From Promethearchaeota archaeon Loki_b32 (GTDB taxonomy: Archaea > Asgardarchaeota > Lokiarchaeia > Sigyniarchaeales > SOKP01), in the NCBI GenBank assembly GCA_005223125.1, contig NJBH01000003.1, positions 62,001 through 126,000 of the forward strand: 64,000 nucleotides of DNA, in the 5' to 3' direction. Positions within the stretch are counted from its first letter, which is position 1. Each line of letters begins with the position of its first letter. The position numbers were made by a program, and so were the translations under genes. Below the pieces are notes generated by a model. It saw nothing but the letters and a program-made list of their open reading frames with translations, made no database searches and had not been told where the DNA came from. Below, one piece after another: positions 1-64,000 of this stretch.

Positions 1-97
1 GTTTAGTTGCATCATAAGCAAGCTCAAAATAAGTTTTATCTAAATACCTTGCCTTAAAAGGAGTAATTCCAATTCCTATTATTGCTACTTTTTGCAT
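1..97 (-). CDS. Thiolase-family protein, N-terminal fragment
   Basis: Reading the minus strand from the ATG at 97 gives a start of the form MQKVAIIGIGITPFKARYLD, followed by TYFELAYDATK before the window edge. This is the typical N-terminus of archaeal thiolases/acetyl-CoA acetyltransferases, where the VAIIG(I/V)G..PF segment forms the first beta strand. Only about 32 residues lie in the window, so the catalytic Cys and His cannot be checked. Archaeal thiolases of this type often pair with a DUF35 OB-fold protein; that neighbour would be outside the window. The gene is divergent from the OsmC gene across an AT-rich 170-bp spacer. Confidence 0.7.
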   Translation of the reverse strand, partial: MQKVAIIGIGITPFKARYLDKTYFELAYDATK

Positions 98-268
98 ATT
101 TTACCACTTTTGAAATTTTCTTTTTATTATTTTTAAGGAATAATTATTGATTCATTTTTATTTTAATTAATTATGAAAAAAGTATGAATTGATTCTAAAA
201 AATTAAATAGGTTAAAAACCAAAATTAATTTAAATACACTTTTTGTGTAAAACTATTAGGGATGAAAT

Positions 269-955
269 TTGCTTAATCGTATAGATCTCAATGGATTCAA
301 AAAAGTTCAAAAGGAGTATAAAAAAGACCGCTCCAAATGTAAAAAAACATTAGAGGTTAAAGGAAGATGGAGATTAGATGTTGAATATGGTCCACAATTT
401 GAGACTAAACTAAAAACAGAAAGAGCCGGGGAAATTACGGTACAAACTGATGAAACGATTATCCTTGGAGGAGGAGGAACTGCAGTACATCCTGTTCATT
501 ATTGCATGGCAGGTTTTTGTGGATGTTTCTCTGCAGCTTTTGCTAAATGGGCTGCAATGGCAGGAATTGAGTTAAGAAAACTTGATATTAGAATAGTTGC
601 AGATATTGACTTAACCACAGGATTTGGGATTGAGGATGGTATTGATGCCGTGGACAACTATAAACTTGAAATATTTGTTGAGAGTGACGCACCTATAGAA
701 AAATTAAATGAGGTTCTAGAGGCTACTAAAAAAAGGTGTTTTTGCATGTATTGTATTACGACACCAATAGTTCCTAATATAGATATGATTGTAGAAATTC
801 CAAAGGAAAAGATGGAAGAAGCTCTTTTTATTTGTCCTACATGCTTCAATAAAACATTGGTCTTTTTAGATGATAATACACAAAAGTGCAAGAATTGTGG
901 TACTACTGGCTACTTTACTAAACAGCCCGAACCAGAAAAAGTATCTCAAAAATAA
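269..955 (+). CDS. OsmC-family protein with C-terminal zinc ribbon
   Basis: The central region (about residues 50-180) has the OsmC/Ohr fold pattern: a GGGG..HP loop, then a helix with C79 and C84 (HYCMAGFCGCF) and a second cysteine cluster near C157-C162. OsmC proteins are thiol-dependent peroxidases. The C-terminus adds a zinc ribbon with CPTC (189-192) and CKNC (207-210), which is not part of the usual ~140-residue OsmC protein. The start is TTG at 269, because the upstream ATG at 262 runs into a stop after four codons. Peroxidase activity is an inference from the family; the extra zinc ribbon could mark a different role. Confidence 0.75.
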   Translation: MLNRIDLNGFKKVQKEYKKDRSKCKKTLEVKGRWRLDVEYGPQFETKLKTERAGEITVQTDETIILGGGGTAVHPVHYCMAGFCGCFSAAFAKWAAMAGIELRKLDIRIVADIDLTTGFGIEDGIDAVDNYKLEIFVESDAPIEKLNEVLEATKKRCFCMYCITTPIVPNIDMIVEIPKEKMEEALFICPTCFNKTLVFLDDNTQKCKNCGTTGYFTKQPEPEKVSQK

Positions 956-1042
956 AAATTATATGGAAAAAAATAATTGTATATAATAAAAACCATACAT
1001 AAAAGTAAAAAAGTAATTTTAAAATTTTAGAGGTTGAATTTA

Positions 1043-1252
1043 ATGACAGAAGAATGGCCATATGTTTCTGATAAAGATCAATATGTAAAGACTTTAGAAA
1101 AGGATTTAAAGAAGATTAAAAGTCAATTATACCAGACTCTATTAAACGCAAATAAAACTGTAATCCAAAACCAAAAACTACAAGAGCAATTAAATCAATA
1201 TCAAATTGAAAACTCTAAATTAAAGACTCAGATTAAAGATTTAACTAAATAA
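1043..1252 (+). CDS. Small coiled-coil protein
   Basis: About 69 residues, nearly all predicted helix with a heptad-like pattern (KTLEKDLKKIKSQL, NQKLQEQLNQYQIENSKL). I recognise no family. A GAGGT at 1030-1034 lies 8 nt before the ATG at 1043, which supports that start rather than the in-frame TTG at 1034 that overlaps the Shine-Dalgarno site. It sits just upstream of the longin/GTPase cluster on the same strand, so it may be a scaffold or adaptor of that cluster, but this is only an inference from position. Confidence 0.5.
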   Translation: MTEEWPYVSDKDQYVKTLEKDLKKIKSQLYQTLLNANKTVIQNQKLQEQLNQYQIENSKLKTQIKDLTK

Positions 1253-1336
1253 ATTAAAAAACGAATTATCAAAATTATAGAAGAAAAATTTGAAATTATT
1301 AGTATATTAAACTAAAATTGAAAAAGTGATGTAAGT

Positions 1337-2137
1337 TTGAGTATGGAAAAGGGTGAAATATTAGAGGAAAAAAAAGTAATAGAAAATTATGTTGAATCAA
1401 TTTACGTTTATGACAACGCTGGAGTTTGCTTGACAAGTTGCGGAATTAAACCTGAAAATTTGGATGAACATATCGTGTCTGGATTTTTCACAGCAATTAA
1501 GAAATTTGGTCAAAAATTAATTCCTGGAACTGTTGTTAAATCCTTAATAATGAGTGGTCATAAATTATTTTATAATAATTTCGAAAATATTACTTTTTGT
1601 ATTCAATGTTATGACGATCTGCCAAATCAAGTAATTGATTATATTCTAAACAGGATATCAAATCAATTTCTGGAAATTTATCAAGAACGTCTCCCAATAC
1701 GCGATGGAAATATAAGCATCTTCTCAGATTTTAGCACATATTTATCGCAGTTTATGGAACAACCGCTAATTGAAGGTTTATTAGAAGATTTTGGGTATAA
1801 AGTATTATCCGAAGGTGTGATTTTATTTGATGAAATCCGAGAAAAAATTCTTTTTGCAAAAGTTCCAGAAGAATATTCGTCAAGAAAACAAATAGCTATG
1901 AGCGGAATGTTAATTAATTTTGCTAAAAAACTATCAAATGAATATCAAGGTGGAGATGTAAACAGTATATTAATTTCTTCTGAGAATCGGTGGATTTGTA
2001 TCTCGAAAAGAGAATATATTTACATAATTGTTTTGTTTCCTAAAACAAAAAATATCGAACTTAATATAATTGTGGAAAAAACGGAAGAAATATTAGATAA
2101 TATTTTGAAAATGTTAAAAATTGAATTGATAAAATAA
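1337..2137 (+). CDS. Two-domain longin/roadblock-like protein
   Basis: The protein has two profilin-like (longin/roadblock type) segments: residues about 14-115, beginning with VESIYVYDNAGVCL, and about 145-262, with EGVILFDEIREKILFAKVP, a GGDVNSILISSENR strand pair and a final amphipathic helix. Such domains act as GTPase partners in eukaryotic and Asgard trafficking or signalling complexes (Ragulator, Mon1-Ccz1, MglB type). The C-terminal domain is about 60 % identical by eye to the stand-alone protein at 2818. The Rab-like GTPase gene starts 85 bp downstream. The start is TTG 1337 or ATG 1343. Assignment as longin versus roadblock is uncertain without structure prediction. Confidence 0.55.
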   Translation: MSMEKGEILEEKKVIENYVESIYVYDNAGVCLTSCGIKPENLDEHIVSGFFTAIKKFGQKLIPGTVVKSLIMSGHKLFYNNFENITFCIQCYDDLPNQVIDYILNRISNQFLEIYQERLPIRDGNISIFSDFSTYLSQFMEQPLIEGLLEDFGYKVLSEGVILFDEIREKILFAKVPEEYSSRKQIAMSGMLINFAKKLSNEYQGGDVNSILISSENRWICISKREYIYIIVLFPKTKNIELNIIVEKTEEILDNILKMLKIELIK

Positions 2138-2221
2138 CAATTATAAATTTGAACTGTAATTAAATATTAAGAATAAAATTATAAAGATTTTTCATAAAAT
2201 TTGAAAGTCGAATGGATTTGA

Positions 2222-2779
2222 GTGAAACCAATGAATGATACTCATTTAAAATTTGTATTTAAAATAACTGTAATTGGTGATGGTGGAGTAGGAAAAACCT
2301 CTCTAATTAAAAAATATACCGAAGGTACTTTTGAGGAAGATTATATATCGACTGTGGGTGCCCAATTTTCTTTTTATGACGAAAAAATCAATGGAGATGA
2401 ATGTAAATTATATTTTTGGGATATTGCGGGGCAAAAAGAGTTTGAATTTTTACGTTCAGATTTTTATGAAGAGAGCAAAGCTGCTATTATTGTATGTTCC
2501 CTTGAAGAAAATAATCTTGGCAAAGAAAGTCTTAATCACTTAGTAGACTGGTATGAGGATCTTAATAACAACTGTGGTGATATTCCAGTCGTTATCTTTG
2601 CCAATAAAGTAGACTTAATTGATGAAGAAAATTTGGATGAAGGTTATGTTCAAAGCTTCATTAAAGAGAAGAATACTATTGGAGTTTATCGAACTTCTGC
2701 GAAAACTGGTCAAGGGGTAACCGATGCGTTCAGGAAAATAATAAGAGAACTTTATGAAAAATATAAAAGTAATATATAA
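2222..2779 (+). CDS. Rab/Ras-like small GTPase
   Basis: All G-boxes are present: G1 GDGGVGKT at residues 19-26, the switch I threonine at T44 (ISTVGAQ), G3 WDIAGQ at 66-71, G4 NKVD at 128-131 and G5 TSAK at 158-161. The WDIAGQ and G.GGVGKTS forms are typical of Rab-type members of the Ras superfamily. The protein is 185 residues, the normal size, and lacks a C-terminal prenylation cysteine, so membrane attachment would need a partner. It lies between two longin-like genes on the same strand, which suggests that they are its effectors or regulators. Start GTG 2222; an ATG at 2231 is an alternative. Confidence 0.93.
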   Translation: MKPMNDTHLKFVFKITVIGDGGVGKTSLIKKYTEGTFEEDYISTVGAQFSFYDEKINGDECKLYFWDIAGQKEFEFLRSDFYEESKAAIIVCSLEENNLGKESLNHLVDWYEDLNNNCGDIPVVIFANKVDLIDEENLDEGYVQSFIKEKNTIGVYRTSAKTGQGVTDAFRKIIRELYEKYKSNI

Positions 2780-2817
2780 AGTACTTTTAACAAAATTTTA
2801 AATTAATTTGAAATTTA

Positions 2818-3156
2818 ATGGAGGAATTTGCACTTAAAATGCAAGCAGAAGGAATTATTGTTTTTGATTCTCTACAAGAAAAAATTATTTTTTCCGAAGT
2901 TCCTCCTCAATTTTCTTCACCTCGTCAAATGGCAATTGGAGGAATGTTAATAAATTTAATCAATAAATTTTCAAATGAATTTGAAGCAGGTGAAGTAAAT
3001 AGTATTGTTATTTCTTCAGAAAATAAAATGATCTCCATCTCAAAAAGAGAACATAAATATATAATCGTGTTATTTCCAATGACAAAAGTAATAGAGCATA
3101 ATATCATTTTAGAGAAAACTGAAGAAATATTTAATTCTGTATGGAATAATGAATGA
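2818..3156 (+). CDS. Single longin/roadblock-like domain protein
   Basis: A stand-alone copy (112 residues) of the C-terminal domain of the 1337 gene. It shares the framework EGIIVFDSLQEKIIF, QMAIGGMLIN, GEVNSIVISSEN, ISISKRE and YIIVLFPMTK. The domain is complete, with no extra sequence. A paralogous domain encoded on each side of a small GTPase suggests that the two proteins could form a hetero- or pseudo-heterodimer platform, as roadblock/longin proteins do in other systems; this is inferred. ATG at 2818 is the first possible start; no strong Shine-Dalgarno is visible. Confidence 0.6.
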   Translation: MEEFALKMQAEGIIVFDSLQEKIIFSEVPPQFSSPRQMAIGGMLINLINKFSNEFEAGEVNSIVISSENKMISISKREHKYIIVLFPMTKVIEHNIILEKTEEIFNSVWNNE

Positions 3157-3180
3157 TGAAGAATTTAAGAGGTGAAAAAA

Positions 3181-3687
3181 GTGGGACTAAAACGTAAATT
3201 GATGGATAAAATGATGCCAAAAGAGTTTGGATTTATCTCTGGTTTATTTCATGTCGGTGTATTTACTCTTCAATCTAGTATTGATGAGACTTTAGGAAAA
3301 ATTGGATATAGTGATTATATATTTCCCGCAATAAAAGAGTCTATGGAGACTGCCGAAAAATTGGGCATTGAGCCAATCGTAGGAGAAGATATCGAAGATT
3401 TTGGAAAAAGATTTATAAAATTAATGAAAACTTCCTTATTAGTGAAAAATGCTTCACTTAAGAAAAGAGCTGACGGTTCTTATGTATTTTCCTTAAACAA
3501 TTGCTTCATGGCAAGATCAGCTCATACAGTTGCCGGAACAAAGGGTGTCTGTCCGATGGCTATGGTCATGGCAGCTATGGTTGAAAAATATACAAATAAG
3601 GAAGTAATGGTGGAATATTCTGATTTAACTCCTAAGGGGAGTGTTACAAATATCATCACTTCTACGACCGATAATGTAAAAAAATAA
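3181..3687 (+). CDS. Possible V4R-like small-molecule-binding protein
   Basis: About 168 residues. The C-terminal half (CFMARSAHTVAGTKGVCPMA, then TNKEVMVEYSDLTPKGSVT) resembles the end of V4R (4-vinyl reductase) domains, which bind hydrophobic ligands, but the match is by pattern only. GAGGTG at 3169-3174 lies 6 nt before the GTG at 3181, which supports this start over the in-frame GTG at 3172 that overlaps the ribosome site. It is the last gene of the same-strand GTPase/longin run, 15 bp after the previous stop. Function is unknown; a sensor or ligand-binding role would fit the fold guess. Confidence 0.45.
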   Translation: MGLKRKLMDKMMPKEFGFISGLFHVGVFTLQSSIDETLGKIGYSDYIFPAIKESMETAEKLGIEPIVGEDIEDFGKRFIKLMKTSLLVKNASLKKRADGSYVFSLNNCFMARSAHTVAGTKGVCPMAMVMAAMVEKYTNKEVMVEYSDLTPKGSVTNIITSTTDNVKK

Positions 3688-3891
3688 TTATTAATAATGT
3701 TTTTATTATTCAAATTCAAACATCTTTTTTTAAGCTCAAAAAATGTCGTAAAAAAAAAGCTTAAATATAATTTCTATTATAAAGTTTTTGTAAGAATTCG
3801 TTGTTTATTGCTATTGAATTCAATTATTTAACTTCCGAATTTTTACTCCAATTAATTTAACTATTTAAGATTAGAAAGAGGTGTAATATTT

Positions 3892-4560
3892 ATTTCTCAA
3901 GAGGATATGAAAGATCTAACTACAGATTTAGATGACAAAGTTGTAAGAGCCCTACAAAATAAGGTTGATTCATACGAAACAGAGATCAGTCAACTAAAAG
4001 ATATTCTAGAAAAAAAGGACGAAGAATTTGCAAATCTAGCAAAATCTAAAGATGATATGAGTTCCGAATTAGAGGAAACTCGAAGTAAGCTTTCAGACTT
4101 AGAAAGTAAAACGGGCGACCTTGACAAATTAAATAGTGAAGTATATGATCTAAAAAAAACAATTACTTTAGAAGAGAATGAATTAAATAAATTGAGGGCA
4201 GAAGTAGATGAATTCAAGCCTAGAGTAGCAGAATTAACTAAAAACAATGATGAATTAAAGAGGAATATTGCTGATAATGAATCTAAAGTTAAAGAATTAA
4301 CCGATGCTCTCGCAGAAAAAGAAAAAGCATTCGATGATCAAAAAAGCAGATTAGAAAAAGCCGAAACAGAATTATCAGCACTAAAACCAGCCGAACCATC
4401 TGAATATACAAGTGAAGAACGTTTAATTTGCCCAAAATGTGGCGCTAGAGGTAAAGATTTAAAAGTTGAAGAAGATAAATCTAAAATTTTAGGCTACGTA
4501 GGTCATTCACCAATGTATGGTAAAACTAATGTTTGTAAAAAGTGTGGAACAACTTTTTAG
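3892..4560 (+). CDS. Long coiled-coil protein with C-terminal zinc ribbon
   Basis: Residues about 10-160 are a continuous, highly charged coiled coil rich in E, K and L, followed by a zinc ribbon with CPKC.ARG and CKKC.TTF near the end. Similar coiled-coil plus zinc-ribbon proteins recur in Asgard genomes without known function. The first ATG is at 3907 with GAGG only 2 nt away, whereas a strong AAAGAGGTG (3875-3883) stands 8 nt before an in-frame ATT at 3892. I therefore prefer an ATT start, giving MSQEDMKDL; this is not certain. A homodimeric adaptor is the likely shape. Confidence 0.6.
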   Translation: MSQEDMKDLTTDLDDKVVRALQNKVDSYETEISQLKDILEKKDEEFANLAKSKDDMSSELEETRSKLSDLESKTGDLDKLNSEVYDLKKTITLEENELNKLRAEVDEFKPRVAELTKNNDELKRNIADNESKVKELTDALAEKEKAFDDQKSRLEKAETELSALKPAEPSEYTSEERLICPKCGARGKDLKVEEDKSKILGYVGHSPMYGKTNVCKKCGTTF

Positions 4561-4801
4561 GGAAGAAGAATAACCAAACCACAATTTTGGCAGAAATTTT
4601 TAATGATTTTTTTAATTTTTCTTTTTTCTTTTATATTTTTAAACTGAGTTAAAGAAATTAAACTCTTCATTTTGTTTAATACTGCTTTATACTACTAGAT
4701 AATCATCTCAGAAAAAGACTGAACAATTAATAAATTTAATTTAGGTTGCTTTTTTACTTCTAAAAAAGAAGATATATACAATCTTAATTTTAATTTTTAA
4801 A

Positions 4802-5836
4802 GTGAAATACAAATTGATTAAAACAAGAATAACTGAAAAATTTGGGATAAAATACCCGATTATTAGTGCTCCAATGGGACCATTTTATACGACAGAATTA
4901 GCTGTAGCTGTCTCTGAGGCAGGAGGCTTAGGTGTTGTAAGTCATGCAACATTAAGAGGGAAAAATTCAGTAAAGGATTTTAAAGAACAACTAGATTATG
5001 TTGTTGAACATACCGATAAACCATTTGGTATAAATGTACGCGTTGCTCGAATCCAGACAGACCATAGAGTTTTAATAAGAAAAATTCCACAGTGGCGAAA
5101 AGAAAACCCAAAGCTTAGAGAACAATTAATCTTTGGTTTAACTAGTGCTGGAGGGCCCCGTATCGTAGGAAAAATGTGGAAAGAAAAAGCTCCTGATATG
5201 TATCATTTCCATGTTGGTCCAGCAATGTGGCTAATAGATAAAATAGTGGAATCGGGGTGTGTTGGTATTGTCGCAACTGGAACTGAAGGCGGTGGTCATC
5301 AGAGTTATGAAGAGATAACTACATTAGTCTTAGTACAACAAGTTGCTCAAAAATACCCTGATAAATTACTAGTAGCGTGTGGAGGTTTTGCTAGTCCTGA
5401 AGGAGTTGCAGCTGGATTAGCTATGGGTGCTGATGCTGTTGCTATGGGAACACGATTTATAGCCTCTAATCAGAGCGAATTCCATCAAAATTATAAAGAT
5501 CTTATCGCTCCTGCTTCGGCTCGCGATACAATACTTACTACTGGAGGATTTGGACCTATTAGATTATTGAAGAATAAATACTGTCTTGAACACGGTCAAG
5601 TAGTGACTAAAGAAGAAAAAATATCACAAGAATTAGCTTACAATATGGAAGGATATTTGAAAGACCTTATTGCTTATGAAATAGTTTATACAAAAGGCGA
5701 CACGGTTAATGGAGCTGTCCCAGTCGGACAAACATGTGGATTGATCGATTCTATAATTGATGTTGATGATATTGTAAGTGGTTACTCAAAGAAAGCTGAA
5801 GAGTTATTAAAGAAACTATGCTCAAATATATCTTAA
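4802..5836 (+). CDS. Nitronate monooxygenase-like FMN enzyme
   Basis: A TIM-barrel flavoprotein of the 2-nitropropane dioxygenase/nitronate monooxygenase and FabK-like family. Visible marks are the N-terminal ITEKFGIKYPIISAPMG, the phosphate/FMN loop GTEGGGHQ, then VACGGFASPEGVAAGLAMGA and AVAMGTRFIASNQSE, in the usual order and spacing for ~340-residue members. It may oxidise nitronates or act as an enoyl reductase-like flavoenzyme; the exact substrate cannot be told. The start is GTG 4802. It is transcribed towards an oligo-T tract and converges with the acyl-CoA ligase gene downstream. Confidence 0.85.
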   Translation: MKYKLIKTRITEKFGIKYPIISAPMGPFYTTELAVAVSEAGGLGVVSHATLRGKNSVKDFKEQLDYVVEHTDKPFGINVRVARIQTDHRVLIRKIPQWRKENPKLREQLIFGLTSAGGPRIVGKMWKEKAPDMYHFHVGPAMWLIDKIVESGCVGIVATGTEGGGHQSYEEITTLVLVQQVAQKYPDKLLVACGGFASPEGVAAGLAMGADAVAMGTRFIASNQSEFHQNYKDLIAPASARDTILTTGGFGPIRLLKNKYCLEHGQVVTKEEKISQELAYNMEGYLKDLIAYEIVYTKGDTVNGAVPVGQTCGLIDSIIDVDDIVSGYSKKAEELLKKLCSNIS

Positions 5837-5841
5837 AATTC

Positions 5842-5851
5842 TTTTTTTTTT
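5842..5851 (+). terminator. Oligo-T terminator after the flavoenzyme gene
   Basis: A run of ten T residues starts six bases after the stop codon of the nitronate monooxygenase-like gene, in the convergent gap to the minus-strand acyl-CoA ligase. Archaeal RNA polymerase terminates at such U-tracts without needing a hairpin. Confidence 0.5.
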
Positions 5852-5907
5852 CTCTTCTTAAATTTTTAATTATAATAGAAATAAAAAAATATTAGAAATT
5901 ATTATTA

Positions 5908-7701
5908 TTATTCTTTTCGTAATTCTCTTCTTAATATTTTACCAATTACTGATTTTGGTAACTCTGGGACAATCTCTACTACCCTTGGATATTTATATGG
6001 CGAAATATTTTCTTTACACCAAGCCATTAAATCTTCCTCAGTTACTTTCCCCTGATATTCTGGCTTTAGTGAGACAAAGGCTTTAATAGTTTGACCTGCT
6101 TCAGGATCAGGCACACCAATAACCCCAACTTCGTTCACAGCTTCATGTGTGTAAACGAGATCCTCTACCTCTCTAGGAAACACACCGTGTCCTTTATATT
6201 TAATCATATCACGCTTTCGATCTTTAATCCGAAGATACCCATCCTTATCTATACACCCTATATCTGCGGTATAATACCATGTTGTCCCTTTTGAATCCTT
6301 TCTTAATGCGAATTTAGTATCTTTTTCTCTTCCTAAGTATCCTAACATCAATTGAGGACCAGTACTACATATTTCACCTATATATTGAAATTCGTCTGGA
6401 CCACAATTTTTACAGCTCTCATTAGGACATTGAGGTAATTTTTTGGTACCTTCCTCGGCATCGACTATCTTAACAAAAGTATCGGATATCGGAAATCCAA
6501 CTGTGTTTGTTTTTTGGAGTTCTTTTCTAAAAGGATTTAGAGCCACAACTGGAGAGAATTCCGACATTCCATAACCTTCTACGAGACTTGCCCCCGTAAT
6601 TTCTTCGAATTCCTTTTTAACTTCTTCAGGTAAAGCACTAGCTGCTGATATGCATGCTATAAGGGAATCTAATTTCCCTTTATATTTTTTAGAGTCAGGA
6701 TCTTGATTAATTTTTATATATAGGGTAGGAACTCCTGGCATATAGGTAGCCTTTTCTTTACTTATATAGTTCAATATTTTAGATATTTTTTCTGGAGGTC
6801 GTGGCAATAAGATCATCTTCCATCCCTCTAATACCGAAACTGTCATTCCTATATTTCCAAAAGAATGAGCAAGAGGCACTACAAGCAACATTCCTCCTTT
6901 ACCCTTTAACTCGTTCATTTTTGGTAATTGGGTTGTAGCCCATATATCGGTCTGAAGCGCGTTGACAACCATAGAATAGTGAGAAGTCATTACTCCTTTA
7001 GGGACACCAGTAGTCCCGCCTGTATATATTAAGATAGAAATATCTTTTTCGAGATCGATTTCTACTTTTGGAACCTCTATTGGAAGTCCATTTTTTAAAA
7101 CTTCTTGAAATTTATGGAATATAATATCACCTATTTTTTCTGGCCATTCTTTCATTCTAGGAACTTTCCCAAGAGCAGTTCCTAGTTTAGCTTTTAATGG
7201 CGGTAAATATTCTGCAGTTCCTGTTAAGATGACACACTCAAGTGTAGACATTTTACTTAATTCTTTGCCAAGTAAATACTCTTCATATAAAAAATCTAGA
7301 ATTACTAGTATTTTAGCTTTTGAGTCGTTAACTTGATGGACAATTTCAACAAATCGGTTAACAGGAAGTATTGGATTAGACACAGCTCCAATTCGAACAG
7401 TAGCCCAATGAGCAATGACGTATTGGGGTACGTTTGGCAAGTCTATGCAGATTACATCTCCTTTTTTTACTCCTAATTTAGCCAAGCTTGTAGCGAATTG
7501 ATCAACAAGCATATCTAATTCTAAATATGTCATTCGAAATCCTTCAAAATAGATCGCTTGTGAATCCGGATACCTTATTGCAGTTCTACTTAAAAGTTCT
7601 CCCAGAGGAATTTTATCATAATCGACATGCCTTGGTACTTCTTTTGGCCAGTTTTTATTGATTCCATAAAATTCTATTAGTTCTTCATCACTCATTTTCA
7701 T
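5908..7701 (-). CDS. Long-chain fatty-acid-CoA ligase-like (AMP-forming)
   Basis: An ANL-superfamily adenylating enzyme of 597 residues. The A3 P-loop is at about 225-236 (YTGGTTGVPKG), followed by the A5 motif GYGMSEFSP, the A7/A8 region WYYTADIG..DGYLRIKDRKRD..KYKG and the C-terminal catalytic lysine in GKILRREL. It carries an unusual four-cysteine insertion in the second half (CPNESCKNCGPD) that could bind a metal. The family activates carboxylic acids to acyl-CoA; length and motifs fit a FadD-like medium- or long-chain ligase, the substrate being an inference. With the ligase and crotonases at 10.4-13.8 kb it suggests acyl-CoA metabolism. Confidence 0.88.
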   Translation of the reverse strand: MKMSDEELIEFYGINKNWPKEVPRHVDYDKIPLGELLSRTAIRYPDSQAIYFEGFRMTYLELDMLVDQFATSLAKLGVKKGDVICIDLPNVPQYVIAHWATVRIGAVSNPILPVNRFVEIVHQVNDSKAKILVILDFLYEEYLLGKELSKMSTLECVILTGTAEYLPPLKAKLGTALGKVPRMKEWPEKIGDIIFHKFQEVLKNGLPIEVPKVEIDLEKDISILIYTGGTTGVPKGVMTSHYSMVVNALQTDIWATTQLPKMNELKGKGGMLLVVPLAHSFGNIGMTVSVLEGWKMILLPRPPEKISKILNYISKEKATYMPGVPTLYIKINQDPDSKKYKGKLDSLIACISAASALPEEVKKEFEEITGASLVEGYGMSEFSPVVALNPFRKELQKTNTVGFPISDTFVKIVDAEEGTKKLPQCPNESCKNCGPDEFQYIGEICSTGPQLMLGYLGREKDTKFALRKDSKGTTWYYTADIGCIDKDGYLRIKDRKRDMIKYKGHGVFPREVEDLVYTHEAVNEVGVIGVPDPEAGQTIKAFVSLKPEYQGKVTEEDLMAWCKENISPYKYPRVVEIVPELPKSVIGKILRRELRKE

Positions 7702-7814
7702 TCATATTTGTTTATTAGATTTATGTAATATTATTCATTTTGATATTATTTAAAATTTTAAAAAAACAGTATGAAGAAACCTAATCTTAAAATTCTACAA
7801 AGAAGAAATAAAAG

Positions 7815-8252
7815 TTAAATTCGCATTTTGTATAAATTTTTATCTGGGATATAACTCATCATAATTAAATCATCTCTGATCTCCCAGCCTAAGTTTCGAT
7901 AAAATTCAATAACTTCTTTATTATACTTTTCAATAAATAAATGAACCTTATGTACTTTTAATTCAAGAAATTTATTCATTAATTCACCCATTATCATTTT
8001 ACCATATCCTTTCTTTTGATAATCTGGATCTACAGCAAGATGATGGACATATCCTCTTCTCCCATCAAATCCTCCTATAACTACACTGATGATTTTCTCA
8101 TATATTTTTCCAACTAAGAAAAGTTGAGGTGTTCGTCGAACGACCCTCTCAAGTTCTTCTTTAGTATCTGTGGATCCTACACTAATTCCAGATTTCCTCC
8201 AAAGTTCAACAACTTCTCCATAGAATTTCATTGAGAACTTTTTAATAATCAT
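7815..8252 (-). CDS. GNAT-family N-acetyltransferase
   Basis: A 145-residue single GNAT domain. The acetyl-CoA pyrophosphate loop is visible as VDPDYQKKGYGKMIM (motif A, Q/R-x-x-G-x-G/A), preceded by VHHLAV and followed by a C-terminal YRNLGWE motif. The size and order fit RimI-like or small-molecule acetyltransferases; the substrate cannot be deduced. It lies just downstream of the methylase gene on the same strand with a short 20-bp gap, so the two may be co-transcribed. Confidence 0.85.
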   Translation of the reverse strand: MIIKKFSMKFYGEVVELWRKSGISVGSTDTKEELERVVRRTPQLFLVGKIYEKIISVVIGGFDGRRGYVHHLAVDPDYQKKGYGKMIMGELMNKFLELKVHKVHLFIEKYNKEVIEFYRNLGWEIRDDLIMMSYIPDKNLYKMRI

Positions 8253-8272
8253 GGTAATGAGATAGTATGAAT

Positions 8273-10357
8273 TTACCTATTAATAGTTTCTAATGATAAA
8301 TTTTGAATTTTTTTTTTAATTTCAGTTTTTGAATTGATAATATTTCGAATATAATCCGAAATTTCCTTTCTTGCATTAATTTCAGAAGGAATAGGTAAAA
8401 CCACTTCCATAATTCGATTTCCTATAGTTGCTATTGTTCCTTGAACAAAAGTTATTGCTTGTATTTGTTTTTGAACAATATCCAAATTTAATAAGTATAA
8501 CAGGAGGTATGAGTCGATGTACTCATCGTTTTCTAAGGTTTTTATCTGAAAAATGTGACTCTGGATAATGATTTTAGTATCTAATTTAGTTATAAAGGCG
8601 GTCTTTCCTATTAAATTAGGACCACCATCCTTCACTAAAAGAATATCATTTTCTTCAATATTTTGTTTGGGTTTATACTGTTCATACACTTCTTGACTAG
8701 TTTTTTTATATGAGTCCAAATTTATTTCCCAATTGTTTAACTCACTAGTTCGAATAAATGGGATATCCCCTAATCCATATACATGTGAACCTATCTCATC
8801 CCCTCGTGGAAGATACCCTCCTTTATTAGTATAAATTATTTTCCGGTCTGTTAAATCTTTAACAGTTAAAAGTATGAAATTTTGATCACTTTCCAACTTC
8901 TTTAACGTTTTTTCTACACCAGTATAATAAATTGGGATGAATATTTTATTTTTAATCTGCTTGTATTTAATTTTGAAGATTTTTTGATCCTTTAAATAAT
9001 TAAATTCTCCAGCTTCCTTTATTCTTAGATGTAGATCGATTATTTCGTCATTTATTAATGGATTTCCAGTAGAATCTAATTTTCTGCTTCCATCTTTATT
9101 CAGTTTATATAAAACTTTTCCATCTTTATCATGACCTACATTTTCTACAATTGCAAAATCAATTATATAGTCTTCTGGAATATTTTTCAATTTTTGAAAG
9201 AATAAAATACTTGTTTTATTACATGTATAGGGTTGAAATGTATTCTGATCTAATGAAATTATGCCTAAAATTTTGCCGTTAGAGGTTAAAAAGTCCCAAA
9301 TATACCGATCTGTAGGATTTCCAAATATTCCTTCTGGTAAAACAATCCCTAATTTCCCTCCCTCTTTAAGTAACTGAACACATCTTTCGATAAATAAAAC
9401 TTGAGGTGCTTGTTGTTTTACTAATTTTTTTTGCATTTCCCATTTATTATCAATATTTTTCCAAACATGTCCTAATTGATAATTCTCTAAAATTACATTA
9501 TCATTAATAGGAATTTTAACTCCAAATGGAGGATTGGTAAATATATAATCAAAAGTATTATTTTTTATTAATCTCTTTGCTGGAGCTCTATAACTCTTTG
9601 GATCTAACGAATCCTCACAAAAAATATTAGCTTTTCCATTGCTTAATATTTCTAAATATAATTTACTAATTTTAGCTAAGAATAGATCTTTATCAATACC
9701 GAATAAGTTAGAGATTGATTTAATTCTTTGTTCTTTGGATTCTATTTTAGACCATAACATTTCTTTTGTTTCAAGCAGAAATCCACCATGACCACAGGCA
9801 GGATCCAAAATTTTTGAATCAATATTAGCCCCCAAATAATTTACCATGAATTTTACTATATTGTGTGGGGTAAAAAATTGTCCTCCTTCGTCTTTTAAGA
9901 TCTTGCTAACAAAGATTTCGAAAGCATCGCTAAAAATATCTTTCGATGATCGAAGAAGTGAAATATCCTGTAATTCTTTAACAACCAAATAAACAAGTTC
10001 TTTTGTCAATGTTATTTGCTCATTTTCGTCCATCACATCATTAAATTTCTTTCGGACTTTCTCATTGAAAAATAATTCAATTCTTTTAAGGAGATGTTTA
10101 TCAGATTCTCCAACTTTTATACAAAATTCTACTTCTTCTTCAAGTTTTTTAGAAATTTCATCAACCAATTTACATAACAAGAGATTAACAATCTGTTTAG
10201 AACGCGCCCTAGTATCTGTATCTGTATATTTTAATTTTCCATATAGATGCTGATTAATTGATGTAAAAACTTGTTTTAAGTTAGTTGCTTTCTTTAAATC
10301 CTTTTTCCTTATTATATCGGATTTTTCCTTTAAAAAATCAGTAATATTAACTGGCAT
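8273..10357 (-). CDS. HsdM-HsdS fusion: adenine DNA methylase with specificity domain
   Basis: Residues 1-160 match the helical HsdM N-terminal domain. Motif I is ILDPACGHGGFLLE at 183-196 and motif IV is NPPF at 275-278, which define an N6-adenine methyltransferase of the gamma class. From about 470 the chain resembles an HsdS target-recognition domain (GDIPFIRTSELNNW, ENDILLVKDGG, QSHIFQI), so M and S functions are in one polypeptide. No HsdR or other endonuclease gene is adjacent, so it is an orphan methylase or lost its nuclease. It could serve epigenetic marking or protection. The ATG at 10357 is the only clear start. Confidence 0.85.
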   Translation of the reverse strand: MPVNITDFLKEKSDIIRKKDLKKATNLKQVFTSINQHLYGKLKYTDTDTRARSKQIVNLLLCKLVDEISKKLEEEVEFCIKVGESDKHLLKRIELFFNEKVRKKFNDVMDENEQITLTKELVYLVVKELQDISLLRSSKDIFSDAFEIFVSKILKDEGGQFFTPHNIVKFMVNYLGANIDSKILDPACGHGGFLLETKEMLWSKIESKEQRIKSISNLFGIDKDLFLAKISKLYLEILSNGKANIFCEDSLDPKSYRAPAKRLIKNNTFDYIFTNPPFGVKIPINDNVILENYQLGHVWKNIDNKWEMQKKLVKQQAPQVLFIERCVQLLKEGGKLGIVLPEGIFGNPTDRYIWDFLTSNGKILGIISLDQNTFQPYTCNKTSILFFQKLKNIPEDYIIDFAIVENVGHDKDGKVLYKLNKDGSRKLDSTGNPLINDEIIDLHLRIKEAGEFNYLKDQKIFKIKYKQIKNKIFIPIYYTGVEKTLKKLESDQNFILLTVKDLTDRKIIYTNKGGYLPRGDEIGSHVYGLGDIPFIRTSELNNWEINLDSYKKTSQEVYEQYKPKQNIEENDILLVKDGGPNLIGKTAFITKLDTKIIIQSHIFQIKTLENDEYIDSYLLLYLLNLDIVQKQIQAITFVQGTIATIGNRIMEVVLPIPSEINARKEISDYIRNIINSKTEIKKKIQNLSLETINR

Positions 10358-10469
10358 TTATTATTAACTAAAAGATTTTATGCTTTCTATCAACTTTAAC
10401 TTCTCTATAATTCATGTATAATAAATCAATTTATTATTGTTTTTTATTAATTGAAAATTAAAGTAAATT

Positions 10470-11249
10470 ATGTCTTCGAATAATTCGCAATTTGGGGAAT
10501 ATATCGAGTTCACTATAAAAAAACGTTTTGGAATCATAACTCTTAATAGAGTTCATAGATCAAATGCATTCGACATTAAACAATTTGAAAATTTAAAAAA
10601 AGCTGTGGAATATTGCCAGAGCGATGAAAAGATTCGAGGTTTAATTTTAACACATAATGGAACTTCTTTTAGCACGGGTGTAGATTTAGGAGCTATTAAT
10701 GGAAGTCATCATGAAGCTGTAAAATATTTAGAAAAAACTGCAGCTACTATTTGCAAATTAATTTATAATGGAAAACCAGCTATTTGTGCCATTAATGGGA
10801 GAGCTATGGGGGAGGGTGTTGTTTTTTCAACATGTTGTGATTATCGAATTGCTACCAAAGAAACTTTTTTTCAAATGCCTGAAATCTTTTCTGGGATATT
10901 TACTGGTACCGGTTGTTTAGTGCTCTTTTCTAGAATAATTGGAATTTCTTGGACTAAAAAAATGTGCATGTTTGCTGAAAGGATTTATGCTCAAAAAGCT
11001 TTAGAAATTGGTTTAATAGATCAAATTGTAAATAATAAGGAAGATTTAATAAAAGTTGCCTTAGATAAAGCAAAATTTCTTTATACAAAAAACCAAACTG
11101 TATTAAATGCGATCAAATTATGCTGTAATCACTTGGCTGATAAGTCTTACAATGAAGCGTTTGAACTAGAAAAAATCGGATCAGGATGGTTTGAGTTTGA
11201 AGATAAAGAGAAATATCTTAAGGATTTTAGAGAAAAATTTAATTATTAG
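10470..11249 (+). CDS. Enoyl-CoA hydratase/isomerase family protein (copy 1)
   Basis: Crotonase fold, 259 residues: IITLNRVHRSNAF near the N-terminus, the CoA/oxyanion-hole segment FSTGVDL (about 67-73), the ING.AMGEG turn (108-116) and MPEIFSG (136-142). Of the two catalytic glutamates of rat crotonase, the PE glutamate (E138) is kept but the other position holds V118 in GEGVV. Single-Glu members are usually isomerases or act on other acyl-CoA chemistry rather than hydration. It is followed after 19 bp by a close paralogue and then an acyl-CoA ligase, all co-directional, probably one operon. Confidence 0.85.
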   Translation: MSSNNSQFGEYIEFTIKKRFGIITLNRVHRSNAFDIKQFENLKKAVEYCQSDEKIRGLILTHNGTSFSTGVDLGAINGSHHEAVKYLEKTAATICKLIYNGKPAICAINGRAMGEGVVFSTCCDYRIATKETFFQMPEIFSGIFTGTGCLVLFSRIIGISWTKKMCMFAERIYAQKALEIGLIDQIVNNKEDLIKVALDKAKFLYTKNQTVLNAIKLCCNHLADKSYNEAFELEKIGSGWFEFEDKEKYLKDFREKFNY

Positions 11250-11268
11250 ATATTAAAATTGAGTAAAA

Positions 11269-12045
11269 ATGTCATCAAAAAGTATAGAATTTGGAGAATT
11301 TATTGAATTTTCAATAAAAAAAAAGTTTGGAATTATAAAGTTGAATCGAGTTCATAGAGGAAATGCAATTACGACTGAAATGGCAAAAAATCTTAAAAAC
11401 GCTTTAGAATTTTGTCAAAATTCAGAAAAAATTAGAGGAATAATATTAACTGGAAATGGAAAATCCTTTACTACTGGAATGGATATTGATGAAATTGATG
11501 GAAATGATCATGCTGCTGTAAAAGAATATGAAAAAACAGCCGCATCTGTCCAAGAATTGTTCTATTATGGAAAACCAGTCATCTGTGCTATTAACGGTAA
11601 AGCAATGGGTGATGGGGTTGCGTATGCACTTTGTTCTGATTATCGGATAGCCGTTAAAGATTGTTTTTTTATGATGCCCGAGATAAACCTAGGAGTTTTT
11701 CCGGGAACTGGTATTATTGTTTTAATGACCAGAGTCATTGGAATCCCTTGGACAAAAAAAATACTTATGTTTGCCGAAAGAATTAGTGCTGAAAAAGCAT
11801 TGGAAATCGGCTTAATAGACCAAATAGTAGAAAATCAGGAAGATTTAATGAAATTGGCTTTGGATAAAGCAAAATTTCTGTTTACTAAAAATCAAACAGT
11901 TTTAAATGCGATTAAACTATGTAGCAATCATTTATCTGATAAATCTTATAATGAAGCTTATGAATTAGAGAAAATTGGCTCTGCGTGGTATGAATATGAA
12001 GATAAAGACGAATATATCAAGAAGTATAGAAAAAAATTCTATTAA
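11269..12045 (+). CDS. Enoyl-CoA hydratase/isomerase family protein (copy 2)
   Basis: Tandem paralogue of the previous gene, colinear through its length, with shared blocks such as LFTKNQTVLNAIKL and EIGLIDQIV. It has the same architecture: FTTGMDIDEIDG for the oxyanion hole, INGKAMGDG and MMPEINLGVFPGTG. Again the PE glutamate is present while the second catalytic glutamate position is alanine (GDGVA). Retention of two diverged copies side by side suggests different acyl-CoA substrates or a mixed oligomer; this is inferred. The operon continues into the AMP-forming ligase at 12112. Confidence 0.85.
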   Translation: MSSKSIEFGEFIEFSIKKKFGIIKLNRVHRGNAITTEMAKNLKNALEFCQNSEKIRGIILTGNGKSFTTGMDIDEIDGNDHAAVKEYEKTAASVQELFYYGKPVICAINGKAMGDGVAYALCSDYRIAVKDCFFMMPEINLGVFPGTGIIVLMTRVIGIPWTKKILMFAERISAEKALEIGLIDQIVENQEDLMKLALDKAKFLFTKNQTVLNAIKLCSNHLSDKSYNEAYELEKIGSAWYEYEDKDEYIKKYRKKFY

Positions 12046-12111
12046 AATAACATTTTTTTATTCATCCATATTAATTTTATATACTCAATAATAATTTAAG
12101 TGAAATGAAAA

Positions 12112-13797
12112 ATGTCTTGGGAAGAATTTAATCAACATCCGCATACTATTTGTGGTGTAATCGAAAAATGGGCTAAAGAAAGACCAGATAAAACTGCTTT
12201 TATAATATACGACACAGAAAAAGAAGTTACTTATAAGGAATTCAAAGAAGCAATTACAGCAATGGCATTCAAACTTTATAACATGGGATTTAGAAAAGGA
12301 GATATAATAGCAACTTCTTTACCTTTCCTATATGAACATATTATATTAGGCTATGCTTGTGCTAAGTTAGGTATAATGTGGACTCCAATGGATTTAAGAT
12401 TAAAACCACCAGAAATTATGAAGAACTTAGATTTATTAAAAGCGAAGTGTAAGATGTATTGCCACCTTGGAAAAACTTCAGTTGCAAATTTTGGGATGAT
12501 TGGAGCAGCAGTAAAAAAGAATACTCCCTGGTTAGAATATGTTGTCCAATTTAGTACTCCAGATGATAAGTATAGAAGCGGAATACTTCCAGCATATCAA
12601 ATTGCTGAAGAGGCGAAAAATGAGATAATTGACGCTATGAAAAACCCTGAATCTATGAAAGGATTTATGGAAGAATGTGCCAAAGTAGGAGAAGATGATC
12701 CTATTATTATTATTTTAACAACAGGCTCTACAGGTTGGCCAAAGCCAGCTATGTTGACTAATAAAAGTATAACTTGTCAAAATTTGTGTTTAGCAAAAGG
12801 TTTCAATATAGAAGATGATGATAAAATGCTTGTAAACCTCCCTCCATCACATGTGGGTGGAACTACTGAGCAATTTATGACTCCTATATTTGGTGGTGCA
12901 ACTTGCGTAGTTTTACACGTTTTTGATCCCGTAAAAACATTAGATGCTATTCAAAAATATAAAGTAACCACATTTGGTCAAATTCCTGCTTTATTTGTAA
13001 TGGAATGGCGATTACCGAATTATAATGATTATGATCTAAGTTCATTAAAGTTTGCTCTATACGGAGGTCAAGCAGTAGACAGACCTTTCCTTGAAAAACT
13101 ATCATCTATGGCTCCGAAATTTGGTAGTGGTCTCGGATTAACTGAGTCCTCAGGATTTTGTACATACACACCATTAGATGGCACTGTTGATGATATTCTT
13201 GCGGGTCTTGGAACAGATTATCCGATCTATCCTATGAGTGTTAGGAAACAAATGAAAGAAGATGGATCTGCTGGCGATGAATTACCAGATGGAGAGATTG
13301 GTGAGATTTGCTTTCAAGGGCCACAAAATTTTCTAGGGTATTTCGGGAACGAAGAAGCTACACGAGCAACGTTATCTACCGATGGGGTTCTTTATACCGG
13401 TGATATGGGTTATAAAGATGAAAGTGGACTTCACCTTTCAGGTCGTAGAAAATACCTTATTAAACCTAAAGGATATCAAGTCTTTCCCCCTGAAGTAGAA
13501 GGTTTTATTGCTGATATACCACAAGTTGAGTTTGTTGGTGTAGTTGGTGCAAAACATGAAGTATTTACTGATGGTATTGTAGCATATATTAAAGTAAGAG
13601 AGGGTGAAAACTTAATAGAAGAAGAAGTATACGAACATTGCAAAAGTATGGCTGCTTATAAGAGACCATCTTTAGTTGTATTTTTAGATGAATTTCCATT
13701 AAATAGAGTTGCTAAGACAGATTATGTAGTTTTGAAGGAACGTGTAGATAATGATATCGAAGAAGCTCGAGTAAAAGGTGGATGGGATGCCAAATGA
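12112..13797 (+). CDS. AMP-forming acyl-CoA ligase
   Basis: ANL-superfamily enzyme of 561 residues with A3 ILTTGSTGWPKPAM, a histidine-containing PPSHVGGTTEQFM segment, A5 GLGLTESSG, A7 LYTGDMGYKDESG, A8 GRRKYLIKPKGYQVFPPEVE and a late lysine in LNRVAKTDY. It differs clearly from the ligase at 5908, for example in the P-loop ending PKPAM instead of PKGVM. The placement after two crotonases suggests that it activates a carboxylic acid that those enzymes then process. The substrate is unknown. Confidence 0.88.
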   Translation: MSWEEFNQHPHTICGVIEKWAKERPDKTAFIIYDTEKEVTYKEFKEAITAMAFKLYNMGFRKGDIIATSLPFLYEHIILGYACAKLGIMWTPMDLRLKPPEIMKNLDLLKAKCKMYCHLGKTSVANFGMIGAAVKKNTPWLEYVVQFSTPDDKYRSGILPAYQIAEEAKNEIIDAMKNPESMKGFMEECAKVGEDDPIIIILTTGSTGWPKPAMLTNKSITCQNLCLAKGFNIEDDDKMLVNLPPSHVGGTTEQFMTPIFGGATCVVLHVFDPVKTLDAIQKYKVTTFGQIPALFVMEWRLPNYNDYDLSSLKFALYGGQAVDRPFLEKLSSMAPKFGSGLGLTESSGFCTYTPLDGTVDDILAGLGTDYPIYPMSVRKQMKEDGSAGDELPDGEIGEICFQGPQNFLGYFGNEEATRATLSTDGVLYTGDMGYKDESGLHLSGRRKYLIKPKGYQVFPPEVEGFIADIPQVEFVGVVGAKHEVFTDGIVAYIKVREGENLIEEEVYEHCKSMAAYKRPSLVVFLDEFPLNRVAKTDYVVLKERVDNDIEEARVKGGWDAK

Positions 13798-13861
13798 ATA
13801 ATTTTTTTTTAATCTAATTATATTTACAATGGTAATTTGAAATTGCACAACATTAAAATCT

Positions 13862-13912
13862 AAACTTAGTTTATAAAACTTAGATTATCTATAGATGACT
13901 TACCATAGATAA
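13862..13912. promoter_or_regulatory. Repeats upstream of alba
   Basis: Two direct copies of AAACTTAG (13862-13869 and 13876-13883, 14 bp apart) are followed by an 8-bp perfect inverted repeat TTATCTAT/ATAGATAA (13885-13892 and 13905-13912). The cluster ends about 60 bp before the alba start, in the position of a promoter or operator. No regulator can be named. Confidence 0.4.
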
Positions 13913-13975
13913 ACTACAATTAAGGAAAACAAAAGAATCTAACAATTAAATAGGAAAAATTAAAGGTGATAGGTT

Positions 13976-14257
13976 TTGCCTATAGGAGATGACTCGAAGG
14001 TTTATATCGGCAGAAAGAAAACAATGAATTATGTAATGGCTGCTATAGTTGTACTAAATGAAGAACCAGTTACTTTATTAGCTCGAGGCCGTTCCATTTC
14101 TCGAGCTGTAGATGTAGCAGAAATTCTAATGCACACATTCATCAAGGGTAGTAGCTACGGGGCTATAAATATAAGTACTGAGACCCTTACTAATACAGAT
14201 GGCACTAGTAGTAATGTCTCAGCTATTGAAATTGAAATCATTCCGCCAAAAAAGTAA
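13976..14257 (+). CDS. albA: Alba-family chromatin/RNA-binding protein
   Basis: A complete 93-residue Alba protein. The N-terminal strand VYIGRKKTMNYVMAA carries the conserved KK-x-x-x-NYV motif whose lysine contacts nucleic acid (the K acetylated in Sulfolobus Alba). This is followed by LLARGRSISRAVDVAEIL and the C-terminal strand SAIEIEIIP. Alba dimers coat DNA and RNA in most archaea. The TTG start at 13976 is supported by AAAGGTGAT about 5-8 nt upstream and by the protein length. It is a single-gene unit with a terminator-like hairpin and T-run behind it. Confidence 0.95.
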   Translation: MPIGDDSKVYIGRKKTMNYVMAAIVVLNEEPVTLLARGRSISRAVDVAEILMHTFIKGSSYGAINISTETLTNTDGTSSNVSAIEIEIIPPKK

Positions 14258-14278
14258 TTAAGAAAATCTAAAATTCAG

Positions 14279-14314
14279 GAGAAAATCAGGAGACTTTCTC
14301 GTAACTTTTTTTTT
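14279..14314 (+). terminator. Hairpin plus T-run after alba
   Basis: GAGAAA (14279-14284) pairs with TTTCTC (14295-14300) across a 10-nt loop, and nine T residues follow at 14306-14314. The unit stands 22 bp after the alba stop codon and before the convergent CooT-like gene. Confidence 0.5.
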
Positions 14315-14371
14315 ATTTTATTTTTTAAACTATTTTAAAAAATCCTTGGTTTAAGAGAAAGCGTAAAATTG

Positions 14372-14671
14372 TTAAAGTGTACTTTTTAATAATTCTAATT
14401 TATTTTGGAAATTCTCAATTTCCGACTTTTTAAGATTATTTGTATTGATATTTCGAATAATACTTATGAAATTTTTAATTATAGGATGTTGGAGTACCAC
14501 ACACTTCTGATTCAAGGTATTTACATCTAAAATTAACGCGGAATCTAATTGCGCTCCCATTCCTAATACATCTTTAAAAATCAATTCATTATCGTCTGTA
14601 TATGATAAGATTAAAATATCTTCTGCTATCTGAGAACCATCGCTTTCATTTATTATTTTAAATTCACACAT
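14372..14671 (-). CDS. CooT-like nickel-binding protein
   Basis: The chain beginning MCEFKIINESDG, with AEDILILSY, KDVLGMGA and ALILDVNTLNQKCVVL, follows the pattern of the CooT/PF10133 family. These small proteins start with Met-Cys, and Cys2 binds nickel in Rhodospirillum CooT. For that reason I take the ATG at 14671 as start, not the ATG 12 codons upstream. The usual domain (~65 residues) is followed here by a 30-residue helical tail. It is divergent from the CODH/ACS genes 130 bp away, enzymes that need nickel, which supports a role in their maturation. Family assignment is good, function inferred. Confidence 0.65.
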   Translation of the reverse strand: MCEFKIINESDGSQIAEDILILSYTDDNELIFKDVLGMGAQLDSALILDVNTLNQKCVVLQHPIIKNFISIIRNINTNNLKKSEIENFQNKLELLKSTL

Positions 14672-14835
14672 GATTACTTTTTCACTTCTGAAAAATTCAT
14701 AAATCAACCTATTTTAAGTTAAACTTAATCAAACTTTTACGTGAATTAAGTAACTTTTATTTTTAATTTCAGATTTTACTATATAAAATAATTAATTATT
14801 TTAAAAGTTCTAGTTAAAAATAAAAACAGAGGAAG

Positions 14836-15375
14836 TTGAGTGAAATGGCACGTCCATATCAAAAAGCTAATATCCCCGGCCCTGAAATGGGCACTTCTGT
14901 CTCAGATCCGATGGTGATGGCAAATTTACTTAAAACTCCTAAGAAGTGTGTTTTCGTTATTGGTGCTGAATCTTTAAATTGGGAGCTTGGTGGTAAAAAA
15001 GTTGCGGATTACTTCATAGAAATTACAAATAAAATTGATTGTCATGTAGTTTCTACAGGACATGCATACAGTTATTTGAAAGATAAGATAGCAGATCATA
15101 AATTATATGATATGTCTTTGATAAATATTACAAACCGTTTATCTGATAAAGATTGGGCAGGTTTAGATGGAGAAGGACAATATTCAATGGCAATATTTGG
15201 TGGACACATAGTTTTCTACGTTTCTCAAACATTATCACGGCTTAAAAACTTTACAAACTGGTTAAGAACAATTGATCTAGATAAATATGCTCATCCAAAC
15301 GCTAGATTTAGTTTACCAAATCTAAACGAGGAAGAATGGAAAACGTTTTTAGAAAATTTGATTGAAAAATTATAA
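14836..15375 (+). CDS. cdhB: ACS/CODH complex subunit epsilon
   Basis: Matches the epsilon subunit of the archaeal acetyl-CoA decarbonylase/synthase complex: a Rossmann-like fold with KKCVFVIGAESLNWELGGKK, VVSTGHAY and a C-terminal FSLPNLNEEEW. The subunit associates with the CO dehydrogenase alpha subunit (CdhA), possibly handling flavin or electron transfer, in the archaeal Wood-Ljungdahl pathway. The cdhC gene begins 35 bp downstream, so they are an operon; cdhA, cdhD and cdhE are not in the window. Start is TTG 14836 or ATG 14845; GAGG at 14829 is 3 nt from the first and 12 nt from the second, so it does not decide. Confidence 0.9.
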   Translation: MSEMARPYQKANIPGPEMGTSVSDPMVMANLLKTPKKCVFVIGAESLNWELGGKKVADYFIEITNKIDCHVVSTGHAYSYLKDKIADHKLYDMSLINITNRLSDKDWAGLDGEGQYSMAIFGGHIVFYVSQTLSRLKNFTNWLRTIDLDKYAHPNARFSLPNLNEEEWKTFLENLIEKL

Positions 15376-15410
15376 AAATAAAGATTAAAAAATATGAGGA
15401 GATTTAATAT

Positions 15411-16844
15411 ATGAGTTTTTCTGACTTACCTTTTGAAGTGGGACCGGTTTACGAAGGCGAGCGAATACGTGGCAATCAAATGTATGTAGAGCTTGGCGGT
15501 CCAAAAATTGAAAAGCATTTTGAACTTACTAGGGTAAAAAAAGATAAAGAAATTGAGGATGGAAAGGTTACAATTATTGGACCTAATATAAAAGACATGG
15601 AAGAAGGAGGGCGCTATCCAATAGGAATCTTAGTGGAAGTCGCCGGACCTGAGCTGGAGGAGGACCTCGAGGCCGTGTTTGAGCGCAGAATTCATGAATT
15701 CTGTAACTTTGTAAATGGAATAATGCACTTGAACCAGAGGTATACGAACTGGATGAGGCTCTCGAAGAGTTTAATAGAGAAGGGCTTTAACGATCTTACT
15801 ATGCTTGGAACTGTTTTAATACGATTATATAAAGCGGAATTACCAATCATAAAAAAGGCACAAGTTACTTTAATAACTGACCCTGAAAAAATTGGAGAAA
15901 CTTATGATTTTGCTTTAGAAATATACAACAAGAGAGATGAAAGAGCCCGTAGTATCAACGATGAGGATGTAGACATGTTTTATGGCTGTGTCCTCTGCCA
16001 ATCATTTGCACCAACTCATGCCTGTTGTATTACACCAAATCGTATGAGTTTATGTGGATCGATCTCATGGTTTGATGCCAGAGCCGCTGCGCGTGTGGAC
16101 CCAAAGGGGCCACTGTTCGAAGTACCTATGGGCAAGTGTTTAAATGAATTAGCAGGTGAGTTTGAAGGAGTCAACGAAATGATAAAAAAGCGTTCACTTG
16201 GAGATATCGAAAGAATTTATCTCTACAGTGGAATGGAGTACCCTCACACTAGCTGTGGCTGCTTTGAAGCAATTGATTTCTTTATTCCCGAGACAGGTGC
16301 AGGTCATGGAATCATCGATCGAAACCACGATGGAGTTGCGATTAATGGTCTACCTTTTAGTGCAATGGCCAATCAGACGGGCGGAGGAAAACAAATGCCC
16401 GGTTTTAATGGTATAAGCATGCAATACATTATATCACCTAAATATCAAAAATATGATGGAATAAAATCAGGATTGGATTCTGGAATTCACACAATCGTAT
16501 GGATGGGTAAAACCGTTAAAGATCGAGTTTATGAATTTCTTCCAGAAGATCTAAGAGATAAAATTGCAACTGAAGAGGAAGTTGCAGATTTAAGTGATTT
16601 ACCAGCATGGTTAGAAAAAGTTGGTCATCCAATTATAGAAACTGAAGAATACAAGGCTGCGGTGAGTGGTGTTGAGGAAGAAGAATGGGAAGAAGAAGGA
16701 GCCATGGTTCCAATGGGAACTATTGGAATGACTATCCCGGGTGTCGGTGGAGCGGGTGGATTTAAAGTGATACTAAAGAATTGCAAGATCCACGCAGAGT
16801 CAATTATAATCAAAAAGATTGAGCCTAAACGGAAGAAGAAATAA
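15411..16844 (+). CDS. cdhC: ACS/CODH complex subunit beta (acetyl-CoA synthase)
   Basis: 477 residues, the normal archaeal length without the bacterial N-terminal domain. The A-cluster ligands are visible: C193 and C196 in CVLC, C205/C206 in THACC, and C282 and C284 in SCGCF. The enzyme forms acetyl-CoA from CO, a corrinoid methyl group and CoA at a Ni-Ni-[4Fe-4S] centre. The C-terminus has a GAMVPMGTIGM glycine/methionine-rich linker and a basic tail, as in methanogens. An AGGAG ribosome site precedes the ATG. Two stretches (15636-15686 and about 16075-16140) are strikingly GC-rich compared with the rest of the gene. Confidence 0.97.
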   Translation: MSFSDLPFEVGPVYEGERIRGNQMYVELGGPKIEKHFELTRVKKDKEIEDGKVTIIGPNIKDMEEGGRYPIGILVEVAGPELEEDLEAVFERRIHEFCNFVNGIMHLNQRYTNWMRLSKSLIEKGFNDLTMLGTVLIRLYKAELPIIKKAQVTLITDPEKIGETYDFALEIYNKRDERARSINDEDVDMFYGCVLCQSFAPTHACCITPNRMSLCGSISWFDARAAARVDPKGPLFEVPMGKCLNELAGEFEGVNEMIKKRSLGDIERIYLYSGMEYPHTSCGCFEAIDFFIPETGAGHGIIDRNHDGVAINGLPFSAMANQTGGGKQMPGFNGISMQYIISPKYQKYDGIKSGLDSGIHTIVWMGKTVKDRVYEFLPEDLRDKIATEEEVADLSDLPAWLEKVGHPIIETEEYKAAVSGVEEEEWEEEGAMVPMGTIGMTIPGVGGAGGFKVILKNCKIHAESIIIKKIEPKRKKK

Positions 16845-16956
16845 ACCTAATTATTTTTATTATTTTATTTTTATTATCTACAATTGCTTAATGACTTCTT
16901 TAATTGGTATTATCATAAGTATTTTTTTTAATTCTATTTTTTTTTTTATCCTGTAA

Positions 16957-17631
16957 TCATTTTCTTTTAATTTCATAAAAAATACTTGAATTATCAATTT
17001 CTACTATTGTTGTATCAATATGAAAATTAGAGGTTAGTGGTAAAAATTCTTCTGGTGTAATTGTTGTTGCTGTGAAACCATCTTTACATATGATGGTTCC
17101 ATTATAAGTTCTGTTATAATCAATTTCTCCAATTAAACCATATTTAGATTGTAATTGAAACCACTTTAGACGGTCATCCCAAAATTTTTCGGAATAACTT
17201 GAAAAAATAACGTATCCATCCTCTTTAGTGACCCTAATACTTTCTGATAATAACTTTAATTTGTCAACTTGAAAAGCAGATATTCCATTTTGAATACAGA
17301 TAACTAAATCAAACATACAGCTACGAAATACTAAATTTATTGCATCCATTGTTAACAATAAGCAATTTGGGCTGTGTTTAAGTATTTTCTTTGCTAAAAT
17401 CAAATTAGAATATACATTGTCGATTCCTATTACAATGGTAGCCTTAGTGGCGATTTGAGAGAGAAGACGTCCATATCCACATCCTAATTCTAAAACAACA
17501 TCTTTTGAGGTGATTTTTTGTAAGACATGATCTATTTCTGCTTTTAAATATTTTTGAATTCTCGGCGGAGCAATATCATAACATTTCTTCAATCTTAATG
17601 CAGATAATTTATCTTTGTAGTAATTTGTCAT
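16957..17631 (-). CDS. Class I SAM-dependent methyltransferase
   Basis: Residues about 40-150 hold a Rossmann methyltransferase core: motif I VVLELGCGYGRLLSQIA, an acidic motif II strand end in VIGIDNVYSNL, and FDLVICIQNGISAF as motif IV, followed by GYVIFSSYSEKFW. The substrate class (small molecule or protein) cannot be inferred. It is convergent with cdhC; the gap holds T-rich tracts in both directions that could end both transcripts. Confidence 0.85.
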   Translation of the reverse strand: MTNYYKDKLSALRLKKCYDIAPPRIQKYLKAEIDHVLQKITSKDVVLELGCGYGRLLSQIATKATIVIGIDNVYSNLILAKKILKHSPNCLLLTMDAINLVFRSCMFDLVICIQNGISAFQVDKLKLLSESIRVTKEDGYVIFSSYSEKFWDDRLKWFQLQSKYGLIGEIDYNRTYNGTIICKDGFTATTITPEEFLPLTSNFHIDTTIVEIDNSSIFYEIKRK

Positions 17632-17933
17632 TCTTAGTCTAATTATGATTATTTGTCATATTAGATTTTACCATAAAAATTATTTCAACTTATAATCCTC
17701 AGTTGAATGAATATTATCTATTCTAATTATTTATTGGATTTTATCATCACCTTTGCATTTAATTTTAAAATAATGTAAACTGTCAGAATAGCGATCCTAG
17801 ATATTGGAAGGATAGAGTGATTTTTTTATTATTTTTTGATAAAAATGTAAAACTTTTTATTTCAAGAAATTAATTTACTTTTTGCCTTAGAATTCAATGT
17901 TATAAAATAAAATAATAATAGAGGTGGATTAAA

Positions 17934-18254
17934 TTGGTATATATCGTTACAAATAGTATCTTTCCGAGCCATAGAGCCCCAGAGGCTGGAAAAAAGTTCC
18001 TTGAACAGTTAAAAAAATATGCTGAAGATGAATCACTCGGAGAAACTCTTGTAAATGCAGCTGTAAAGACAACAACATGTGGAATAAGAGTTTTAAATGT
18101 AACAACAGTGAAAAAAGGGAAACTCGAAGAATCTCTAACTCGTGGTAATAAGATTTTAGCGATGTACAATGAAATTGAGGGATTTGAGTATACAATGGAG
18201 GTTTGGCAAGAACCAGCAGAAGCCTTAGCAACATTAGGATTGAAAATGCCTTAA
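17934..18254 (+). CDS. Conserved-looking protein of unknown function
   Basis: 106 residues with an alternating strand/helix pattern: MVYIVTNSIFPSH, a helix at about 15-35, GIRVLNVTTVKKGKLEESL and a final strand/helix. It has no transmembrane segment or zinc motif, and I recognise no family. The pattern would suit a ferredoxin-like dimeric alpha/beta domain. A clear GAGGTGG Shine-Dalgarno lies 7 nt before the TTG start at 17934, so translation is well supported. It appears to stand alone. Confidence 0.6.
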   Translation: MVYIVTNSIFPSHRAPEAGKKFLEQLKKYAEDESLGETLVNAAVKTTTCGIRVLNVTTVKKGKLEESLTRGNKILAMYNEIEGFEYTMEVWQEPAEALATLGLKMP

Positions 18255-18439
18255 TAATTATACTCTTTTGTGTAAAAATTACGAATTTTTAAATTCATTT
18301 TTTTTCTTATTAAGGGCTAAAAATAAATCTTAAAAGAGATTCTTTAGGTTTTTTTTAGACAATAATTGTTTTAATTTTTTTGTTGTTTCAACTAAGCCTT
18401 TGAAAAAAAAGAAAGTGATATAAAGTCTTAAGAAATCTG

Positions 18440-18976
18440 TTATTCTTCCAATATTTCCTTTTTTCGCAGATATTCTTCTTCAGTGATTTCTCCTTTAGCA
18501 AATTGAATTTTTAAAATTTTCAATGGATCTTGATGGGCATCAGCAGTAGTTTCTTTCAAATCTTTATCCCCCTCAATAAGTCTAACCGATTCTTGTATAG
18601 TATTTTTAATTAAAGGTATCATTTGAAGATCCATTAATTTTTCAATGTAATCTCTCTGTTTTTCAACCAATTTACGCAACAGCTTCCCTGCGAATCCTTT
18701 GGGTGTAATGATTTCAAGACTTTTATCATAAGTTATATCAACACTAGAAGGATTTTCTATGAAACTTATATTCATTTGAATTTGACCGCCTTCTGAGGGA
18801 AAAAGTTGGAAGGTTGTTGAGAATTGTTCCCTAGGACCAACATCCATTATTTGATATTTGGTTCCTTTTATCCAGAAGTCTTTTTTTGTAAATGTATCTA
18901 CAAATTTATTAAAAAGTGCTTTTAGATTATGAGGTATTCCCTCAATTGTATAAATTATTTGAGCTACTTGATTAAT
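18440..18976 (-). CDS. SHOCT-domain protein with probable ATT start
   Basis: The C-terminal 30 residues (DPLKILKIQFAKGEITEEEY and following) are a classic SHOCT oligomerisation domain. The N-terminal part is an alpha/beta domain of unknown type. The first ATG (18847) lies in the middle of a strand; the frame stays open 43 codons further with sensible protein (IIYTIEGIPHNLKALFNKF, DTFTKKDFWIKG). There AAGAGGAG stands 6 nt before an ATT at 18976, just after an in-frame stop, and no ATG/GTG/TTG occurs between. I therefore extend the gene to 18976 with ATT as initiator, giving 178 residues. Confidence 0.6.
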   Translation of the reverse strand: MNQVAQIIYTIEGIPHNLKALFNKFVDTFTKKDFWIKGTKYQIMDVGPREQFSTTFQLFPSEGGQIQMNISFIENPSSVDITYDKSLEIITPKGFAGKLLRKLVEKQRDYIEKLMDLQMIPLIKNTIQESVRLIEGDKDLKETTADAHQDPLKILKIQFAKGEITEEEYLRKKEILEE

Positions 18977-19228
18977 ATTATACTCCTCTTATAAAATTGT
19001 TAATATTATTGTAGTTTTTCTATTATTAAAATTTTTTCTGTAAATATATTTGTTAAAATATCTTGTTTCTTCGACGTAATTTTTTTTAACATTTGTGTTG
19101 TGCTATCGCGACGGAATAATTCAAGAAACATTAACATTTAAATATCAAAATTTTGTCGATTATTAGGAGTAATACTATAAAGAATATATTCTTTAATCGA
19201 TTTAGGATAAACAGTATCGTATATTAAA

Positions 19229-19693
19229 ATGCTGATTCGTGAAGCTGGTATATTATTTCAAGGTCTTCCCATAATTTTCAAAAGTTATCATAGAGCTAGT
19301 AAGGAAAAAATCAATCTAATTTGTACAAGTGGACTAATGAGTGGACTGCTAACCTTTGCCGAATGCTTAATGGAGCCAGTTGAATATTTTGAAAGCAGCA
19401 AATATACGATTATTTTTAAGAAAAGAAAGATAATAGATTACTTTTCAATTGAGCAAGAAGTTGTTGCTTTTCTTGTGATAGATAAAGACGAAAGACTTGA
19501 GAAGTATTTACATAAGACTGTTTTTCCATTATTAGAAAAACTTTTAAAGAAATTTACTTCTCAATTTAAGGGTTGTAATTTCACGAAAGCAAAACAATTT
19601 GAGAAATTTAAAAGGACACTTAATATATTATTTGGAACAGGTACATTAACCTTCGAAGAAAAGGTTGCTTCAATATTATTATCTCCAAAATAA
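19229..19693 (+). CDS. Longin/roadblock-like profilin-fold protein
   Basis: 154 residues. The opening IREAGILFQGLPIIFKSYH, the helix SGLMSGLLTFAECL, the strand YTIIFKKRKI and VVAFLVIDKDERLEKYL followed by a long helix reproduce the beta-beta-alpha-beta-beta-beta-alpha order of longin/roadblock proteins common in Asgard genomes. The domain fills the whole chain, with a short helical C-terminal extension. It may partner one of the small GTPases of the organism; none is adjacent. The ATG at 19229 follows a 240-bp spacer. Confidence 0.55.
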   Translation: MLIREAGILFQGLPIIFKSYHRASKEKINLICTSGLMSGLLTFAECLMEPVEYFESSKYTIIFKKRKIIDYFSIEQEVVAFLVIDKDERLEKYLHKTVFPLLEKLLKKFTSQFKGCNFTKAKQFEKFKRTLNILFGTGTLTFEEKVASILLSPK

Positions 19694-19699
19694 TTCGGA

Positions 19700-20020
19700 G
19701 TAAAATCCTAGACATTAAAAAGTTTTTAAATCCAAACCAATCCGTAAATCTTCGATTTATTATTATTTGTATCAAAGTTCTTCTTATGGCTTTAGGATTT
19801 TTAAAAATATCAGTTAAAACATGAAGATTTTTATTATAATTAAACCAAAAAAAATAAAGATCACTCCACTATAAAAATAGTAAAAGTTGATTAAACCGAT
19901 ATCTAAATCTTTATTTTATTTTAATTGTATTTTTGATAATAAAACGTTTGACCTTTTTTGACATAATTATAAAATGAATTAAATACATTAATATCAAACC
20001 AAGAAAAGAAATTTCATTTT
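19700..20020. other. 320-bp spacer with possible minus-strand coding relic
   Basis: No gene with a start codon is visible here. On the minus strand a frame is open from a TAG at about 19875 into the 19229 gene and reads SDLYFFWFNYNKNLHVLTDI and NPKAIRRTLIQIIINRRFTD, which looks more protein-like than random AT-rich sequence, but there is no start or ribosome site. It may be a relic or chance. Confidence 0.25.
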
Positions 20021-20032
20021 GAGGGGATTATA

Positions 20033-20827
20033 ATAGAAAAATTTGATACAAATAACACTAAAAACTTTATTGAATTGGAATCTAAAAGTTTAGAAAAATT
20101 ATTAAAAAATAATAATATTAATATAAGATTGAAGAAAAAACTGTCGAAAAAGCTGAAACATGTGTTAGTGATTGCTGATGGAATGAGAAGATATGCTTAT
20201 AAAAATAAAATCAATTTTGGTGAATCCTATTATTTAGCAACTAGAAAGATTGTTGAAATAAGTTTTTGGTTGCTAAAAAAATACGATATTGAGGAATTAA
20301 CGATATATGCATTAGCTTATAACAACACTTTGTACCGTAACTCATCAGAATTGAAACCGTTAAATCAAATTATTGATACAGCGGTTCAAGTTTGGATAAA
20401 CACTAAAGCTTTCATAGATTTGGTACAAATAAAATATTATGGTTTTATTAACGTTATGCCAAATTCAGTAAAGAACAATATTAGACTTCTTGAAAATTTA
20501 ACAAAAAATAATATAAAAAAATTAAATATATTATGGAATTATTCTGGACAACGAGAAATATTAAAAGCAATAAAAACTTTGAAATCTACCAAGATGGATT
20601 TGAATACATTAACACCTGAATCTTTTATGAATTTTTTAATGCTTAAATCATCTATAGATTTTATAATTAGAACTGGTGGTGATTTAAGAATCTCGGACGC
20701 TCCTCTATATCAAACTAGTTATGCTGAATTTTATTCGATTAAGAAATTATTCCCAGAAACAACTGAAAGGGAGATTATTAAAGCTCTTCAAGATTTTAAT
20801 TTACGAGAAAGGAGGTTTAGCCATTGA
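20033..20827 (+). CDS. Divergent cis-prenyltransferase
   Basis: Matches undecaprenyl/polyprenyl diphosphate synthases (UppS family) along its length: VLVIADGMRRYAYKN for the substrate P-loop, YALAYNNTLYR, LNILWNYSGQREI and the C-terminal IIRTGGDLRISDAPLYQTSY. The usual MDGNGRWA is changed to ADGMRRYA: the essential Asp remains but the Asn is Met. It should make a long cis-polyprenyl carrier for glycan assembly, if active. The TTG at 20075 has no ribosome site, whereas GAGGGG at 20021 lies 6 nt before an in-frame ATA at 20033, so I prefer an ATA start. It overlaps the HD gene by 4 bp. Confidence 0.8.
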   Translation: MEKFDTNNTKNFIELESKSLEKLLKNNNINIRLKKKLSKKLKHVLVIADGMRRYAYKNKINFGESYYLATRKIVEISFWLLKKYDIEELTIYALAYNNTLYRNSSELKPLNQIIDTAVQVWINTKAFIDLVQIKYYGFINVMPNSVKNNIRLLENLTKNNIKKLNILWNYSGQREILKAIKTLKSTKMDLNTLTPESFMNFLMLKSSIDFIIRTGGDLRISDAPLYQTSYAEFYSIKKLFPETTEREIIKALQDFNLRERRFSH

Positions 20828-21456
20828 ATGTTGATACAATAAAAAAATTAGTATTAAAGAGGATTAGTGGAATTAGCTTCGCTGCTGATCACGACTTCAC
20901 CCATGCAGTGAGAGTAGTGAATTACGCGTTATTCATAGCAGATAAACTAAATGCTGATAAGGAAATTGTCACTACTGCAGGATATTTGCATGATATAGGA
21001 CGAATAGAGGATAAAGGTGAAGAGAAACATTCATTAAATAGTGTGGAACTTGCAACAGCCATTCTAAAAGATCTAAATTTAAATTCTCTTAAAGCTCAAG
21101 CGATTCTTGAAGTAATTAAAGTTCATTCCATTGAAGAAATAGGTAAATTAGAGCGTTTTTCAAAAGAAGCTTTGTGTATTTTTATTGCAGACAAAGTTGA
21201 TGGGCTCGGAGCAATTGGGATTTCTCGAATATTTTTAGAGGCTGGTAGAAAAGGAAGGGATATTAACAAGACTATTGAATATGTACATGAAAAATATTTC
21301 TCTAAAGAAGAGAAAATAATGAAAATTGCTAAGAGACTTAAATTAACTGAAGATCTAGTAGGACAAAAAATACTAGATCGGTTAAAATTTTCGAAAAAAT
21401 TTTTCAATCACTTAATTGAAGAATTAGAATTTTTTAATAAAACATTACATAATTAG
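20824..21456 (+). CDS. HD-domain phosphohydrolase
   Basis: Metal-dependent HD domain, 210 residues: H in FAADHDFTHAVRV, the HD pair in TAGYLHDIGRIE, a further H in EEKHSLNS and D in FIADKVDG. Such enzymes cleave nucleotides, ppGpp-like or other phosphoesters; the substrate is not determinable. The TTG start at 20824 overlaps the stop of the cis-prenyltransferase by four bases and is preceded by AAAGGAGG, so the two genes are translationally coupled. The coupling suggests a shared process, perhaps removal of a prenyl phosphate, but this is speculative. Confidence 0.85.
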   Translation: MNVDTIKKLVLKRISGISFAADHDFTHAVRVVNYALFIADKLNADKEIVTTAGYLHDIGRIEDKGEEKHSLNSVELATAILKDLNLNSLKAQAILEVIKVHSIEEIGKLERFSKEALCIFIADKVDGLGAIGISRIFLEAGRKGRDINKTIEYVHEKYFSKEEKIMKIAKRLKLTEDLVGQKILDRLKFSKKFFNHLIEELEFFNKTLHN

Positions 21457-21573
21457 AATATATTAAAAAGCAAAACTACCATTTCTCATAAGAAAATTAC
21501 AGATTCTTTCGAAATATATTCGCGGTAGAATCTTATTAATTAAAATTTAACGGATACTCATATCATATCAGCG

Positions 21574-21599
21574 TTTTCAAGATTGAGTATTCTTGAAAA
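21574..21599. repeat. Perfect 9-bp inverted repeat (hairpin)
   Basis: TTTTCAAGA at 21574-21582 is perfectly complementary to TCTTGAAAA at 21591-21599 with an 8-nt loop. It lies in the 320-bp gap between the HD gene and the convergent acetyltransferase gene, 117 bp past the HD stop. It could be a terminator stem or a regulator site. The remainder of the gap shows no gene. Confidence 0.4.
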
Positions 21600-21776
21600 A
21601 TAAACTTTACGAGTGAATCGGTATTAACTTGTGGGAACAGTTCTGATTAAAATTACTTTAAACCTTTATAGTCAAGATAATTAAATTTTTAAAAGTATTA
21701 GAAAAGATTATTTCTTTATCAGCTTACAATCTATTCCTATTTAAATTAAATAAAAAAAGAGAAGAATCTAAGAGTT

Positions 21777-22886
21777 CTAAGATTTAAATTGTTCTTTAAT
21801 TCTATTATAAAGTGGTTTTATACTGTCTAGACAATTTACATCTAATAAATTATTATGACCAAGCGGATAATACGCGAGTATAATTGAATCAAAAAGAGTC
21901 CAATTTATATTATTAAACCCAATATCGTATCCTAAAACTTTAAACCCTTTTTCTAAAGCAAGTTTCATTGATTGTACTCCATTGTGAGTGGTTGGAATTT
22001 TCCAGAGGATTATTCTCCAATTCTTATAGACCTTTAATAAGTTATTTATAGATTTTTCTTTAATATAACCATACAATTTTACGATCGCGCTATAATAATT
22101 TTTAGAGACACCATAAAGTTCATACCCTTTATTATTTTTCCATTTTTCAAAATATAAAGTATCGTCTTTCATTCTTTTACATTTACTTTTCATGTATTTA
22201 TAGAAAAATACTAAAACCTCATTATCTAATAAAACCACATTTTTATCCCTTTTTTTCCAGAGATTTCTAAAGATCATCGAAAAGATAATTGCCGTTTCCT
22301 CATGCTGTGGAGGACATGGACAATTATCATCAACTTCGAATTCTCTCTTATCTCCAAAATTAATATAAGCAGGGATTATACTATAAGGTACTGCTCCAGC
22401 ATTTTGAGCAACAGCTTGAATTTTAATCTGAGAACCTCGTACCTCTGAATCAAGTCTTAAAACATCTTTGAATTGAGGCATTTTTGTTACCGTTATAAGC
22501 CCACCTACAGCTATTTTTGTTGTAATTCCTAATCCTTGGAACTTTTTCCTTGTAATCAAACTACCCGCATGAGCAATATATCTCTCCTTTTCAACCAAAG
22601 CAGCACCAGTAATTTCTTTTATTTTATTTTCAATTAATTCACCAACAACCCAAAATTTATTTGGATCTGAGATTTCTTTTTTTAGAAGTGTATCGTCATA
22701 AACTATGGGATTAATGTATTCATAATTGTAAATTTCTTTGAACATCTTTGAGATGTTTTTAGCATCTTTAGGTGTTGCAAACCTTAATCCAAATTCTTGT
22801 CCATCTTTAGATAAAAATTTCTGAAAATAAACATCTTCTTCTTTGAGAATTAACTTTTCTTTAAATGTTGTTTCCATTCTAATCAC
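21777..22886 (-). CDS. GNAT acetyltransferase with long C-terminal extension
   Basis: The N-terminal ~180 residues carry a GNAT core (RFATPKDAKNISKMFKEIYN, VGELI..KEITGAALVE, then ITRKKFQGLGI as the acetyl-CoA loop Q-x-x-G-x). A CPCPP motif follows near residue 195, then a second alpha/beta half with GVQSMKLALEKGFKVLGYD, typical of a second GNAT-like domain. At 369 residues it is twice the length of a simple GNAT. The substrate is unknown. Conserved HDGS-like elements are absent. It is a single gene bounded by convergent and membrane-protein neighbours. Confidence 0.75.
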   Translation of the reverse strand: MIRMETTFKEKLILKEEDVYFQKFLSKDGQEFGLRFATPKDAKNISKMFKEIYNYEYINPIVYDDTLLKKEISDPNKFWVVGELIENKIKEITGAALVEKERYIAHAGSLITRKKFQGLGITTKIAVGGLITVTKMPQFKDVLRLDSEVRGSQIKIQAVAQNAGAVPYSIIPAYINFGDKREFEVDDNCPCPPQHEETAIIFSMIFRNLWKKRDKNVVLLDNEVLVFFYKYMKSKCKRMKDDTLYFEKWKNNKGYELYGVSKNYYSAIVKLYGYIKEKSINNLLKVYKNWRIILWKIPTTHNGVQSMKLALEKGFKVLGYDIGFNNINWTLFDSIILAYYPLGHNNLLDVNCLDSIKPLYNRIKEQFKS

Positions 22887-23046
22887 CTAGCCTTGATCAT
22901 TTAATAAAACGCTAATTAATACTTCCTAAAAGGATTTATAAAATTTCCCCTTTTTCATGTGAAAAAAATGAAAAAAAAAGTCAAATAATCCCATATAACA
23001 AGGTATGAAAAATATCACATACTAATGATTTCAAGCAAAATTAGTA

Positions 23047-23685
23047 TTACGATTTTAATTTAGAGCCGATCCCATAATACATTAAAGAGACCCAAAGTAC
23101 TATTGAAAATCCTGCTATACTAATTATTGATCTATAACTAGCACTTACTAAAAGGTTATTTATCATCAACAAATACATTATTATAATCACTCCCAATGAA
23201 CCTATTAAATAATCAAGCCATTTTCTTTTTAGTGCTTTTGTTTCAAATCGAAAATAGATTTTAAAATTTGTGTAGATCAAAGGGATAATCGCAAAACCAG
23301 TTATAATTGAAACTACATAAAAAAAGAAAATTGGATGCCATATTGGATATCCTCTCGAATGAATTTCCACTAGATCAAATGGAAGTAGTAAAAGTATTAG
23401 CATCCCCAAGAAAAGCAAAGTACCATATAATACAATATACCTATTTTGCCTTTTTACCGAAAAAACAAGAGTTGATTCAAGTATTATCATATTTACAATA
23501 AAAACAAAAACTATTCCAAAAAATAAAAAGAAGAGAGTCAAAAAATGAAGAATTAAAATAACTGTATTATTTGTCATCACAGCATAAACCATATTTAGAA
23601 TATTGCCAATTGTTACACTTATGAAAAATCCGCTTAACATGAGAGTAAGGCGTTGTTTTTTTCTCTTTAAAATTTTGTAAGCCAT
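23047..23685 (-). CDS. Multi-pass membrane protein (7TM-like)
   Basis: At least six hydrophobic segments are visible, including TLMLSGFFISVTIGNILNMV, LHFLTLFFLFFGIVFVFIV and a C-terminal IAGFSIVLWVSLMYYGIG. The frame remains open upstream of the ATG at 23685 to a stop at 23775 and adds another hydrophobic helix (RVILIYVVQGFVAIYFSIMA), so the true protein is probably about 25 residues longer, with seven helices. No canonical start exists in that extension; GGTGA at 23773-23777 overlaps the stop. Similar 7TM proteins act as sensor domains in Asgard genomes, but no effector domain is attached here. Confidence 0.6.
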   Translation of the reverse strand: MAYKILKRKKQRLTLMLSGFFISVTIGNILNMVYAVMTNNTVILILHFLTLFFLFFGIVFVFIVNMIILESTLVFSVKRQNRYIVLYGTLLFLGMLILLLLPFDLVEIHSRGYPIWHPIFFFYVVSIITGFAIIPLIYTNFKIYFRFETKALKRKWLDYLIGSLGVIIIMYLLMINNLLVSASYRSIISIAGFSIVLWVSLMYYGIGSKLKS

Positions 23686-23902
23686 TATCGAAAAATAAAT
23701 AGCAACAAACCCTTGAACTACATAAATTAATATTACTCTTGGAAGATCAAGCTTAAATAACGTGTTATTTTTTCACCAATGTTAGTATAATTAATTTTTA
23801 CTAAGTTAGAATATTTTTTTCTAAAATAAAATATTATCTTCTTTAGCTTTAAATTGAATTAATTAACCAAATATTAATTCGAAGAATCGCCACATTTTTT
23901 TT

Positions 23903-24481
23903 TTAAGAAGAACTTAAATTTTTCATTCTAAGAGGAATATCCCATTTTTTCATGAGTCTTACTACACTAGGGGGAACCAAGTGTTCCCAAGTTACTCCTG
24001 TTATCATAGCTTCACGAATATCACTTGAGCTAAGTCCTTTATTCTCGAGTGAGACTTCCCATAAAACATGAATCTTTAATCCTAATGATTCAAAAAATTT
24101 CTTTTTTTGCTTCCCCCAATCATCATAAATAGTTAAAAAGAAAATCTCATCGACTGGGACATAATACTTAATCAATTCTGGAACATTGATGGGGAAAGGT
24201 ACAATTGAGAATTCCAAAAAGTTTAAGCCTTGTTCTAGTAAAGCTGTTTCTACCATTACATAACGCTCATAATAAGATAATGGATTTGCTATTGGAGTAC
24301 TCCTATGAGGATTTGAATCATGGTGCTTCGTCAAAGAAGGATCAGGATTTGTGATTCCAACAATTAAATGTTTGCAGAGTTTCTTACCTGCCATGAGATA
24401 TTTAATGTGATCATTATGAAGTATTTGGAATCTCCCATGAATTACTCCCTTATTGTAAATAGGTTCTTCAGTAGGCATCAT
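23903..24481 (-). CDS. Nicotinamide-nucleotide adenylyltransferase-like protein
   Basis: Nucleotidyltransferase fold with GVIHGRFQILHNDHIKYL (the GRFQP..xGH signature, here with H-x-x-H), IVGITNPDPS and the late SSSDIREAM motif (ISxT/S-x-x-R). Archaeal NadM makes NAD+ from NMN and ATP, and nearby variants use other nucleotides. The missing proline and the H-N-D-H motif suggest a variant substrate. I place the start at ATG 24481 because the 14 residues upstream are all encoded by AT-rich spacer and lack conservation-like character. Nicotinate phosphoribosyltransferase at 33910 belongs to the same pathway. Confidence 0.7.
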   Translation of the reverse strand: MMPTEEPIYNKGVIHGRFQILHNDHIKYLMAGKKLCKHLIVGITNPDPSLTKHHDSNPHRSTPIANPLSYYERYVMVETALLEQGLNFLEFSIVPFPINVPELIKYYVPVDEIFFLTIYDDWGKQKKKFFESLGLKIHVLWEVSLENKGLSSSDIREAMITGVTWEHLVPPSVVRLMKKWDIPLRMKNLSSS

Positions 24482-24631
24482 AAAATAAATAAAATAAAGT
24501 AATTTCAAAAAAATAATAAACATAGACTTTTAAATCTTTTTGAAAGAAATTTCTATATTTTGTCTTTCTCTCGAATAAAAATGAACACTTGTGTATAAAA
24601 CTATATATAATTTAATCCCTTAATTAATTTT

Positions 24632-24847
24632 ATGTCAAAATGCCCTTTTTGTGAAGCCGATATTTTTTTAGAGGATTTTTTTCATACAACCGTTAAAGAA
24701 ACTAAAAAAGGAAAAATAAAAAAGAAAACTGGAGAATTTAAAGGAGAAACTATGCTTATAGGATATAGAAATTATGTAAAAATTTGGATATGTCCATCGT
24801 GTGATAAGATTCTAGGTTTTTCAGAATATAAGTGGGATGATACTTAA
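24632..24847 (+). CDS. Small zinc-ribbon protein
   Basis: 71 residues with CPFC near residue 4 and CPSC near residue 53, the two knuckles of a zinc ribbon, separated by a basic linker (KETKKGKIKKKTGEF). It may bind nucleic acid or protein. There is no recognisable family. A TATA-like tract (CTATATATAAT) sits about 30 bp before the ATG, so transcription may be leaderless or with a short leader. Confidence 0.6.
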   Translation: MSKCPFCEADIFLEDFFHTTVKETKKGKIKKKTGEFKGETMLIGYRNYVKIWICPSCDKILGFSEYKWDDT

Positions 24848-24867
24848 TAAATATAGCAAAATATGAT

Positions 24868-25389
24868 TCATAAAACTATTCCGCAATACGGACAAATTGA
24901 TGCATCTGGATCGATCTGATTTCCACATTCTTGACAGAATTTATTCTGAGATTTAACCGGTAAATTCATTGATCTGATATCATCTTCCTTGCTAACCATT
25001 GATTCCACTAATTTTGCAGGAGATTGAGTAAAATGTGAATAAATCACACCTATTATTATAATTATAAGCATAACTGAAAAAATTATTATCGGAATGACCA
25101 TTGTGAAATGAAAAAATGGGAAATTAGACACGATTATAATCGAAAGTACTAAAAAAATAGCAATTGGAAGAATACATATTAAAGATCCTAATTGGGAAGA
25201 TCTGGATTTTACATTTCCAAGATTGTGATAGCAGGCTCTGCAATACACATGACTAGTAGAGTATTTATCTCCACCTCTACCATGAGTTATATTAAAATTT
25301 TTCTTGCATCTTAAGCAAATTGGCTTATAACATTTTTCACATTTTGTAGTAGCATCTACTTCTGGATGATTATAACATTTTAAACTCAT
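24868..25389 (-). CDS. Membrane protein with N-terminal B-box-like and C-terminal zinc ribbon
   Basis: The N-terminus (CYNHPEVDATTKCEKCYKPI, then CLRCKKN and CRACYHN) is the B-box/zinc finger often seen before membrane segments in archaeal and bacterial proteins. Two transmembrane helices follow (about 72-90 and 95-115, LICILPIAIFLVLSIIIV and FTMVIPIIIFSVMLIII). The tail carries a zinc ribbon CQECG...CPYCG. Both zinc modules therefore probably face the cytoplasm. The function is unknown. It is convergent with the small zinc-ribbon gene. Confidence 0.7.
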   Translation of the reverse strand: MSLKCYNHPEVDATTKCEKCYKPICLRCKKNFNITHGRGGDKYSTSHVYCRACYHNLGNVKSRSSQLGSLICILPIAIFLVLSIIIVSNFPFFHFTMVIPIIIFSVMLIIIIIGVIYSHFTQSPAKLVESMVSKEDDIRSMNLPVKSQNKFCQECGNQIDPDASICPYCGIVL

Positions 25390-25580
25390 TGGATATGTAT
25401 TCTTTAATTAAAAAAATATATAAATCTTTTTACTAGAATAAGTAACTTTCGCCTAAGAATCTCATATTAACTATATTCAAATCCTTGTTCTTCACTATTT
25501 TTTTAGACCTTTATCACTTAAAAAGCTGGTTTTAATATAAGTATTACATTTGAAAGAAAAAATTTTGTATTCTAATCATT

Positions 25581-26771
25581 ATGAAAACTGATAATTGTTT
25601 TGAGTTAAAATTAAGTAATACAATAGGTTTAAAGGATACAACTCAAAATATCGTTAAATTTATCCATGCAAGTGATATTCATCTTGGAGCTGCTCAATAT
25701 AGAAATGAATATAGGGCTAATGATTTTATCCATGCTTTTCGGGAGATTTTAGAACTAGCACTCACGCATGGTGTCGATTTTGTGTTACTAGGAGGTGATG
25801 TATTTACTTCCTTAGAAATATTACCGGGTCAATTAACTAAAATCGTTAAAATCTTGAAAGATTTCAAAGAATTTACAATGGGATCTATTTTAATTATAGC
25901 AATAGAAGGTAATCATGATATTAGAAAATTTTCAAGAGGTATTAGATTCGAACGACGAGGTCAATCGTGGCTTAAACTTTTAAATAGCTTAGGATTGATA
26001 GTTTTACTTGATGCTGATTTAGAAGCGCCTTCTGAAGTAATATTCCCCCCTTATGATTTTGATACTAAAAAAGGTGGGAAAATACAAATCAAAAATGTGG
26101 TAATCTATGGTACTCGTTACCTTGGGGAAAAACCAATCTCTTTTCTTTCAAAAATAAGAAAGGCTATAGTAAAAAATAATGCTTTATATAATGTTCTTCT
26201 ACAGCATTTTGGAATCGAAGGACAGATGGAAAATGTTCCTGGAGTCAAATTAGAAGATATTCAACACCTACAACATCGGGTAAATTATTTAGCTTTAGGA
26301 CATTTTCATAAGCAATTTATCATTGGAGATTGGATATATAATCCAGGATCTTCAGAAGCAGTATGTTCAATGGATAATTCGTTTAAACGAGGTGTTTTTT
26401 TGATAGAAATTTCAAAAGAACTTCAAGAATTTGTAAAAAAAGCTAAAATATTTCGTTTAATAAATCGAAAATATATATGGGAAACAATTCAGTTAAATTT
26501 TGAATATAGAAATAAAAATAATCTTGAAAACTTTATAATAAATAAATTAAATTCTTCATTAAAATATCTAAATTGTAATATCAATCCATCTAATCCTCAA
26601 ATGCCTGTATTACTTTTACTTCTAAAAGGGAAAGAACCTTCTAAATTATGCAAGATTAATGAAAAAGAATTAAGAAGAAAAATATGTAATCTCTTTCCTG
26701 TGGTAGATGTTAGAATATATAATAAATTTGAAATAATCCTAAGGACGTTAGATAATTATATTTTGGCTTAA
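25581..26771 (+). CDS. Mre11/SbcD-type metallophosphoesterase
   Basis: Calcineurin-like phosphoesterase with the Mre11 motif order: ASDIHLG (motif I), LLGGDVFTS (II), IEGNHDI (III), LLQHFGIEGQ (IV) and ALGHFHK (V). The C-terminal ~120 residues form a separate capping region. Mre11 with Rad50 processes DNA ends; no rad50 gene is adjacent here, so this may be a stand-alone paralogue or separated locus. The N-terminus has about 25 residues before the first strand, longer than usual. The next gene is a PHP phosphoesterase on the same strand. Confidence 0.8.
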   Translation: MKTDNCFELKLSNTIGLKDTTQNIVKFIHASDIHLGAAQYRNEYRANDFIHAFREILELALTHGVDFVLLGGDVFTSLEILPGQLTKIVKILKDFKEFTMGSILIIAIEGNHDIRKFSRGIRFERRGQSWLKLLNSLGLIVLLDADLEAPSEVIFPPYDFDTKKGGKIQIKNVVIYGTRYLGEKPISFLSKIRKAIVKNNALYNVLLQHFGIEGQMENVPGVKLEDIQHLQHRVNYLALGHFHKQFIIGDWIYNPGSSEAVCSMDNSFKRGVFLIEISKELQEFVKKAKIFRLINRKYIWETIQLNFEYRNKNNLENFIINKLNSSLKYLNCNINPSNPQMPVLLLLLKGKEPSKLCKINEKELRRKICNLFPVVDVRIYNKFEIILRTLDNYILA

Positions 26772-26841
26772 ATTCAACTGATTAACATAATTTTTTGTAT
26801 TAGTTTAAAGTTTATAAGGTACTTAAATAAAATTAGTTATT

Positions 26842-28452
26842 ATGAAGATTCGATCTTTTCTAAGAAATAATAAGTTTTTTACGATTATTACTATTATTTT
26901 CGTAGTATGGTTGGTATTCCTCACAATATTATCTATCATTGGACAAAGAACTGTAGTATTCTTTGATGTTCTTGGATGGGAGGATGTTTCATCAGAATTT
27001 TCAAGTAAATTACCATTGTTAAGATATTTTGTAGAGCCTTTTTACGTGCTTGCTTACGTTTTAGAGTATGAATTTACTTGGATGTTTCTTTTCTTGATCT
27101 TTTATCCAATTCTTAGAGGAATTTATTTATATTTAAAGAAAAAAGGTTTTTTTAGTTCAGAGAGATATACATTAATAACCTATCCAATTTCTGATATCCT
27201 TTATTTTATTTTTAAAGTTTTAACCCTCGCAATTTTGATAGTTGGAATATACATTCTTATAGGGTTTATTATACAAGGTTATTTCTTTGTAAGTAGATAT
27301 TTTATGGTACCAGTTCAAATAGCGGTTCATTCAGGCATGATTCTCATTTTCATAAAAATAAGTTTTACTGTGCTCAAATTGCTTCATCCAAAGCTAACAT
27401 TAAACTTATCTAAAAAATTTTTAAACAAAAAAATAAAAAGAAAACCAAAAAGACAAACCATAAAACGAGAAACTGTCTTTTTCATTGGAATGGGTGTGTT
27501 ATTACTCAGTACCAATGTTGTGCTTCTTTCTACACCTTTCCCTCCTCATAAAATAATCCCGACAGTACCACTTGAAGATAATGAATTTTTATTCGATTTT
27601 CATGTTCATACTACGTTTAGTGATGGTTGGCTTACTGTAGAAGAAAGGATTAACTGGTACATACAACAAGGGATAATGGGAGCAGCTTTTTCCGACCATG
27701 ACAATATAAGAGGGGCTAAGATGGCTCAAAGGTATGTAGAGGAACAAGGTTTAGATTTTGTTGTATTTATGGCAGAAGAATGGACAGATAACGCGGCAAA
27801 TCCAGATTTTCATATGAATTATTATGGTCTTGCTGAAGAAATTGTACCACCTATGTCAGATAATCCAATTACAAAAGTAATGAATGGTTCTGAGACGATC
27901 GAATATGTAAAAAGTAAAGGTGGTTATATAATTGTTAATCATTATAATTATGATCCTAATCCCAATGGTGGTTATGGCCTTCCATTTTCATTAGATCAAT
28001 TAAAAGATTGGGGTGTTGATGGTTTTGAGATTTCTAATGGGGGAAGTTATGGAAGTAAATATAAACAGATAAGGGATTATTGCCTAACTAATAATCTAAC
28101 ATGTATAGGAGGAAGCGACATCCATACTTGTGAGGATTTGAATACTTTTGTAAAATTGAAATTAGATGACCCTACAAATCTAACTATTGTAAATATATTT
28201 GAAACTTTAAAAGAAAATACACATAAAGTTATTGCAATTAATCTGTATCCAAAGGTTGTAGATTTTCCAGGTGATTTGAATGATTTTGGCTTTTATATTT
28301 TTGAGGCTTTTATCAATTATATATTAAATATAGGTTTATACCAAACTTTATCTTGGATAATTTGGTCATTTATGGTGTATACTTTACTATTTCTAATATA
28401 CCGAAAAATTAAAAACACTGATATAAGGTTTTTAAAAGACAAAATCATGTAA
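26842..28452 (+). CDS. Membrane-anchored PHP-domain phosphoesterase
   Basis: The N-terminal 240 residues hold several transmembrane segments (about 13-35, 65-90, 112-150, 155-180 and 212-230). A PHP domain follows with FDFHVHTTFSDGWLTVEE, FSDHDNIRGA, AEEWTD, IVNHYN and GGSDIHTCEDL, giving the full set of His/Asp metal ligands. One more helix lies near the C-terminus (about 495-525), so the catalytic domain is probably extracytoplasmic, held at both ends. PHP domains hydrolyse phosphoesters with three metals. The substrate is unknown. Confidence 0.8.
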   Translation: MKIRSFLRNNKFFTIITIIFVVWLVFLTILSIIGQRTVVFFDVLGWEDVSSEFSSKLPLLRYFVEPFYVLAYVLEYEFTWMFLFLIFYPILRGIYLYLKKKGFFSSERYTLITYPISDILYFIFKVLTLAILIVGIYILIGFIIQGYFFVSRYFMVPVQIAVHSGMILIFIKISFTVLKLLHPKLTLNLSKKFLNKKIKRKPKRQTIKRETVFFIGMGVLLLSTNVVLLSTPFPPHKIIPTVPLEDNEFLFDFHVHTTFSDGWLTVEERINWYIQQGIMGAAFSDHDNIRGAKMAQRYVEEQGLDFVVFMAEEWTDNAANPDFHMNYYGLAEEIVPPMSDNPITKVMNGSETIEYVKSKGGYIIVNHYNYDPNPNGGYGLPFSLDQLKDWGVDGFEISNGGSYGSKYKQIRDYCLTNNLTCIGGSDIHTCEDLNTFVKLKLDDPTNLTIVNIFETLKENTHKVIAINLYPKVVDFPGDLNDFGFYIFEAFINYILNIGLYQTLSWIIWSFMVYTLLFLIYRKIKNTDIRFLKDKIM

Positions 28453-28497
28453 GTAAATATTACCATTTACATCTTTTTTTTAAAAAAGGGAAAAAGA

Positions 28498-28914
28498 ATG
28501 AAGCTTGAAGAAGTATATGAATTTATGGAAAATCTTGAGATTGTAAGTATGGCTACAGTAGAAGGAAATCAGCCTCACGTAAGAATAATGGCGTTAATTA
28601 CTCATAATAATAATTATTGGTGCTGTACAATAGCATCACGTCCGAAAATGCAACAATTTAAAGCAAATGATAAGTTTGAATTCTGTAGTATTATTAGAAA
28701 AGATGAGAGTCTAGGTTCGATACGTGCATGTGGGAAAGCCAAAATTATTGAAGATTTTGAAGTAAAAGAAGAGCTTTCTAAAGTAATTCCATTTTTTAGT
28801 GGATACTGGGAGGATTACTCTGATCCTAAATTTGGATTAATTCTACTTGATATTGATAAAATCGAAGTACAAAGTCCTTATGACAAAAAGTTCTATACAT
28901 TTAAAATAAAATAA
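28498..28914 (+). CDS. Pyridoxamine 5'-phosphate oxidase-like FMN-binding protein
   Basis: 138 residues with the split-barrel flavin fold: LEIVSMATVEGNQPHVRIMA, CCTIASRPKMQQFKANDKFE and FSIRACGKAKIIED-type strands. The family includes FMN- or F420-dependent reductases and storage proteins. No substrate clue is present. The ATG at 28498 follows AAAAAGGGAAAA, a weak ribosome site, 46 bp after the PHP gene on the same strand. Confidence 0.75.
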   Translation: MKLEEVYEFMENLEIVSMATVEGNQPHVRIMALITHNNNYWCCTIASRPKMQQFKANDKFEFCSIIRKDESLGSIRACGKAKIIEDFEVKEELSKVIPFFSGYWEDYSDPKFGLILLDIDKIEVQSPYDKKFYTFKIK

Positions 28915-28935
28915 GAATATAATATCGAATAAAGT

Positions 28936-29409
28936 TTAGATATAGTATCCCGTATTGTCTTCCCCATATTTATCCTTATCGTCATCTTTGTCATCATCGT
29001 CTTTTCCTAGGAATTTTTTATAGAAATATTTCAACATTTTTTCGGGATCACCATCAAGATCTTTAAGATCTTTAAATTCGCGAGGATCGATCCTTATAAT
29101 ACCTCCTCTCTTCATTGGTACAATATTGTTGCGTAATTTCTTTTTCATTCTTTCTTGTTCTCTCGCGTTCTGAAGTAATTCTTTTTTCATTAAATCTTTA
29201 AATTCATTTACGACTAGTTTATCTAAATAACTCGGTTCAAATTCCATCAGAACTTCTATACCATAGAACTTATTAAGTCTTTTAATCGCTCTATCTTTTT
29301 TGAATTCCGGAATCTGACTTATACTCTCCAGATTCAACATTGATAAAATGTTCAGCCAATCGAGTTTTGTGGTCCAAGGGAAAATTTTATTGTCTTCTGC
29401 CATTTTCAC
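28936..29409 (-). CDS. Charged protein of unknown function with acidic tail
   Basis: 157 residues, no membrane segment and no zinc motif. The N-terminal half is predicted helical (KLDWLNILSMLNL, KDRAIKRLNKFYGIEVL), the middle is basic (REQERMKKKLRNN), and the C-terminus is a run of Asp and Lys (KDDDDKDDDKDKYGED) ending TGYYI. I recognise no family. The acidic tail may mediate contacts with basic proteins. The second in-frame ATG, two codons on, is equally possible as start. Confidence 0.55.
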   Translation of the reverse strand: MKMAEDNKIFPWTTKLDWLNILSMLNLESISQIPEFKKDRAIKRLNKFYGIEVLMEFEPSYLDKLVVNEFKDLMKKELLQNAREQERMKKKLRNNIVPMKRGGIIRIDPREFKDLKDLDGDPEKMLKYFYKKFLGKDDDDKDDDKDKYGEDNTGYYI

Positions 29410-29623
29410 TATAATTTTTTATATAATTGATAAAATGTATGTTTGAAATTAAACTTTTTTCAAAGACCTTTATGATGTTACCAACAAATGAGACTTATAA
29501 ATTTATTGATTTTATTCTATAATATTCAGAATAAAGCAATTTTCTTAGATATCTTACCAACTCAAGGATATTTTAAATATGGGTTATTTGTTAATAGGAT
29601 TAAAAAGTTTGTTTTTAGATTGA

Positions 29624-30460
29624 TTAATTTTGAATGAATTCTTTGATTTTCGAAGAGACAAATTCTGGGGCATCATGATTAATCCAATGAGAAGATTTAT
29701 CATGGCGTTCTATTCGTAAATCCTTAACATAATCAGATAATCCCTCCAATAATTGAGGCCTTAAAGCAATATCTTTCATTCCCCAAAGAACTAAAGTGGG
29801 AACCTCAATTATACCTTTCCATTCTTCAAAACCTCTATTAGCCCGATAATAGTTTACACCACCCACTATTGCCCCTGGTTGAGACCACGCTTCAAGATAT
29901 TTCTCCCTATCAGAATCACTAAAATTTTTGTTAAAGACCGATTCTCTTAATACTTTATAATCATTTTCAACAATGAACTTCTCACCATTAGGTTTATAAA
30001 ACTCAAAAATATAGAAACTCGCTTTTTGTTGATCCTTATCGGTTTTTAATTTTTGGGCGAAAATTTTATGATGTGGAGCATTTAATATAATTAACTTGTT
30101 TAATAATTCTGGATATTTTTCTGCAAATATCCAAGCTAAAACACCTCCCCAATCATGCCCCGCAAGGCAGAATTTTCCTAATCTTAACGCCTCACCTAAA
30201 CCTTTAATATCTTCTAATAAAATTTCTACTTTATAGTTTTCAACTCCTTCTGGTTTGTCAGACAAATTATACCCTCTCATATCAGGTATTACTAATTTAA
30301 AATCATCCTTTAGGAGGGGAATAACTTTTGACCAAGAATACCAGAAATCTGGAAAACCATGCAGTAAAATCAAAGGTTCTCCAGATCCAACAATAATAGT
30401 ATGGAGTTTTATCCCATTTGTTTCAATAAATACTTCTTCTATTTCATTTAGGATTACCAT
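29624..30460 (-). CDS. Alpha/beta hydrolase, epoxide-hydrolase-like
   Basis: Canonical alpha/beta hydrolase: the oxyanion-hole motif LLHGFPDFWYSW, the strand IPDMRGYNLSDKP, the nucleophile elbow LAGHDWGG with Asp as nucleophile, APHHKIF, an acidic member in LWGMKDIALRP and the catalytic His in SHWINHDAPE. Asp nucleophiles are typical of epoxide hydrolases and haloalkane dehalogenases; the two Tyr of epoxide hydrolases could lie in FYIFEFYKP and NYYRAN. The gene is upstream and divergent from the TetR regulator region and could be one of its targets. Confidence 0.85.
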   Translation of the reverse strand: MVILNEIEEVFIETNGIKLHTIIVGSGEPLILLHGFPDFWYSWSKVIPLLKDDFKLVIPDMRGYNLSDKPEGVENYKVEILLEDIKGLGEALRLGKFCLAGHDWGGVLAWIFAEKYPELLNKLIILNAPHHKIFAQKLKTDKDQQKASFYIFEFYKPNGEKFIVENDYKVLRESVFNKNFSDSDREKYLEAWSQPGAIVGGVNYYRANRGFEEWKGIIEVPTLVLWGMKDIALRPQLLEGLSDYVKDLRIERHDKSSHWINHDAPEFVSSKIKEFIQN

Positions 30461-30576
30461 AGTTGTAGGAATGTAAAAAGCTATTTAATATTTAATGAAA
30501 TAGGATTAACAAAAAGAAAAATACTTTAAAAATAGGATAAAAATCAGAAAATATACCAAAAAATTCGTTAATTTAT

Positions 30577-30789
30577 TTATTCGAAATAATTCATAAATGA
30601 TTTTGTAAAATCGTTTACAGATGAATTGTCAATTTCACCGAATTTATAGCGTCCACGTGGTAATTTGGCTTTTCCTGAAAGATATTTCTTTAAGGCAAGT
30701 TCATAATCATTAATAGCTAAACTGTTATGTTCTGCGAATTTGATTTCACCAAAATATTTTTCTATAAAATCTGGTTTCAATATACTCAT
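30577..30789 (-). CDS. Small protein of unknown function
   Basis: 70 residues with mixed charge (MSILKPDFIEKYFGEIKFAE, LALKKYLSGKAKLPRGRYKF). There is no recognised motif and no strong ribosome site, though codon use is like the neighbours. It lies between the hydrolase gene and the TetR intergenic region on the minus strand. It may be a genuine small gene; I cannot assign a role. Confidence 0.4.
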   Translation of the reverse strand: MSILKPDFIEKYFGEIKFAEHNSLAINDYELALKKYLSGKAKLPRGRYKFGEIDNSSVNDFTKSFMNYFE

Positions 30790-30944
30790 ATTAAGTAATC
30801 ACCATTATTGTGTTTTTTATTCAAATGTTTTTTTAATTAATTAAATAATTACTTTTATGAAGAGAAGAAAGTTTACTATATAAATTTTTTCCTACACTTG
30901 CAACGGTTAAAATTTCTTGGTTTTTACCGAATCTTCATTCACTG

Positions 30945-30958
30945 AATGAACGTTCATT
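30945..30958. promoter_or_regulatory. Perfect palindrome AATGAACGTTCATT, TetR-type operator
   Basis: A 14-bp perfect palindrome, of the form often bound by TetR-family regulators of fatty-acid degradation (GAATGAAC-type half sites). It lies in the 490-bp gap between the minus-strand small gene at 30577 and the TetR gene at 31283, about 325 bp from the TetR start. Apart from the palindrome the gap shows AT-rich sequence and no gene. Confidence 0.55.
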
Positions 30959-31282
30959 TGTTAAGTTCTTATCTTCATTATTCAACGAAATAATAAAGAT
31001 AGATATAAAAATAACACTTTCTCAAAAATTCCCATCATTTTCCCGTTTTTCATAATTTGTTTTTATTATTTTCCTTAAATTGTAATTACCTACTCACTCC
31101 TTATATATAGACATTATTTTTTACAGAAAGAAGATACCTGATTTCTAAGAAACTTGATAAATCTATAGGAATTTGAAAATTAAAAAGTAATAAATTTTAA
31201 CATAATTTCTTAACATGTAATAATATTTTTAATAAATTTTTTTATAATGTAAATTATTCAATATTTTTCGAGTTGACTATAG

Positions 31283-31897
31283 ATGTCTTTAAGGGCAAAA
31301 AAGTTTGAAATAATTAAGAAGGAAAAAAGAAATCTATTTATAATATCGGCTCTCTCTGTTTTTGAAGAAAAAGGGTTTAACAATACTCGTATAAAAGATA
31401 TTACAGAAAAGGCAGGAACCTCTGTGGGAAATTATTATAACTATTTTAAAAGTAAAGAAGAAGTATTCGAAGTTATAATTAGTGGATTAGCTGAACATAT
31501 GGTTGGTAAGTTTAAAAAATTATTTATATATTTCCAAGATAATAGATTACCCCCAATCTCTGCGGTTAAGAATCTTTTTCGAGGATATGCAAAAATGTTT
31601 AAAACAAAAAAGGAGACTTTTCTCATTTTTCTTGAGCAAATGGGCGGGATTAATATAAAATATAGAGCGAAAAGAAATGAGATTATTGATAGTTTTACAG
31701 ACGAAGTAGAAAAAATCATCTTAAAACTAGTAGAATTCGGAGCTCGTAGCCAAAATCCTAAGATATCCGCTAGAGTTTGGACATCTACGGTACTGGGCGT
31801 TTTTAATTGGTGGATTCGGAGTGATTTTGACCTTGAAGAAGAAGAACTTGTTAATAATTTGACAGAATTTCTTGTTAGGGGAACTATGACAAAATAA
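31283..31897 (+). CDS. TetR-family transcriptional regulator
   Basis: 204 residues with an N-terminal helix-turn-helix: FEEKGFNNTRIKDITEKAG then SVGNYYNYFKSKEEVFE, the most conserved part of TetR/AcrR proteins. The C-terminal ligand-binding half is helical and includes LIFLEQMGGINIKYR. In archaea such regulators often control fatty-acid or efflux genes and release DNA on binding acyl-CoA or a drug. A perfect operator-like palindrome lies upstream at 30945, consistent with autoregulation. The adjacent SDR and hydrolase genes could be targets. Confidence 0.9.
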   Translation: MSLRAKKFEIIKKEKRNLFIISALSVFEEKGFNNTRIKDITEKAGTSVGNYYNYFKSKEEVFEVIISGLAEHMVGKFKKLFIYFQDNRLPPISAVKNLFRGYAKMFKTKKETFLIFLEQMGGINIKYRAKRNEIIDSFTDEVEKIILKLVEFGARSQNPKISARVWTSTVLGVFNWWIRSDFDLEEEELVNNLTEFLVRGTMTK

Positions 31898-32024
31898 GTA
31901 CTTTTAGTTTTTCTTTCTTTTGGTAATAATATGAAAAAATTTTTACAACAGTTATAATTATAAGCAATATATTCAAATTATACTTGGAGAATCCATATTT
32001 TAAAATTATTAGGCTTGACATAAA

Positions 32025-32972
32025 ATGAATAGAGAAATTGATGATAGGAATTACTTGAATTTTCTTTTACAATTTTTAAATGTAGATGATTTGAAACAGA
32101 TTTGCCGAGATTTTGAGATAAAGGGATATTCAAAATTTAAGAAGTCTGAATTAATTGATTTTATCCTTGATTCGTTAGCAGAAGAAGAATTTAAAGAATT
32201 TTTACAAAAAAAAGAAATTGATATTATAACCGATGGAATTAATTTGGCATTGAAGAAAATAAATGGCGAAAATAGAGAAAGTGTAGCAGAAATTAAAATT
32301 GTAAATCCTGAAGATCATGAAATTGAGTTGCTCTTTAAAGGATTTAATTGGGAAGTACAATCATATTTATCAATCACTCCAAAAAATATTCACAATCCTG
32401 AACGTGATTGTGATTGCAGAATAGGGTCAAATATGGGTTTCTGCAGTCATTTTTGGGTTGGATTCATCTATTCATTAAAACAGGATTGGTTTAAACTTAA
32501 AGATTGGTCTCTAACAATTCTACCTAATAATTTTGAAGAAAAGATCAAGTCAATAAAACTCGTTGATGGTCAGTTAGGGGAAAAAGGAGAAAAAATAAAA
32601 GAATCTGCCGTTTTAATTGACGAATCATCGTCAGGGGCAAAACTCATGGGTCATTTAGACTCATCAATAACTGTATATGAGTGTGAAATAACAGAAATTG
32701 TTGAAAGAGAATCTGAATTTCAGGGAAATGTTACGAGATTTTTTATGGTTTCTCTTAAGGATGTTAAGTTTGGTCCAAAATTGAAAAAAGCAAGTGATTT
32801 TCGTGAAGAAGATACAGAAAATGTTGAAAACTTAAAAGTTAGAATTTCAGAAAAATTACAAAGCGAAAATAGCTTAAAAAAAGGAGATAAGGTTAGTTTT
32901 AATGGAAAGCTTGTAAAAGATAATTTTTGGGGTAATGTCGTTAAAAATGTTCGAAAAATTTCAAGAAAATAA
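32025..32972 (+). CDS. SWIM zinc-finger protein with SAP-like N-terminus and OB-like C-terminus
   Basis: Residues 8-62 are helical with a SAP/Rho-N-like pattern (LNVDDLKQICRDFEIKGYSK then KSELIDFILD), suggesting DNA or RNA binding. A SWIM zinc finger follows as C129-x-C131-x8-C140-x-H142. The C-terminal ~110 residues, VYECEITEIVERESEFQGNV then FFMVSLKDVKFGP and LKKGDKVSFNGKLV, look like an OB-fold nucleic-acid-binding domain. The combination suggests a DNA repair or RNA factor. No close family is recalled. The SDR gene begins about 18 bp downstream. Confidence 0.65.
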   Translation: MNREIDDRNYLNFLLQFLNVDDLKQICRDFEIKGYSKFKKSELIDFILDSLAEEEFKEFLQKKEIDIITDGINLALKKINGENRESVAEIKIVNPEDHEIELLFKGFNWEVQSYLSITPKNIHNPERDCDCRIGSNMGFCSHFWVGFIYSLKQDWFKLKDWSLTILPNNFEEKIKSIKLVDGQLGEKGEKIKESAVLIDESSSGAKLMGHLDSSITVYECEITEIVERESEFQGNVTRFFMVSLKDVKFGPKLKKASDFREEDTENVENLKVRISEKLQSENSLKKGDKVSFNGKLVKDNFWGNVVKNVRKISRK

Positions 32973-32990
32973 ACTTTTTTGTCAAACAGC

Positions 32991-33842
32991 ATGTCTAATT
33001 CTATAAATGAAAAAATCTGTATTATAACAGGTGCTAATTCAGGAATCGGTAAAGCAACTGCCCTAGGATTAGCTAAATTAGGGGCAAAAGTTGTAATGCT
33101 TTGTCGTAATAAAACACGAGGTGAAGAAGCGCAGAATGAAATTATAACTAAAAGTGGAAATAAGTCAATTGATTTATTGTTAGCAGATCTTTCTTCACAA
33201 AGTTCCATTCGACAGTTTGTTTCAGAATTTGAAAAAAAGTATGATAAGTTGGATGTCTTAATAAATAACGCGGGTGTAAATCCCAGTAAACGATATGAGA
33301 CAATAGATGGTATAGAAAAAGCATTTGCTATTAATACATTAGCTCCATTTTTATTAACAAATTTACTACTTCCTATCCTTAAAAACAGTGTACCTGCTAG
33401 AATAATTAATGTAGCTTCAGCAGTGCAAAGCAAATCTATTAACTTTGAAAATCTTCAATTTAAAAAACATTTCAGATCGTGGAAAGCCTATTCTCAATCT
33501 AAAACTGCGCTCATTGTTAACACATACGAATTTGCGAGACGCTTAAATGGTACTGGAGTTACCAGTAATTGTCTTCATCCTGGAGCAGTGAAATCAAATA
33601 TTACTCGGGATTATAAAGGTATTATTAAATTTTTTATAAAACTTATCTTTTGTTTTGCAAAAAGCCCAAAAAAAGTGGCAGAAACGTCAGTATATCTAGC
33701 ATCATCACAAGATGTAGAAAAAATAAGCGGAAAATTTTTTATTGACAAAAAAGAAGAAAAATCAAAAGATATTACTTATAATACAGATATTGCTAAAAGA
33801 CTTTGGGATGTATGTGCCGATCTCACGAATATTAGTGTATAA
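32991..33842 (+). CDS. Short-chain dehydrogenase/reductase
   Basis: Classical SDR: the NAD(P)-binding TGANSGIGKATA, LINNAGVNP, the catalytic Ser region INVASAVQ and the YSQSK motif (Y-x-x-x-K), then HPGAVKSNITRDY. The pattern and length (284 residues from the ATG) match retinol-dehydrogenase/WWOX-like SDRs with NADP preference suggested by LCRNK. The substrate is unknown. I prefer ATG 32991 over the in-frame TTG at 32979, which overlaps a T-rich tract without a ribosome site. It follows the SWIM gene closely and may be co-transcribed. Confidence 0.85.
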   Translation: MSNSINEKICIITGANSGIGKATALGLAKLGAKVVMLCRNKTRGEEAQNEIITKSGNKSIDLLLADLSSQSSIRQFVSEFEKKYDKLDVLINNAGVNPSKRYETIDGIEKAFAINTLAPFLLTNLLLPILKNSVPARIINVASAVQSKSINFENLQFKKHFRSWKAYSQSKTALIVNTYEFARRLNGTGVTSNCLHPGAVKSNITRDYKGIIKFFIKLIFCFAKSPKKVAETSVYLASSQDVEKISGKFFIDKKEEKSKDITYNTDIAKRLWDVCADLTNISV

Positions 33843-33909
33843 GAAGTAGGTTTTATTAATAGTACTTGATTCTCATACTTAGCCTAGTTCTTTTAATTAG
33901 GAAATTAAA

Positions 33910-35289
33910 TTAGAGATATTGAGATTTGAGGGAATCAGTGAGATTCTGTAATTTTTCTGATATCTTTACTTCAGCGATATTGATTTTTTCCAGTTTTTTA
34001 TAAGAGTCTGGTAATTTCTTAATATTATCCAAATAAAATTCTTGAATTTCATCTATATCTGGTAATTCTATAATTAATTCACCATTCTTCATAATTGGAA
34101 TTAATAACGCTTCGGAATTTGGAGGACTAGGCTCCTTCTCAAGTGATAACAAATCTTCTTTAAACATCCCATCTTTATCATAAATTCTGTACACTTGTTT
34201 CTTTCCGGGATAAGTTATTTTCTCTTCGCTAACCTTGATTTTAGGATTATTATTATATTCTATTAATTTATATACTCCAGAAATACTAGGATCGTCTCTA
34301 GACGTTGCTAATTCAGTCCCAACTCCAAAGGCATCAATAGGTACTCGCTTATCAATAATCTCTTTTATTTTATATTCATTTAAATCTGAACTGGCAACAA
34401 TTAACACCTTCTTGCATCCATTATTGTCTAAGATCTTTCGAACTTTTTTAGCATGATCAATAAGATCCCCTGAATCTATTCTAACTCCTTTAATATTATT
34501 TCCAAATTTACTAGATTTTTCAGCTCCTATTTCAGTATCATATGTGTCTATTAGAAAGATGGAATCATCTTCATATATTTTATAATATAAATTAAAACTG
34601 TCCATCTCATCATCGAATTTTTGTACAAAACTATGAGCCATGGTGCCGGAAGAATTAATGCCTAGCTCAAGATCTGCAATTACATTACTCGTTCCATTAA
34701 ACCCCGCGATATAACTTGCTCTGGCAGCATATACTCCTGCAAGTGGACTATGTGATCGTCTTGTACCAAATTCAAGAAGAACTTTATCTGAGGCTATATT
34801 CTTAATTCTCGATGCTTTGGAGGCAACTAGTGTTTGATAATTAATTACATTAAGTAAATATGTTTCTACAATTTGAGCATGGAACATAGGTCCCGTTACT
34901 CTCATTATTGGCTCATTTGGAAAGAAAAAATTTCCCTCCTTCATTGCCCAAACATCCAATTTAAACTTAAATTTTGGTAAGTACTCATCAAAAAAACTTA
35001 AATCGATATTTCGAAAAACTTCCTTCTTTCTTAAAAATTCAATTGTTTGTTCTGTAAATCTAGCATTTAATAAATAGTGGATTGCTTGTTCGAATCCAGC
35101 AAAAATTAAATAATTACGATTTTTAGGAAATTTTCTTATGAATAACTCAAATGTGGCAATATCGTTGCTTTCAGTAATATGGTTCTCAAGATTATATTGG
35201 TAATATGCTGCTCCCATTGTCAATTGATAAAAATCTGTAGCAAGAATCATATTCAAATCATTTATAAAACCAGAACTCGTACTATTCAT
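33910..35289 (-). CDS. pncB: Nicotinate phosphoribosyltransferase
   Basis: 459 residues with the NAPRTase signature: TDFYQLTMGAAYYQ at the N-terminus, LLEFGTRRSHSP, FNGTSNVIADLELGI, GTMAHSF, VRIDSGDLIDHAKKVR and FGVGTELATS. The enzyme condenses nicotinate with PRPP for NAD salvage and is ATP-coupled. It complements the NMN adenylyltransferase-like gene at 23903. The phosphorylated histidine is probably in MAHSF. The start is the ATG at 35289; a Shine-Dalgarno (GGTGA) lies just upstream on the minus strand. Confidence 0.92.
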   Translation of the reverse strand: MNSTSSGFINDLNMILATDFYQLTMGAAYYQYNLENHITESNDIATFELFIRKFPKNRNYLIFAGFEQAIHYLLNARFTEQTIEFLRKKEVFRNIDLSFFDEYLPKFKFKLDVWAMKEGNFFFPNEPIMRVTGPMFHAQIVETYLLNVINYQTLVASKASRIKNIASDKVLLEFGTRRSHSPLAGVYAARASYIAGFNGTSNVIADLELGINSSGTMAHSFVQKFDDEMDSFNLYYKIYEDDSIFLIDTYDTEIGAEKSSKFGNNIKGVRIDSGDLIDHAKKVRKILDNNGCKKVLIVASSDLNEYKIKEIIDKRVPIDAFGVGTELATSRDDPSISGVYKLIEYNNNPKIKVSEEKITYPGKKQVYRIYDKDGMFKEDLLSLEKEPSPPNSEALLIPIMKNGELIIELPDIDEIQEFYLDNIKKLPDSYKKLEKINIAEVKISEKLQNLTDSLKSQYL

Positions 35290-35541
35290 CTTTTTCTCAC
35301 CAAAAATTTTCTCTAAGTATTTACTTTATTTTTTTGATTATAAACATTGTATTTTTAATCTAATTGAAATTAAAAATCTTCATGAATTGATAGGAAGAAT
35401 GGAGAACCATTTATTTTATAGTTTATTGATGAATCATATTATCAAAAGTAGGAAACGTAAGAAAATGTTTAAAATATAAGAAAATAATTTTGTATAAACA
35501 GTCTTTTTAATAAATAAATTAGTATTTGGTGTTAACAAAAA

Positions 35542-37278
35542 ATGTACCATTTAGACGATGATGAATATTTAAGTATACCATATTATCGAAAAACACGAAG
35601 TATTTGCCCAGAATGTTTACAACCAATTGATGCAGAAATCTACGAAGAAGATGATCAGATTTGGATGAAAAAATCATGTGAAGATCATGGTCCCTTTAGG
35701 GATAAACTTAGCTCGAGTGCGAAATATTATAAATGGACACATTGGGCCATAAGAGATAAGGATGGAAAGGTATTATGGAAATTTGATAAGGATGGAGACG
35801 CGAACCCACCTGATTGTGTTGGTGACGATCCTAGAGGTTGTCCTTATAATTGCGGGTTGTGCGACCAACATCTCTCAACATGTTCATTGGCATTAATAGA
35901 TTTAACTAATAGATGCAACTTCAATTGCAATTTCTGCTATGCTAATGTCCTCCAATCAGGTTATCTTGTGGAACCTACCTTAGAAGAAATCGATAGAATT
36001 ATGAAGCATTTTAGAAGTAAACCTATACCTGCTGTTGCTATCATGTTTACAGGTGGAGAACCAACTGTTAGAAAAGATTTCCCCGAAATTTGTAAGATGG
36101 CTAAAGATAATGGTTTCAAGGAAGTTATTGTAGCTACAAATGGGTATGGATTTCAGAAGAAAAAAGGTGGTCTCGAGTGGACTAAAAAGGTAAAGGAGGC
36201 GGGTTTAGACACATTATACTTCCAATTCGACGGTATAAACAATGCTACTTATGAAAAAACCAGAGGAATTAAAAATTTAATGTCCTATAAACAACGCGCA
36301 TTAGAAAATTGTCGTAAAGCAGGATTAGATTCTATTGTGTTGGTTGCTACAATCGCTAAAGGAATCACGGATATTGAGGTTGGAAATATCATTCAATATG
36401 CTATTGATAATGTGGATGTTATACGTGGTATAACATTTCAGCCAGTATCTTTATGTGGTCGAATAGCTTTTGAAGAACGAGAGGAACTTCGAATTACAAA
36501 CGCAGATGTTCTTAAAAAAATCGAGGAACAAACAGGCGGGAGGATTAGTATGGAAAACGCATGGTATCCTCTTTCGACTATAGTGGAATTTGGTCGAGTT
36601 GTAGCCTATTTAGCCGATGTTGAACCCATAGAGTTTACATGCCACCCCGATTGCGGTTTTGCTTCGTACTTAATAGTGGATCCGGATTCAGGGGAAATGG
36701 CACCAATAATGGATTATTTTGACCCCTTAAAAATAATTGATTTCGCAAATCGTTTTTGGGCTAAAATTAAACACAAAGAAAAAAAGCCACTTAAACTCTT
36801 TGAAGATTTATTAGGCGATTTTGGTAAAACTCTGGATAATGGTCTCAACTTTTTAGATAAGACACAACTACGTGCCCGTTTCCTTTTAGGTATATTACAA
36901 TACATGAAAAAACCAGGAAAGCTCATGGAAATGTTTACAAGACTTTTAATGCGTGGCGATTGGGAAAGTGTTAGCTCTTTTAGCTATGGAGCGTTGTTAC
37001 TCTCTAGTATGCATTTTCAGGATGCTTATAACATGGATCTTGAAAGAGCTAAGAGATGTATTGTGCATTTTGGTGTCGCTATGCCTGATGGAAGCGTAAA
37101 GGAGATTTCTTTCTGTACAATGAACTCAATCCACAGACCTATTATTGAAAAACAAATTGCCAAGCAAATTACAGCAAAAGTAAGGGATGAGTTTGATACT
37201 ACTACAGGTCAAACATTAGAAGAAATTGGACAAGCAGTAGCTCAAAATGGTGGAATTAAGAAAGAGGAGGGTGTCTAA
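35542..37278 (+). CDS. Radical SAM enzyme, tetraether lipid synthase (Tes)-like
   Basis: 578 residues. The radical SAM cluster is C125-x3-C129-x2-C132 (RCNFNCNFCYAN), then TGGEPTVRKDF and IVATNGYGF. Extra cysteines are CPEC (22-25), C92, C100, C104, C107 and C114, and FTCHPDCGF is later in the chain, suggesting additional iron-sulfur or metal sites. This arrangement and length are those of the archaeal GDGT/macrocyclic archaeol synthase (Tes, MJ0619 type), which joins two archaeol tails. A small partner protein follows one base after the stop and a polyprenol-kinase-like membrane protein after that, consistent with a lipid role. Confidence 0.8.
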   Translation: MYHLDDDEYLSIPYYRKTRSICPECLQPIDAEIYEEDDQIWMKKSCEDHGPFRDKLSSSAKYYKWTHWAIRDKDGKVLWKFDKDGDANPPDCVGDDPRGCPYNCGLCDQHLSTCSLALIDLTNRCNFNCNFCYANVLQSGYLVEPTLEEIDRIMKHFRSKPIPAVAIMFTGGEPTVRKDFPEICKMAKDNGFKEVIVATNGYGFQKKKGGLEWTKKVKEAGLDTLYFQFDGINNATYEKTRGIKNLMSYKQRALENCRKAGLDSIVLVATIAKGITDIEVGNIIQYAIDNVDVIRGITFQPVSLCGRIAFEEREELRITNADVLKKIEEQTGGRISMENAWYPLSTIVEFGRVVAYLADVEPIEFTCHPDCGFASYLIVDPDSGEMAPIMDYFDPLKIIDFANRFWAKIKHKEKKPLKLFEDLLGDFGKTLDNGLNFLDKTQLRARFLLGILQYMKKPGKLMEMFTRLLMRGDWESVSSFSYGALLLSSMHFQDAYNMDLERAKRCIVHFGVAMPDGSVKEISFCTMNSIHRPIIEKQIAKQITAKVRDEFDTTTGQTLEEIGQAVAQNGGIKKEEGV

Positions 37279-37566
37279 ATGTCAGAAGAATATGTGGAAG
37301 ATAAAGATGGGATGAAAATCCGTAAATTGGCAGAGTTAAAAACTGTTACAACTAAGGATTATGAAGAAGCTATGCTTAGACGTGTCGAGGAGTTTAAACA
37401 TGCCAAAGGACAAGACTCACAATTTAATGATATCCTTCAAAACACATTCTTTAAGGCGTTTAGTACCGTTTTAGATTTAAAACTCCAAGTTGATAAAACC
37501 CTTGGAGAAGAGAATCTAAAAAAGCTTCATAAAGCAATTGATGATATCCTTTTATTAGGACTCTAA
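37279..37566 (+). CDS. Small partner protein of the Tes-like enzyme
   Basis: 95 residues, mainly helical, with no cysteine, zinc or membrane motif. It begins directly after the Tes-like stop codon (GTC TAA ATG) with AAAGAGGAGGG just upstream in the end of that gene, so it is translationally coupled. It may be a chaperone or subunit of the radical SAM enzyme. No family is recognised. The helices include EDYEEAMLRRVEEF-like and FKAFSTVLDLKLQVDKTL. Confidence 0.6.
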   Translation: MSEEYVEDKDGMKIRKLAELKTVTTKDYEEAMLRRVEEFKHAKGQDSQFNDILQNTFFKAFSTVLDLKLQVDKTLGEENLKKLHKAIDDILLLGL

Positions 37567-37757
37567 TTTTATTTTATTTTATCTTTTTATTTTCAAGTTT
37601 TTAACAAATTTTTTGAACTAAATTTTTAGATTTGAAAATTGAAACTATATATTTTTCAAAAAGAAATTCTATTTCAATAATTTTTCATTGATTTTTATTA
37701 TACTCTAAAGAATTTTCCAAAAGATATTTTTGAGATTGAAATTTAATTAAGTTTATC

Positions 37758-38840
37758 ATGGTCTACCACATAATCACTTTACCTGTTTCAATTCTTTTTA
37801 TTATTTGCGGTGGTGGTTTATTTTGTTATGCGATTAAATTAAGAAAAAAATTTCCTGAATACCATAATTTTCTAAATAGTATTTGTACATTTATCCTTTG
37901 GATAATAGCCGGATTGTTATATCCAGTCTATTTTTCTACTAATAATCCAAATTTCAAATTCTTTCAATCCCTATCTATCTTTTTCATATGTATATTTACA
38001 CCTAGCTTAATAATCCTCATATTATTTTATCAATTACAGTTTGTTGTCAAAAAGGATCCAGAAATTAAGGAAAAAAGGAATATTAAAGTTTTTCTCGAGA
38101 GTTTTGATAAGAAGGACAAAGAATTAAATAGATCAAGATCATATGATTACAAAACTGATTTACACCGGAAGGCTTTACATTTATTTCCAGCGGGAATTAT
38201 TATCCTATTATGGATTTTCTCAGTATATATTTGGGACGGATTATGGAATGCTGATGAAATTTGGGGTATAAGTGGAGAGTATTATGGAAAGTTTTTAATT
38301 TTAACAGCCGGTTATTCAGGTATTTTAATTTTTGGTGCTCTAGATTATGTGAGACTTTCATTCATCTATGAGAATCGCAATCTATTTCATTTAATACCTG
38401 ATAGCGTTTTAAAATTATTAGGAAAAGCAATGAAACGAAGAGAAAATTATGAATTCATTAGGCCTACAGTTTTAGTATTATCATTTGCGACTATTTTTTT
38501 CTTTCCTTTTGGAGTATTTGCTGCTGCGGTCCTAATAGCTACAATTGGTGACGGGGCTGCCTCTGTTATTGGACTTCGATTTGGAAAAAGACATTTTCCA
38601 AAAACATCAGATAAAACCTTACTTGGATATATTGCTGGATTCTTAGCATCTTTTGGAATAAGTATTCTTATGTTGTGGATATTTGAGTCTCACTTGAGCT
38701 TGAATAAAATTATAATTGTTGCTACACTTGGAGCTATTACCTTTTTCATTATTGATATTTTGAATTTAAAGATTGATGATAATATATTAAATCCAATATT
38801 TTGTGCTTTAATTATGGGATTTTTATATTATTTTTTATGA
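37758..38840 (+). CDS. Polyprenol/dolichol kinase-like membrane protein
   Basis: 360 residues with nine or so hydrophobic segments. The catalytic region has the CTP-dependent lipid kinase pattern: RKALHLFPAGIIILLW, ATIGDGAASVIGLRFGKRHF and KTLLGYIAGF, matching dolichol kinase/SEC59 and VTE5-like proteins (D-G-x-A-S and K-T-x-x-G elements). It should phosphorylate an isoprenoid alcohol or related lipid in the membrane. The position after the Tes-like operon, with 190 bp between, fits membrane lipid synthesis. CDP-archaeol synthase is another possibility. Confidence 0.75.
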   Translation: MVYHIITLPVSILFIICGGGLFCYAIKLRKKFPEYHNFLNSICTFILWIIAGLLYPVYFSTNNPNFKFFQSLSIFFICIFTPSLIILILFYQLQFVVKKDPEIKEKRNIKVFLESFDKKDKELNRSRSYDYKTDLHRKALHLFPAGIIILLWIFSVYIWDGLWNADEIWGISGEYYGKFLILTAGYSGILIFGALDYVRLSFIYENRNLFHLIPDSVLKLLGKAMKRRENYEFIRPTVLVLSFATIFFFPFGVFAAAVLIATIGDGAASVIGLRFGKRHFPKTSDKTLLGYIAGFLASFGISILMLWIFESHLSLNKIIIVATLGAITFFIIDILNLKIDDNILNPIFCALIMGFLYYFL

Positions 38841-38909
38841 AATATCAAACTATAAAAATTTAAGTGAGTTCTATTTTGTTCTTCTTAAATAAATATTGGA
38901 GAAAATTAA

Positions 38910-39413
38910 ATGGCTCAATCGGAGGATAGTAAACTGTTTAGCTGTCCAAAATGCGGAACACAGGGTGCTATTATTTTTCTAAAAGCTGAGGGAAATAAAA
39001 TTATTGTAAAACAAAAATGCCCAAAGCATGGAGTGAGAAGTTTTAATATTCCTTTAATGCAAAAAAATCGTTTTATTCCTCATTTTCGTGATGGGGTTTT
39101 TCGGTGTTATCAATGCGGACAAGAAGCTACAGTTATAAGTTCAAAAGCATCAGGTCCTTGGATGTTAATAAAATGTGCTTGTCCAACTCATGGAAACAAA
39201 TTGCCTCTACAAAGAATTTGGAGTACTGTTTACACCGATATTTCTAATAAGGACGCCCCAGCACCACAATCAGTTCAACCACAATCAGTTCAACCACAAT
39301 CAGTTCAACCTCAACCTGCTCCAAGTGACGAAAAGAAGTTTTGTCCTAATTGTGGAACACCACTAAGTGGAACAGATAAACATTGCGACGCTTGTGGCTC
39401 AGAAATAAATTAA
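38910..39413 (+). CDS. Multi-zinc-ribbon protein with proline-glutamine linker
   Basis: 167 residues. Three zinc motifs are visible: CPKCGTQ near residue 12 with CPKHG near 44, CYQCGQE with CPTHGN, and the final CPNCGTP...CDACG. Between the second and third ribbons a linker contains three copies of PQSVQ encoded by an exact 15-bp repeat. Such proteins serve as zinc-ribbon adaptors; the function here is unknown. The ATG at 38910 follows GGAG 6 nt upstream. Confidence 0.7.
   Translation: MAQSEDSKLFSCPKCGTQGAIIFLKAEGNKIIVKQKCPKHGVRSFNIPLMQKNRFIPHFRDGVFRCYQCGQEATVISSKASGPWMLIKCACPTHGNKLPLQRIWSTVYTDISNKDAPAPQSVQPQSVQPQSVQPQPAPSDEKKFCPNCGTPLSGTDKHCDACGSEIN
39264..39308 (+). repeat. Three perfect 15-bp tandem repeats in coding sequence
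   Basis: CCACAATCAGTTCAA occurs three times head to tail, in frame, encoding the PQSVQ linker of the zinc-ribbon protein. The copies are identical, so this is a recent or actively sliding minisatellite. Confidence 0.9.
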
Positions 39414-39451
39414 ATTGAATATTTTTACTTTTTTATTATCTTTTTTTGAAA

Positions 39452-39826
39452 TTAAAAAAATGCATCCATCTTTTTAATTCCCTTTATTTCTTCATAAGTA
39501 ATACCTAGTGGATCTAAGACTTGCTCAAGAGCAGAAATAAGAAGGTCTCTATATTTTTTAATATCTATATCTTGGAGTTTAGCTAGTTCAAGTGCCCTTG
39601 CTCCAATGGATCCCTTACTCTTGATAAAACTTATTGTTTCACCATTTTGGAATTCTTTTCCAGTAGTATTTTTTAATTATAATGCAGCTTTTACATGTTG
39701 AGGAATAACTTTTGTGTAATTTTTAAGAGCCTTCTGTAAGCCAATGTTAATAGCATAATCTTCTAAAGTGAAAGTATTTGGTTTCCCTATCTTCTTTAGA
39801 TTATCTCTTATAAAATAAAATTTAAT
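39452..39826 (-). pseudogene. Decayed C-terminal fragment of a second family-B DNA polymerase
   Basis: On the minus strand one frame reads KKIGKPNTFTLEDYAINIGL, IPQHVKAAL-stop-LKNTTGKEF, SFIKSKGSIGA, IDIKKYRDLLISALEQ and GITYEE, colinear with the end of the polB gene at 42161. One in-frame TAA (39677-39679) replaces a glutamate codon (GAA to TAA). No start codon lies ahead of it, and the polymerase active-site region is missing, so it is a relic. It begins within the last codons of the nuclease gene at 39822. Confidence 0.85.
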
Positions 39827-40832
39827 TTTTTTCAATAAAATCTAATAATGTTGGAGTTCTTTTTAATTCATAAATTTCTTCAATAAATCTTTTCAAATGA
39901 TTAACTAAATTTTTATATTTTATGATATAATTTCCTTGTTCTTCATTGTTAATTGCATAATTTAATTTTACAAACATTTCCATCGCGTCAATTACCCAAC
40001 TTCTTTTTGGAGCTACAAATTGCCTTTCATCATTCGCATGATAGTCCGAGAATTGAGTTCTTAGCCTTTCTGTTAAGTCATCGATATTCACTCGTATCTC
40101 GATTATTTTAATCCCTTTAGATTCCATAAATTCTTCCATTTGTGGATATTGATTAAAAATTCTCGTCCATAAAATTTCCATAGTATATGCAACATTCGGT
40201 TTTACATCATAAAACTTTATTGGATAACGAGGTATTACCTTATTTAATGGAACAAATACAATTGTGCGAAATTTTTCATCTAGATTAACGTCTGTCAAAT
40301 TTCCATATCCTTTTTCTAATGCTAAAGCATAATTGACACCGTAATCTCTATGAAAAGCAATTACAGCAAAATTTTTATTAAAAATCAGCTCCTTTTTCTG
40401 AGATAGATAATCACTTACATGAACTTTCATTCTATAGTGCGTCAAAAGTATGATATCAAAATTATCAATTAATTCATTCTCTGTTTTCCATCCTTTAAGA
40501 TCATCATCATATTTTTGTAATTGTTCAAAATCGTCTTTCCAATGTTCTCTATTTCTGGGAAATGATATTTTTGCTTCACTTAAAATACCATACTCTTCAT
40601 TTAATTGAAGAACCAAATCAGGTATAATTGTATTTTCAGGATTTATACGATTTACCTTTGAGGTATCCATCCTTCGGGCAATAAAACTATACGTATTAGA
40701 TTTGAAATCCATATTCTCATCATCCCATCTTATTACATGAGAAAAACAAATAATTGCTTCTAATGTTTGTTTATAATTATCTATATTCTCTAAGATTTTT
40801 TTAATTCCTCTATTAATTTTGTCTTCTGGCAT
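39822..40832 (-). CDS. PD-(D/E)XK nuclease-like protein
   Basis: 336 residues. The motif PDLVLQL (P71, D72) followed by LSEAKISFP (E86-A-K88) is the PD-x(n)-E-x-K signature of restriction-type nucleases, with a helix (REHWKDDFEQLQKY) that could be the alpha helix after the active site. The other parts have no clear match. It starts a single base after the stop of the 40834 gene, so the pair is tightly coupled. The gene ends against the decayed polB fragment. Role: perhaps defence or mobile-element nuclease, inferred. Confidence 0.65.
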   Translation of the reverse strand: MPEDKINRGIKKILENIDNYKQTLEAIICFSHVIRWDDENMDFKSNTYSFIARRMDTSKVNRINPENTIIPDLVLQLNEEYGILSEAKISFPRNREHWKDDFEQLQKYDDDLKGWKTENELIDNFDIILLTHYRMKVHVSDYLSQKKELIFNKNFAVIAFHRDYGVNYALALEKGYGNLTDVNLDEKFRTIVFVPLNKVIPRYPIKFYDVKPNVAYTMEILWTRIFNQYPQMEEFMESKGIKIIEIRVNIDDLTERLRTQFSDYHANDERQFVAPKRSWVIDAMEMFVKLNYAINNEEQGNYIIKYKNLVNHLKRFIEEIYELKRTPTLLDFIEKN

Positions 40833-40833
40833 T

Positions 40834-41955
40834 TTAAGAATAAAAGTCTTTAATAATTCCTTCTCGAAACCAAATAAATATAAAATTACATAATCTTACT
40901 AATGATGCATAAGTAGATCTCATTTGTGGAACAATTGTTATTTTATTATCAGAAAGAATCCAAATATCATAGGAAGAACCATCTCTAAAATCATTGAAAG
41001 AACAATGTAGATATGGATTTAGGTGATAAATAGAAAGAGATGAATATGTGATTTTTTGGAGTGCTTCAATTAATTTCTTATTTTGTTTTTTATCTTTAAA
41101 AACATCAATATTATATTTAATAACGACTGGTTTAGTTTTCAGATTTTCTTCTTTTGTACGTTCTCTATTGTCTAAGATTTTTATATCCGAAGTTACTTTT
41201 GAAATGATATCTCTGACTATATTATTATAAAAAAATCCAAACATTTTATTGCATCTAAAAAATGCATAACGAGAAATTTTACATTTCACATCACTATATA
41301 TATATTTCTTTCTATCATCTTCAAAAGGTTTAATCAAAGTAAATTCAATATAATTAATCCATTCATCATTTTCTCTAGCTTCTTGAAATAATTCTTCGAA
41401 AGGACGATCTGTAAACTTCACTTCTATCTCAAATTCTCGCCTAGCATATTCTTGGACAATTCTGGCTTGTTTTGATAAATGTCGTACTTGTATTTTGGAG
41501 TTTTCTAGTTTTTTCTCTAAATGATGCAGAATTTTTTCCAAATAATTCGAATCTAAAAAAAATCTAGAGATTTTAGGGTAAAATTTATCAAAAAAACTTA
41601 TTATATCATAATGAAAATTTCTATATTTTTCATGAGTGATAAGAATATAAATATTGGGTGTTTTATGTTTAAAAAGGATAAATCTACTAATTCTTGCTTT
41701 CTTACTACCTCTAATTATTTTTGTTAAATTAAATGAATAAATATTCTCTCCCAATTCCTTCTTTTTATATGTAAAATTTTTTAGATTTAAAGTTTCTAAG
41801 ATCTCAAAAATATCAAATTTTGAAGTCAGTATAAGAGTATAAAATTCTTCTCCTATATTTGATAAAATAGATGTTATAGTCTGAATTATTGAATTAATAT
41901 CTTTCTTTTCAATATCATAAAGCCAAGAAAGTGGATCTTCTCTTTTTTTTAACAT
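40834..41955 (-). CDS. Protein of unknown function, partner of the nuclease
   Basis: 373 residues, high in Lys, Phe and Ile, without transmembrane segments. No domain is recognised. Visible features are a charged helical centre (ILHHLEKKLENSKIQVRHLS) and a C-terminal aromatic stretch (LCNFIFIWFREGIIKDFY). It is located directly after polB (205 bp) on the same strand and immediately before the nuclease gene, with one base between them, so they form a two-gene unit. It could be a DNA-binding or toxin-control partner; that is speculative. Confidence 0.55.
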   Translation of the reverse strand: MLKKREDPLSWLYDIEKKDINSIIQTITSILSNIGEEFYTLILTSKFDIFEILETLNLKNFTYKKKELGENIYSFNLTKIIRGSKKARISRFILFKHKTPNIYILITHEKYRNFHYDIISFFDKFYPKISRFFLDSNYLEKILHHLEKKLENSKIQVRHLSKQARIVQEYARREFEIEVKFTDRPFEELFQEARENDEWINYIEFTLIKPFEDDRKKYIYSDVKCKISRYAFFRCNKMFGFFYNNIVRDIISKVTSDIKILDNRERTKEENLKTKPVVIKYNIDVFKDKKQNKKLIEALQKITYSSLSIYHLNPYLHCSFNDFRDGSSYDIWILSDNKITIVPQMRSTYASLVRLCNFIFIWFREGIIKDFYS

Positions 41956-42160
41956 TATTTACTATCTATAATAATTAGAATCAAAATATAAATTTTAATT
42001 TAAAGTCAATATTTATTATTTTTTTCATATTACTCCAAACTTAAATAAATATCTAGACTATTAGAGTTCTCTCATTTTTTAATGTATATTTGTCTTTACA
42101 CATTCTTATGATATTTAACTTGGATTTATTTAAATCTTTAATGATTATTTAAAAAATGAA

Positions 42161-45103
42161 TTAAAAAAGTGTTTTTTGAACACTTGGTTCTGCTTCTTCT
42201 TTCTTTTTATACTCTTTTAAAGTAATTTCTTCATATTCAATACCTAAAGCATCAAACAACTGCTCTAATGCTGATTTCAATAAATTTCTATATTTTTTAA
42301 CATTTAAATCTCTAAAACTAGCCAGATCAAAATCTTTAGCTCCAATACTGTCATTGCTTTTGATAAATTTAATATCATCACCTTTTTGATATTCCTTCCC
42401 TGTTATTTTTTTTAGTTCGTTAGCAGCTCTGACATGTTGCGGTATTGTTTTCTCATAAGATTTAAGAGATTTTTGTAATGTTATATAAATTGCATAGTCT
42501 TCTAAAGGAAATTCATCTTCCTTACCTATTTTTTTTCTATTAGCCTTTATAATTTCGATTATAGATTTTCGGGCTTTTAAAAAATCATCATCTGATTTTA
42601 CATTTTTTAATATATCAATTACTTGTCGAAATACTTTCTTAATAAATTCAGGTGTATTTTTTTTTTTAGCTAAGACTCCTTTCATATCAATGTATTTAGT
42701 ATTTTTATAGATACCAACATAATTTTTCTTTCTTTTAGATAATGCTAGAAATTGATAAGTTTTTTCCTCCTCCAAATCAAGATCTAGTTCATTTTTACTC
42801 CATTCAGATAATTGTCTCATTTGATCTTTTGTTGGATTTCTAAGAAAGACAGAATCTGTATCACCATATAATACTTCTATTCCTAATTCTTCTGATTTTT
42901 TAATTGTCTGTTTAATGGAATATTGTCCTATTGAAGTTGTACTTTCAGCCACCGGAAGGCAAAAAAGAGGAAAATTCTTAGATCCAAAAACACCATATGA
43001 ACCATTAATAAAAACTTTAAGAGCTTGTTGAATCGTTTGATAATAACTTCTTTGTTTTTCTGTTAAATTTTTATCACCAGATTTAGGTTTAAAATATTTT
43101 ACTCTTATATCTCGGAAAAAGCCTACGACATATGCAAAGATTCCCATTTTTTGAGTACATATATAGTAGGGGGTTCCTTTTACAAGATTATCTTCATCAT
43201 CCTTATGTGGACACAAAACTGTTTCATATGATAAATTATATTCCTTGATAATGGAAGGATATAGGCTAGCAAAATCCATAACAACGACATCGAAATGAAT
43301 ACCAGGAACAGGTGGAACAACATATGCCCCAGCAAATGTTTTTCCTTCGATAACAGCTTTTGAATATCCTCCTGTTTTTAATTCTGCAATTTCAGATCTA
43401 CGAGGTATAAGATATTTGTTTCTCCTGTGTTCAAAATAAAAAATATTCTGAATCCATGTAGATATTTGGCGCCTTACAGTTTCATGAATAGGCATTTTAG
43501 TAATTCGGCATAATAATAAAATTAAATTCCATACTAATGAATTATTAAATTTAGTTAATTCTAATGTAAGTATTGAATCTTTTAGATTATACCATGTAAG
43601 TATATCATATTCCATTTCGTGTATTTCTTCTTCATGTTCATATTTTTTTTCTCCCAATAGCGCTTCACTTATTGCGTTTAATGAACTGCTTTCATATGCT
43701 CCACCAAATGCATATCCAGAAATACTTCTATTAAAGAAGAAATTAAAGAGATCAATATGGATTCCTTTTCTTAGATCACAGTCAGATCTTGATAGAAAAC
43801 CAAAGCCTCTCTTAACATGGATGGGATTTAAATCTTTATTTATTTTTAACTTATTTGCTCTATGAAACATATAATTTAAGTCAAAATTATCACCATTGAA
43901 TGTGATAATTACAGGATATTCCCATAAAAGACGAAAGGATTCTGTCAATAATTCCTTTTCGCTTTTAAAGAATATAACTTCTGCATCAGATGGAAATTTT
44001 TTATGAAGTCCACGAAAAGCAAATCCTTCTCGTTCTAGTACATAAACTAATTTTAGTCCATCCGAAGCCACAAATGATATACTGATAATTGCTTGTTTTG
44101 CCTGACGAGGATCTGGAATAACAAAATCTTCTGATCCTATACTTACTTCGATATCCATAGCTAACCGTTTCACATCTGGAATCGGAGTGAGAAATATATC
44201 TAAAAACTTTTCCGAAAATTCTTGGATTTCTGGAGATTCATTTTTAAATAGAGCGCGCAATTCTTTTGCCATTCTCTTTGATTCTTCTGAAACCTCTTCA
44301 AAACTTAACTTTTTGATTTGACCACCCTGAATACTATAAATTAATCCAGGAATTAGTTGTCTATCGAAAATATAGTTTAAGTGATATCTAATGTCTGCTT
44401 CCCAAGCTTTTTTATTATTTTTACTTAAAATATTTCTGATATTTGTACCAGAACCTCCAATATCCGAAGGAGTTTTACCATATATTTTTGTCATCGATAT
44501 TTTTTTATCTTTTAGTAGATCTATTTTCTCTATTTCTTCAAATCTAGTAAAACCTTCATATTCTGTTAATTCTATCATATTTTGTAAATCTGTTAGCGTT
44601 TCCTTACTTAAACAATAAGGTTCATGGTCGGTTGTATCAATCCAAATCTTTATATCATCGGTTTCCAAATCATAAAATTTACAGTATGCTTTATTTTGTC
44701 CACCATCATAGTTAACATCAAGCAATATTCCTCGTTCCATATCTTCAACGATTTCTCCTTTTTCAATAAGGTATCGAATATATGTTGAAGAAACATTTTC
44801 TCGTAAAACCTTGGTTAATCTGATATTTCCTTCTTTTAAGCCAAAAAGTTCATTATTTCCTTTAAAAAATAAATTTGAAGGTATTTCTTTTGTAATTTTC
44901 TCTGCTTTTGGAGTTGGTTCTTTAGTTTTCTCTTCTTTTATAATTTTTGGCTTAGCTTTAGGTTTTTCTTCTTTATATTTTTCAGTCTTTACTACTTTTG
45001 GTGTTTCTGGGGATTTTACTTTTTTCTGCTCTTTATCGCTAACAAAGGAAAAAAGCGAGGTTTGTTCCTTATCATTTAGTTTTTTCTTTTTTGGAGGTGG
45101 CAT
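42161..45103 (-). CDS. polB: Family-B DNA polymerase
   Basis: 980 residues. Exonuclease motifs are DIEVSIG (ExoI), ITFNGDNFDLNYM (ExoII) and YNLKDS (ExoIII). Polymerase motifs are DFASLYPSI (A), KVFINGSYGVFG (B) and YGDTDSVF (C), with SKRKKNYVG nearby. All catalytic acids are present, so it is an active, proofreading replicative-type enzyme. The first ~75 residues are a basic, low-complexity tail starting with QTSLFSF (Q14-F20), and the last five are QKTLF; both resemble PCNA-interacting PIP boxes. No intein is present; the length is explained by the tail. Confidence 0.95.
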   Translation of the reverse strand: MPPPKKKKLNDKEQTSLFSFVSDKEQKKVKSPETPKVVKTEKYKEEKPKAKPKIIKEEKTKEPTPKAEKITKEIPSNLFFKGNNELFGLKEGNIRLTKVLRENVSSTYIRYLIEKGEIVEDMERGILLDVNYDGGQNKAYCKFYDLETDDIKIWIDTTDHEPYCLSKETLTDLQNMIELTEYEGFTRFEEIEKIDLLKDKKISMTKIYGKTPSDIGGSGTNIRNILSKNNKKAWEADIRYHLNYIFDRQLIPGLIYSIQGGQIKKLSFEEVSEESKRMAKELRALFKNESPEIQEFSEKFLDIFLTPIPDVKRLAMDIEVSIGSEDFVIPDPRQAKQAIISISFVASDGLKLVYVLEREGFAFRGLHKKFPSDAEVIFFKSEKELLTESFRLLWEYPVIITFNGDNFDLNYMFHRANKLKINKDLNPIHVKRGFGFLSRSDCDLRKGIHIDLFNFFFNRSISGYAFGGAYESSSLNAISEALLGEKKYEHEEEIHEMEYDILTWYNLKDSILTLELTKFNNSLVWNLILLLCRITKMPIHETVRRQISTWIQNIFYFEHRRNKYLIPRRSEIAELKTGGYSKAVIEGKTFAGAYVVPPVPGIHFDVVVMDFASLYPSIIKEYNLSYETVLCPHKDDEDNLVKGTPYYICTQKMGIFAYVVGFFRDIRVKYFKPKSGDKNLTEKQRSYYQTIQQALKVFINGSYGVFGSKNFPLFCLPVAESTTSIGQYSIKQTIKKSEELGIEVLYGDTDSVFLRNPTKDQMRQLSEWSKNELDLDLEEEKTYQFLALSKRKKNYVGIYKNTKYIDMKGVLAKKKNTPEFIKKVFRQVIDILKNVKSDDDFLKARKSIIEIIKANRKKIGKEDEFPLEDYAIYITLQKSLKSYEKTIPQHVRAANELKKITGKEYQKGDDIKFIKSNDSIGAKDFDLASFRDLNVKKYRNLLKSALEQLFDALGIEYEEITLKEYKKKEEAEPSVQKTLF

Positions 45104-45264
45104 AAATTTCAGTTAAAAATAATATTTTAGGTCTAATAATGTATATTATAATATTTTTTATAATACCCACTATTCCTTCTTTAATATTTCATTTACTACT
45201 CCAAAGTGAAGTATTTATGCAAAGAAAAGAGATTAAGCTAATTATTTTATATGAGAATGTGGTA

Positions 45265-45612
45265 TCAGCTGTTATTTTCGATTATTTTTTTTATTTCTTC
45301 CAAAAGGAGTTGCTTCTCAGCGATATACCATTCTATTTGGCTTCGGGAGGGATTTTCATGATAAATAATCTCAGCAACCTTCCTAATTTCATCTTCGGAA
45401 GGATGAATCAATTGTCCATTAACATCATCTCTTATTAAAAGGATTAAGTTATCTGTTTCTAATGGTTTGATATCATATCCATCTTTGGCGTTATTATTAA
45501 TCGTAACGCAAAGTTCGGCAAGTCTCCAAACAGACTTCTCTACGCCTTTATTCTCTTTATAAATCTTGAATGCCAATTTAGTTACATCTTCTTTTGTAAA
45601 CATTTTACTCAA
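45265..45612 (-). CDS. Small helical protein, DUF2934-like C-terminus
   Basis: 115 residues. The C-terminal half, DEIRKVAEIIYHENPSRSQI then EWYIAEKQLLLEE, follows the DUF2934 pattern (I..rAY.iW...G.p.g....HW..Ae.eL), with the His replaced by Tyr. The N-terminal half is unclassified and helical. It lies upstream of polB on the same strand, with 160 bp between. Function unknown. Confidence 0.55.
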   Translation of the reverse strand: MSKMFTKEDVTKLAFKIYKENKGVEKSVWRLAELCVTINNNAKDGYDIKPLETDNLILLIRDDVNGQLIHPSEDEIRKVAEIIYHENPSRSQIEWYIAEKQLLLEEIKKIIENNS

Positions 45613-45769
45613 TTAGAAGTCTAATTTAAATTAAAATTAATAATAAGGTAATTGATTAACAAAAAGAAAAGTACACTTTTAACTATTTGTGTTGATTTTT
45701 TAACGCGTCTAAAACCACAAAATTAAAAATTTATACTAGTTTCATATAAAATAGTTATTATAATAAAAT

Positions 45770-45874
45770 GCCTCCGTGGCTTAAAAATAATGATTAGCGC
45801 TTTATTTGGCAAAGCGGTATAGCGGCAGACTTGTAATCTGCAGGTCGTGGGTTCAAGTCCCACCGGGGGCTCCA
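45770..45874 (+). tRNA. tRNA-Thr (anticodon TGT), with intron and encoded CCA
   Basis: The acceptor stem pairs GCCTCCG (45770-45776) with CGGGGGC, the anticodon arm is GCAGA-CTTGTAA-TCTGC with TGT at 45832-45834, the T arm is GTGGG-TTCAAGT-CCCAC, and the end is T plus CCA. The D arm is interrupted by 30 extra bases. Removal of 45782-45811 leaves the 4-bp D stem GCTA/TAGC and a mature length of 75 nt including CCA. It lies 13 bp before the stop of the convergent M42 peptidase gene. Confidence 0.9.
45782..45811 (+). other. Predicted 30-nt noncanonical intron in the tRNA-Thr D arm
   Basis: The 30-nt insertion splits the D arm after nucleotide 12; archaeal tRNA splicing endonuclease can remove introns at such noncanonical sites through bulge-helix-bulge structures. 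The boundaries could slide by a few bases because TGGC occurs on both sides (45777-45780 and 45807-45810). I chose the pair that restores a perfect D stem. Confidence 0.7.
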
Positions 45875-45886
45875 TTATTATTTATC

Positions 45887-47005
45887 TTAAAGTTCTTTTT
45901 CCAAATTTTGATTACTTAGATAGTGATAAATCAATTCAGCTGCTTGCTCAATACCATCTAAGGTGCTGATCTCAGGAACATTGTGAGCAAACATAGTAGG
46001 TATCCCTACCAAGGCTGATGGGATTCCAAGCCATTTTTGGGTTTTTCCTGCATCAGAACCATAAAATTCTAATACACCATCTTGGTATTTTATATTATTT
46101 TGTTCTGCTACTTCAACTAAGGTTTTACATAAATTATAATCTAAAACACCACTACCACTTAGTTCTTGCCATATAATTACTGGTCCATCATTTAATTTAA
46201 TATCAGTACTTACCGTTCCTGGAAAATTCTCGACTAATCCTATATCAACTGCTATGATTTCATCAATGGGATTACTTCTAGCAAAAAATAACGATCCTTC
46301 TGTTCCTATCTCCTCTCTTGAAGTTGCAACAATGTACAAGTCATATGGGATTTTTAAATTTCCTGATTCATCTAATAGATTATTCACAATTTTATCTGAC
46401 AATAAAATTAAGGCAGTTAAGGCGACTAAGTTATCCATTGAATATCCTTCAATAATGTTATCATTAAACTTCTCATTTAAAAGTTCAAAATCTCCAGAGA
46501 ATACAAAGGGCGCGCCAATATGAATCTTATATTTGTTAATTACTTCTTCTTTATCTTGAGCCCCAATAAATATCTCCATTTCATATAATTCAAATTTCTC
46601 TTCTCCTCTTAATTTTGGGGGAGTCGCGTGAGGGGATCTTCCTCCAATAACACCATTTATCCATTTTCCTTCCTTATTTAATACAGATATTTTTCGTGAG
46701 ACAAGCCATCTACCTTCATACCCACCTCTTTTTGAGAACTCTAATGTTCCACTTTTTTTAATTTTTCTAATAGTTCCACCAATTTCATCTAAATGTGCAA
46801 GAATAGCAATAGCTTTTTTACTAGATTTTCCTTTAAATTTAACATAATAATTACTCAGAGAATCTGTGTTAACTTTGATGTTCTTATCAGTAAGAATTTT
46901 CTCTAATTCCGTTTTAAATAGTTCACCGCGAGCTCTTTCTAATCCTGAAGGTGCTCTTGCTGATGAAAATGTTTTAATTATCCTAAAGATCTCCTTTTTA
47001 TCCAA
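45887..47005 (-). CDS. M42-family metallo-aminopeptidase
   Basis: 372 residues, di-zinc peptidase. Metal or catalytic residues are visible in order: AHLDEIGG (His and Asp), GYSMDNLVAL (bridging Asp), TSREEIGTEGS (Glu pair), AVDIG (Asp) and a final FAHNVPEIST (His). The insertion between the first and second metal motifs forms the PDZ-like dimerisation domain typical of tetrahedral TET peptidases. It removes N-terminal residues from peptides; the exact specificity is unknown. No operon partner. Confidence 0.88.
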   Translation of the reverse strand: MDKKEIFRIIKTFSSARAPSGLERARGELFKTELEKILTDKNIKVNTDSLSNYYVKFKGKSSKKAIAILAHLDEIGGTIRKIKKSGTLEFSKRGGYEGRWLVSRKISVLNKEGKWINGVIGGRSPHATPPKLRGEEKFELYEMEIFIGAQDKEEVINKYKIHIGAPFVFSGDFELLNEKFNDNIIEGYSMDNLVALTALILLSDKIVNNLLDESGNLKIPYDLYIVATSREEIGTEGSLFFARSNPIDEIIAVDIGLVENFPGTVSTDIKLNDGPVIIWQELSGSGVLDYNLCKTLVEVAEQNNIKYQDGVLEFYGSDAGKTQKWLGIPSALVGIPTMFAHNVPEISTLDGIEQAAELIYHYLSNQNLEKEL

Positions 47006-47269
47006 AATTTATCACTCTATATACTTAAATTAATGAACTTACTAACTTCAATAATATTACAAACTTGATTAAATATTTGAATCTTGCTCAATAGGATCAC
47101 TAAAATTGGCATGTTCAGAAGAATTCGGTATCAAAGATTTAAAATAATTTATAATTTTGAGTATCCTATGTAAATATAAGACAAAAGTTATAGAAAAAAA
47201 GTTTGAATTTGCAACTATTATGAGGAGATACTGAAACAGATTTAGAATTAAAAAGGATAATAGAAAAAA

Positions 47270-48412
47270 ATGAAAGAATTTACCTTAAGAAGAAAAAACT
47301 CTAAAAAAGAAATAATCGAATTAATGAAACAAAAAGAATTAAGCAATCAATTAGAAGGAGTTGGTAAACTAATTGAAGAAGAACGATATACTGAAGCGAA
47401 AGATAAATTAGAGGTTATCATTAGGGAAGCTAAACGAAATAATTTAAATATAATTCTTAACATTGCTCAAGATTATTACAAATTTTGCAAAAATCCCATT
47501 AAAGGAAAGTTCAAAAGGAAAGAGATTCAATCAGAGTTGGAACTTCCCAAAATTAGTAAAAAAGCAAGATTTAATCATGAGAAAACCCCCAAAATACCAG
47601 AAATTAAAATACAAGTTGACTTATCAGGAAAAGAACTAGAACAACATAAAATTCAAGATGGATTGTTATACCTTTATATAAAGCTAGGCAAGAATGATGC
47701 AATCATCAAATTAATCTTGGAAAGTTTACGAAAGAGTAAAAACATAGTTTCATTAGCAGAAGATCAGTCATTAAAAGTATTGATTAAGTATTTCAAAAAT
47801 CCTTTAAATGTAAAGAACTCTCCCTTACTTGGGCAATTCATAACTCTAATCAATAAAATAAAAAAAATAGAGAGAGCTCCGCAAGTAATACTTCATGTAG
47901 CAAGAAGAGAAATACCGGTAAACTCATTTAAATTCTTGAAGAAACAATTCAACTCTACTTTCCAATTATTCAGGTATATTTTAAAGGGGTATTTCTCTCA
48001 AAACGAGCAAGACCTTCTACAACGAATCGTTACTTACATGGAGCTTGTTCTTGATTATTGGGAATATGAATTATGGGGTGTTGATGAATATTTGAGTGAA
48101 TCTGTTTTTAAGGGAGGGGTATATCCTGACACTAACGTAAAGCAGTACGTGGAAGATGCGTTGAATGATGCGTATTGTGATATTAAAATCGCACCCCATG
48201 CGCTTGAAGGTCCTTATAGTGGTGAATTCAAATTCAGTATAAATTTTGATAAAATCATCGCTGATGGAATGCTTTATGTTAAATTATTTAAAGATTTCAT
48301 GAGAGGGAGTTTCACTGAAGAAACTAACACTCTAATAATGGGAGAAATAAGAAAATACGATGCACGACATCATCCTATCAAATCACAACAATGGTACTCA
48401 AAAAATTTGTAG
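47270..48412 (+). CDS. Protein of unknown function with helical N-terminus
   Basis: 380 residues. The N-terminal 80 residues are helical with a TPR-like repeat (LIEEERYTEAKDKLEVIIRE), then a basic linker and a globular part rich in Phe, Tyr and Ile (WEYELWGVDEYLSESVFKGG, GPYSGEFKFSINFDKI). No family recognised. The gene is followed by a decayed gene fragment and the phosphodiesterase gene on the same strand. Confidence 0.5.
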   Translation: MKEFTLRRKNSKKEIIELMKQKELSNQLEGVGKLIEEERYTEAKDKLEVIIREAKRNNLNIILNIAQDYYKFCKNPIKGKFKRKEIQSELELPKISKKARFNHEKTPKIPEIKIQVDLSGKELEQHKIQDGLLYLYIKLGKNDAIIKLILESLRKSKNIVSLAEDQSLKVLIKYFKNPLNVKNSPLLGQFITLINKIKKIERAPQVILHVARREIPVNSFKFLKKQFNSTFQLFRYILKGYFSQNEQDLLQRIVTYMELVLDYWEYELWGVDEYLSESVFKGGVYPDTNVKQYVEDALNDAYCDIKIAPHALEGPYSGEFKFSINFDKIIADGMLYVKLFKDFMRGSFTEETNTLIMGEIRKYDARHHPIKSQQWYSKNL

Positions 48413-48448
48413 AAAGTTGTCTAAAACAAGAGCTTAATAATTATAAAA

Positions 48449-48547
48449 ATGAAAGATTTCAAGGTTAACGAGTACATCACCATGAAGTGGAAGGTGGAAA
48501 GACCAACATTTCAATAAAATTGGTATTTTATAATATCATTTATTAAT
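48449..48547 (+). pseudogene. Frameshifted relic of a FKVNEYI-type protein
   Basis: A short ORF reads KDFKVNEYITMK, and in the next frame EGGKTNISIKL continues the same sentence. This resembles the FKVNEYITLKLE.GKTNIYV N-terminus I associate with repeat-rich Lokiarchaeal proteins. It is shifted by one base and truncated, with no domain behind it. The match is from memory and weak in length. It lies between 47270 and the phosphodiesterase gene. Confidence 0.4.
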
Positions 48548-48594
48548 TTCGAAGAATATGTAAATATATACTGAATTGTGAGTGGTGACATTTA

Positions 48595-50166
48595 ATAAAT
48601 AAGATCAACAGAGTCATTCTTTGCGTCATCGACGACGTAAGAGCCGAGCACTTTTTTGATTTCATCAACAGGGGGTTACTACCTAATTTAAAAAAATTAA
48701 TGGAAAATGGAATTTATTCAGAAAATTGTATAACTGATTTTCCTCCTATTACTTACCCCACACAAGTATCGTTAATAACAGGAACGTATACTGGGGATAA
48801 TAGGAAGGAGTTATGTCATGGGGTTCCCCTCCTAAATTGGATGGGTCGAGATTGGGCACCACCAATGTTGAGAGAATATGCCGCTAAAGATTTACAAATT
48901 TACAAAATTAATAATGATATGGGAAATAATTGCCAGACAATTCTTGAAATGGTAGGAGACGGGAATACAGCGAGTATAGCACAGTTTATTAATAGAGGTT
49001 CAGACTACATTTTTCCAGAGAGAAAGACAAAACTCGCTATGTTCTATCTTCTCATGAAATACCTCCCGAATGTCAAAAGAAGAATGATTAGAGCTAATTC
49101 AGTTATTGCACAAAAATTAATAGAGGTTTTTGAAAAACCAAGAAAATTTTTTGATAATGCAGAGCCTCCTATTGCTTCTTTACTATGGTTTATCTCATCA
49201 GATTTATTAATGCATAAGTTTGGTTTTGATTCACATATATATAAATTGAATTTACTACACATTGATAAAGTAATAGGAGTTTTAATTGATAACTTAAAAA
49301 GAATGGGCTATTTAGATGATACCGCTATTGTAGTTAGTTCCGATCATGGAAATTATAAAGCCAATGAGTTTGGAAATTTAGGCAACTTTTTTAGGAAAAG
49401 GGGTTTAACTAATTATCATCCTCTAAGGAATTTAAGAGGAAATATGGATCTTGCTTATTACTCAGGAGGAGGTTTTTTTAATTTTAAAGGTAATAATGAT
49501 TTAGGATTTAAAAATAGCTGGCCTCATCCTACTCTTAAAGAACTTAAGAGTTATGGGGCAAAAAATGTAAATCTATTAGAAGACCTATTTTATATCAAGG
49601 GAAGTCGTTCAATGTATTATAGAGACGATAATAATACATTTAATAAAGGGATAATTCATCTTAAAAGAAAAAGTAAAGATTCGGAAAAAATAATTACAGG
49701 AAGGATTGAGTATGAGGGTATTGGAACAGAATATAAAACGCGATATACCACTGATGATCATGATGATATATTCAATTTTATAAATGATATTAAAGCAAGT
49801 CGATTGTTAGATAATAGATTTCATTCAACTCAAGAATGGTTAGAGGGAACATATCATCTAGATTACCCCATACATCCCGATTTAATACCTCGTCATTTCA
49901 AAAATCCTAGAGGCTCTGATATAATTTTAAGCAATGATGAGACGATAAAATTTGGCATCCATCATGGTAAACAGAAAAGTAAAAATCTTTATGATCATGA
50001 TTTAGGCTTGCGGAAATGTATGGCTGTTCCATTAATAATAGGAGGGTCTTTAGAGATTCCTTCTAAACATGTTCCTTGTTGTAAAATTACTGATATTGTT
50101 CCAACCTTATTAAAATTTCTAGGAAAAACACCACATAAGAGTGTAATTGGTAGAATTTTGCTATAA
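48595..50166 (+). CDS. Type I phosphodiesterase/alkaline-phosphatase superfamily hydrolase
   Basis: Metallo-hydrolase fold: the first metal site RVILCVIDDVRAEHFFDFI, YPTQVSLITGTYTG with the nucleophile Ser or Thr, AIVVSSDHGNYK for two metal ligands and IHHGKQKS plus TDIVPTLLKFLG near the end. Nucleotide pyrophosphatases and related enzymes belong here. The first ATG (48700) would delete the essential N-terminal Asp strand. The frame is open back to a TGA at 48586, and GGTGA at 48584 is 6 nt from ATA at 48595, the only near-cognate start. I use ATA. Confidence 0.75.
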   Translation: MNKINRVILCVIDDVRAEHFFDFINRGLLPNLKKLMENGIYSENCITDFPPITYPTQVSLITGTYTGDNRKELCHGVPLLNWMGRDWAPPMLREYAAKDLQIYKINNDMGNNCQTILEMVGDGNTASIAQFINRGSDYIFPERKTKLAMFYLLMKYLPNVKRRMIRANSVIAQKLIEVFEKPRKFFDNAEPPIASLLWFISSDLLMHKFGFDSHIYKLNLLHIDKVIGVLIDNLKRMGYLDDTAIVVSSDHGNYKANEFGNLGNFFRKRGLTNYHPLRNLRGNMDLAYYSGGGFFNFKGNNDLGFKNSWPHPTLKELKSYGAKNVNLLEDLFYIKGSRSMYYRDDNNTFNKGIIHLKRKSKDSEKIITGRIEYEGIGTEYKTRYTTDDHDDIFNFINDIKASRLLDNRFHSTQEWLEGTYHLDYPIHPDLIPRHFKNPRGSDIILSNDETIKFGIHHGKQKSKNLYDHDLGLRKCMAVPLIIGGSLEIPSKHVPCCKITDIVPTLLKFLGKTPHKSVIGRILL

Positions 50167-50190
50167 TTGAGTATTCTAAGATATTTTTTT

Positions 50191-50217
50191 CTATATAGTA
50201 TATATAGTGTATATAGT
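50191..50217. promoter_or_regulatory. Three TATATAGT repeats (9-bp period) upstream of the phosphate genes
   Basis: TATATAGT occurs at 50192, 50201 and 50210, exactly 9 bp apart, beginning with CTATATAG at 50191. A further CTATATAG is at 50343, close to the PhoU-like start. The same word recurs upstream of the AbrB-PhoU gene at 54063 and 54072 (again 9 bp apart), so this is a likely shared operator. Confidence 0.55.
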
Positions 50218-50368
50218 AAAACTATTCAAGGAGTACGCAAATACATAATTTCAAGTAAAATCATTAATAAAAGATGTTTAAAGGTTAATATAATAATAAC
50301 AAAATTAAATTACTTATAGAAATTTAATAGAAATATAGAAGACTATATAGAACGAAATATTATTGAAA

Positions 50369-51031
50369 ATGAAAGAAATTGAAGATAAGGAACTGAAAAA
50401 GCTCAGTATTGATAATCTAACACATTTATTTATGGATAACATAAATGAGCAGAATCTAAAACTTATAGAAGGGATTGAATTTCTTGTTCAAGAGGATTTT
50501 GATAAATTCAAAAAAAATTTGAATTATGTAATAGAAACTAATACCGAAGTTCAAATAAAGAAAAAATTTGAATCAAAAATATTCAAATCAAAATTAATGT
50601 TCTCCAAAGCAGATAGATTAAAATTATTCAATAAAATTAATGGTATCAAAAATATTGGGGAATTTATAGCAAATAAAATGCTTCTATATAAAGCTGTTTT
50701 CCCTGATGAGCAATTTAAGCATCATATCCTAAGTATACTGGAGTCATTAAAAAATATTTCTAACGATTTATCGAAAGCGGTGAAATTAATTGGATCTGAT
50801 CTTAGTAAAGCTCACGATATTTGTGAAGAAATAAAAGATGAAAGAAGAAAAATGAGAAACGAGGAATGGCAACTATTAAATCGCCTTTATAATTATGATA
50901 TGGATTATATATCTCGAACATTCATATATCTGAAAGAATTAATTGAAGATATAATGATGTTGGCTGATCATATTAAAAATTTCTCTGAGTATATCCAGTT
51001 TCTTGCGACTAAATATCTAATCTTTGATTAA
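50369..51031 (+). CDS. PhoU/DUF47-like helical protein
   Basis: About 220 residues, entirely helical. The C-terminal half, KLIGSDLSKAHDICEEIKDE then LKELIEDIMMLADHIKNFSE, resembles DUF47/PhoU-like proteins that bind metal and associate with phosphate transporters. The PiT transporter begins 20 bp downstream, supporting an accessory role. I take ATG 50369 (residue 3 of the ORF with the TTG at 50363). No strong ribosome site is visible. Confidence 0.6.
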   Translation: MKEIEDKELKKLSIDNLTHLFMDNINEQNLKLIEGIEFLVQEDFDKFKKNLNYVIETNTEVQIKKKFESKIFKSKLMFSKADRLKLFNKINGIKNIGEFIANKMLLYKAVFPDEQFKHHILSILESLKNISNDLSKAVKLIGSDLSKAHDICEEIKDERRKMRNEEWQLLNRLYNYDMDYISRTFIYLKELIEDIMMLADHIKNFSEYIQFLATKYLIFD

Positions 51032-51051
51032 AAAAAAAGTCAAGAATTAAT

Positions 51052-52089
51052 ATGGCTGATGAGTTAACTGCAATCTTAGTCATAATTCTAGTAATTATGG
51101 CTATTGGCCTTGCTTTTAGTATTGGGGCGAATGACGAAACACTTGCATCCTTAGTTGGTGCGGGGGTTCTAAAATTTAAAATAGCACTCATAGTGGGTGG
51201 TATCGCCATAGGTTCTGGCATGATTCTTTTCAGCGGTGGCTTTGTTCCAGAAACAATAGGAAAAAGTATTTTAGGTGAAGGTTTAGAAGCAAAATATACT
51301 AATTATATGCTATTAGCTGTATTGATAAGTAGTATTCTATGGTTAGTAATAGGCAGTTTTGCTGGAATTCCTTTAAGTAGTACTCACTCATTAATTGGAA
51401 GCATTGTTGGAGTAGTTATAGTCTATACTATCTTTCAAGGAGGGATGGATCTTAGCACTGCATTTAATTATGAGAAGTTAAGGGATGTTGTTTTAAGTTG
51501 GTTTATATCTCCCATAACCGGTTTATTAATAACATATATTCTTTTTAAAATAAGTGCTAAATTTTTATTATCTCGGCTAAAAGGTTTAAATCAGATAGAA
51601 AAATCTGAAAAAACATTTAAATGGTTATTGTTTATTGCTGTTATATTTGCGGAAATTTGGGTAGGAGCAAATTCAGGAGAAGCTTTAGGTATCCTTCTAG
51701 GACTTAGGGAAAATAGTTCTATAACAAATGGTCAATATATTACATTTGCAATTTTCTGTGGAATATTTTCCTTTGTTGGTATTTACTTTGCAGCACGTTA
51801 TGTAATCAGAAATCTTGCATCGCATATGATAAATACACGTCCAAGTGAAGGTTTTATTATTCAGATGAGTTCTGCAATTATTTTAATGATTGCTACGTTA
51901 TTAGCTCTTCCAATTTCACATAGCCACGTAATTGTATTTTGTATTATCGGGATGAGTATTGCACAAAAAAAAGAAATAGATCTTAAAGGATTAGGTAAGA
52001 TGGGATTGTATTGGGTATTAACATTTCCAATAGCGGCACTGTTAGCAGGTTCTATCTATTTAGGATTAAGTTCATTTGGGTTTTTGTAA
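51052..52089 (+). CDS. PiT-family inorganic phosphate transporter
   Basis: 345 residues and ten or so transmembrane helices. The two PiT signatures are GANDETLASLVGAGV near residue 23 (GANDxANAxGT type, changed) and GSFAGIPLSSTHSLIGSIVG near 100-120 (P-x-S-x-T-H). GANSGEALGIL and a second ALPISHSHVIV repeat the pattern in the C-terminal half. It should move phosphate with a cation. It is flanked by PhoU-like and DUF47 genes, forming a phosphate operon. The ATG at 51052 is clear. Confidence 0.88.
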   Translation: MADELTAILVIILVIMAIGLAFSIGANDETLASLVGAGVLKFKIALIVGGIAIGSGMILFSGGFVPETIGKSILGEGLEAKYTNYMLLAVLISSILWLVIGSFAGIPLSSTHSLIGSIVGVVIVYTIFQGGMDLSTAFNYEKLRDVVLSWFISPITGLLITYILFKISAKFLLSRLKGLNQIEKSEKTFKWLLFIAVIFAEIWVGANSGEALGILLGLRENSSITNGQYITFAIFCGIFSFVGIYFAARYVIRNLASHMINTRPSEGFIIQMSSAIILMIATLLALPISHSHVIVFCIIGMSIAQKKEIDLKGLGKMGLYWVLTFPIAALLAGSIYLGLSSFGFL

Positions 52090-52162
52090 AAAATTTTTAA
52101 TAATAGTAAAAAATATATTGTTATGTTGTTTAGATAGAGTTTAATGAAGATAATAGAAGGAG

Positions 52163-52855
52163 ATGTTCAAAATAGGTTCATTAATTGAATATTTGAAACG
52201 AGAAACTGCTCTGAATGCTTTAGAAAAAACTATAAAGCATGCCCAGAAAGTGCAAGAGTGTGTTAAGGAGTTAGAAAAAGGATTTGTAATGCTTTTAAAA
52301 GAAAAAGATCTTGAAAAAACGCATGATATATTTCATAATGTTGATTTATTAGAAGGAGAGGCCGATGACTTAAGAAGAGGGCTTCAAAGAGATATTTCAA
52401 AAGGAGAATTAGATCCAAATGTTAGACAAAATTTGTCACATTTAATTAAAAGAATAGATGATGTCGCTAATTGTTGTAATGGAGTTGCACGTAGAATAGC
52501 CACTGTACCAATAAAATTTTGGGATCAGTGTAGTGAAGAGACAATAGGTTTAATTATTGATATTATGAAAATTACAGTTGATTGCGCGGGATTTTTAGAT
52601 AAAATAGTAATTGATTTAGTAGAAGAGAGGAAAGAGGTTAAAGAGATTGCAAGTCAGATAAATCAACATGAACATAAAGTCGATCTTTTGAATATTAAGT
52701 TAAGAAAAAGCCTTCAAGAAACGAAATACGATGTGAATTTTTTCACAATTTTTACAGTAGGTAATATTTTTGATATTCTTGAAGCAATTTCAGATTCAAT
52801 TGAAGGAGTTGCAGATTATATAATGGTGTTATTAACAGGTGTTGAAGGTATTTAA
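52163..52855 (+). CDS. DUF47 PhoU-family accessory protein
   Basis: 230 residues with the DUF47 helical-bundle pattern: the E-x-x-x-D motifs VDLLEGEADDLRRGL, IKRIDDVANCCNGVARRI and the C-terminal IFDILEAISDSIEGVADYIM. DUF47 proteins are usually encoded next to PiT transporters, as here (73 bp away), and regulate or assist them. The AAGGAG ribosome site is just ahead of the ATG. Assigned with good confidence by motif and context. Confidence 0.85.
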   Translation: MFKIGSLIEYLKRETALNALEKTIKHAQKVQECVKELEKGFVMLLKEKDLEKTHDIFHNVDLLEGEADDLRRGLQRDISKGELDPNVRQNLSHLIKRIDDVANCCNGVARRIATVPIKFWDQCSEETIGLIIDIMKITVDCAGFLDKIVIDLVEERKEVKEIASQINQHEHKVDLLNIKLRKSLQETKYDVNFFTIFTVGNIFDILEAISDSIEGVADYIMVLLTGVEGI

Positions 52856-52885
52856 ATAAAAAATTAACATTAGAAAGCTAACTGT

Positions 52886-53149
52886 TTAATCTAATTCTAA
52901 ATAAAAATATTCTATCCCATTCGAAATAATAGATATTATTTTTTTTGCCTTAATTAAATCTCTTAAAATATTATTGATAAAAAATTTTCCTCCTAAGTTA
53001 ACACCAGATTGTTTTTCTTTAATAAGGTTAAACTCAATCTCATTAAATGTTAAAGCTATTCCTTTATTATCAAGCAAAAGTTTAAGGATTATATCTTCAA
53101 TTAATTGAGAATTTTCATGTTTTAATAATTCTGTTATAGATCTTGGCAT
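52886..53149 (-). CDS. Small winged-helix-like protein
   Basis: 87 residues: SITELLKHENSQLIEDIILK, NKGIALTFNEIEFNLI and LRDLIKAKKIISIISNGIEY. The helix-turn-helix then beta-hairpin order resembles a small winged helix (IxxILxxxKG-type), so a DNA-binding role is possible. There is no specific family. It is a minus-strand gene inside the phosphate region, convergent with the DUF47 gene. Confidence 0.45.
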   Translation of the reverse strand: MPRSITELLKHENSQLIEDIILKLLLDNKGIALTFNEIEFNLIKEKQSGVNLGGKFFINNILRDLIKAKKIISIISNGIEYFYLELD

Positions 53150-53178
53150 TTTTCAGTTAACACTAATTTGTGGATTAT

Positions 53179-53799
53179 CTAAGGATTTATTAATTTGTAT
53201 TTTTGTTTTTTTAAATTTTCTTTCAAAAGAATTATAGATTCTTGTCTTGCTTTCAAAATTGATCTTTCAGCAATTCCTTCCATTTCTTTTGATGGTAAGA
53301 CTTTTTCTTTTAGTATTTTTTTAAACAGTAAATACTCATCCTTTCTACTGATAAATGGATTTACTTTCTCCTCATGAATGAATTCCTCGATTGACGTATT
53401 TTTTCCATTACAATTCCCTTCTGATAAATCAAATCGGAATTTTTTATATACTAAAAAGCAGTGTACCATTGGTACATAGGGTAATTTATATTTTTTTAAA
53501 ATTTCATTTGTACCATTTGAGATTTCTTCTGTAAATTTATAAACACCTACATACTTGTATAACGGAATATTTAATTCTTCTGCTAACCCAGTGATTACAG
53601 CATGTTTGGTAGTACAAGTACCTTTATTCTCCTTAAATAAAACCATCTTATCATCATAATCGCTGTTATATCCATATTCAATATTATGCACATACTCACA
53701 AGCTTCTCTGAATGATGTAATTCCTAGTTCTAAAAATTTTTTTGATATTTCTCCTTTATCTTCAATTTCCACATCTGGTATTTTATTATATGAATCCAT
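53179..53799 (-). CDS. Transglutaminase-like protein
   Basis: 206 residues. The Cys-His-Asp triad of the transglutaminase/papain-like fold is visible: C62 in KGTCTTKHAVI, H113 in MVHCFLVYKK and D124 in FRFDLSEG. Spacing fits this superfamily, whose archaeal members are often cysteine peptidases or amidases. No signal peptide or membrane segment is seen. It is probably a cytosolic enzyme with unknown substrate, 29 bp upstream of and co-directional with the winged-helix gene. Confidence 0.75.
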   Translation of the reverse strand: MDSYNKIPDVEIEDKGEISKKFLELGITSFREACEYVHNIEYGYNSDYDDKMVLFKENKGTCTTKHAVITGLAEELNIPLYKYVGVYKFTEEISNGTNEILKKYKLPYVPMVHCFLVYKKFRFDLSEGNCNGKNTSIEEFIHEEKVNPFISRKDEYLLFKKILKEKVLPSKEMEGIAERSILKARQESIILLKENLKKQKYKLINP

Positions 53800-53992
53800 T
53801 AAAATCTTCTTAGGTTTTTCAGTTTTATATTAATGATACACGATTTCATAGTTTAAAAAAGTAATTTTTAAAATTTATTAGAAAAGAATTGTTTTGCTTT
53901 TTCTAAAAGAGTAATTTTTTAAGTAGAATTTATTTTCTAAAAGATATTTTTTGATTGAAATTTGTTATATTTTTTTGAGTTATATCCATTAT

Positions 53993-54156
53993 ATTATCTA
54001 TATAGATAATCTAGGTCGTTCTTTACTCTTTGGGAGTGTTTTTGGTGAATGAATTATATTAACTATATAGACTATATAGAAATTATTTTAAATAGATCAA
54101 TTATTTGATCTATATAACTATATTATGTTATTATTAATGATTAATCTTCTATATAG
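53993..54156. promoter_or_regulatory. Palindrome-rich control region of the AbrB-PhoU gene
   Basis: The region holds a perfect 18-bp palindrome ATTATCTATATAGATAAT (53993-54010), two CTATATAG words 9 bp apart (54063 and 54072), an inverted repeat AGATCAA/TTGATCT with a 4-nt loop (about 54093-54110) and a further CTATATAG at 54149, 31 bp before the GTG at 54178. The 380-bp gap otherwise holds no gene. Confidence 0.55.
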
Positions 54157-54186
54157 AGATATTATTTTAGAGTTTAAGTGATAATT

Positions 54187-55191
54187 ATGGTTTTAAATAT
54201 TGAAACTAGAAAAGTTCAAAAAACTGGGGGGAGCTCCTACATCATTTCTTTACCCAGAGCTTGGATTGAAAAGCATAAAATTAAACCTAAGGATACATTA
54301 GGAATCCTTAGTCAACCAGATGGGAATCTGTTAATATCACCAAACATTAATTCGGAAGATTACATCAAAAGTAAGGATTTTGATGTAGATAATATATCGG
54401 ATTCTAATTATTTATTCCGGATCTTAATAGGAATGTATATTATGGGATATACAGTTATAACAATTAAATCCAGTAAGAAATTCGAACCTTTTATAAGAGA
54501 TACAATTACAAATTTTACTAAAATAGCAATAGGCCCTGAAATAATAGAAGAATCCAATAATATCATAAAAATTAAGGATTTACTTAATCCTAAGGAAATG
54601 CCATTTGAAAAAACAATAAGGAGAATGTATATTTTAGCTCAAGACATGCATGAAAATGCTATTAAAGCTTTAAATTCTGGCGATAAAACTTTAGTTGAAG
54701 AGGTTATAAAGAGAGATGATGAGGTTGACCGATTACATTGGTTAATTGGAAGACAATCTCATATAGTCTTAAGAGATATTATATTATGCCAAAAGATGGG
54801 GATTACACTAGAAGATACAAGCCATTTTCAATCAATTAGTAGGTTCTTAGAGCGAATTGCAGACCATTCTGTTAAAATCGCAAAAAACGTATTATTAATT
54901 GATTTCCAGAAAATAGACAAAAAGATATTGACTGATTTATCAAAGGCAAGTATTTTTGCTTTAAAAATGCTTGATATTAGTTTAGATGCGTGGCTTAATA
55001 AAAGCATCAATTTAGCAAATGAAAATATTAATTCTGTCAAGGAATTAATAGATACATGTGAAAACATTTATTTCAAATTAGATAAGATTGCTGAATTCTC
55101 AGTTCCTATAGGTTATGTAATTGAAAGCATAAGACGAACTGGAGAATATTCTGTTGACATATCTGAAGTAATAATTAATAAATTAATTTAA
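54187..55191 (+). CDS. AbrB-PhoU phosphate regulator
   Basis: Residues 1-50 form a SpoVT/AbrB-type swapped-hairpin DNA-binding domain (VQKTGGSSYIISLPRAWIEK, then LGILSQPDGNLLISP). From about 80 onward are two PhoU helical bundles with MHENAIKALNSGD, RDDEVDRLHWLIGRQ and SISRFLERIADHSVKIAK. This fusion is typical of archaeal phosphate regulators. The ATG at 54187 is three codons after the GTG at 54178. The many CTATATAG sites upstream and at the phosphate operon suggest that it binds them and represses itself; inferred. Confidence 0.85.
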   Translation: MVLNIETRKVQKTGGSSYIISLPRAWIEKHKIKPKDTLGILSQPDGNLLISPNINSEDYIKSKDFDVDNISDSNYLFRILIGMYIMGYTVITIKSSKKFEPFIRDTITNFTKIAIGPEIIEESNNIIKIKDLLNPKEMPFEKTIRRMYILAQDMHENAIKALNSGDKTLVEEVIKRDDEVDRLHWLIGRQSHIVLRDIILCQKMGITLEDTSHFQSISRFLERIADHSVKIAKNVLLIDFQKIDKKILTDLSKASIFALKMLDISLDAWLNKSINLANENINSVKELIDTCENIYFKLDKIAEFSVPIGYVIESIRRTGEYSVDISEVIINKLI

Positions 55192-55282
55192 AATATTTTT
55201 CGACGCTTTCAAATGCGAAGAATGATTAATTTCATCTGAACTCATTAAATATCACATAAAAATCTATTTTTGTCAAAATTTT

Positions 55283-56161
55283 TTATTTTTCCCATTTAAT
55301 TAAGGAAATAATTAAATTTTCTCGTGAGAGGTCACCTTGAGTTAGTTGTTCTATGATACTTTCTTTCCCAAATAAGTTTCTAATTAATTTTCTTATAAGT
55401 TTTTTTCCAGAATATCCCTCCTTTTGCAGTTCTCCATGATATTCATGAGCTTGTATGCGTAAATTCTCAATTTCTTCCATTTTTACTTTTATAAATTCTC
55501 TTCCCTGCAAAACACCATTCCCAGCAGAAAAAATTAATAAATTGTCCATTCCCTCAGTAAAATCGTACAGTTTCGAAAGAGATTGACATATCAGTGATAT
55601 ATCTTCTTGAATATCACTGTTCTTGCCAAAGATCATTTTGTATTTTGGCTGTACAGCATCAGCTACAAAAGCCCATTGCTGATCTTTTTCAATTAAAGCA
55701 TTTAATTCTGGAGCATGTCCACTCATAGGAAATAATTCAAAGTTATACTTTTTAGATTTAGTTATTATTGGTTTATCAATAATCTCAGCATTAACAGGCA
55801 ATAATTTTAAGCCCCAAGCCACTTGACGATATTCAGGATAAATATTACCCCTTTTTAAAAGATTTAATGCTTTATCACTAGTATAGATAGGTATACCAAA
55901 TTCAGTATTTAACATATGAGCCCCCCCAGCATGATCCTCATGAGTATGGGTTATAAAACATTTATCAATCATTTGGCTAGGATTGAGGGAATTAACAAAT
56001 TCTTTAAGATCATTTTCTCCTGCAGGGGCCCCAGAATCAATAAGAAGCCCATCAATTAAATAACAAGATGTCCAATAGGGATATGGCATCAGAGGATTAT
56101 CTGACGACCACTCCCATTCCAGAATTTGATTATTACAATGATAAGTTTTACGAACAACCAT
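55283..56161 (-). CDS. Metallo-beta-lactamase-fold hydrolase
   Basis: 292 residues with the MBL motif HTHEDHAGGAHML, preceded by the strand LLIDSGAPAG and followed by LFPMSGHAPE (His) and FVADAV (Asp). All zinc ligands expected for this fold are visible. The C-terminal helices resemble those of glyoxalase II-like or lactonase-like proteins. Substrate unknown. It is just downstream of the ferredoxin-like gene on the same strand, 49 bp away. Confidence 0.82.
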   Translation of the reverse strand: MVVRKTYHCNNQILEWEWSSDNPLMPYPYWTSCYLIDGLLIDSGAPAGENDLKEFVNSLNPSQMIDKCFITHTHEDHAGGAHMLNTEFGIPIYTSDKALNLLKRGNIYPEYRQVAWGLKLLPVNAEIIDKPIITKSKKYNFELFPMSGHAPELNALIEKDQQWAFVADAVQPKYKMIFGKNSDIQEDISLICQSLSKLYDFTEGMDNLLIFSAGNGVLQGREFIKVKMEEIENLRIQAHEYHGELQKEGYSGKKLIRKLIRNLFGKESIIEQLTQGDLSRENLIISLIKWEK

Positions 56162-56210
56162 AAATTGAATCTCAAATGATAAAATGAAACTTTAAAAAAT
56201 ATAATTTATT

Positions 56211-57314
56211 CTATCCTATTTCAATTTTTTTTGGGGGAATAAAAACATCTCTTAGACCGGATCTTTTCAGATGAATTGCATCTTCAGGACAATGATGAGC
56301 ACAAACACCGCACCCTATACATCTTTCCTCCTCTACCACTGCTAAACCATCTTCTAAATCGATTGCGTGCATTGGACATTTTTCCACACAAGTTCCGCAC
56401 CCGATACAATTATCATCGTCTACTTCAGCTAAATAGTTCGAAATTGTATGAAATGGCATTGCTCCTTTATCAAAAAGTTGAAATACACCACAACAACAAT
56501 TACAACAGTTACAAATCGCCTCAAAATCCCTTTCTGGGTCTTGGTGTATATGAAATGCTTTATGTACTAAGCCTGCATCTTCTGCTTCTCTTAATACTTT
56601 TAAAGCTTCATCTTTAGTTATAGAGTTAGCAAAATCTTTTTCAATACAAAATTTAGCGGTCTTACCAAAAAGAAAACAATTTGTTCTTGGAGCGTCTATT
56701 TCACAAGGTTCAGCAATTAGGTCTTTCTCATGGCGGCAATAGCATAGAGCTACAGCAATATCATCGTATTTATCAATAATCTTTTTCACATCTTCTCTGG
56801 ATAAAATAACCTCTGATCCAGAATTTACTTCTTTTTCTACTGGTACCACTCGATCAACGGGAGGAAAATTTTTAAATTGAGGTATTAAATTATCATAATT
56901 TTTCGATGTAAGCAGCCCCATTTCTCTGAATATAGTATCGAATAATCGAGCAAGTTTTTTTTCTCGTTCACCCTCCCCTGGACGCATTAATTGAAACTCA
57001 AACATTCCCGGAAATGGTGGTTGTAATCGATATACAGTAATCCCTGTTGACATGCTTTGTGTACCCACAATTACTCCTTTATATTGTAGTTTATCCAACA
57101 TTTTCATTAAAGAATCATCATCTAAATCAGATTTCTTTTTAATTTCATCAAGATTCATGTTTGGTTTTCGATTATATACTCTGATTATAAATTTAGCTTG
57201 CTCTACTGTGACTACATTTTGTAATAACTCAATTAAAGTATTGGTTACAGGAAATGGCATCTTTCCTGCTTTAATAATTACACGTGAAAGTTTATACCAG
57301 ATTTTATCATTCAT
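56211..57314 (-). CDS. 4Fe-4S ferredoxin-like protein with winged-helix N-terminus
   Basis: 367 residues. The N-terminal part (KPNMNLDEIKKKSDLDDDSL, then MLDKLQYKGVIV) is a winged-helix DNA- or protein-binding domain. A cysteine-rich middle (ALCYCRH, CNCCNCCCGVF) may hold further clusters, and the C-terminus has two classical clusters CIGCGTCVEKCP and CIGCGVCAHHCP. Asgard and methanogen genomes carry similar proteins as electron-transfer or redox-sensing partners. The role is not known; the winged helix suggests redox-linked regulation. Confidence 0.75.
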   Translation of the reverse strand: MNDKIWYKLSRVIIKAGKMPFPVTNTLIELLQNVVTVEQAKFIIRVYNRKPNMNLDEIKKKSDLDDDSLMKMLDKLQYKGVIVGTQSMSTGITVYRLQPPFPGMFEFQLMRPGEGEREKKLARLFDTIFREMGLLTSKNYDNLIPQFKNFPPVDRVVPVEKEVNSGSEVILSREDVKKIIDKYDDIAVALCYCRHEKDLIAEPCEIDAPRTNCFLFGKTAKFCIEKDFANSITKDEALKVLREAEDAGLVHKAFHIHQDPERDFEAICNCCNCCCGVFQLFDKGAMPFHTISNYLAEVDDDNCIGCGTCVEKCPMHAIDLEDGLAVVEEERCIGCGVCAHHCPEDAIHLKRSGLRDVFIPPKKIEIG

Positions 57315-57532
57315 TTTTGAGATATCCCCATTTAAAATCTTTTATATTGTTATAATTGATTAAAAATTTAATGATTTAATTACATTATTAGAATATTTGA
57401 TAAAGAGAACTCGGTAGAACAACCTAAAATCACAGTAAAAATCCATTAAATCTTAACACTCTCGTAATTTATTAGTTTAATGTTCTTAAACCACAATAAA
57501 ATAAGAACAAGGGTTTGAGGAGAGATAAATTT

Positions 57533-57706
57533 ATGTTGAGTCAAGTCCAAGACAGAATAAATAGATTAGAACTCTCAGTAAATCTTTTAGAAGACCATTT
57601 GCAAAAATATGGAAATCAATTACAACCACGCCCTCTTAAATTTATACAAAGTCAAATTGTTTACTTTAAACGTGAAATCCGAATAAGGAGAGATTATCCC
57701 ACATAA
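57533..57706 (+). CDS. Small coiled-coil protein
   Basis: 57 residues, mostly one helix with heptads (RINRLELSVNLLEDHLQKYG) and a basic C-terminus (KREIRIRRDY). GAGGAG at 57517-57522 lies 10 nt before the ATG at 57533, which I take rather than the TTG at 57515. It has no recognised family. It is a short monocistronic unit divergent from the ferredoxin-like gene. Confidence 0.45.
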   Translation: MLSQVQDRINRLELSVNLLEDHLQKYGNQLQPRPLKFIQSQIVYFKREIRIRRDYPT

Positions 57707-57898
57707 AAAATAAAATGTTTTTTTCTATTTTAATTAAGTTTTGATATAAATTCTTAAAGCAATTTTTTAGATAGACTAAGTTAATTTTTTTTTTTTTGAA
57801 GAATTTTTCACTCGATTTAAAAATATTAAGTATAAAAATAATAGTAACCACTAAACCTTTATTCACTAAAAAACTATATCCTTGTTTTGATTAGGCTT

Positions 57899-59197
57899 AT
57901 GGAAAAAAGTGCAGTAGAATTAAAAAAGACTTATATTGGAATATTTTCATTAAATTATTTTACTCAGGGAATTACTCAGTCGTTCTTCACTACAATTATT
58001 CCAATCTATTTATTACAATTAATGTCGGGTTTAGATACTGGTGAGGTTTCATCAGTGATGTCGATGGTTCTTCTTCCTTTTGGCGTGAAATTCATTTATG
58101 GGATACTTTCAGACAAATATGGTTTAAAAAAATGGGGAAGGAGAAAGCCATGGATAATCTTCCCCTCGATTATATCGGGTTTAATCTGGATACTGGTTCC
58201 TTTTTTATTAACACCCGATAATGCCATGTTAATGATAACACTTCTTGGAATTTTGATTGTCATTGGTGTGGCAATGGGAGATACAGCAATTGATGGACTT
58301 ATTCTCGATCTATGTCCTAAAGAAAGACTAGGACGTGTTCAAGGGATATGTTGGGGATTTAGATCTGTTGGGATAATTGCGGGGGGACCTTTAATTGTAA
58401 TGCTTTTTTTAGGTTTTAGAGGTGTGGTGGAATTTTCTTTTATAGTTCTTGGAATTGCGATGATTATATTTCCATTTTTAGTGTTAATCGTTAAAGAGGT
58501 TGAAAAGCCTTTAGAGATAAATGCACTCGAAAATCTTAAAATAATATTTGGTAAGCTTAAAAATTGGAAAGTATTTGTATTTTCATTATTTAACGCAGTT
58601 TGTGATGGTGTAATATTTGTAATTTTACCTCTTTTTGTACTTATTCAATGGGGTTTAGTTGGAGCTACGGGCTCTGAAATAGATCTTATTGGAAATGCTG
58701 ATTTATATGCTCCAAACGCTCTTGTTGCTTTCGTTGTTGGTTTAGGAGTTATTGCTGGAGCTTTAATTGGAGGAAGGATTGCAGATCTACAATCTCGAAA
58801 ACGTAGTGTCTATTTTTCTTTATTTATAACAACAGGTTCTTTTTTACTTTTTGTAATTCCCGTACCATGGTATATTTTAATGATATTTGCATTCTTTATA
58901 GGAGGCTCCGCGGGTTGGAGAAATTCAGCCTTTTCAGCAGTAATAGGGCAAGAATCACAACAATATCCTGAAATGGACAGTACGTATTATGCAACTTGCA
59001 ATTCATTTGTCAACCTAGGGGGTACTATAGGATTACAACTGACCAGTATTTTATTTATATGCTTCGCCGGACTCCCTGTATTTGGAATATATGCACTTAT
59101 CTTTTTAATAATGGCAATTCTAATAAATTTAGATTTCCTCCCCTTTTTCACATTAGATCCTAAAGAATACGAAATAAATAGAGAAATAAATGAATAA
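57899..59197 (+). CDS. MFS transporter
   Basis: 432 residues with 12 hydrophobic segments. The N-terminal half has the MFS motif A as GILSDKYGLKKWGRRKPWI and the second half GGRIADLQSRKR, its repeat. DTAIDGLILDLCPKERLGRV then GICWGFRSVG fits the GPH/AmpG-like branch. The substrate may be a sugar or peptide; no periplasmic-binding partner is near. ATG 57899 is preferred over the TTG at 57887. The next genes are an aminotransferase and a GH4 glycosidase, so sugar uptake is a possibility. Confidence 0.85.
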   Translation: MEKSAVELKKTYIGIFSLNYFTQGITQSFFTTIIPIYLLQLMSGLDTGEVSSVMSMVLLPFGVKFIYGILSDKYGLKKWGRRKPWIIFPSIISGLIWILVPFLLTPDNAMLMITLLGILIVIGVAMGDTAIDGLILDLCPKERLGRVQGICWGFRSVGIIAGGPLIVMLFLGFRGVVEFSFIVLGIAMIIFPFLVLIVKEVEKPLEINALENLKIIFGKLKNWKVFVFSLFNAVCDGVIFVILPLFVLIQWGLVGATGSEIDLIGNADLYAPNALVAFVVGLGVIAGALIGGRIADLQSRKRSVYFSLFITTGSFLLFVIPVPWYILMIFAFFIGGSAGWRNSAFSAVIGQESQQYPEMDSTYYATCNSFVNLGGTIGLQLTSILFICFAGLPVFGIYALIFLIMAILINLDFLPFFTLDPKEYEINREINE

Positions 59198-59335
59198 AAA
59201 CTCTTAATTTTTTTATTAATTTTATTTATTCTGTTATTAATGTAAATGGCTACACTTTTTCGAAAAATTTTTATCGTTTAATAATGATTGATTTCACATA
59301 GTCCTAATCCTTAATTTGAAATAAAGGTGTTTTAA

Positions 59336-60517
59336 ATTAAATTACAATATTCTGAGAGGGTTAAGAGTCTTCCAACATATATTTTTGTAGAGATAGAACA
59401 ATTATTATCAGAAAAAAGAAAGAAAGGTATTGATTTAATTCCACTAGGGATTGGAGATCCTGATTTACCTACTCCTGATGTAATCATTGACGAATTAATA
59501 AAGCAAGTTAAAATTCCTGAGAATCATAATTACCCTTCGAGTATGGGAGAAGATGATTTTAGAGAAGCAATTGCTAGATGGTATAAAGTTAGATTTAACA
59601 TGGATTTTGATCCCAATGAGGAGATTTCAAACGTAATTGGAGGAAAAGAAGGTGTAGCTAACATTGCAAGAGCATTTATTAATCCTGGAGATATAGTATT
59701 ATGTCCTAATCCCGGATATCCTGTTTATGAAAATGGAGCAACAAAATTGAGTGATGCAAAACCTTATTCAATGCCACTGTTGAAAGAAAACAATTTTTTG
59801 GCAGACTTAGATTCAATTGATAGAGAAATTCTTAAAAAAGCTAAACTAATGTATTTAAATTATCCAAATAACCCTACTGGTGCAATAGCACCGAAAGAAT
59901 TTTTAAAAAAAGCTGTTGATTATGCTGATGATTATAATTTTTACATCATTTATGATAATCCTTATTCAGAGTTTACATTTGATGATTATATAGCACCTTC
60001 GATATTGCAGATAGATCCAAACCATGTTGAGATTAATAGTGCATCTAAAATGTTCAATATGACTGGATTTCGGTGTGGCTGGACTGTTGGAAACAAAGAT
60101 ATTATAGAAGGGTTAAGAAAGATTAAGTCTCAAATTGATTCGGGGTGTCCTAAATTTATACAAAGAGCTGTAATCAAAGGACTAAATGAATACAAATCTG
60201 AAAAAAAGCCAGAAATAATTGAAAGAACGATTAAGACCTATCAACGGTGCAGAGATATTCTCATTAAAGGATTAAATGATATAGGTTGGACAACAGACAA
60301 ACCTCAAGCAACTTTTTATATATGGACTCAAATCCCTAAAAAATATAGAGATATTAGTTGTATGGATTTTGTAAAAAAATTAATTGAGATTGGAGTAGTT
60401 ATTACGCCTGGAATAGGATTTGGTCAGTATGGAGAGGGATTTGTAAGGTTTGCTTTAACACAACCAGAAGAACGAATTCTTGAAGCAATAGAAAGAATTA
60501 GTACCTTAATAAATTAA
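59336..60517 (+). CDS. LL-diaminopimelate aminotransferase-like enzyme
   Basis: PLP aminotransferase of fold type I. The N-terminus SERVKSLPTYIFVEIEQLLS then IPLGIGDPDLPTPD is complete; NYPSSMGEDDFREAIA, YPNNPTGA, IIYDNPYSEF and SASKMFNMTGFRCGW (PLP lysine in SASK) follow as in DapL. The frame is open upstream only to a TAA at 59333; AGGTG at 59325 lies 6 nt before the ATT at 59336, the first codon after that stop. The first ATG (59543) would remove the conserved N-terminal 69 residues. I therefore call an ATT start, giving 393 residues. Confidence 0.88.
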   Translation: MKLQYSERVKSLPTYIFVEIEQLLSEKRKKGIDLIPLGIGDPDLPTPDVIIDELIKQVKIPENHNYPSSMGEDDFREAIARWYKVRFNMDFDPNEEISNVIGGKEGVANIARAFINPGDIVLCPNPGYPVYENGATKLSDAKPYSMPLLKENNFLADLDSIDREILKKAKLMYLNYPNNPTGAIAPKEFLKKAVDYADDYNFYIIYDNPYSEFTFDDYIAPSILQIDPNHVEINSASKMFNMTGFRCGWTVGNKDIIEGLRKIKSQIDSGCPKFIQRAVIKGLNEYKSEKKPEIIERTIKTYQRCRDILIKGLNDIGWTTDKPQATFYIWTQIPKKYRDISCMDFVKKLIEIGVVITPGIGFGQYGEGFVRFALTQPEERILEAIERISTLIN

Positions 60518-60564
60518 AAAAAATTAAAAAAAAGTGATTACAATTTACAAGATTCTTAGTTTTT

Positions 60565-60744
60565 TTACCCCAGCTTTTTTCTCATCTTTATTCTTAATGC
60601 TTTTAGTCTTCTGTCATCTTCAGCCTCAAGACTTTCTGAAAGTTCATTTGTAACTTCTAATGACATCATAACTGGAGCTTTATGAGAATCCCAATCTTTA
60701 TAATAATCCAATATCAGATCCATTTTATCTGATTCTTCCTCCAA
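60565..60744 (-). CDS. Small acidic/basic protein with strong ribosome site
   Basis: 59 residues from a TTG at 60744 (LEEESDKMDLILDYYKDWD, VMMSLEVTNELSESLEAEDD, then RRLKALRIKMRKKLG). GGAGGTG at 60752-60758 (minus strand) is a perfect ribosome site, 7 nt before the TTG. The protein is acidic at first and basic at its end, and helical. No family is known. It converges with the aminotransferase gene. Confidence 0.6.
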   Translation of the reverse strand: MEEESDKMDLILDYYKDWDSHKAPVMMSLEVTNELSESLEAEDDRRLKALRIKMRKKLG

Positions 60745-60903
60745 TAATTTTCACCTCCATTTTTTATTGAATCCTTCACTGGGAGAATCAAATTTACCAT
60801 TGACCTATCTCAAATAAAATTTAATGAGTTGTAGTTATAAAAGAGAACAAATCAGTAAAAGTTAAAGGAAAAAGGTCAAGAGTTTTGATTTATTCTCTCT
60901 TAA

Positions 60904-60968
60904 TAATACTACGGATAAATACTGGCTTTACCAATAAATGTAAGCCACACCAATAATCTGTAGTATTA
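60904..60968. repeat. Two-arm inverted repeat, possible structured RNA
   Basis: TAATACTACGGAT (60904-60916) pairs with ATCTGTAGTATTA (60956-60968) with one mismatch or G-T pair, and an inner stem GGCTTTAC/GTAAGCC (60924-60931 and 60940-60946) lies between them. The structure sits about 200 bp upstream of the GH4 gene. It could be a leader structure, an sRNA or a regulator site; I cannot assign it. No other gene is seen in the 430-bp gap 60745-61174. Confidence 0.4.
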
Positions 60969-61036
60969 TACTGTGAAAAACTCATTATATAAAATAAGTT
61001 ACAATAACCTTATAAATTTTCCCATTTCTTTCCCAT

Positions 61037-61068
61037 TTGTCAGATTATTTAGACGTGTGATTTGACAA
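61037..61068. promoter_or_regulatory. Inverted repeat TTGTCA/TGACAA near the GH4 promoter
   Basis: TTGTCA at 61037-61042 and TGACAA at 61063-61068 are perfect inverted copies, 20 bp apart, about 105 bp before the GH4 start. An operator role is only a possibility. Confidence 0.25.
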
Positions 61069-61174
61069 GTAAGTACATAGAATTCTTTACTGATAACTAT
61101 AAAAACCTATTAAATTGATTTTACTTTTAACTAAATTAGTAAGCTATTTGATAATAAAGCGGTTATAAAGTGAG

Positions 61175-62497
61175 ATGGATAAAAAAATTGTATTAATCGG
61201 AGCGGGTTCAACCTCATTCGGCCCCCCAATGTTTAATGACATCTATTTAAGTGATGTTTTGAAAGGTTCAACAATTGTACTTCACGATATTAATAGAGAA
61301 AAGTTAGAAATAATTTATGACCTTTTAATAGCTGAAAATGAGAAGCATGATAACAAATTCAGTCTTGAACGAACAACTGATAGGTCTAAAGCACTAAAAG
61401 ATGCTGATTTTATAATCAATTCAATAGAAGTTGGTGATCGAATGGAATTATGGCGCCAGGATTATGAGATACCAAGAAAACATGGTTCAACACAGATTTT
61501 AGGGGAGTGTGGCGGGCCAGGAGGTACTTTTCATGCGTGGAGAATAATTCCTCCAATTGTTGAGATTATCGAAGATGTTGAAAAAATTTGTCCTAATGCG
61601 TTTTTCATTAATTTTTCAAATCCTATGTCTCGAGTTTGCTTAGCTATTAAAAGGAGTGTAGAAAAACTAAATTTTATTGGCTTATGCCACCAAATAGGGT
61701 TTATGGTAATTTATTTACCTAAGTTATTTAATAGGTCGATAAACGAGTTAAAAATGTCTGTTGCGGGGCTTAATCATTTTGCTTTTCTCTTAGGAATAGA
61801 GGAATTATCTACAGGAAATAATTTAATGCCTTTTTTCAATGCTAATGCCATGAAATATTTTAAAGAACGTGAGGATCGATTTGTGTTCTCTATGCTTACC
61901 TTTGAAGTTTTTAAAAGGTTTAAAGCTTTTTCTTACGTTGGGGATAATCATCTAGGTGAATACCTCCAATTTGGCGAGGAATTCACAGAAACTCAAGATA
62001 TGGTAGATTGGATAAATTTCATAGATAAAGAAGGCGAATTTTGGTATAGAAGATATCTTAATAAGCATAAAAGACTTAAGAGAGGTAAATATCCAAAAAA
62101 AGGAATTTTATCTAGAAGACCCTCAGGAGAAAGAGCAGTTCCAATAATTGAAGCTATAATTAATGATAAGAATTCATATGAAACAGCAGTTAATATTCCC
62201 AATAATGGAATAATAGATAATTTACCAAAAGATTTAGTTTTAGAATGCTCGGCAACGGTTGATAAAAATGGTGTTCATGGTATACGAGTAGGAGCTTTAC
62301 CTAAAAATATTGCGGCATTACTTCGCATAGAAGCCACAATCCAAGATTTATGTATTGAAGCAGTTCTTAAAAAATCCAAAGATCTTGCGATCGCATGTTT
62401 AGCCATCGATCCGAATGTTGGCAGTTTTGAAATGGCAGAAAATATCTATAATGAGATGATTGAAGTACAGAAAAACTTTTTACCGAATTTTAAGTAA
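61175..62497 (+). CDS. GH4-family glycosidase (alpha-galactosidase/6-phosphoglycosidase type)
   Basis: 440 residues. The NAD-binding loop VLIGAGSTSFGPPM and LHDINREKL lie at the N-terminus. GECGGPGGTFHAWRIIPPI, INFSNPMSRVCLAI and the metal ligands in FIGLCHQIG (Cys) and GLNHFAF (His) are typical of family 4 hydrolases, which use NAD+ and Mn2+ to cleave glycosides by redox-assisted elimination. The sugar substrate cannot be told from sequence. It may serve with the MFS transporter at 57899 in sugar use. Confidence 0.9.
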   Translation: MDKKIVLIGAGSTSFGPPMFNDIYLSDVLKGSTIVLHDINREKLEIIYDLLIAENEKHDNKFSLERTTDRSKALKDADFIINSIEVGDRMELWRQDYEIPRKHGSTQILGECGGPGGTFHAWRIIPPIVEIIEDVEKICPNAFFINFSNPMSRVCLAIKRSVEKLNFIGLCHQIGFMVIYLPKLFNRSINELKMSVAGLNHFAFLLGIEELSTGNNLMPFFNANAMKYFKEREDRFVFSMLTFEVFKRFKAFSYVGDNHLGEYLQFGEEFTETQDMVDWINFIDKEGEFWYRRYLNKHKRLKRGKYPKKGILSRRPSGERAVPIIEAIINDKNSYETAVNIPNNGIIDNLPKDLVLECSATVDKNGVHGIRVGALPKNIAALLRIEATIQDLCIEAVLKKSKDLAIACLAIDPNVGSFEMAENIYNEMIEVQKNFLPNFK

Positions 62498-62723
62498 TCT
62501 ATAGTTATTTTAATATTAATTTAAATTAAAAAAATTTATAGAATTGTCAAAATAGTAACACATTTTCTGGTTTTTTACCCTTTTAGAAAATATTTTTAAA
62601 AAAGCTGTAAGAATTTGATAAAACCTTTTAAATATTCTTTACACATTAGTAAATATACTTCTAATATATTTATAAACTTATATTTTCATTATTCCCACAA
62701 TACAATTAAAATTGTGTTGGGCG

Positions 62724-64000
62724 ATGCAATCAGAAACTAGTAATAATTCACAAGAAAGGATTAGGAAAGCCACAGACCTACTTCAAAAGTCTTGGTGGTT
62801 TTGTTTCTATCTTATTATTGCTCCATTGATTATTACATTATTAGTAATTATAATCTTTACTCAATCTGGAGTAAATTTATTCATTTCATTATCTTTTTCT
62901 GTTTTAACTTTTATGTTTGCTTTCCTCTTTTTTTATAAGGTATATGACAAATATAGAAAAACTCCATTTTTCTTAAATAAAGAAAATAATCTTATAGCTA
63001 GAATCCAGATTTTGTTCCTAATTTCCATCTTATCTTTTATAGTAACCCCAATATTTTATTTAATTTCACCTCCAGGTACCTCTTTTGCTTTACTTCCTCT
63101 AATTAGCTATGCTGTTCTCTATAATATTGTATATTACTATTATTACTTCCAACCTATAGATTTTTTTAACTTAGAAGAAGGGACATTCAAACATACTGGA
63201 AATTTAAAATTAATGGTTAAGCAACCATATAACTTTACAATTTTTCTCAATTATTTAATTCATCTTATTTTTCTAGGTTTTACAGCCTTCACTGACTTTT
63301 CTTGGCTTTTTGGTCTTATTTCAAACTTAATTTTTTATTTCATCACAGTAAAAACTACCAAAGTTCAGGTTGATAAAATTAAAGCCCTTTTAAATGAAAA
63401 AAAGCCAATTTTAAAAGAATTAACTTCTTTTAAACAGAGTTTTGTATTATCTATAGTTAGCCTTCTTTTTATCATATTAATTCAAATGCCTTTTGTCATT
63501 ATCGTAATATTCAGTCTTTTGGGTGTTCAGTATTCGAGCTTAGAACTGATAAGCACCTCTTTTTTAACAATAATCTTTGTCCTATTTTATTTTAAATCTA
63601 GGTTTTATGTTAGTGTGTATTATACTTCGAAACTTAACCTGTTCGATATGCCTGAAAAAGTTGAAGATTCTGAAGTAAAATCTTCGCTAACACATATTAA
63701 GTATCAGAAACAGAATTCCTATGTATCCGGGATATTAATTCTATTAATAACAATATTCTCTTTTTTACTTGAGATTCCCCTATTAAACTTAATTATTCTT
63801 CCATTTCTATTTATTATCCTTCATTATGAACAAAAATCAGAACTCTGTCCTAAAGAGTATAATAGATTTGTGGTTATATTAAATACTATTGCACTTTTGA
63901 TAACTATCGCTTTTGGTATAATTCCAGTGATACTGGAAACCATCTTACTAAATTTCTTAGTATTTTCTCTTTCCTTGTATTTTATTTTGCAAGTATTTGT
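62724..64000 (+). CDS. Multi-pass membrane protein, truncated by window end
   Basis: A frame from the ATG at 62724 stays open to the window edge (425 codons). It encodes many hydrophobic segments, such as FCFYLIIAPLIITLLVIII, LFLISILSFIVTPIFYLI and LLFIILIQMPFVIIVIFSL, alternating with short charged loops, which looks like a 12-or-so-helix membrane protein. No family is recognised, and no extracellular or zinc domain is seen in the available part. A long untranslated-looking AT-rich gap of 226 bp precedes it. Confidence 0.7.
   Translation, partial: MQSETSNNSQERIRKATDLLQKSWWFCFYLIIAPLIITLLVIIIFTQSGVNLFISLSFSVLTFMFAFLFFYKVYDKYRKTPFFLNKENNLIARIQILFLISILSFIVTPIFYLISPPGTSFALLPLISYAVLYNIVYYYYYFQPIDFFNLEEGTFKHTGNLKLMVKQPYNFTIFLNYLIHLIFLGFTAFTDFSWLFGLISNLIFYFITVKTTKVQVDKIKALLNEKKPILKELTSFKQSFVLSIVSLLFIILIQMPFVIIVIFSLLGVQYSSLELISTSFLTIIFVLFYFKSRFYVSVYYTSKLNLFDMPEKVEDSEVKSSLTHIKYQKQNSYVSGILILLITIFSFLLEIPLLNLIILPFLFIILHYEQKSELCPKEYNRFVVILNTIALLITIAFGIIPVILETILLNFLVFSLSLYFILQVF

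Follow-up and report, generated by a model that had tools for sequence, protein, structure and literature searches.

WHO elements were described at the FBA1 gene of Torulaspora and Lachancea yeasts (Coughlan et al. 2020, PMC7282813). Their layout comprises a host gene with replaced 3' end, an independently transcribed nuclease gene downstream and the displaced 3' fragment of the host gene, with conflicting trees for the 5' and 3' parts (PMC7282813). The window, the whole stretch of 64,000 nucleotides of Loki_b32 (G000) analysed here, contains a disturbed polB locus, which was compared with genomes of the same genus (e.g. G001, G002, G011, G014) and of the wider family, the latter including Candidatus Lokiarchaeota G026 (contig JAUWRB010000076.1). 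The G000 assembly consists of 71 contigs with an estimated contamination of 4.6%; the locus is internal to a contig of 228 kb. It has the following features:

37758..38840, plus strand: membrane gene of the native flank (labelled DGK), convergent with polB in most relatives
38910..39413, plus strand: zinc-ribbon gene, native downstream flank, adjoining polB in G001
39454..39813, minus strand: relic, the displaced native 3' end of polB, ending with GIKKMDAFF and stop; in-frame TAA at 39677-39679
39822..40832, minus strand: gene A, 336 aa, predicted PD-(D/E)XK nuclease-like fold and C-terminal winged helix
40834..41955, minus strand: gene B, 373 aa, predicted RdgC/Iml3(CENP-L)-like fold
42161..45103, minus strand: whole polB, with A and B downstream
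42161..42703, minus strand: polB aa 801-980, C-terminal part of foreign ('type-2') origin, tail ..QKTLF (by nt identity and AU test)
42704..42913, minus strand: polB nt 2191-2400, mosaic recombination zone with the YGDTDS motif (by diagnostic sites)
42914..45103, minus strand: polB aa 1-730, native part of the chimera (by aa identity and tree)

As stated in the original prediction, A and B are one base apart and lie downstream of polB. The gap between polB and B is 205 bp. The polB relic stands directly behind them, its homology beginning 9 nt past the stop codon of A. Compared with aa 852-960 of the window PolB, the relic shows 62% aa and 67% nt identity (E=1e-25); a single TAA interrupts its frame. 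G001 has the gene order polB, zinc-ribbon gene, DGK without the insertion and is otherwise colinear with the window; 3' of the relic the sequence again tracks G001 through the zinc-ribbon gene and the DGK-like gene (85-89% nt identity). No integrase was detected within the insertion, and neither an identical att core nor a HEG remnant was found in the window. The zinc-ribbon protein (38910-39413) carries a threefold tandem repeat of QSVQP; its gene is found in G000, G001 and G012 between polB and DGK, and G004 has it close to polB. Family-wide, the stretch that separates polB from the convergent DGK-like gene (38841-42160 in the window; loci L036-L068) is a hotspot of variable cargo of 0.05 to 6.8 kb, mostly without any replacement of the polB tail.

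The intact polB is a chimera and its native tail was displaced; we regard this as practically certain, and the predicted tie between the module and a disturbed polB is borne out. The window PolB shares 96% aa identity with G001 and G002 from aa 130 to 730. For aa 852-961 the identity is 61-62% to G001 and G002 and 89% to G011, the N-part of the latter being only 78% identical to the window PolB. At the DNA level, native sequence extends to about nt 2190 and type-2 sequence follows after about nt 2400, the part between being mixed. Within the mosaic zone the diagnostic sites shift from native to type-2, with about 80% nt identity to both groups, and the C-part (42161..42703) shows 84-92% nt identity to G011 and 59-73% to G001. 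The relic is 85% identical (aa and nt) to the C-terminus of the G001 PolB, the same value as the mean C-part identity of native pairs with 90-95% identity in the N-part. In trees of the N-part, G000 stands beside G002 and G001. In trees of the C-part, the intact G000 tail groups with G011 (support 100), with G014 and G017 as a sister pair, and the relic groups with G002 and G001. AU tests rejected the grouping of the C-part with G001 and G002 (dlnL 132), of the N-part with the type-2 genomes (p 4e-4) and of the relic with the intact tail (p-AU 1.5e-4). As judged from these alignments, a single history for both polB ends is rejected by trees and AU tests.

Since the relic is the native tail and the intact C-terminal third is foreign, the insertion consists of the foreign polB tail, gene B and gene A, and abuts the displaced native tail. 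Native codons from about 731 to 850 are absent from the relic, and no homology is visible at the right junction. The differences of the relic still follow the codon positions (0.11/0.07/0.28), hence the displacement is recent. A donor with a type-2 tail linked to B-A was not found; the contig of G011 stops at the polB stop codon. At a contig end of G001 (G001:C405, L055) there is another C-terminal fragment of polB, with DGK-like and radical-SAM neighbours of its own; it is probably contamination by a related species.

Related genomes were examined regarding the same site. In G014, a second species of the genus, a type-2 chimeric polB is followed by an ORF of 685 aa on the opposite strand and then by a native-type PolB tail. 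The ORF has intein-splicing and LAGLIDADG matches, and two Cys-x2-Cys motifs lie in its N-terminal part. It is unrelated to B-A, and the layout is that of the window. The displaced tail of G014 is 73% identical to the G000 relic and 85-88% to G006, G007 and G018. G017 has a type-2 polB and a HEG with 66% identity to that of G014, and in G044 (another family) a 42% identical HEG lies directly behind polB. This polB (L124, G044:C119) holds both halves of a homologous mini-intein without endonuclease domain; the frame of the Hint-LAGLIDADG ORF behind it has 1021 codons, which makes a split intein/HEG arrangement. A full-length relative is present at the pol-b site of the G056 PolB, and a HEG remnant of 37 aa lies about 10 nt behind polB in G030. 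Thus, HEGs derived from PolB inteins are repeatedly resident behind polB (G014, G017, G044, G030). Of the type-2 loci, the three whose downstream sequence is visible all have a nuclease-type gene directly behind polB; at the 26 native loci no intact one was found. The change at the pol-b site (INASYG in G011, G014 and G017, INGSYG in most natives) was considered as a mark of resistance; this is not decisive, because the Ala also occurs in native G015, G010, G026 and G027. Further PolB inteins of congeners are located at pol-c, between YGD and TDS, in G013 (L048) and G006 (L049), and at pol-a (DFA/SLYPS) in G007 (L050) and G009 (L051; cut by a masked stretch).

We lean towards the view that the locus as a whole is a WHO-type insertion which replaced the 3' end of polB. 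That a nuclease drove this insertion in the WHO manner is probable. The nuclease would have cleaved the 3' region of native polB close to codon 850, the point at which the relic starts. Repair would then have copied the donor polB tail and B-A from a related species and would have reached into the conserved palm region further upstream (codons about 730-800). The recipient's own polB end would persist as a fragment in decay; with the foreign tail, the polymerase would stay functional and the cut site would be gone. The same site carries an intein-derived LAGLIDADG endonuclease in the sister species and B-A in G000, with A as the predicted PD-(D/E)XK nuclease with winged helix and B as its predicted RdgC-like DNA-binding partner.

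The structure model of A (pLDDT 83) gave the small subunit of R.BspD6I as best Foldseek match (prob 0.94, E=0.007), and also BstEII and SduA. A carries the predicted residues P71-D72 and E86-A-K88 (PD-x13-ExK), with predicted strands E73-76 and E81-88. The PD..(D/E)xK signature on a core beta-sheet, by which the PD-(D/E)XK superfamily is recognized, is present in A, with a best Foldseek E of only 0.007. The motif sits inside the predicted PD-(D/E)XK fold and is therefore more than a chance motif, in agreement with the original prediction. A is predicted from this model to be a PD-(D/E)XK nuclease-like protein with a winged helix. For B (pLDDT 89) Foldseek matched RdgC (prob 0.97-1.00) and Iml3 (prob 0.99), with low TM-scores of about 0.25-0.31; RnlA was resembled more weakly than RdgC and Iml3/CENP-L. 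The fold similarity of RdgC and Iml3/Chl4 has already been published (PMC4080450). B shows the conserved motif HxNPYxH..D..DG..D. Its resemblance to RdgC is one of fold only, with no match among PDB sequences or in Pfam. The model predicts B to be an RdgC/CENP-L-like protein of the recombination-associated DNA-binding class.

Neither protein gave a meaningful match to Pfam, NCBIfam, PHROGs, PADLOC or PDB sequences, and PADLOC profiles gave weak single-member matches only (BrxF 0.0013, NsnC 0.0042, PDC-M24B 1.7e-4). The profile and structure searches proposed earlier placed the pair in no known housekeeping family and in no listed defence family; for A they gave a nuclease fold. Many C-termini of A relatives, judged visually, resemble sliding-clamp motifs (QDTLF, QGSLF, QSSLEEYF, QTSLVQF); the tail of the window A, TPTLLDFIEKN, shows a weaker resemblance. 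By this likeness, the A tails of relatives are possible sliding-clamp binders.

Sequence searches of genome and viral collections with A alone gave no match. Relatives of B-A were found via haloarchaeal plasmids and then in genomes. A search in other archaea had been recommended, and the pair is indeed present in Lokiarchaeota, another Asgard family (G178), Nanoarchaeota, Halobacteria and a Thermoplasmatales MAG, and also in Actinobacteria and one Planctomycetota MAG. B always precedes A, and the two overlap or are spaced by no more than a few tens of nt. B-A is a real, undescribed operon of archaea and actinobacteria.

In the Nanoarchaeota locus L077 the gene upstream of B has its tail repeated (35/37 nt), starting 9 nt past the A stop codon, as the relic does in the window. 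This upstream gene resembles by eye an exonuclease-like ORF of G446. A third copy of its tail was found elsewhere in this Nanoarchaeota genome, at 1504-1623 of L135 (G228:C238), just upstream of the type I restriction gene hsdM, which suggests a gene-end integration hotspot; the L077 case could thus reflect another integration system. In G142 a stretch of 7.7 kb with B-A lies between duplications (251 nt, 99.6% identical) of the 5' end of a glycerol-kinase-like (glpK-like) gene, and the empty site of this insertion is present in G027, G033 and G000. B-A of Halorussus (L079) is flanked by a 47-nt identical tRNA-Gly repeat and that of Dactylosporangium (L102) by tRNA-Ser repeats; other copies are located on plasmids. 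The polB, exonuclease-like, glpK-like and tRNA cases together show that B-A uses more than one route and travels on insertions which duplicate gene ends. A search for duplications upstream and downstream of B-A in the haloarchaeal and actinobacterial loci brought up tRNA repeats only and no protein-gene ends. Most copies are without a duplicated protein-gene end, thus B-A is not an obligate tail-swapper, and the idea of a general tail-swapper was rejected for these haloarchaeal and actinobacterial loci. Two further candidates were set aside: the flanking repeat of L092 is a dispersed repeat, and B of L082 lies behind thrS, only 229 nt downstream and without displaced tail.

The strongest alternative takes B-A as a hitchhiking anti-mobile-element defence cassette with no role in moving the polB tail. 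We give it just short of an even chance, together with its proposed route, in which the foreign tail and B-A came in via homology in the conserved polB core or via a since-lost homing endonuclease. The copies on plasmids and in elements integrated at tRNA-Gly and tRNA-Ser speak for it, as does the true homing-type gene of the sister loci. The active site of A, whose conservation was to be checked, is kept in only some of the copies: among the scanned archaeal copies PD..ExK is intact in 9 and lost in 10. A predicted membrane-protein gene adjoins all ten copies with lost motif and none of the nine intact ones; it lies downstream of A in L083, L085, L087-L090 and L073 and upstream of B in L071, L079 and L081. 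The copies with this pattern fall into about two clades and hence represent few independent events. Actinobacterial copies of A kept the E and lost the K, without an adjacent membrane-protein gene. The archaeal pattern resembles the effector replacement of immune systems and suggests a defence-type effector. Methyltransferases, integrases, tRNA att repeats and a RAMP-like gene occur near some B-A copies, none of them as a constant partner among the copies scanned. In G178 a Cas7/RAMP-like gene, named by eye, directly follows B-A (G178:C3, L142, 9938-10759), which fits a defence cassette as well. Against a mere passenger stand the missing HEG remnant in the window, the A stop codon exactly at the junction in both the window and L077, and the lack of a convincing PADLOC family match. 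Of the predicted new defence or mobile unit, the mobile part was right; the defence link is suggestive only, given by mobile-element neighbourhoods and the effector-swap pattern.

For the role of B-A, the chances seem evenly balanced that it is a defence-like passenger of a tail swap driven otherwise. That B-A itself was the driver is somewhat doubtful. Only tentatively can B-A be seen as a new two-component homing element, in which a PD-(D/E)XK protein and an RdgC-like partner, possibly aided by sliding-clamp-binding tails, would cut essential genes and spread through the replacement of one of their ends. With the same reserve, the displaced gene end would then stay behind the right edge of B-A.

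A site-specific insertion of the integrase type at the polB 3' end, with restoration of the gene and an integrase lost or acting in trans, is unlikely. Gene-end duplication is a hallmark of such insertions, and B-A occurs elsewhere in tRNA-integrated elements. However, a shared att core predicts the same start codon for tail and relic, whereas the foreign sequence is reached by codon 800 or earlier and the relic starts at 852. Furthermore, the insertion contains no integrase gene, and tail and relic are only 67% identical.

An assembly artefact fusing two species is very improbable. The number of contigs and the estimated contamination would allow it, but the locus has native genes on both sides inside its large contig. 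On the left, native sequence passes gradually into type-2 sequence, and no long stretch there is identical in both parents. No sequence is shared at the right joint, and G014 independently shows the same layout. Least credible is the decay of a duplicated, paralogous second polB whose front was replaced by the module, as originally predicted: a C-terminal polB fragment is present downstream, but by the AU tests it groups with the polB of the closest relatives and the intact gene is the chimera, and in none of the relatives does the site hold another full-length copy of this polB.

If the reading as a WHO-type insertion is true, the locus would be the first prokaryotic WHO-type element known to us, acting on a replicative DNA polymerase in a host from the archaea closest to eukaryotes. 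It would also give a concrete route by which an essential polymerase gains a foreign thumb and C-terminus. Phylogenies of Asgard PolB can mix two histories. Separately from this, B-A is an undescribed operon of a candidate nuclease and an RdgC/CENP-L-like partner. To our knowledge, no earlier case of a WHO-type element in prokaryotes has been reported, and among the open-access papers searched only the yeast paper describes WHO elements.

Compared with known proteins, A resembles the R.BspD6I small subunit, BstEII and Shedu SduA in its predicted fold and PD..ExK motif. It differs from these nucleases by the absence of Pfam, NCBIfam and PADLOC matches, by its own winged helix and by the clamp-binding-like tail of its relatives. 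The model of B resembles the fold of RdgC and Iml3-Chl4 (CENP-L/N), but B is without detected sequence similarity to these, the TM-scores are as low as given above, and it is paired with a predicted nuclease. The HEGs of G014, G017 and G044 are homologous to the pol-b-site intein of G044 and G056 among the PolB inteins (pol-a, pol-b, pol-c). Unlike these inteins, they are free-standing behind polB and out of its reading frame; B-A of the window is unrelated to inteins. We know of no displaced gene end as a typical part of phage intronless-homing systems. Free-standing homing endonucleases with co-conversion (T4 Seg/Mob) are similar to the window in that the nuclease lies beside and not inside the converted gene (PMC2988022).

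The window differs from the yeast WHO elements in its archaeal host and in the gene concerned, a family-B DNA polymerase. Its module is a predicted nuclease of PD-(D/E)XK type with an RdgC-like protein, not LAGLIDADG; LAGLIDADG genes of the intein/HO family were found only in G014, G017 and G044, not in A or B. In addition, native codons 731-850 were lost. In common with WHO, the host gene is chimeric with native 5' and foreign 3' part, the recipient's own 3' end is displaced behind a nuclease-type gene, and the predicted nuclease gene A, with intact motif, lies between host gene and fragment; the trees of the 5' and 3' parts of the host gene disagree in both. The nuclease of the sister loci is, as in WHO, intein-derived, with a zinc-ribbon-like Cys-x2-Cys pair in G014. 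While not classed as a WHO member, the window locus looks like a WHO element in its working.

Follow-up and report, generated by a model that had tools for sequence, protein, structure and literature searches.

A DapL-like aminotransferase gene of a Lokiarchaeon probably starts with ATT, in a family with candidate near-cognate starts behind Shine-Dalgarno sequences

Results

The aminotransferase locus

The DNA analysed here (the window, 64,000 nucleotides) belongs to contig C24 of an archaeal MAG of 4.13 Mb, referred to below as G000. Downstream of an MFS transporter gene ending at 59197, the window carries a gene for a DapL-like aminotransferase with the start-site sequence ...AAATAAAGGTGTTTTAA ATT AAA TTA CAA TAT TCT GAG AGG... 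and the following features:

59325..59329, + strand: AGGTG Shine-Dalgarno (SD) sequence, separated from ATT by the 6 nt spacer TTTTAA
59327..59329, + strand: GTG within the SD, in frame (GTG TTT TAA ATT); not a start here, since a stop follows one codon later
59333..59335, + strand: TAA, in-frame stop immediately 5′ of the proposed start codon
59336..59338, + strand: ATT, proposed start codon (from sequence, orthologue alignment and tree)
59336..60517, + strand: DapL-like aminotransferase, 393 aa from ATT; frame open to the stop at 60515-60517
59543..59545, + strand: ATG at codon 70, the first usual start after the TAA and the choice of a standard gene caller

Reading of this frame bears out the particulars of the original prediction, which had placed ATT 59336 as the first codon after the TAA with AGGTG 6 nt before it, and had found no ATG, GTG or TTG between TAA 59333 and the conserved N-terminus. 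The expected loss of about 69 residues under usual-start calling is also correct, a caller restricted to ATG, GTG and TTG yielding 324 aa as against 393 aa from ATT 59336. The prediction was silent on the in-frame GTG inside the SD, which is followed by the TAA. Leader structure was considered as a possible mask of the SD; the leader can form a weak A/U hairpin that leaves GGUG exposed in its loop. Coupling of the aminotransferase to its upstream neighbour was considered and rejected, the transporter gene ending 138 nt before the ATT.

The protein clearly belongs to the PLP-dependent aminotransferases of class I/II (PF00155, 215.7 bits against a gathering cut-off of 19.7). The invariant lysine is present in SASKMFNMTGFR, and S237, K238, T243, G244 and R246 are invariant alignment columns. 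Two DapL models match it over its full length (residues 3-391), but at scores just under their curated cut-offs (504.3 versus 593.25 bits for TIGR03540, and 503.5 versus 507 bits for NF006756). Of the earlier designation 'DapL-type', the family resemblance therefore stands, and we leave the precise function at that level.

The start-site codon across the Lokiarchaeia family

Orthologues were drawn from independently assembled genomes of one family and aligned at the N-terminus (n=53). Public relatives of the aminotransferase come from MAGs named Candidatus Lokiarchaeota or Lokiarchaeia, an example being L110 (G010), which is 83% identical. The codon at the start site is ATT in 29, ATA in 7, ATC in 4, CTG in 1 and ATG in 12. 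The comparison had been proposed to see whether all orthologues lack ATG, GTG and TTG at this point: 41 of the 53 have a codon other than ATG there and 12 have ATG. Upstream GGTG is kept in every one of the 41 non-ATG orthologues, and the exact string GGTGTTTTAA-ATT recurs in ten genes (L005, L006, L010, L015, L019, L126, L129 and L132-L134). Spacing varies in a few, with GGTG and seven bases followed by ATT (L021 and L121) or by ATC (L017), and with four bases missing and CTG at the start site in L020. In two of the nearest relatives (L002 and L003), GGTG and three bases are followed by TAA-ATG, so that ATG stands exactly at the ATT position with identical SD and spacing. On a tree built with the first residues left out, the ATG and non-ATG states change eight times, and at least three of these changes are forced by well-supported branches.

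Conservation across independent assemblies extends to the ATT, ATA or ATC (ATH) codon, the GGTG and the protein encoded after them, and the missing usual start is therefore due neither to chance nor to error. An error in place of ATG would need only one wrong base in a genome that is itself a MAG, but ATT, ATA or ATC occupies the equivalent codon in 40 of the 53 family genomes, and similar starts occur in several other genes. The sequencing error that the original prediction had named as its possible undoing is thus practically excluded, and we give this explanation next to no weight. Equally little credence attaches to a start at the internal ATG 59543 with the upstream part untranslated, although this ATG is what a standard gene caller picks. 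Every orthologue conserves the protein sequence encoded by codons 2-69, the substitutions per site in these codons (0.248, 0.124 and 0.505 at codon positions 1, 2 and 3) have the three-base periodicity of coding sequence, and the ATG of the relatives sits exactly at the ATT position.

The GTG within the SD requires closer consideration. A spacer of six bases puts it in frame, at −9, in 36 of the 41 non-ATG orthologues, and in 25 of these 36 no stop intervenes before the ATH codon. More generally, some usual start codon, mostly this GTG, is found in frame upstream in 26 of the 41, and these genes on their own are no proof of AUH use. Translation could accordingly be imagined to begin at GTG 59327, with readthrough of the TAA at codon 3. 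Against this, a stop lies between GTG and ATH in 11 of the 36, so that stops are not depleted; the GTG is out of frame, and hence no possible start, in five orthologues (L017, L020, L021, L121 and L138); two near relatives read GTG CTT/TTT TAA ATG; and there is no SD upstream of GTG 59327. We consider readthrough very unlikely. On account of the same five out-of-frame cases we rejected the idea that a two-codon upstream reading frame (GTG TTT TAA) followed by reinitiation is conserved, and selenocysteine UGA was discarded as the cause of the upstream stops, TAA and TAG being found there too. The codon alone cannot separate a conserved isoleucine from an AUH start, and it is the in-frame stops and the interchange with ATG that carry the argument. 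Taken together, the alignment supports the interpretation originally put forward, that the ATT probably serves as the start codon of the aminotransferase.

Association with the Shine-Dalgarno sequence

An anti-SD matching AGGTG is present as GGATCACCTCC in the 16S tail of a second genome, G009, and of an order-level relative; a 16S gene was sought in G000 itself and not found. Across seven gene families, an SD match of at least 4 nt in register precedes 103 of 103 ATH or ACG starts versus 24 of 45 ATG starts, a comparison that counts related sequences as independent and is partly built in, six of the seven families (the aminotransferase is the exception) having been chosen for an SD before an odd codon in G000 or G009. 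A phylogenetically independent comparison of SD and start codon comprised only three pairs on supported branches and was not significant. Within about 2 Mb of G000 and G009 stretches, SD-led ATH codons were enriched in coding frames that have no usual start near their onset (14/543, OR 4.9, p=2.7e-5), and control codons gave an OR of ~0.5. When all ORFs were scanned with usual starts allowed, the ATH enrichment was weak (OR 1.3, p=0.07) because most genes have usual starts.

As a side observation on the translation apparatus, ARAGORN reported one tRNA gene, for tRNA-Leu, in 51 G000 stretches (L143-L203, ~1 Mb); tRNA introns in this lineage may hide others from the program.

Other genes with candidate near-cognate starts

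Coding frames without usual starts were sought in 1.17 Mb of G000, with a further 0.8 Mb of G009 sampled, and four G000 candidates with SD-led ATT, ATA or ACG were compared in 39 relatives. At the start of an HdrC-like gene, eight genomes have AAAGGTGATGATAA-ACG-TCT-GAT or a slightly different version of it, and three more, at 92-95% protein identity, have ATG-TC(T/A)-GAT. In a gene of the FAH family, ATA, ATT, TTG or ATG occupies one aligned codon with GAAGGTGA upstream; the stop of an upstream paralogue lies 3 nt before the ATA, and the two genes may be coupled. Of the haloalkane dehalogenase genes, two have ATT or ATA at the start and eight have ATG, and in a small GTPase gene the codon after the GGTGTTAAA-type leader is ATA or ATC. 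The window itself holds a second example:

48584..48588, + strand: GGTGA, SD sequence
48595..50166, + strand: sulfatase/phosphatase-like gene with an apparent ATA start (48595-48597)

In aligned genomes this gene has ATA behind TGGTGA in seven and ATG in seven. The scan of G009 further yielded an IscU/NifU scaffold gene with GAGGTGTAAGAG-ATT. In all 30 family genomes examined (L330-L359) the codon at its start is ATH (ATT 21, ATA 8, ATC 1, ATG 0), an in-frame stop lies 15 nt or less upstream in 22 of the 30, and a conserved YS[ED]KV protein start directly follows the ATH codon.

Some further frames were noted in passing. A weak candidate lies at ~3892 of the window, where GAGGTG precedes an ATT and the coding frame lacks a usual start close to its onset. 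The gene on L154 (+ strand, 3840-5208) and an orthologue in G009 with 92% identity have no ATG, GTG or TTG for ~60 codons, with no clear SD and no shared near-cognate codon among their first codons; other gene pairs without usual starts are at L163 (12727) and L179 (14760). HdrA-like frames (e.g. GINISASIDC...) run directly after an upstream stop on the + strand of L178 (from ~16950) and L192 (from ~17010), perhaps reflecting UGA-selenocysteine in HdrA. The HdrC-like frames L256 and L265 (genomes G006 and G026) contain one internal TAG each, and the IscU frame L353 (G006) one TGA inside a longer frame; recoding, fusion or assembly faults could account for these.

The aIF1 gene

The start-codon fidelity factor aIF1 is encoded in G000 by the only SUI1/aIF1 gene that we found there:

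L376:1477-1797 (contig C48), minus strand: SUI1/aIF1 gene

Its start region reads TAA GAG AGT ATT AAA AAC GAC GAC ATT TGT CCT, giving (I)KNDDICPICSFPKELCIC, with no ATG, GTG or TTG before the conserved ICPxC motif. The protein aligns with the solved aIF1 4mo0 from the third residue of that chain, which confines the start to a few codons, and apart from the conserved isoleucine codon itself the sole near-cognate among them is ATT. The SD is weaker here (GTGAT, 8 nt). From the sequence of this one genome, G000, the aIF1 gene likely begins with ATT.

Discussion

Our results are best explained if ATT 59336 is a real start and one case of a lineage habit of SD-led near-cognate starts, a reading that the comparative evidence makes highly probable. 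AGGUG would pair with the 16S tail and so place the 30S subunit, and the initiator Met-tRNA (CAU) would then start on AUU through a third-position mismatch, presumably inserting methionine, to give the 393-aa protein. A good SD would compensate for the weak codon, with initiation probably slower than at AUG. By sampling, SD-led genes that start on the single-mismatch near-cognates AUU, AUA, AUC and ACG may make up roughly 1-3% of genes.

Such codons could be the product of neutral drift tolerated under a strong SD and have no regulatory role, and we regard this as evenly balanced. Repeated interchange of ATG and ATH between close species and the frequent absence of a strong SD from ATG orthologues both favour drift, but drift alone is hardly enough for IscU, where the codon is never ATG, or for the HdrC-like gene, which keeps ACG in its eight genomes. 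Some genes, IscU among them, may instead keep a weak codon for regulation. Two forces may act together: ATG and weak codons drifting into one another under a strong SD, and selection for a weak start. A more far-reaching proposal, which we put forward tentatively and think rather less probable than drift, is a stringency circuit in Lokiarchaeia, in which the sole aIF1, started by AUU, would limit its own synthesis and set the translation of a regulon of AUU, AUA, AUC and ACG genes (IscU, HdrC, the aminotransferase and small GTPases). Autoregulation of the infC kind presupposes a product that controls start-codon stringency; the aminotransferase is no initiation factor, and only the separate aIF1 gene would qualify. 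If true, the circuit would be an archaeal counterpart, in relatives of eukaryotes, of the autoregulation of infC/IF3 and eIF1.

Lokiarchaeia are Asgard archaea, the archaeal group closest to eukaryotes. Gene finders shorten or miss genes begun by ATT, ATA, ATC or ACG. If use of these codons is indeed family-wide, N-termini would be truncated or missing in annotated Lokiarchaeia proteomes, and the affected proteins would include small GTPases and Fe-S proteins relevant to arguments about eukaryote origins. Near-cognate initiation would also exist, in an SD-driven form, in archaeal relatives of eukaryotes, and archaeal control of start-codon stringency would become directly testable. Only AUG, GUG and UUG appear as start codons in a review of archaeal initiation, which also describes the SD as not prevalent in a Lokiarchaeon (PMC7531240). 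In the literature that we searched (open-licence papers), no report was found of near-cognate main starts (AUU, AUA or ACG) in Asgard archaea. Known already are the AUU start of infC and the association of weak GUG and UUG codons with a stronger SD.

These findings can be set beside several known systems. The window protein resembles LL-diaminopimelate aminotransferase DapL in its full-length match and differs from it in scoring under the curated cut-offs. Near-cognate initiation is well known in eukaryotes, where eIF1 is autoregulated by poor start context. The Lokiarchaeia starts are like the eukaryotic ones in their codon types (AUU, AUA, AUC and ACG), but appear to be SD-anchored main starts of ordinary genes, with no sign of scanning. 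The factors themselves, aIF1 and eIF1, are homologous and both act in start selection (PMC7531240). In prokaryotes at large, weak GUG and UUG starts are accompanied by an SD that is stronger or better conserved (Belinky, Rogozin and Koonin 2017; PMC5622118), and the same survey of 36 groups recorded replacement of AUG by AUU in 1 of 61,358 ancestral AUG starts. The combination of weak codon and strong SD is alike in our data, whereas the candidate AUH and ACG starts here fall in several genes of one archaeal family. A further parallel is E. coli infC, which encodes IF3, has an AUU start and is autoregulated (Butler et al. 1987; Brombach and Pon 1987, cited as references 43 and 44 in PMC9845219). 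It shares with the Lokiarchaeia genes an AUU behind an SD and the conservation of a non-canonical codon and, if the aIF1 gene really begins with AUU, a parallel logic in a factor that polices start codons. The Lokiarchaeia case differs in involving several metabolic and Fe-S genes, in the additional AUA, AUC and ACG codons, and in the exchange with ATG between species.
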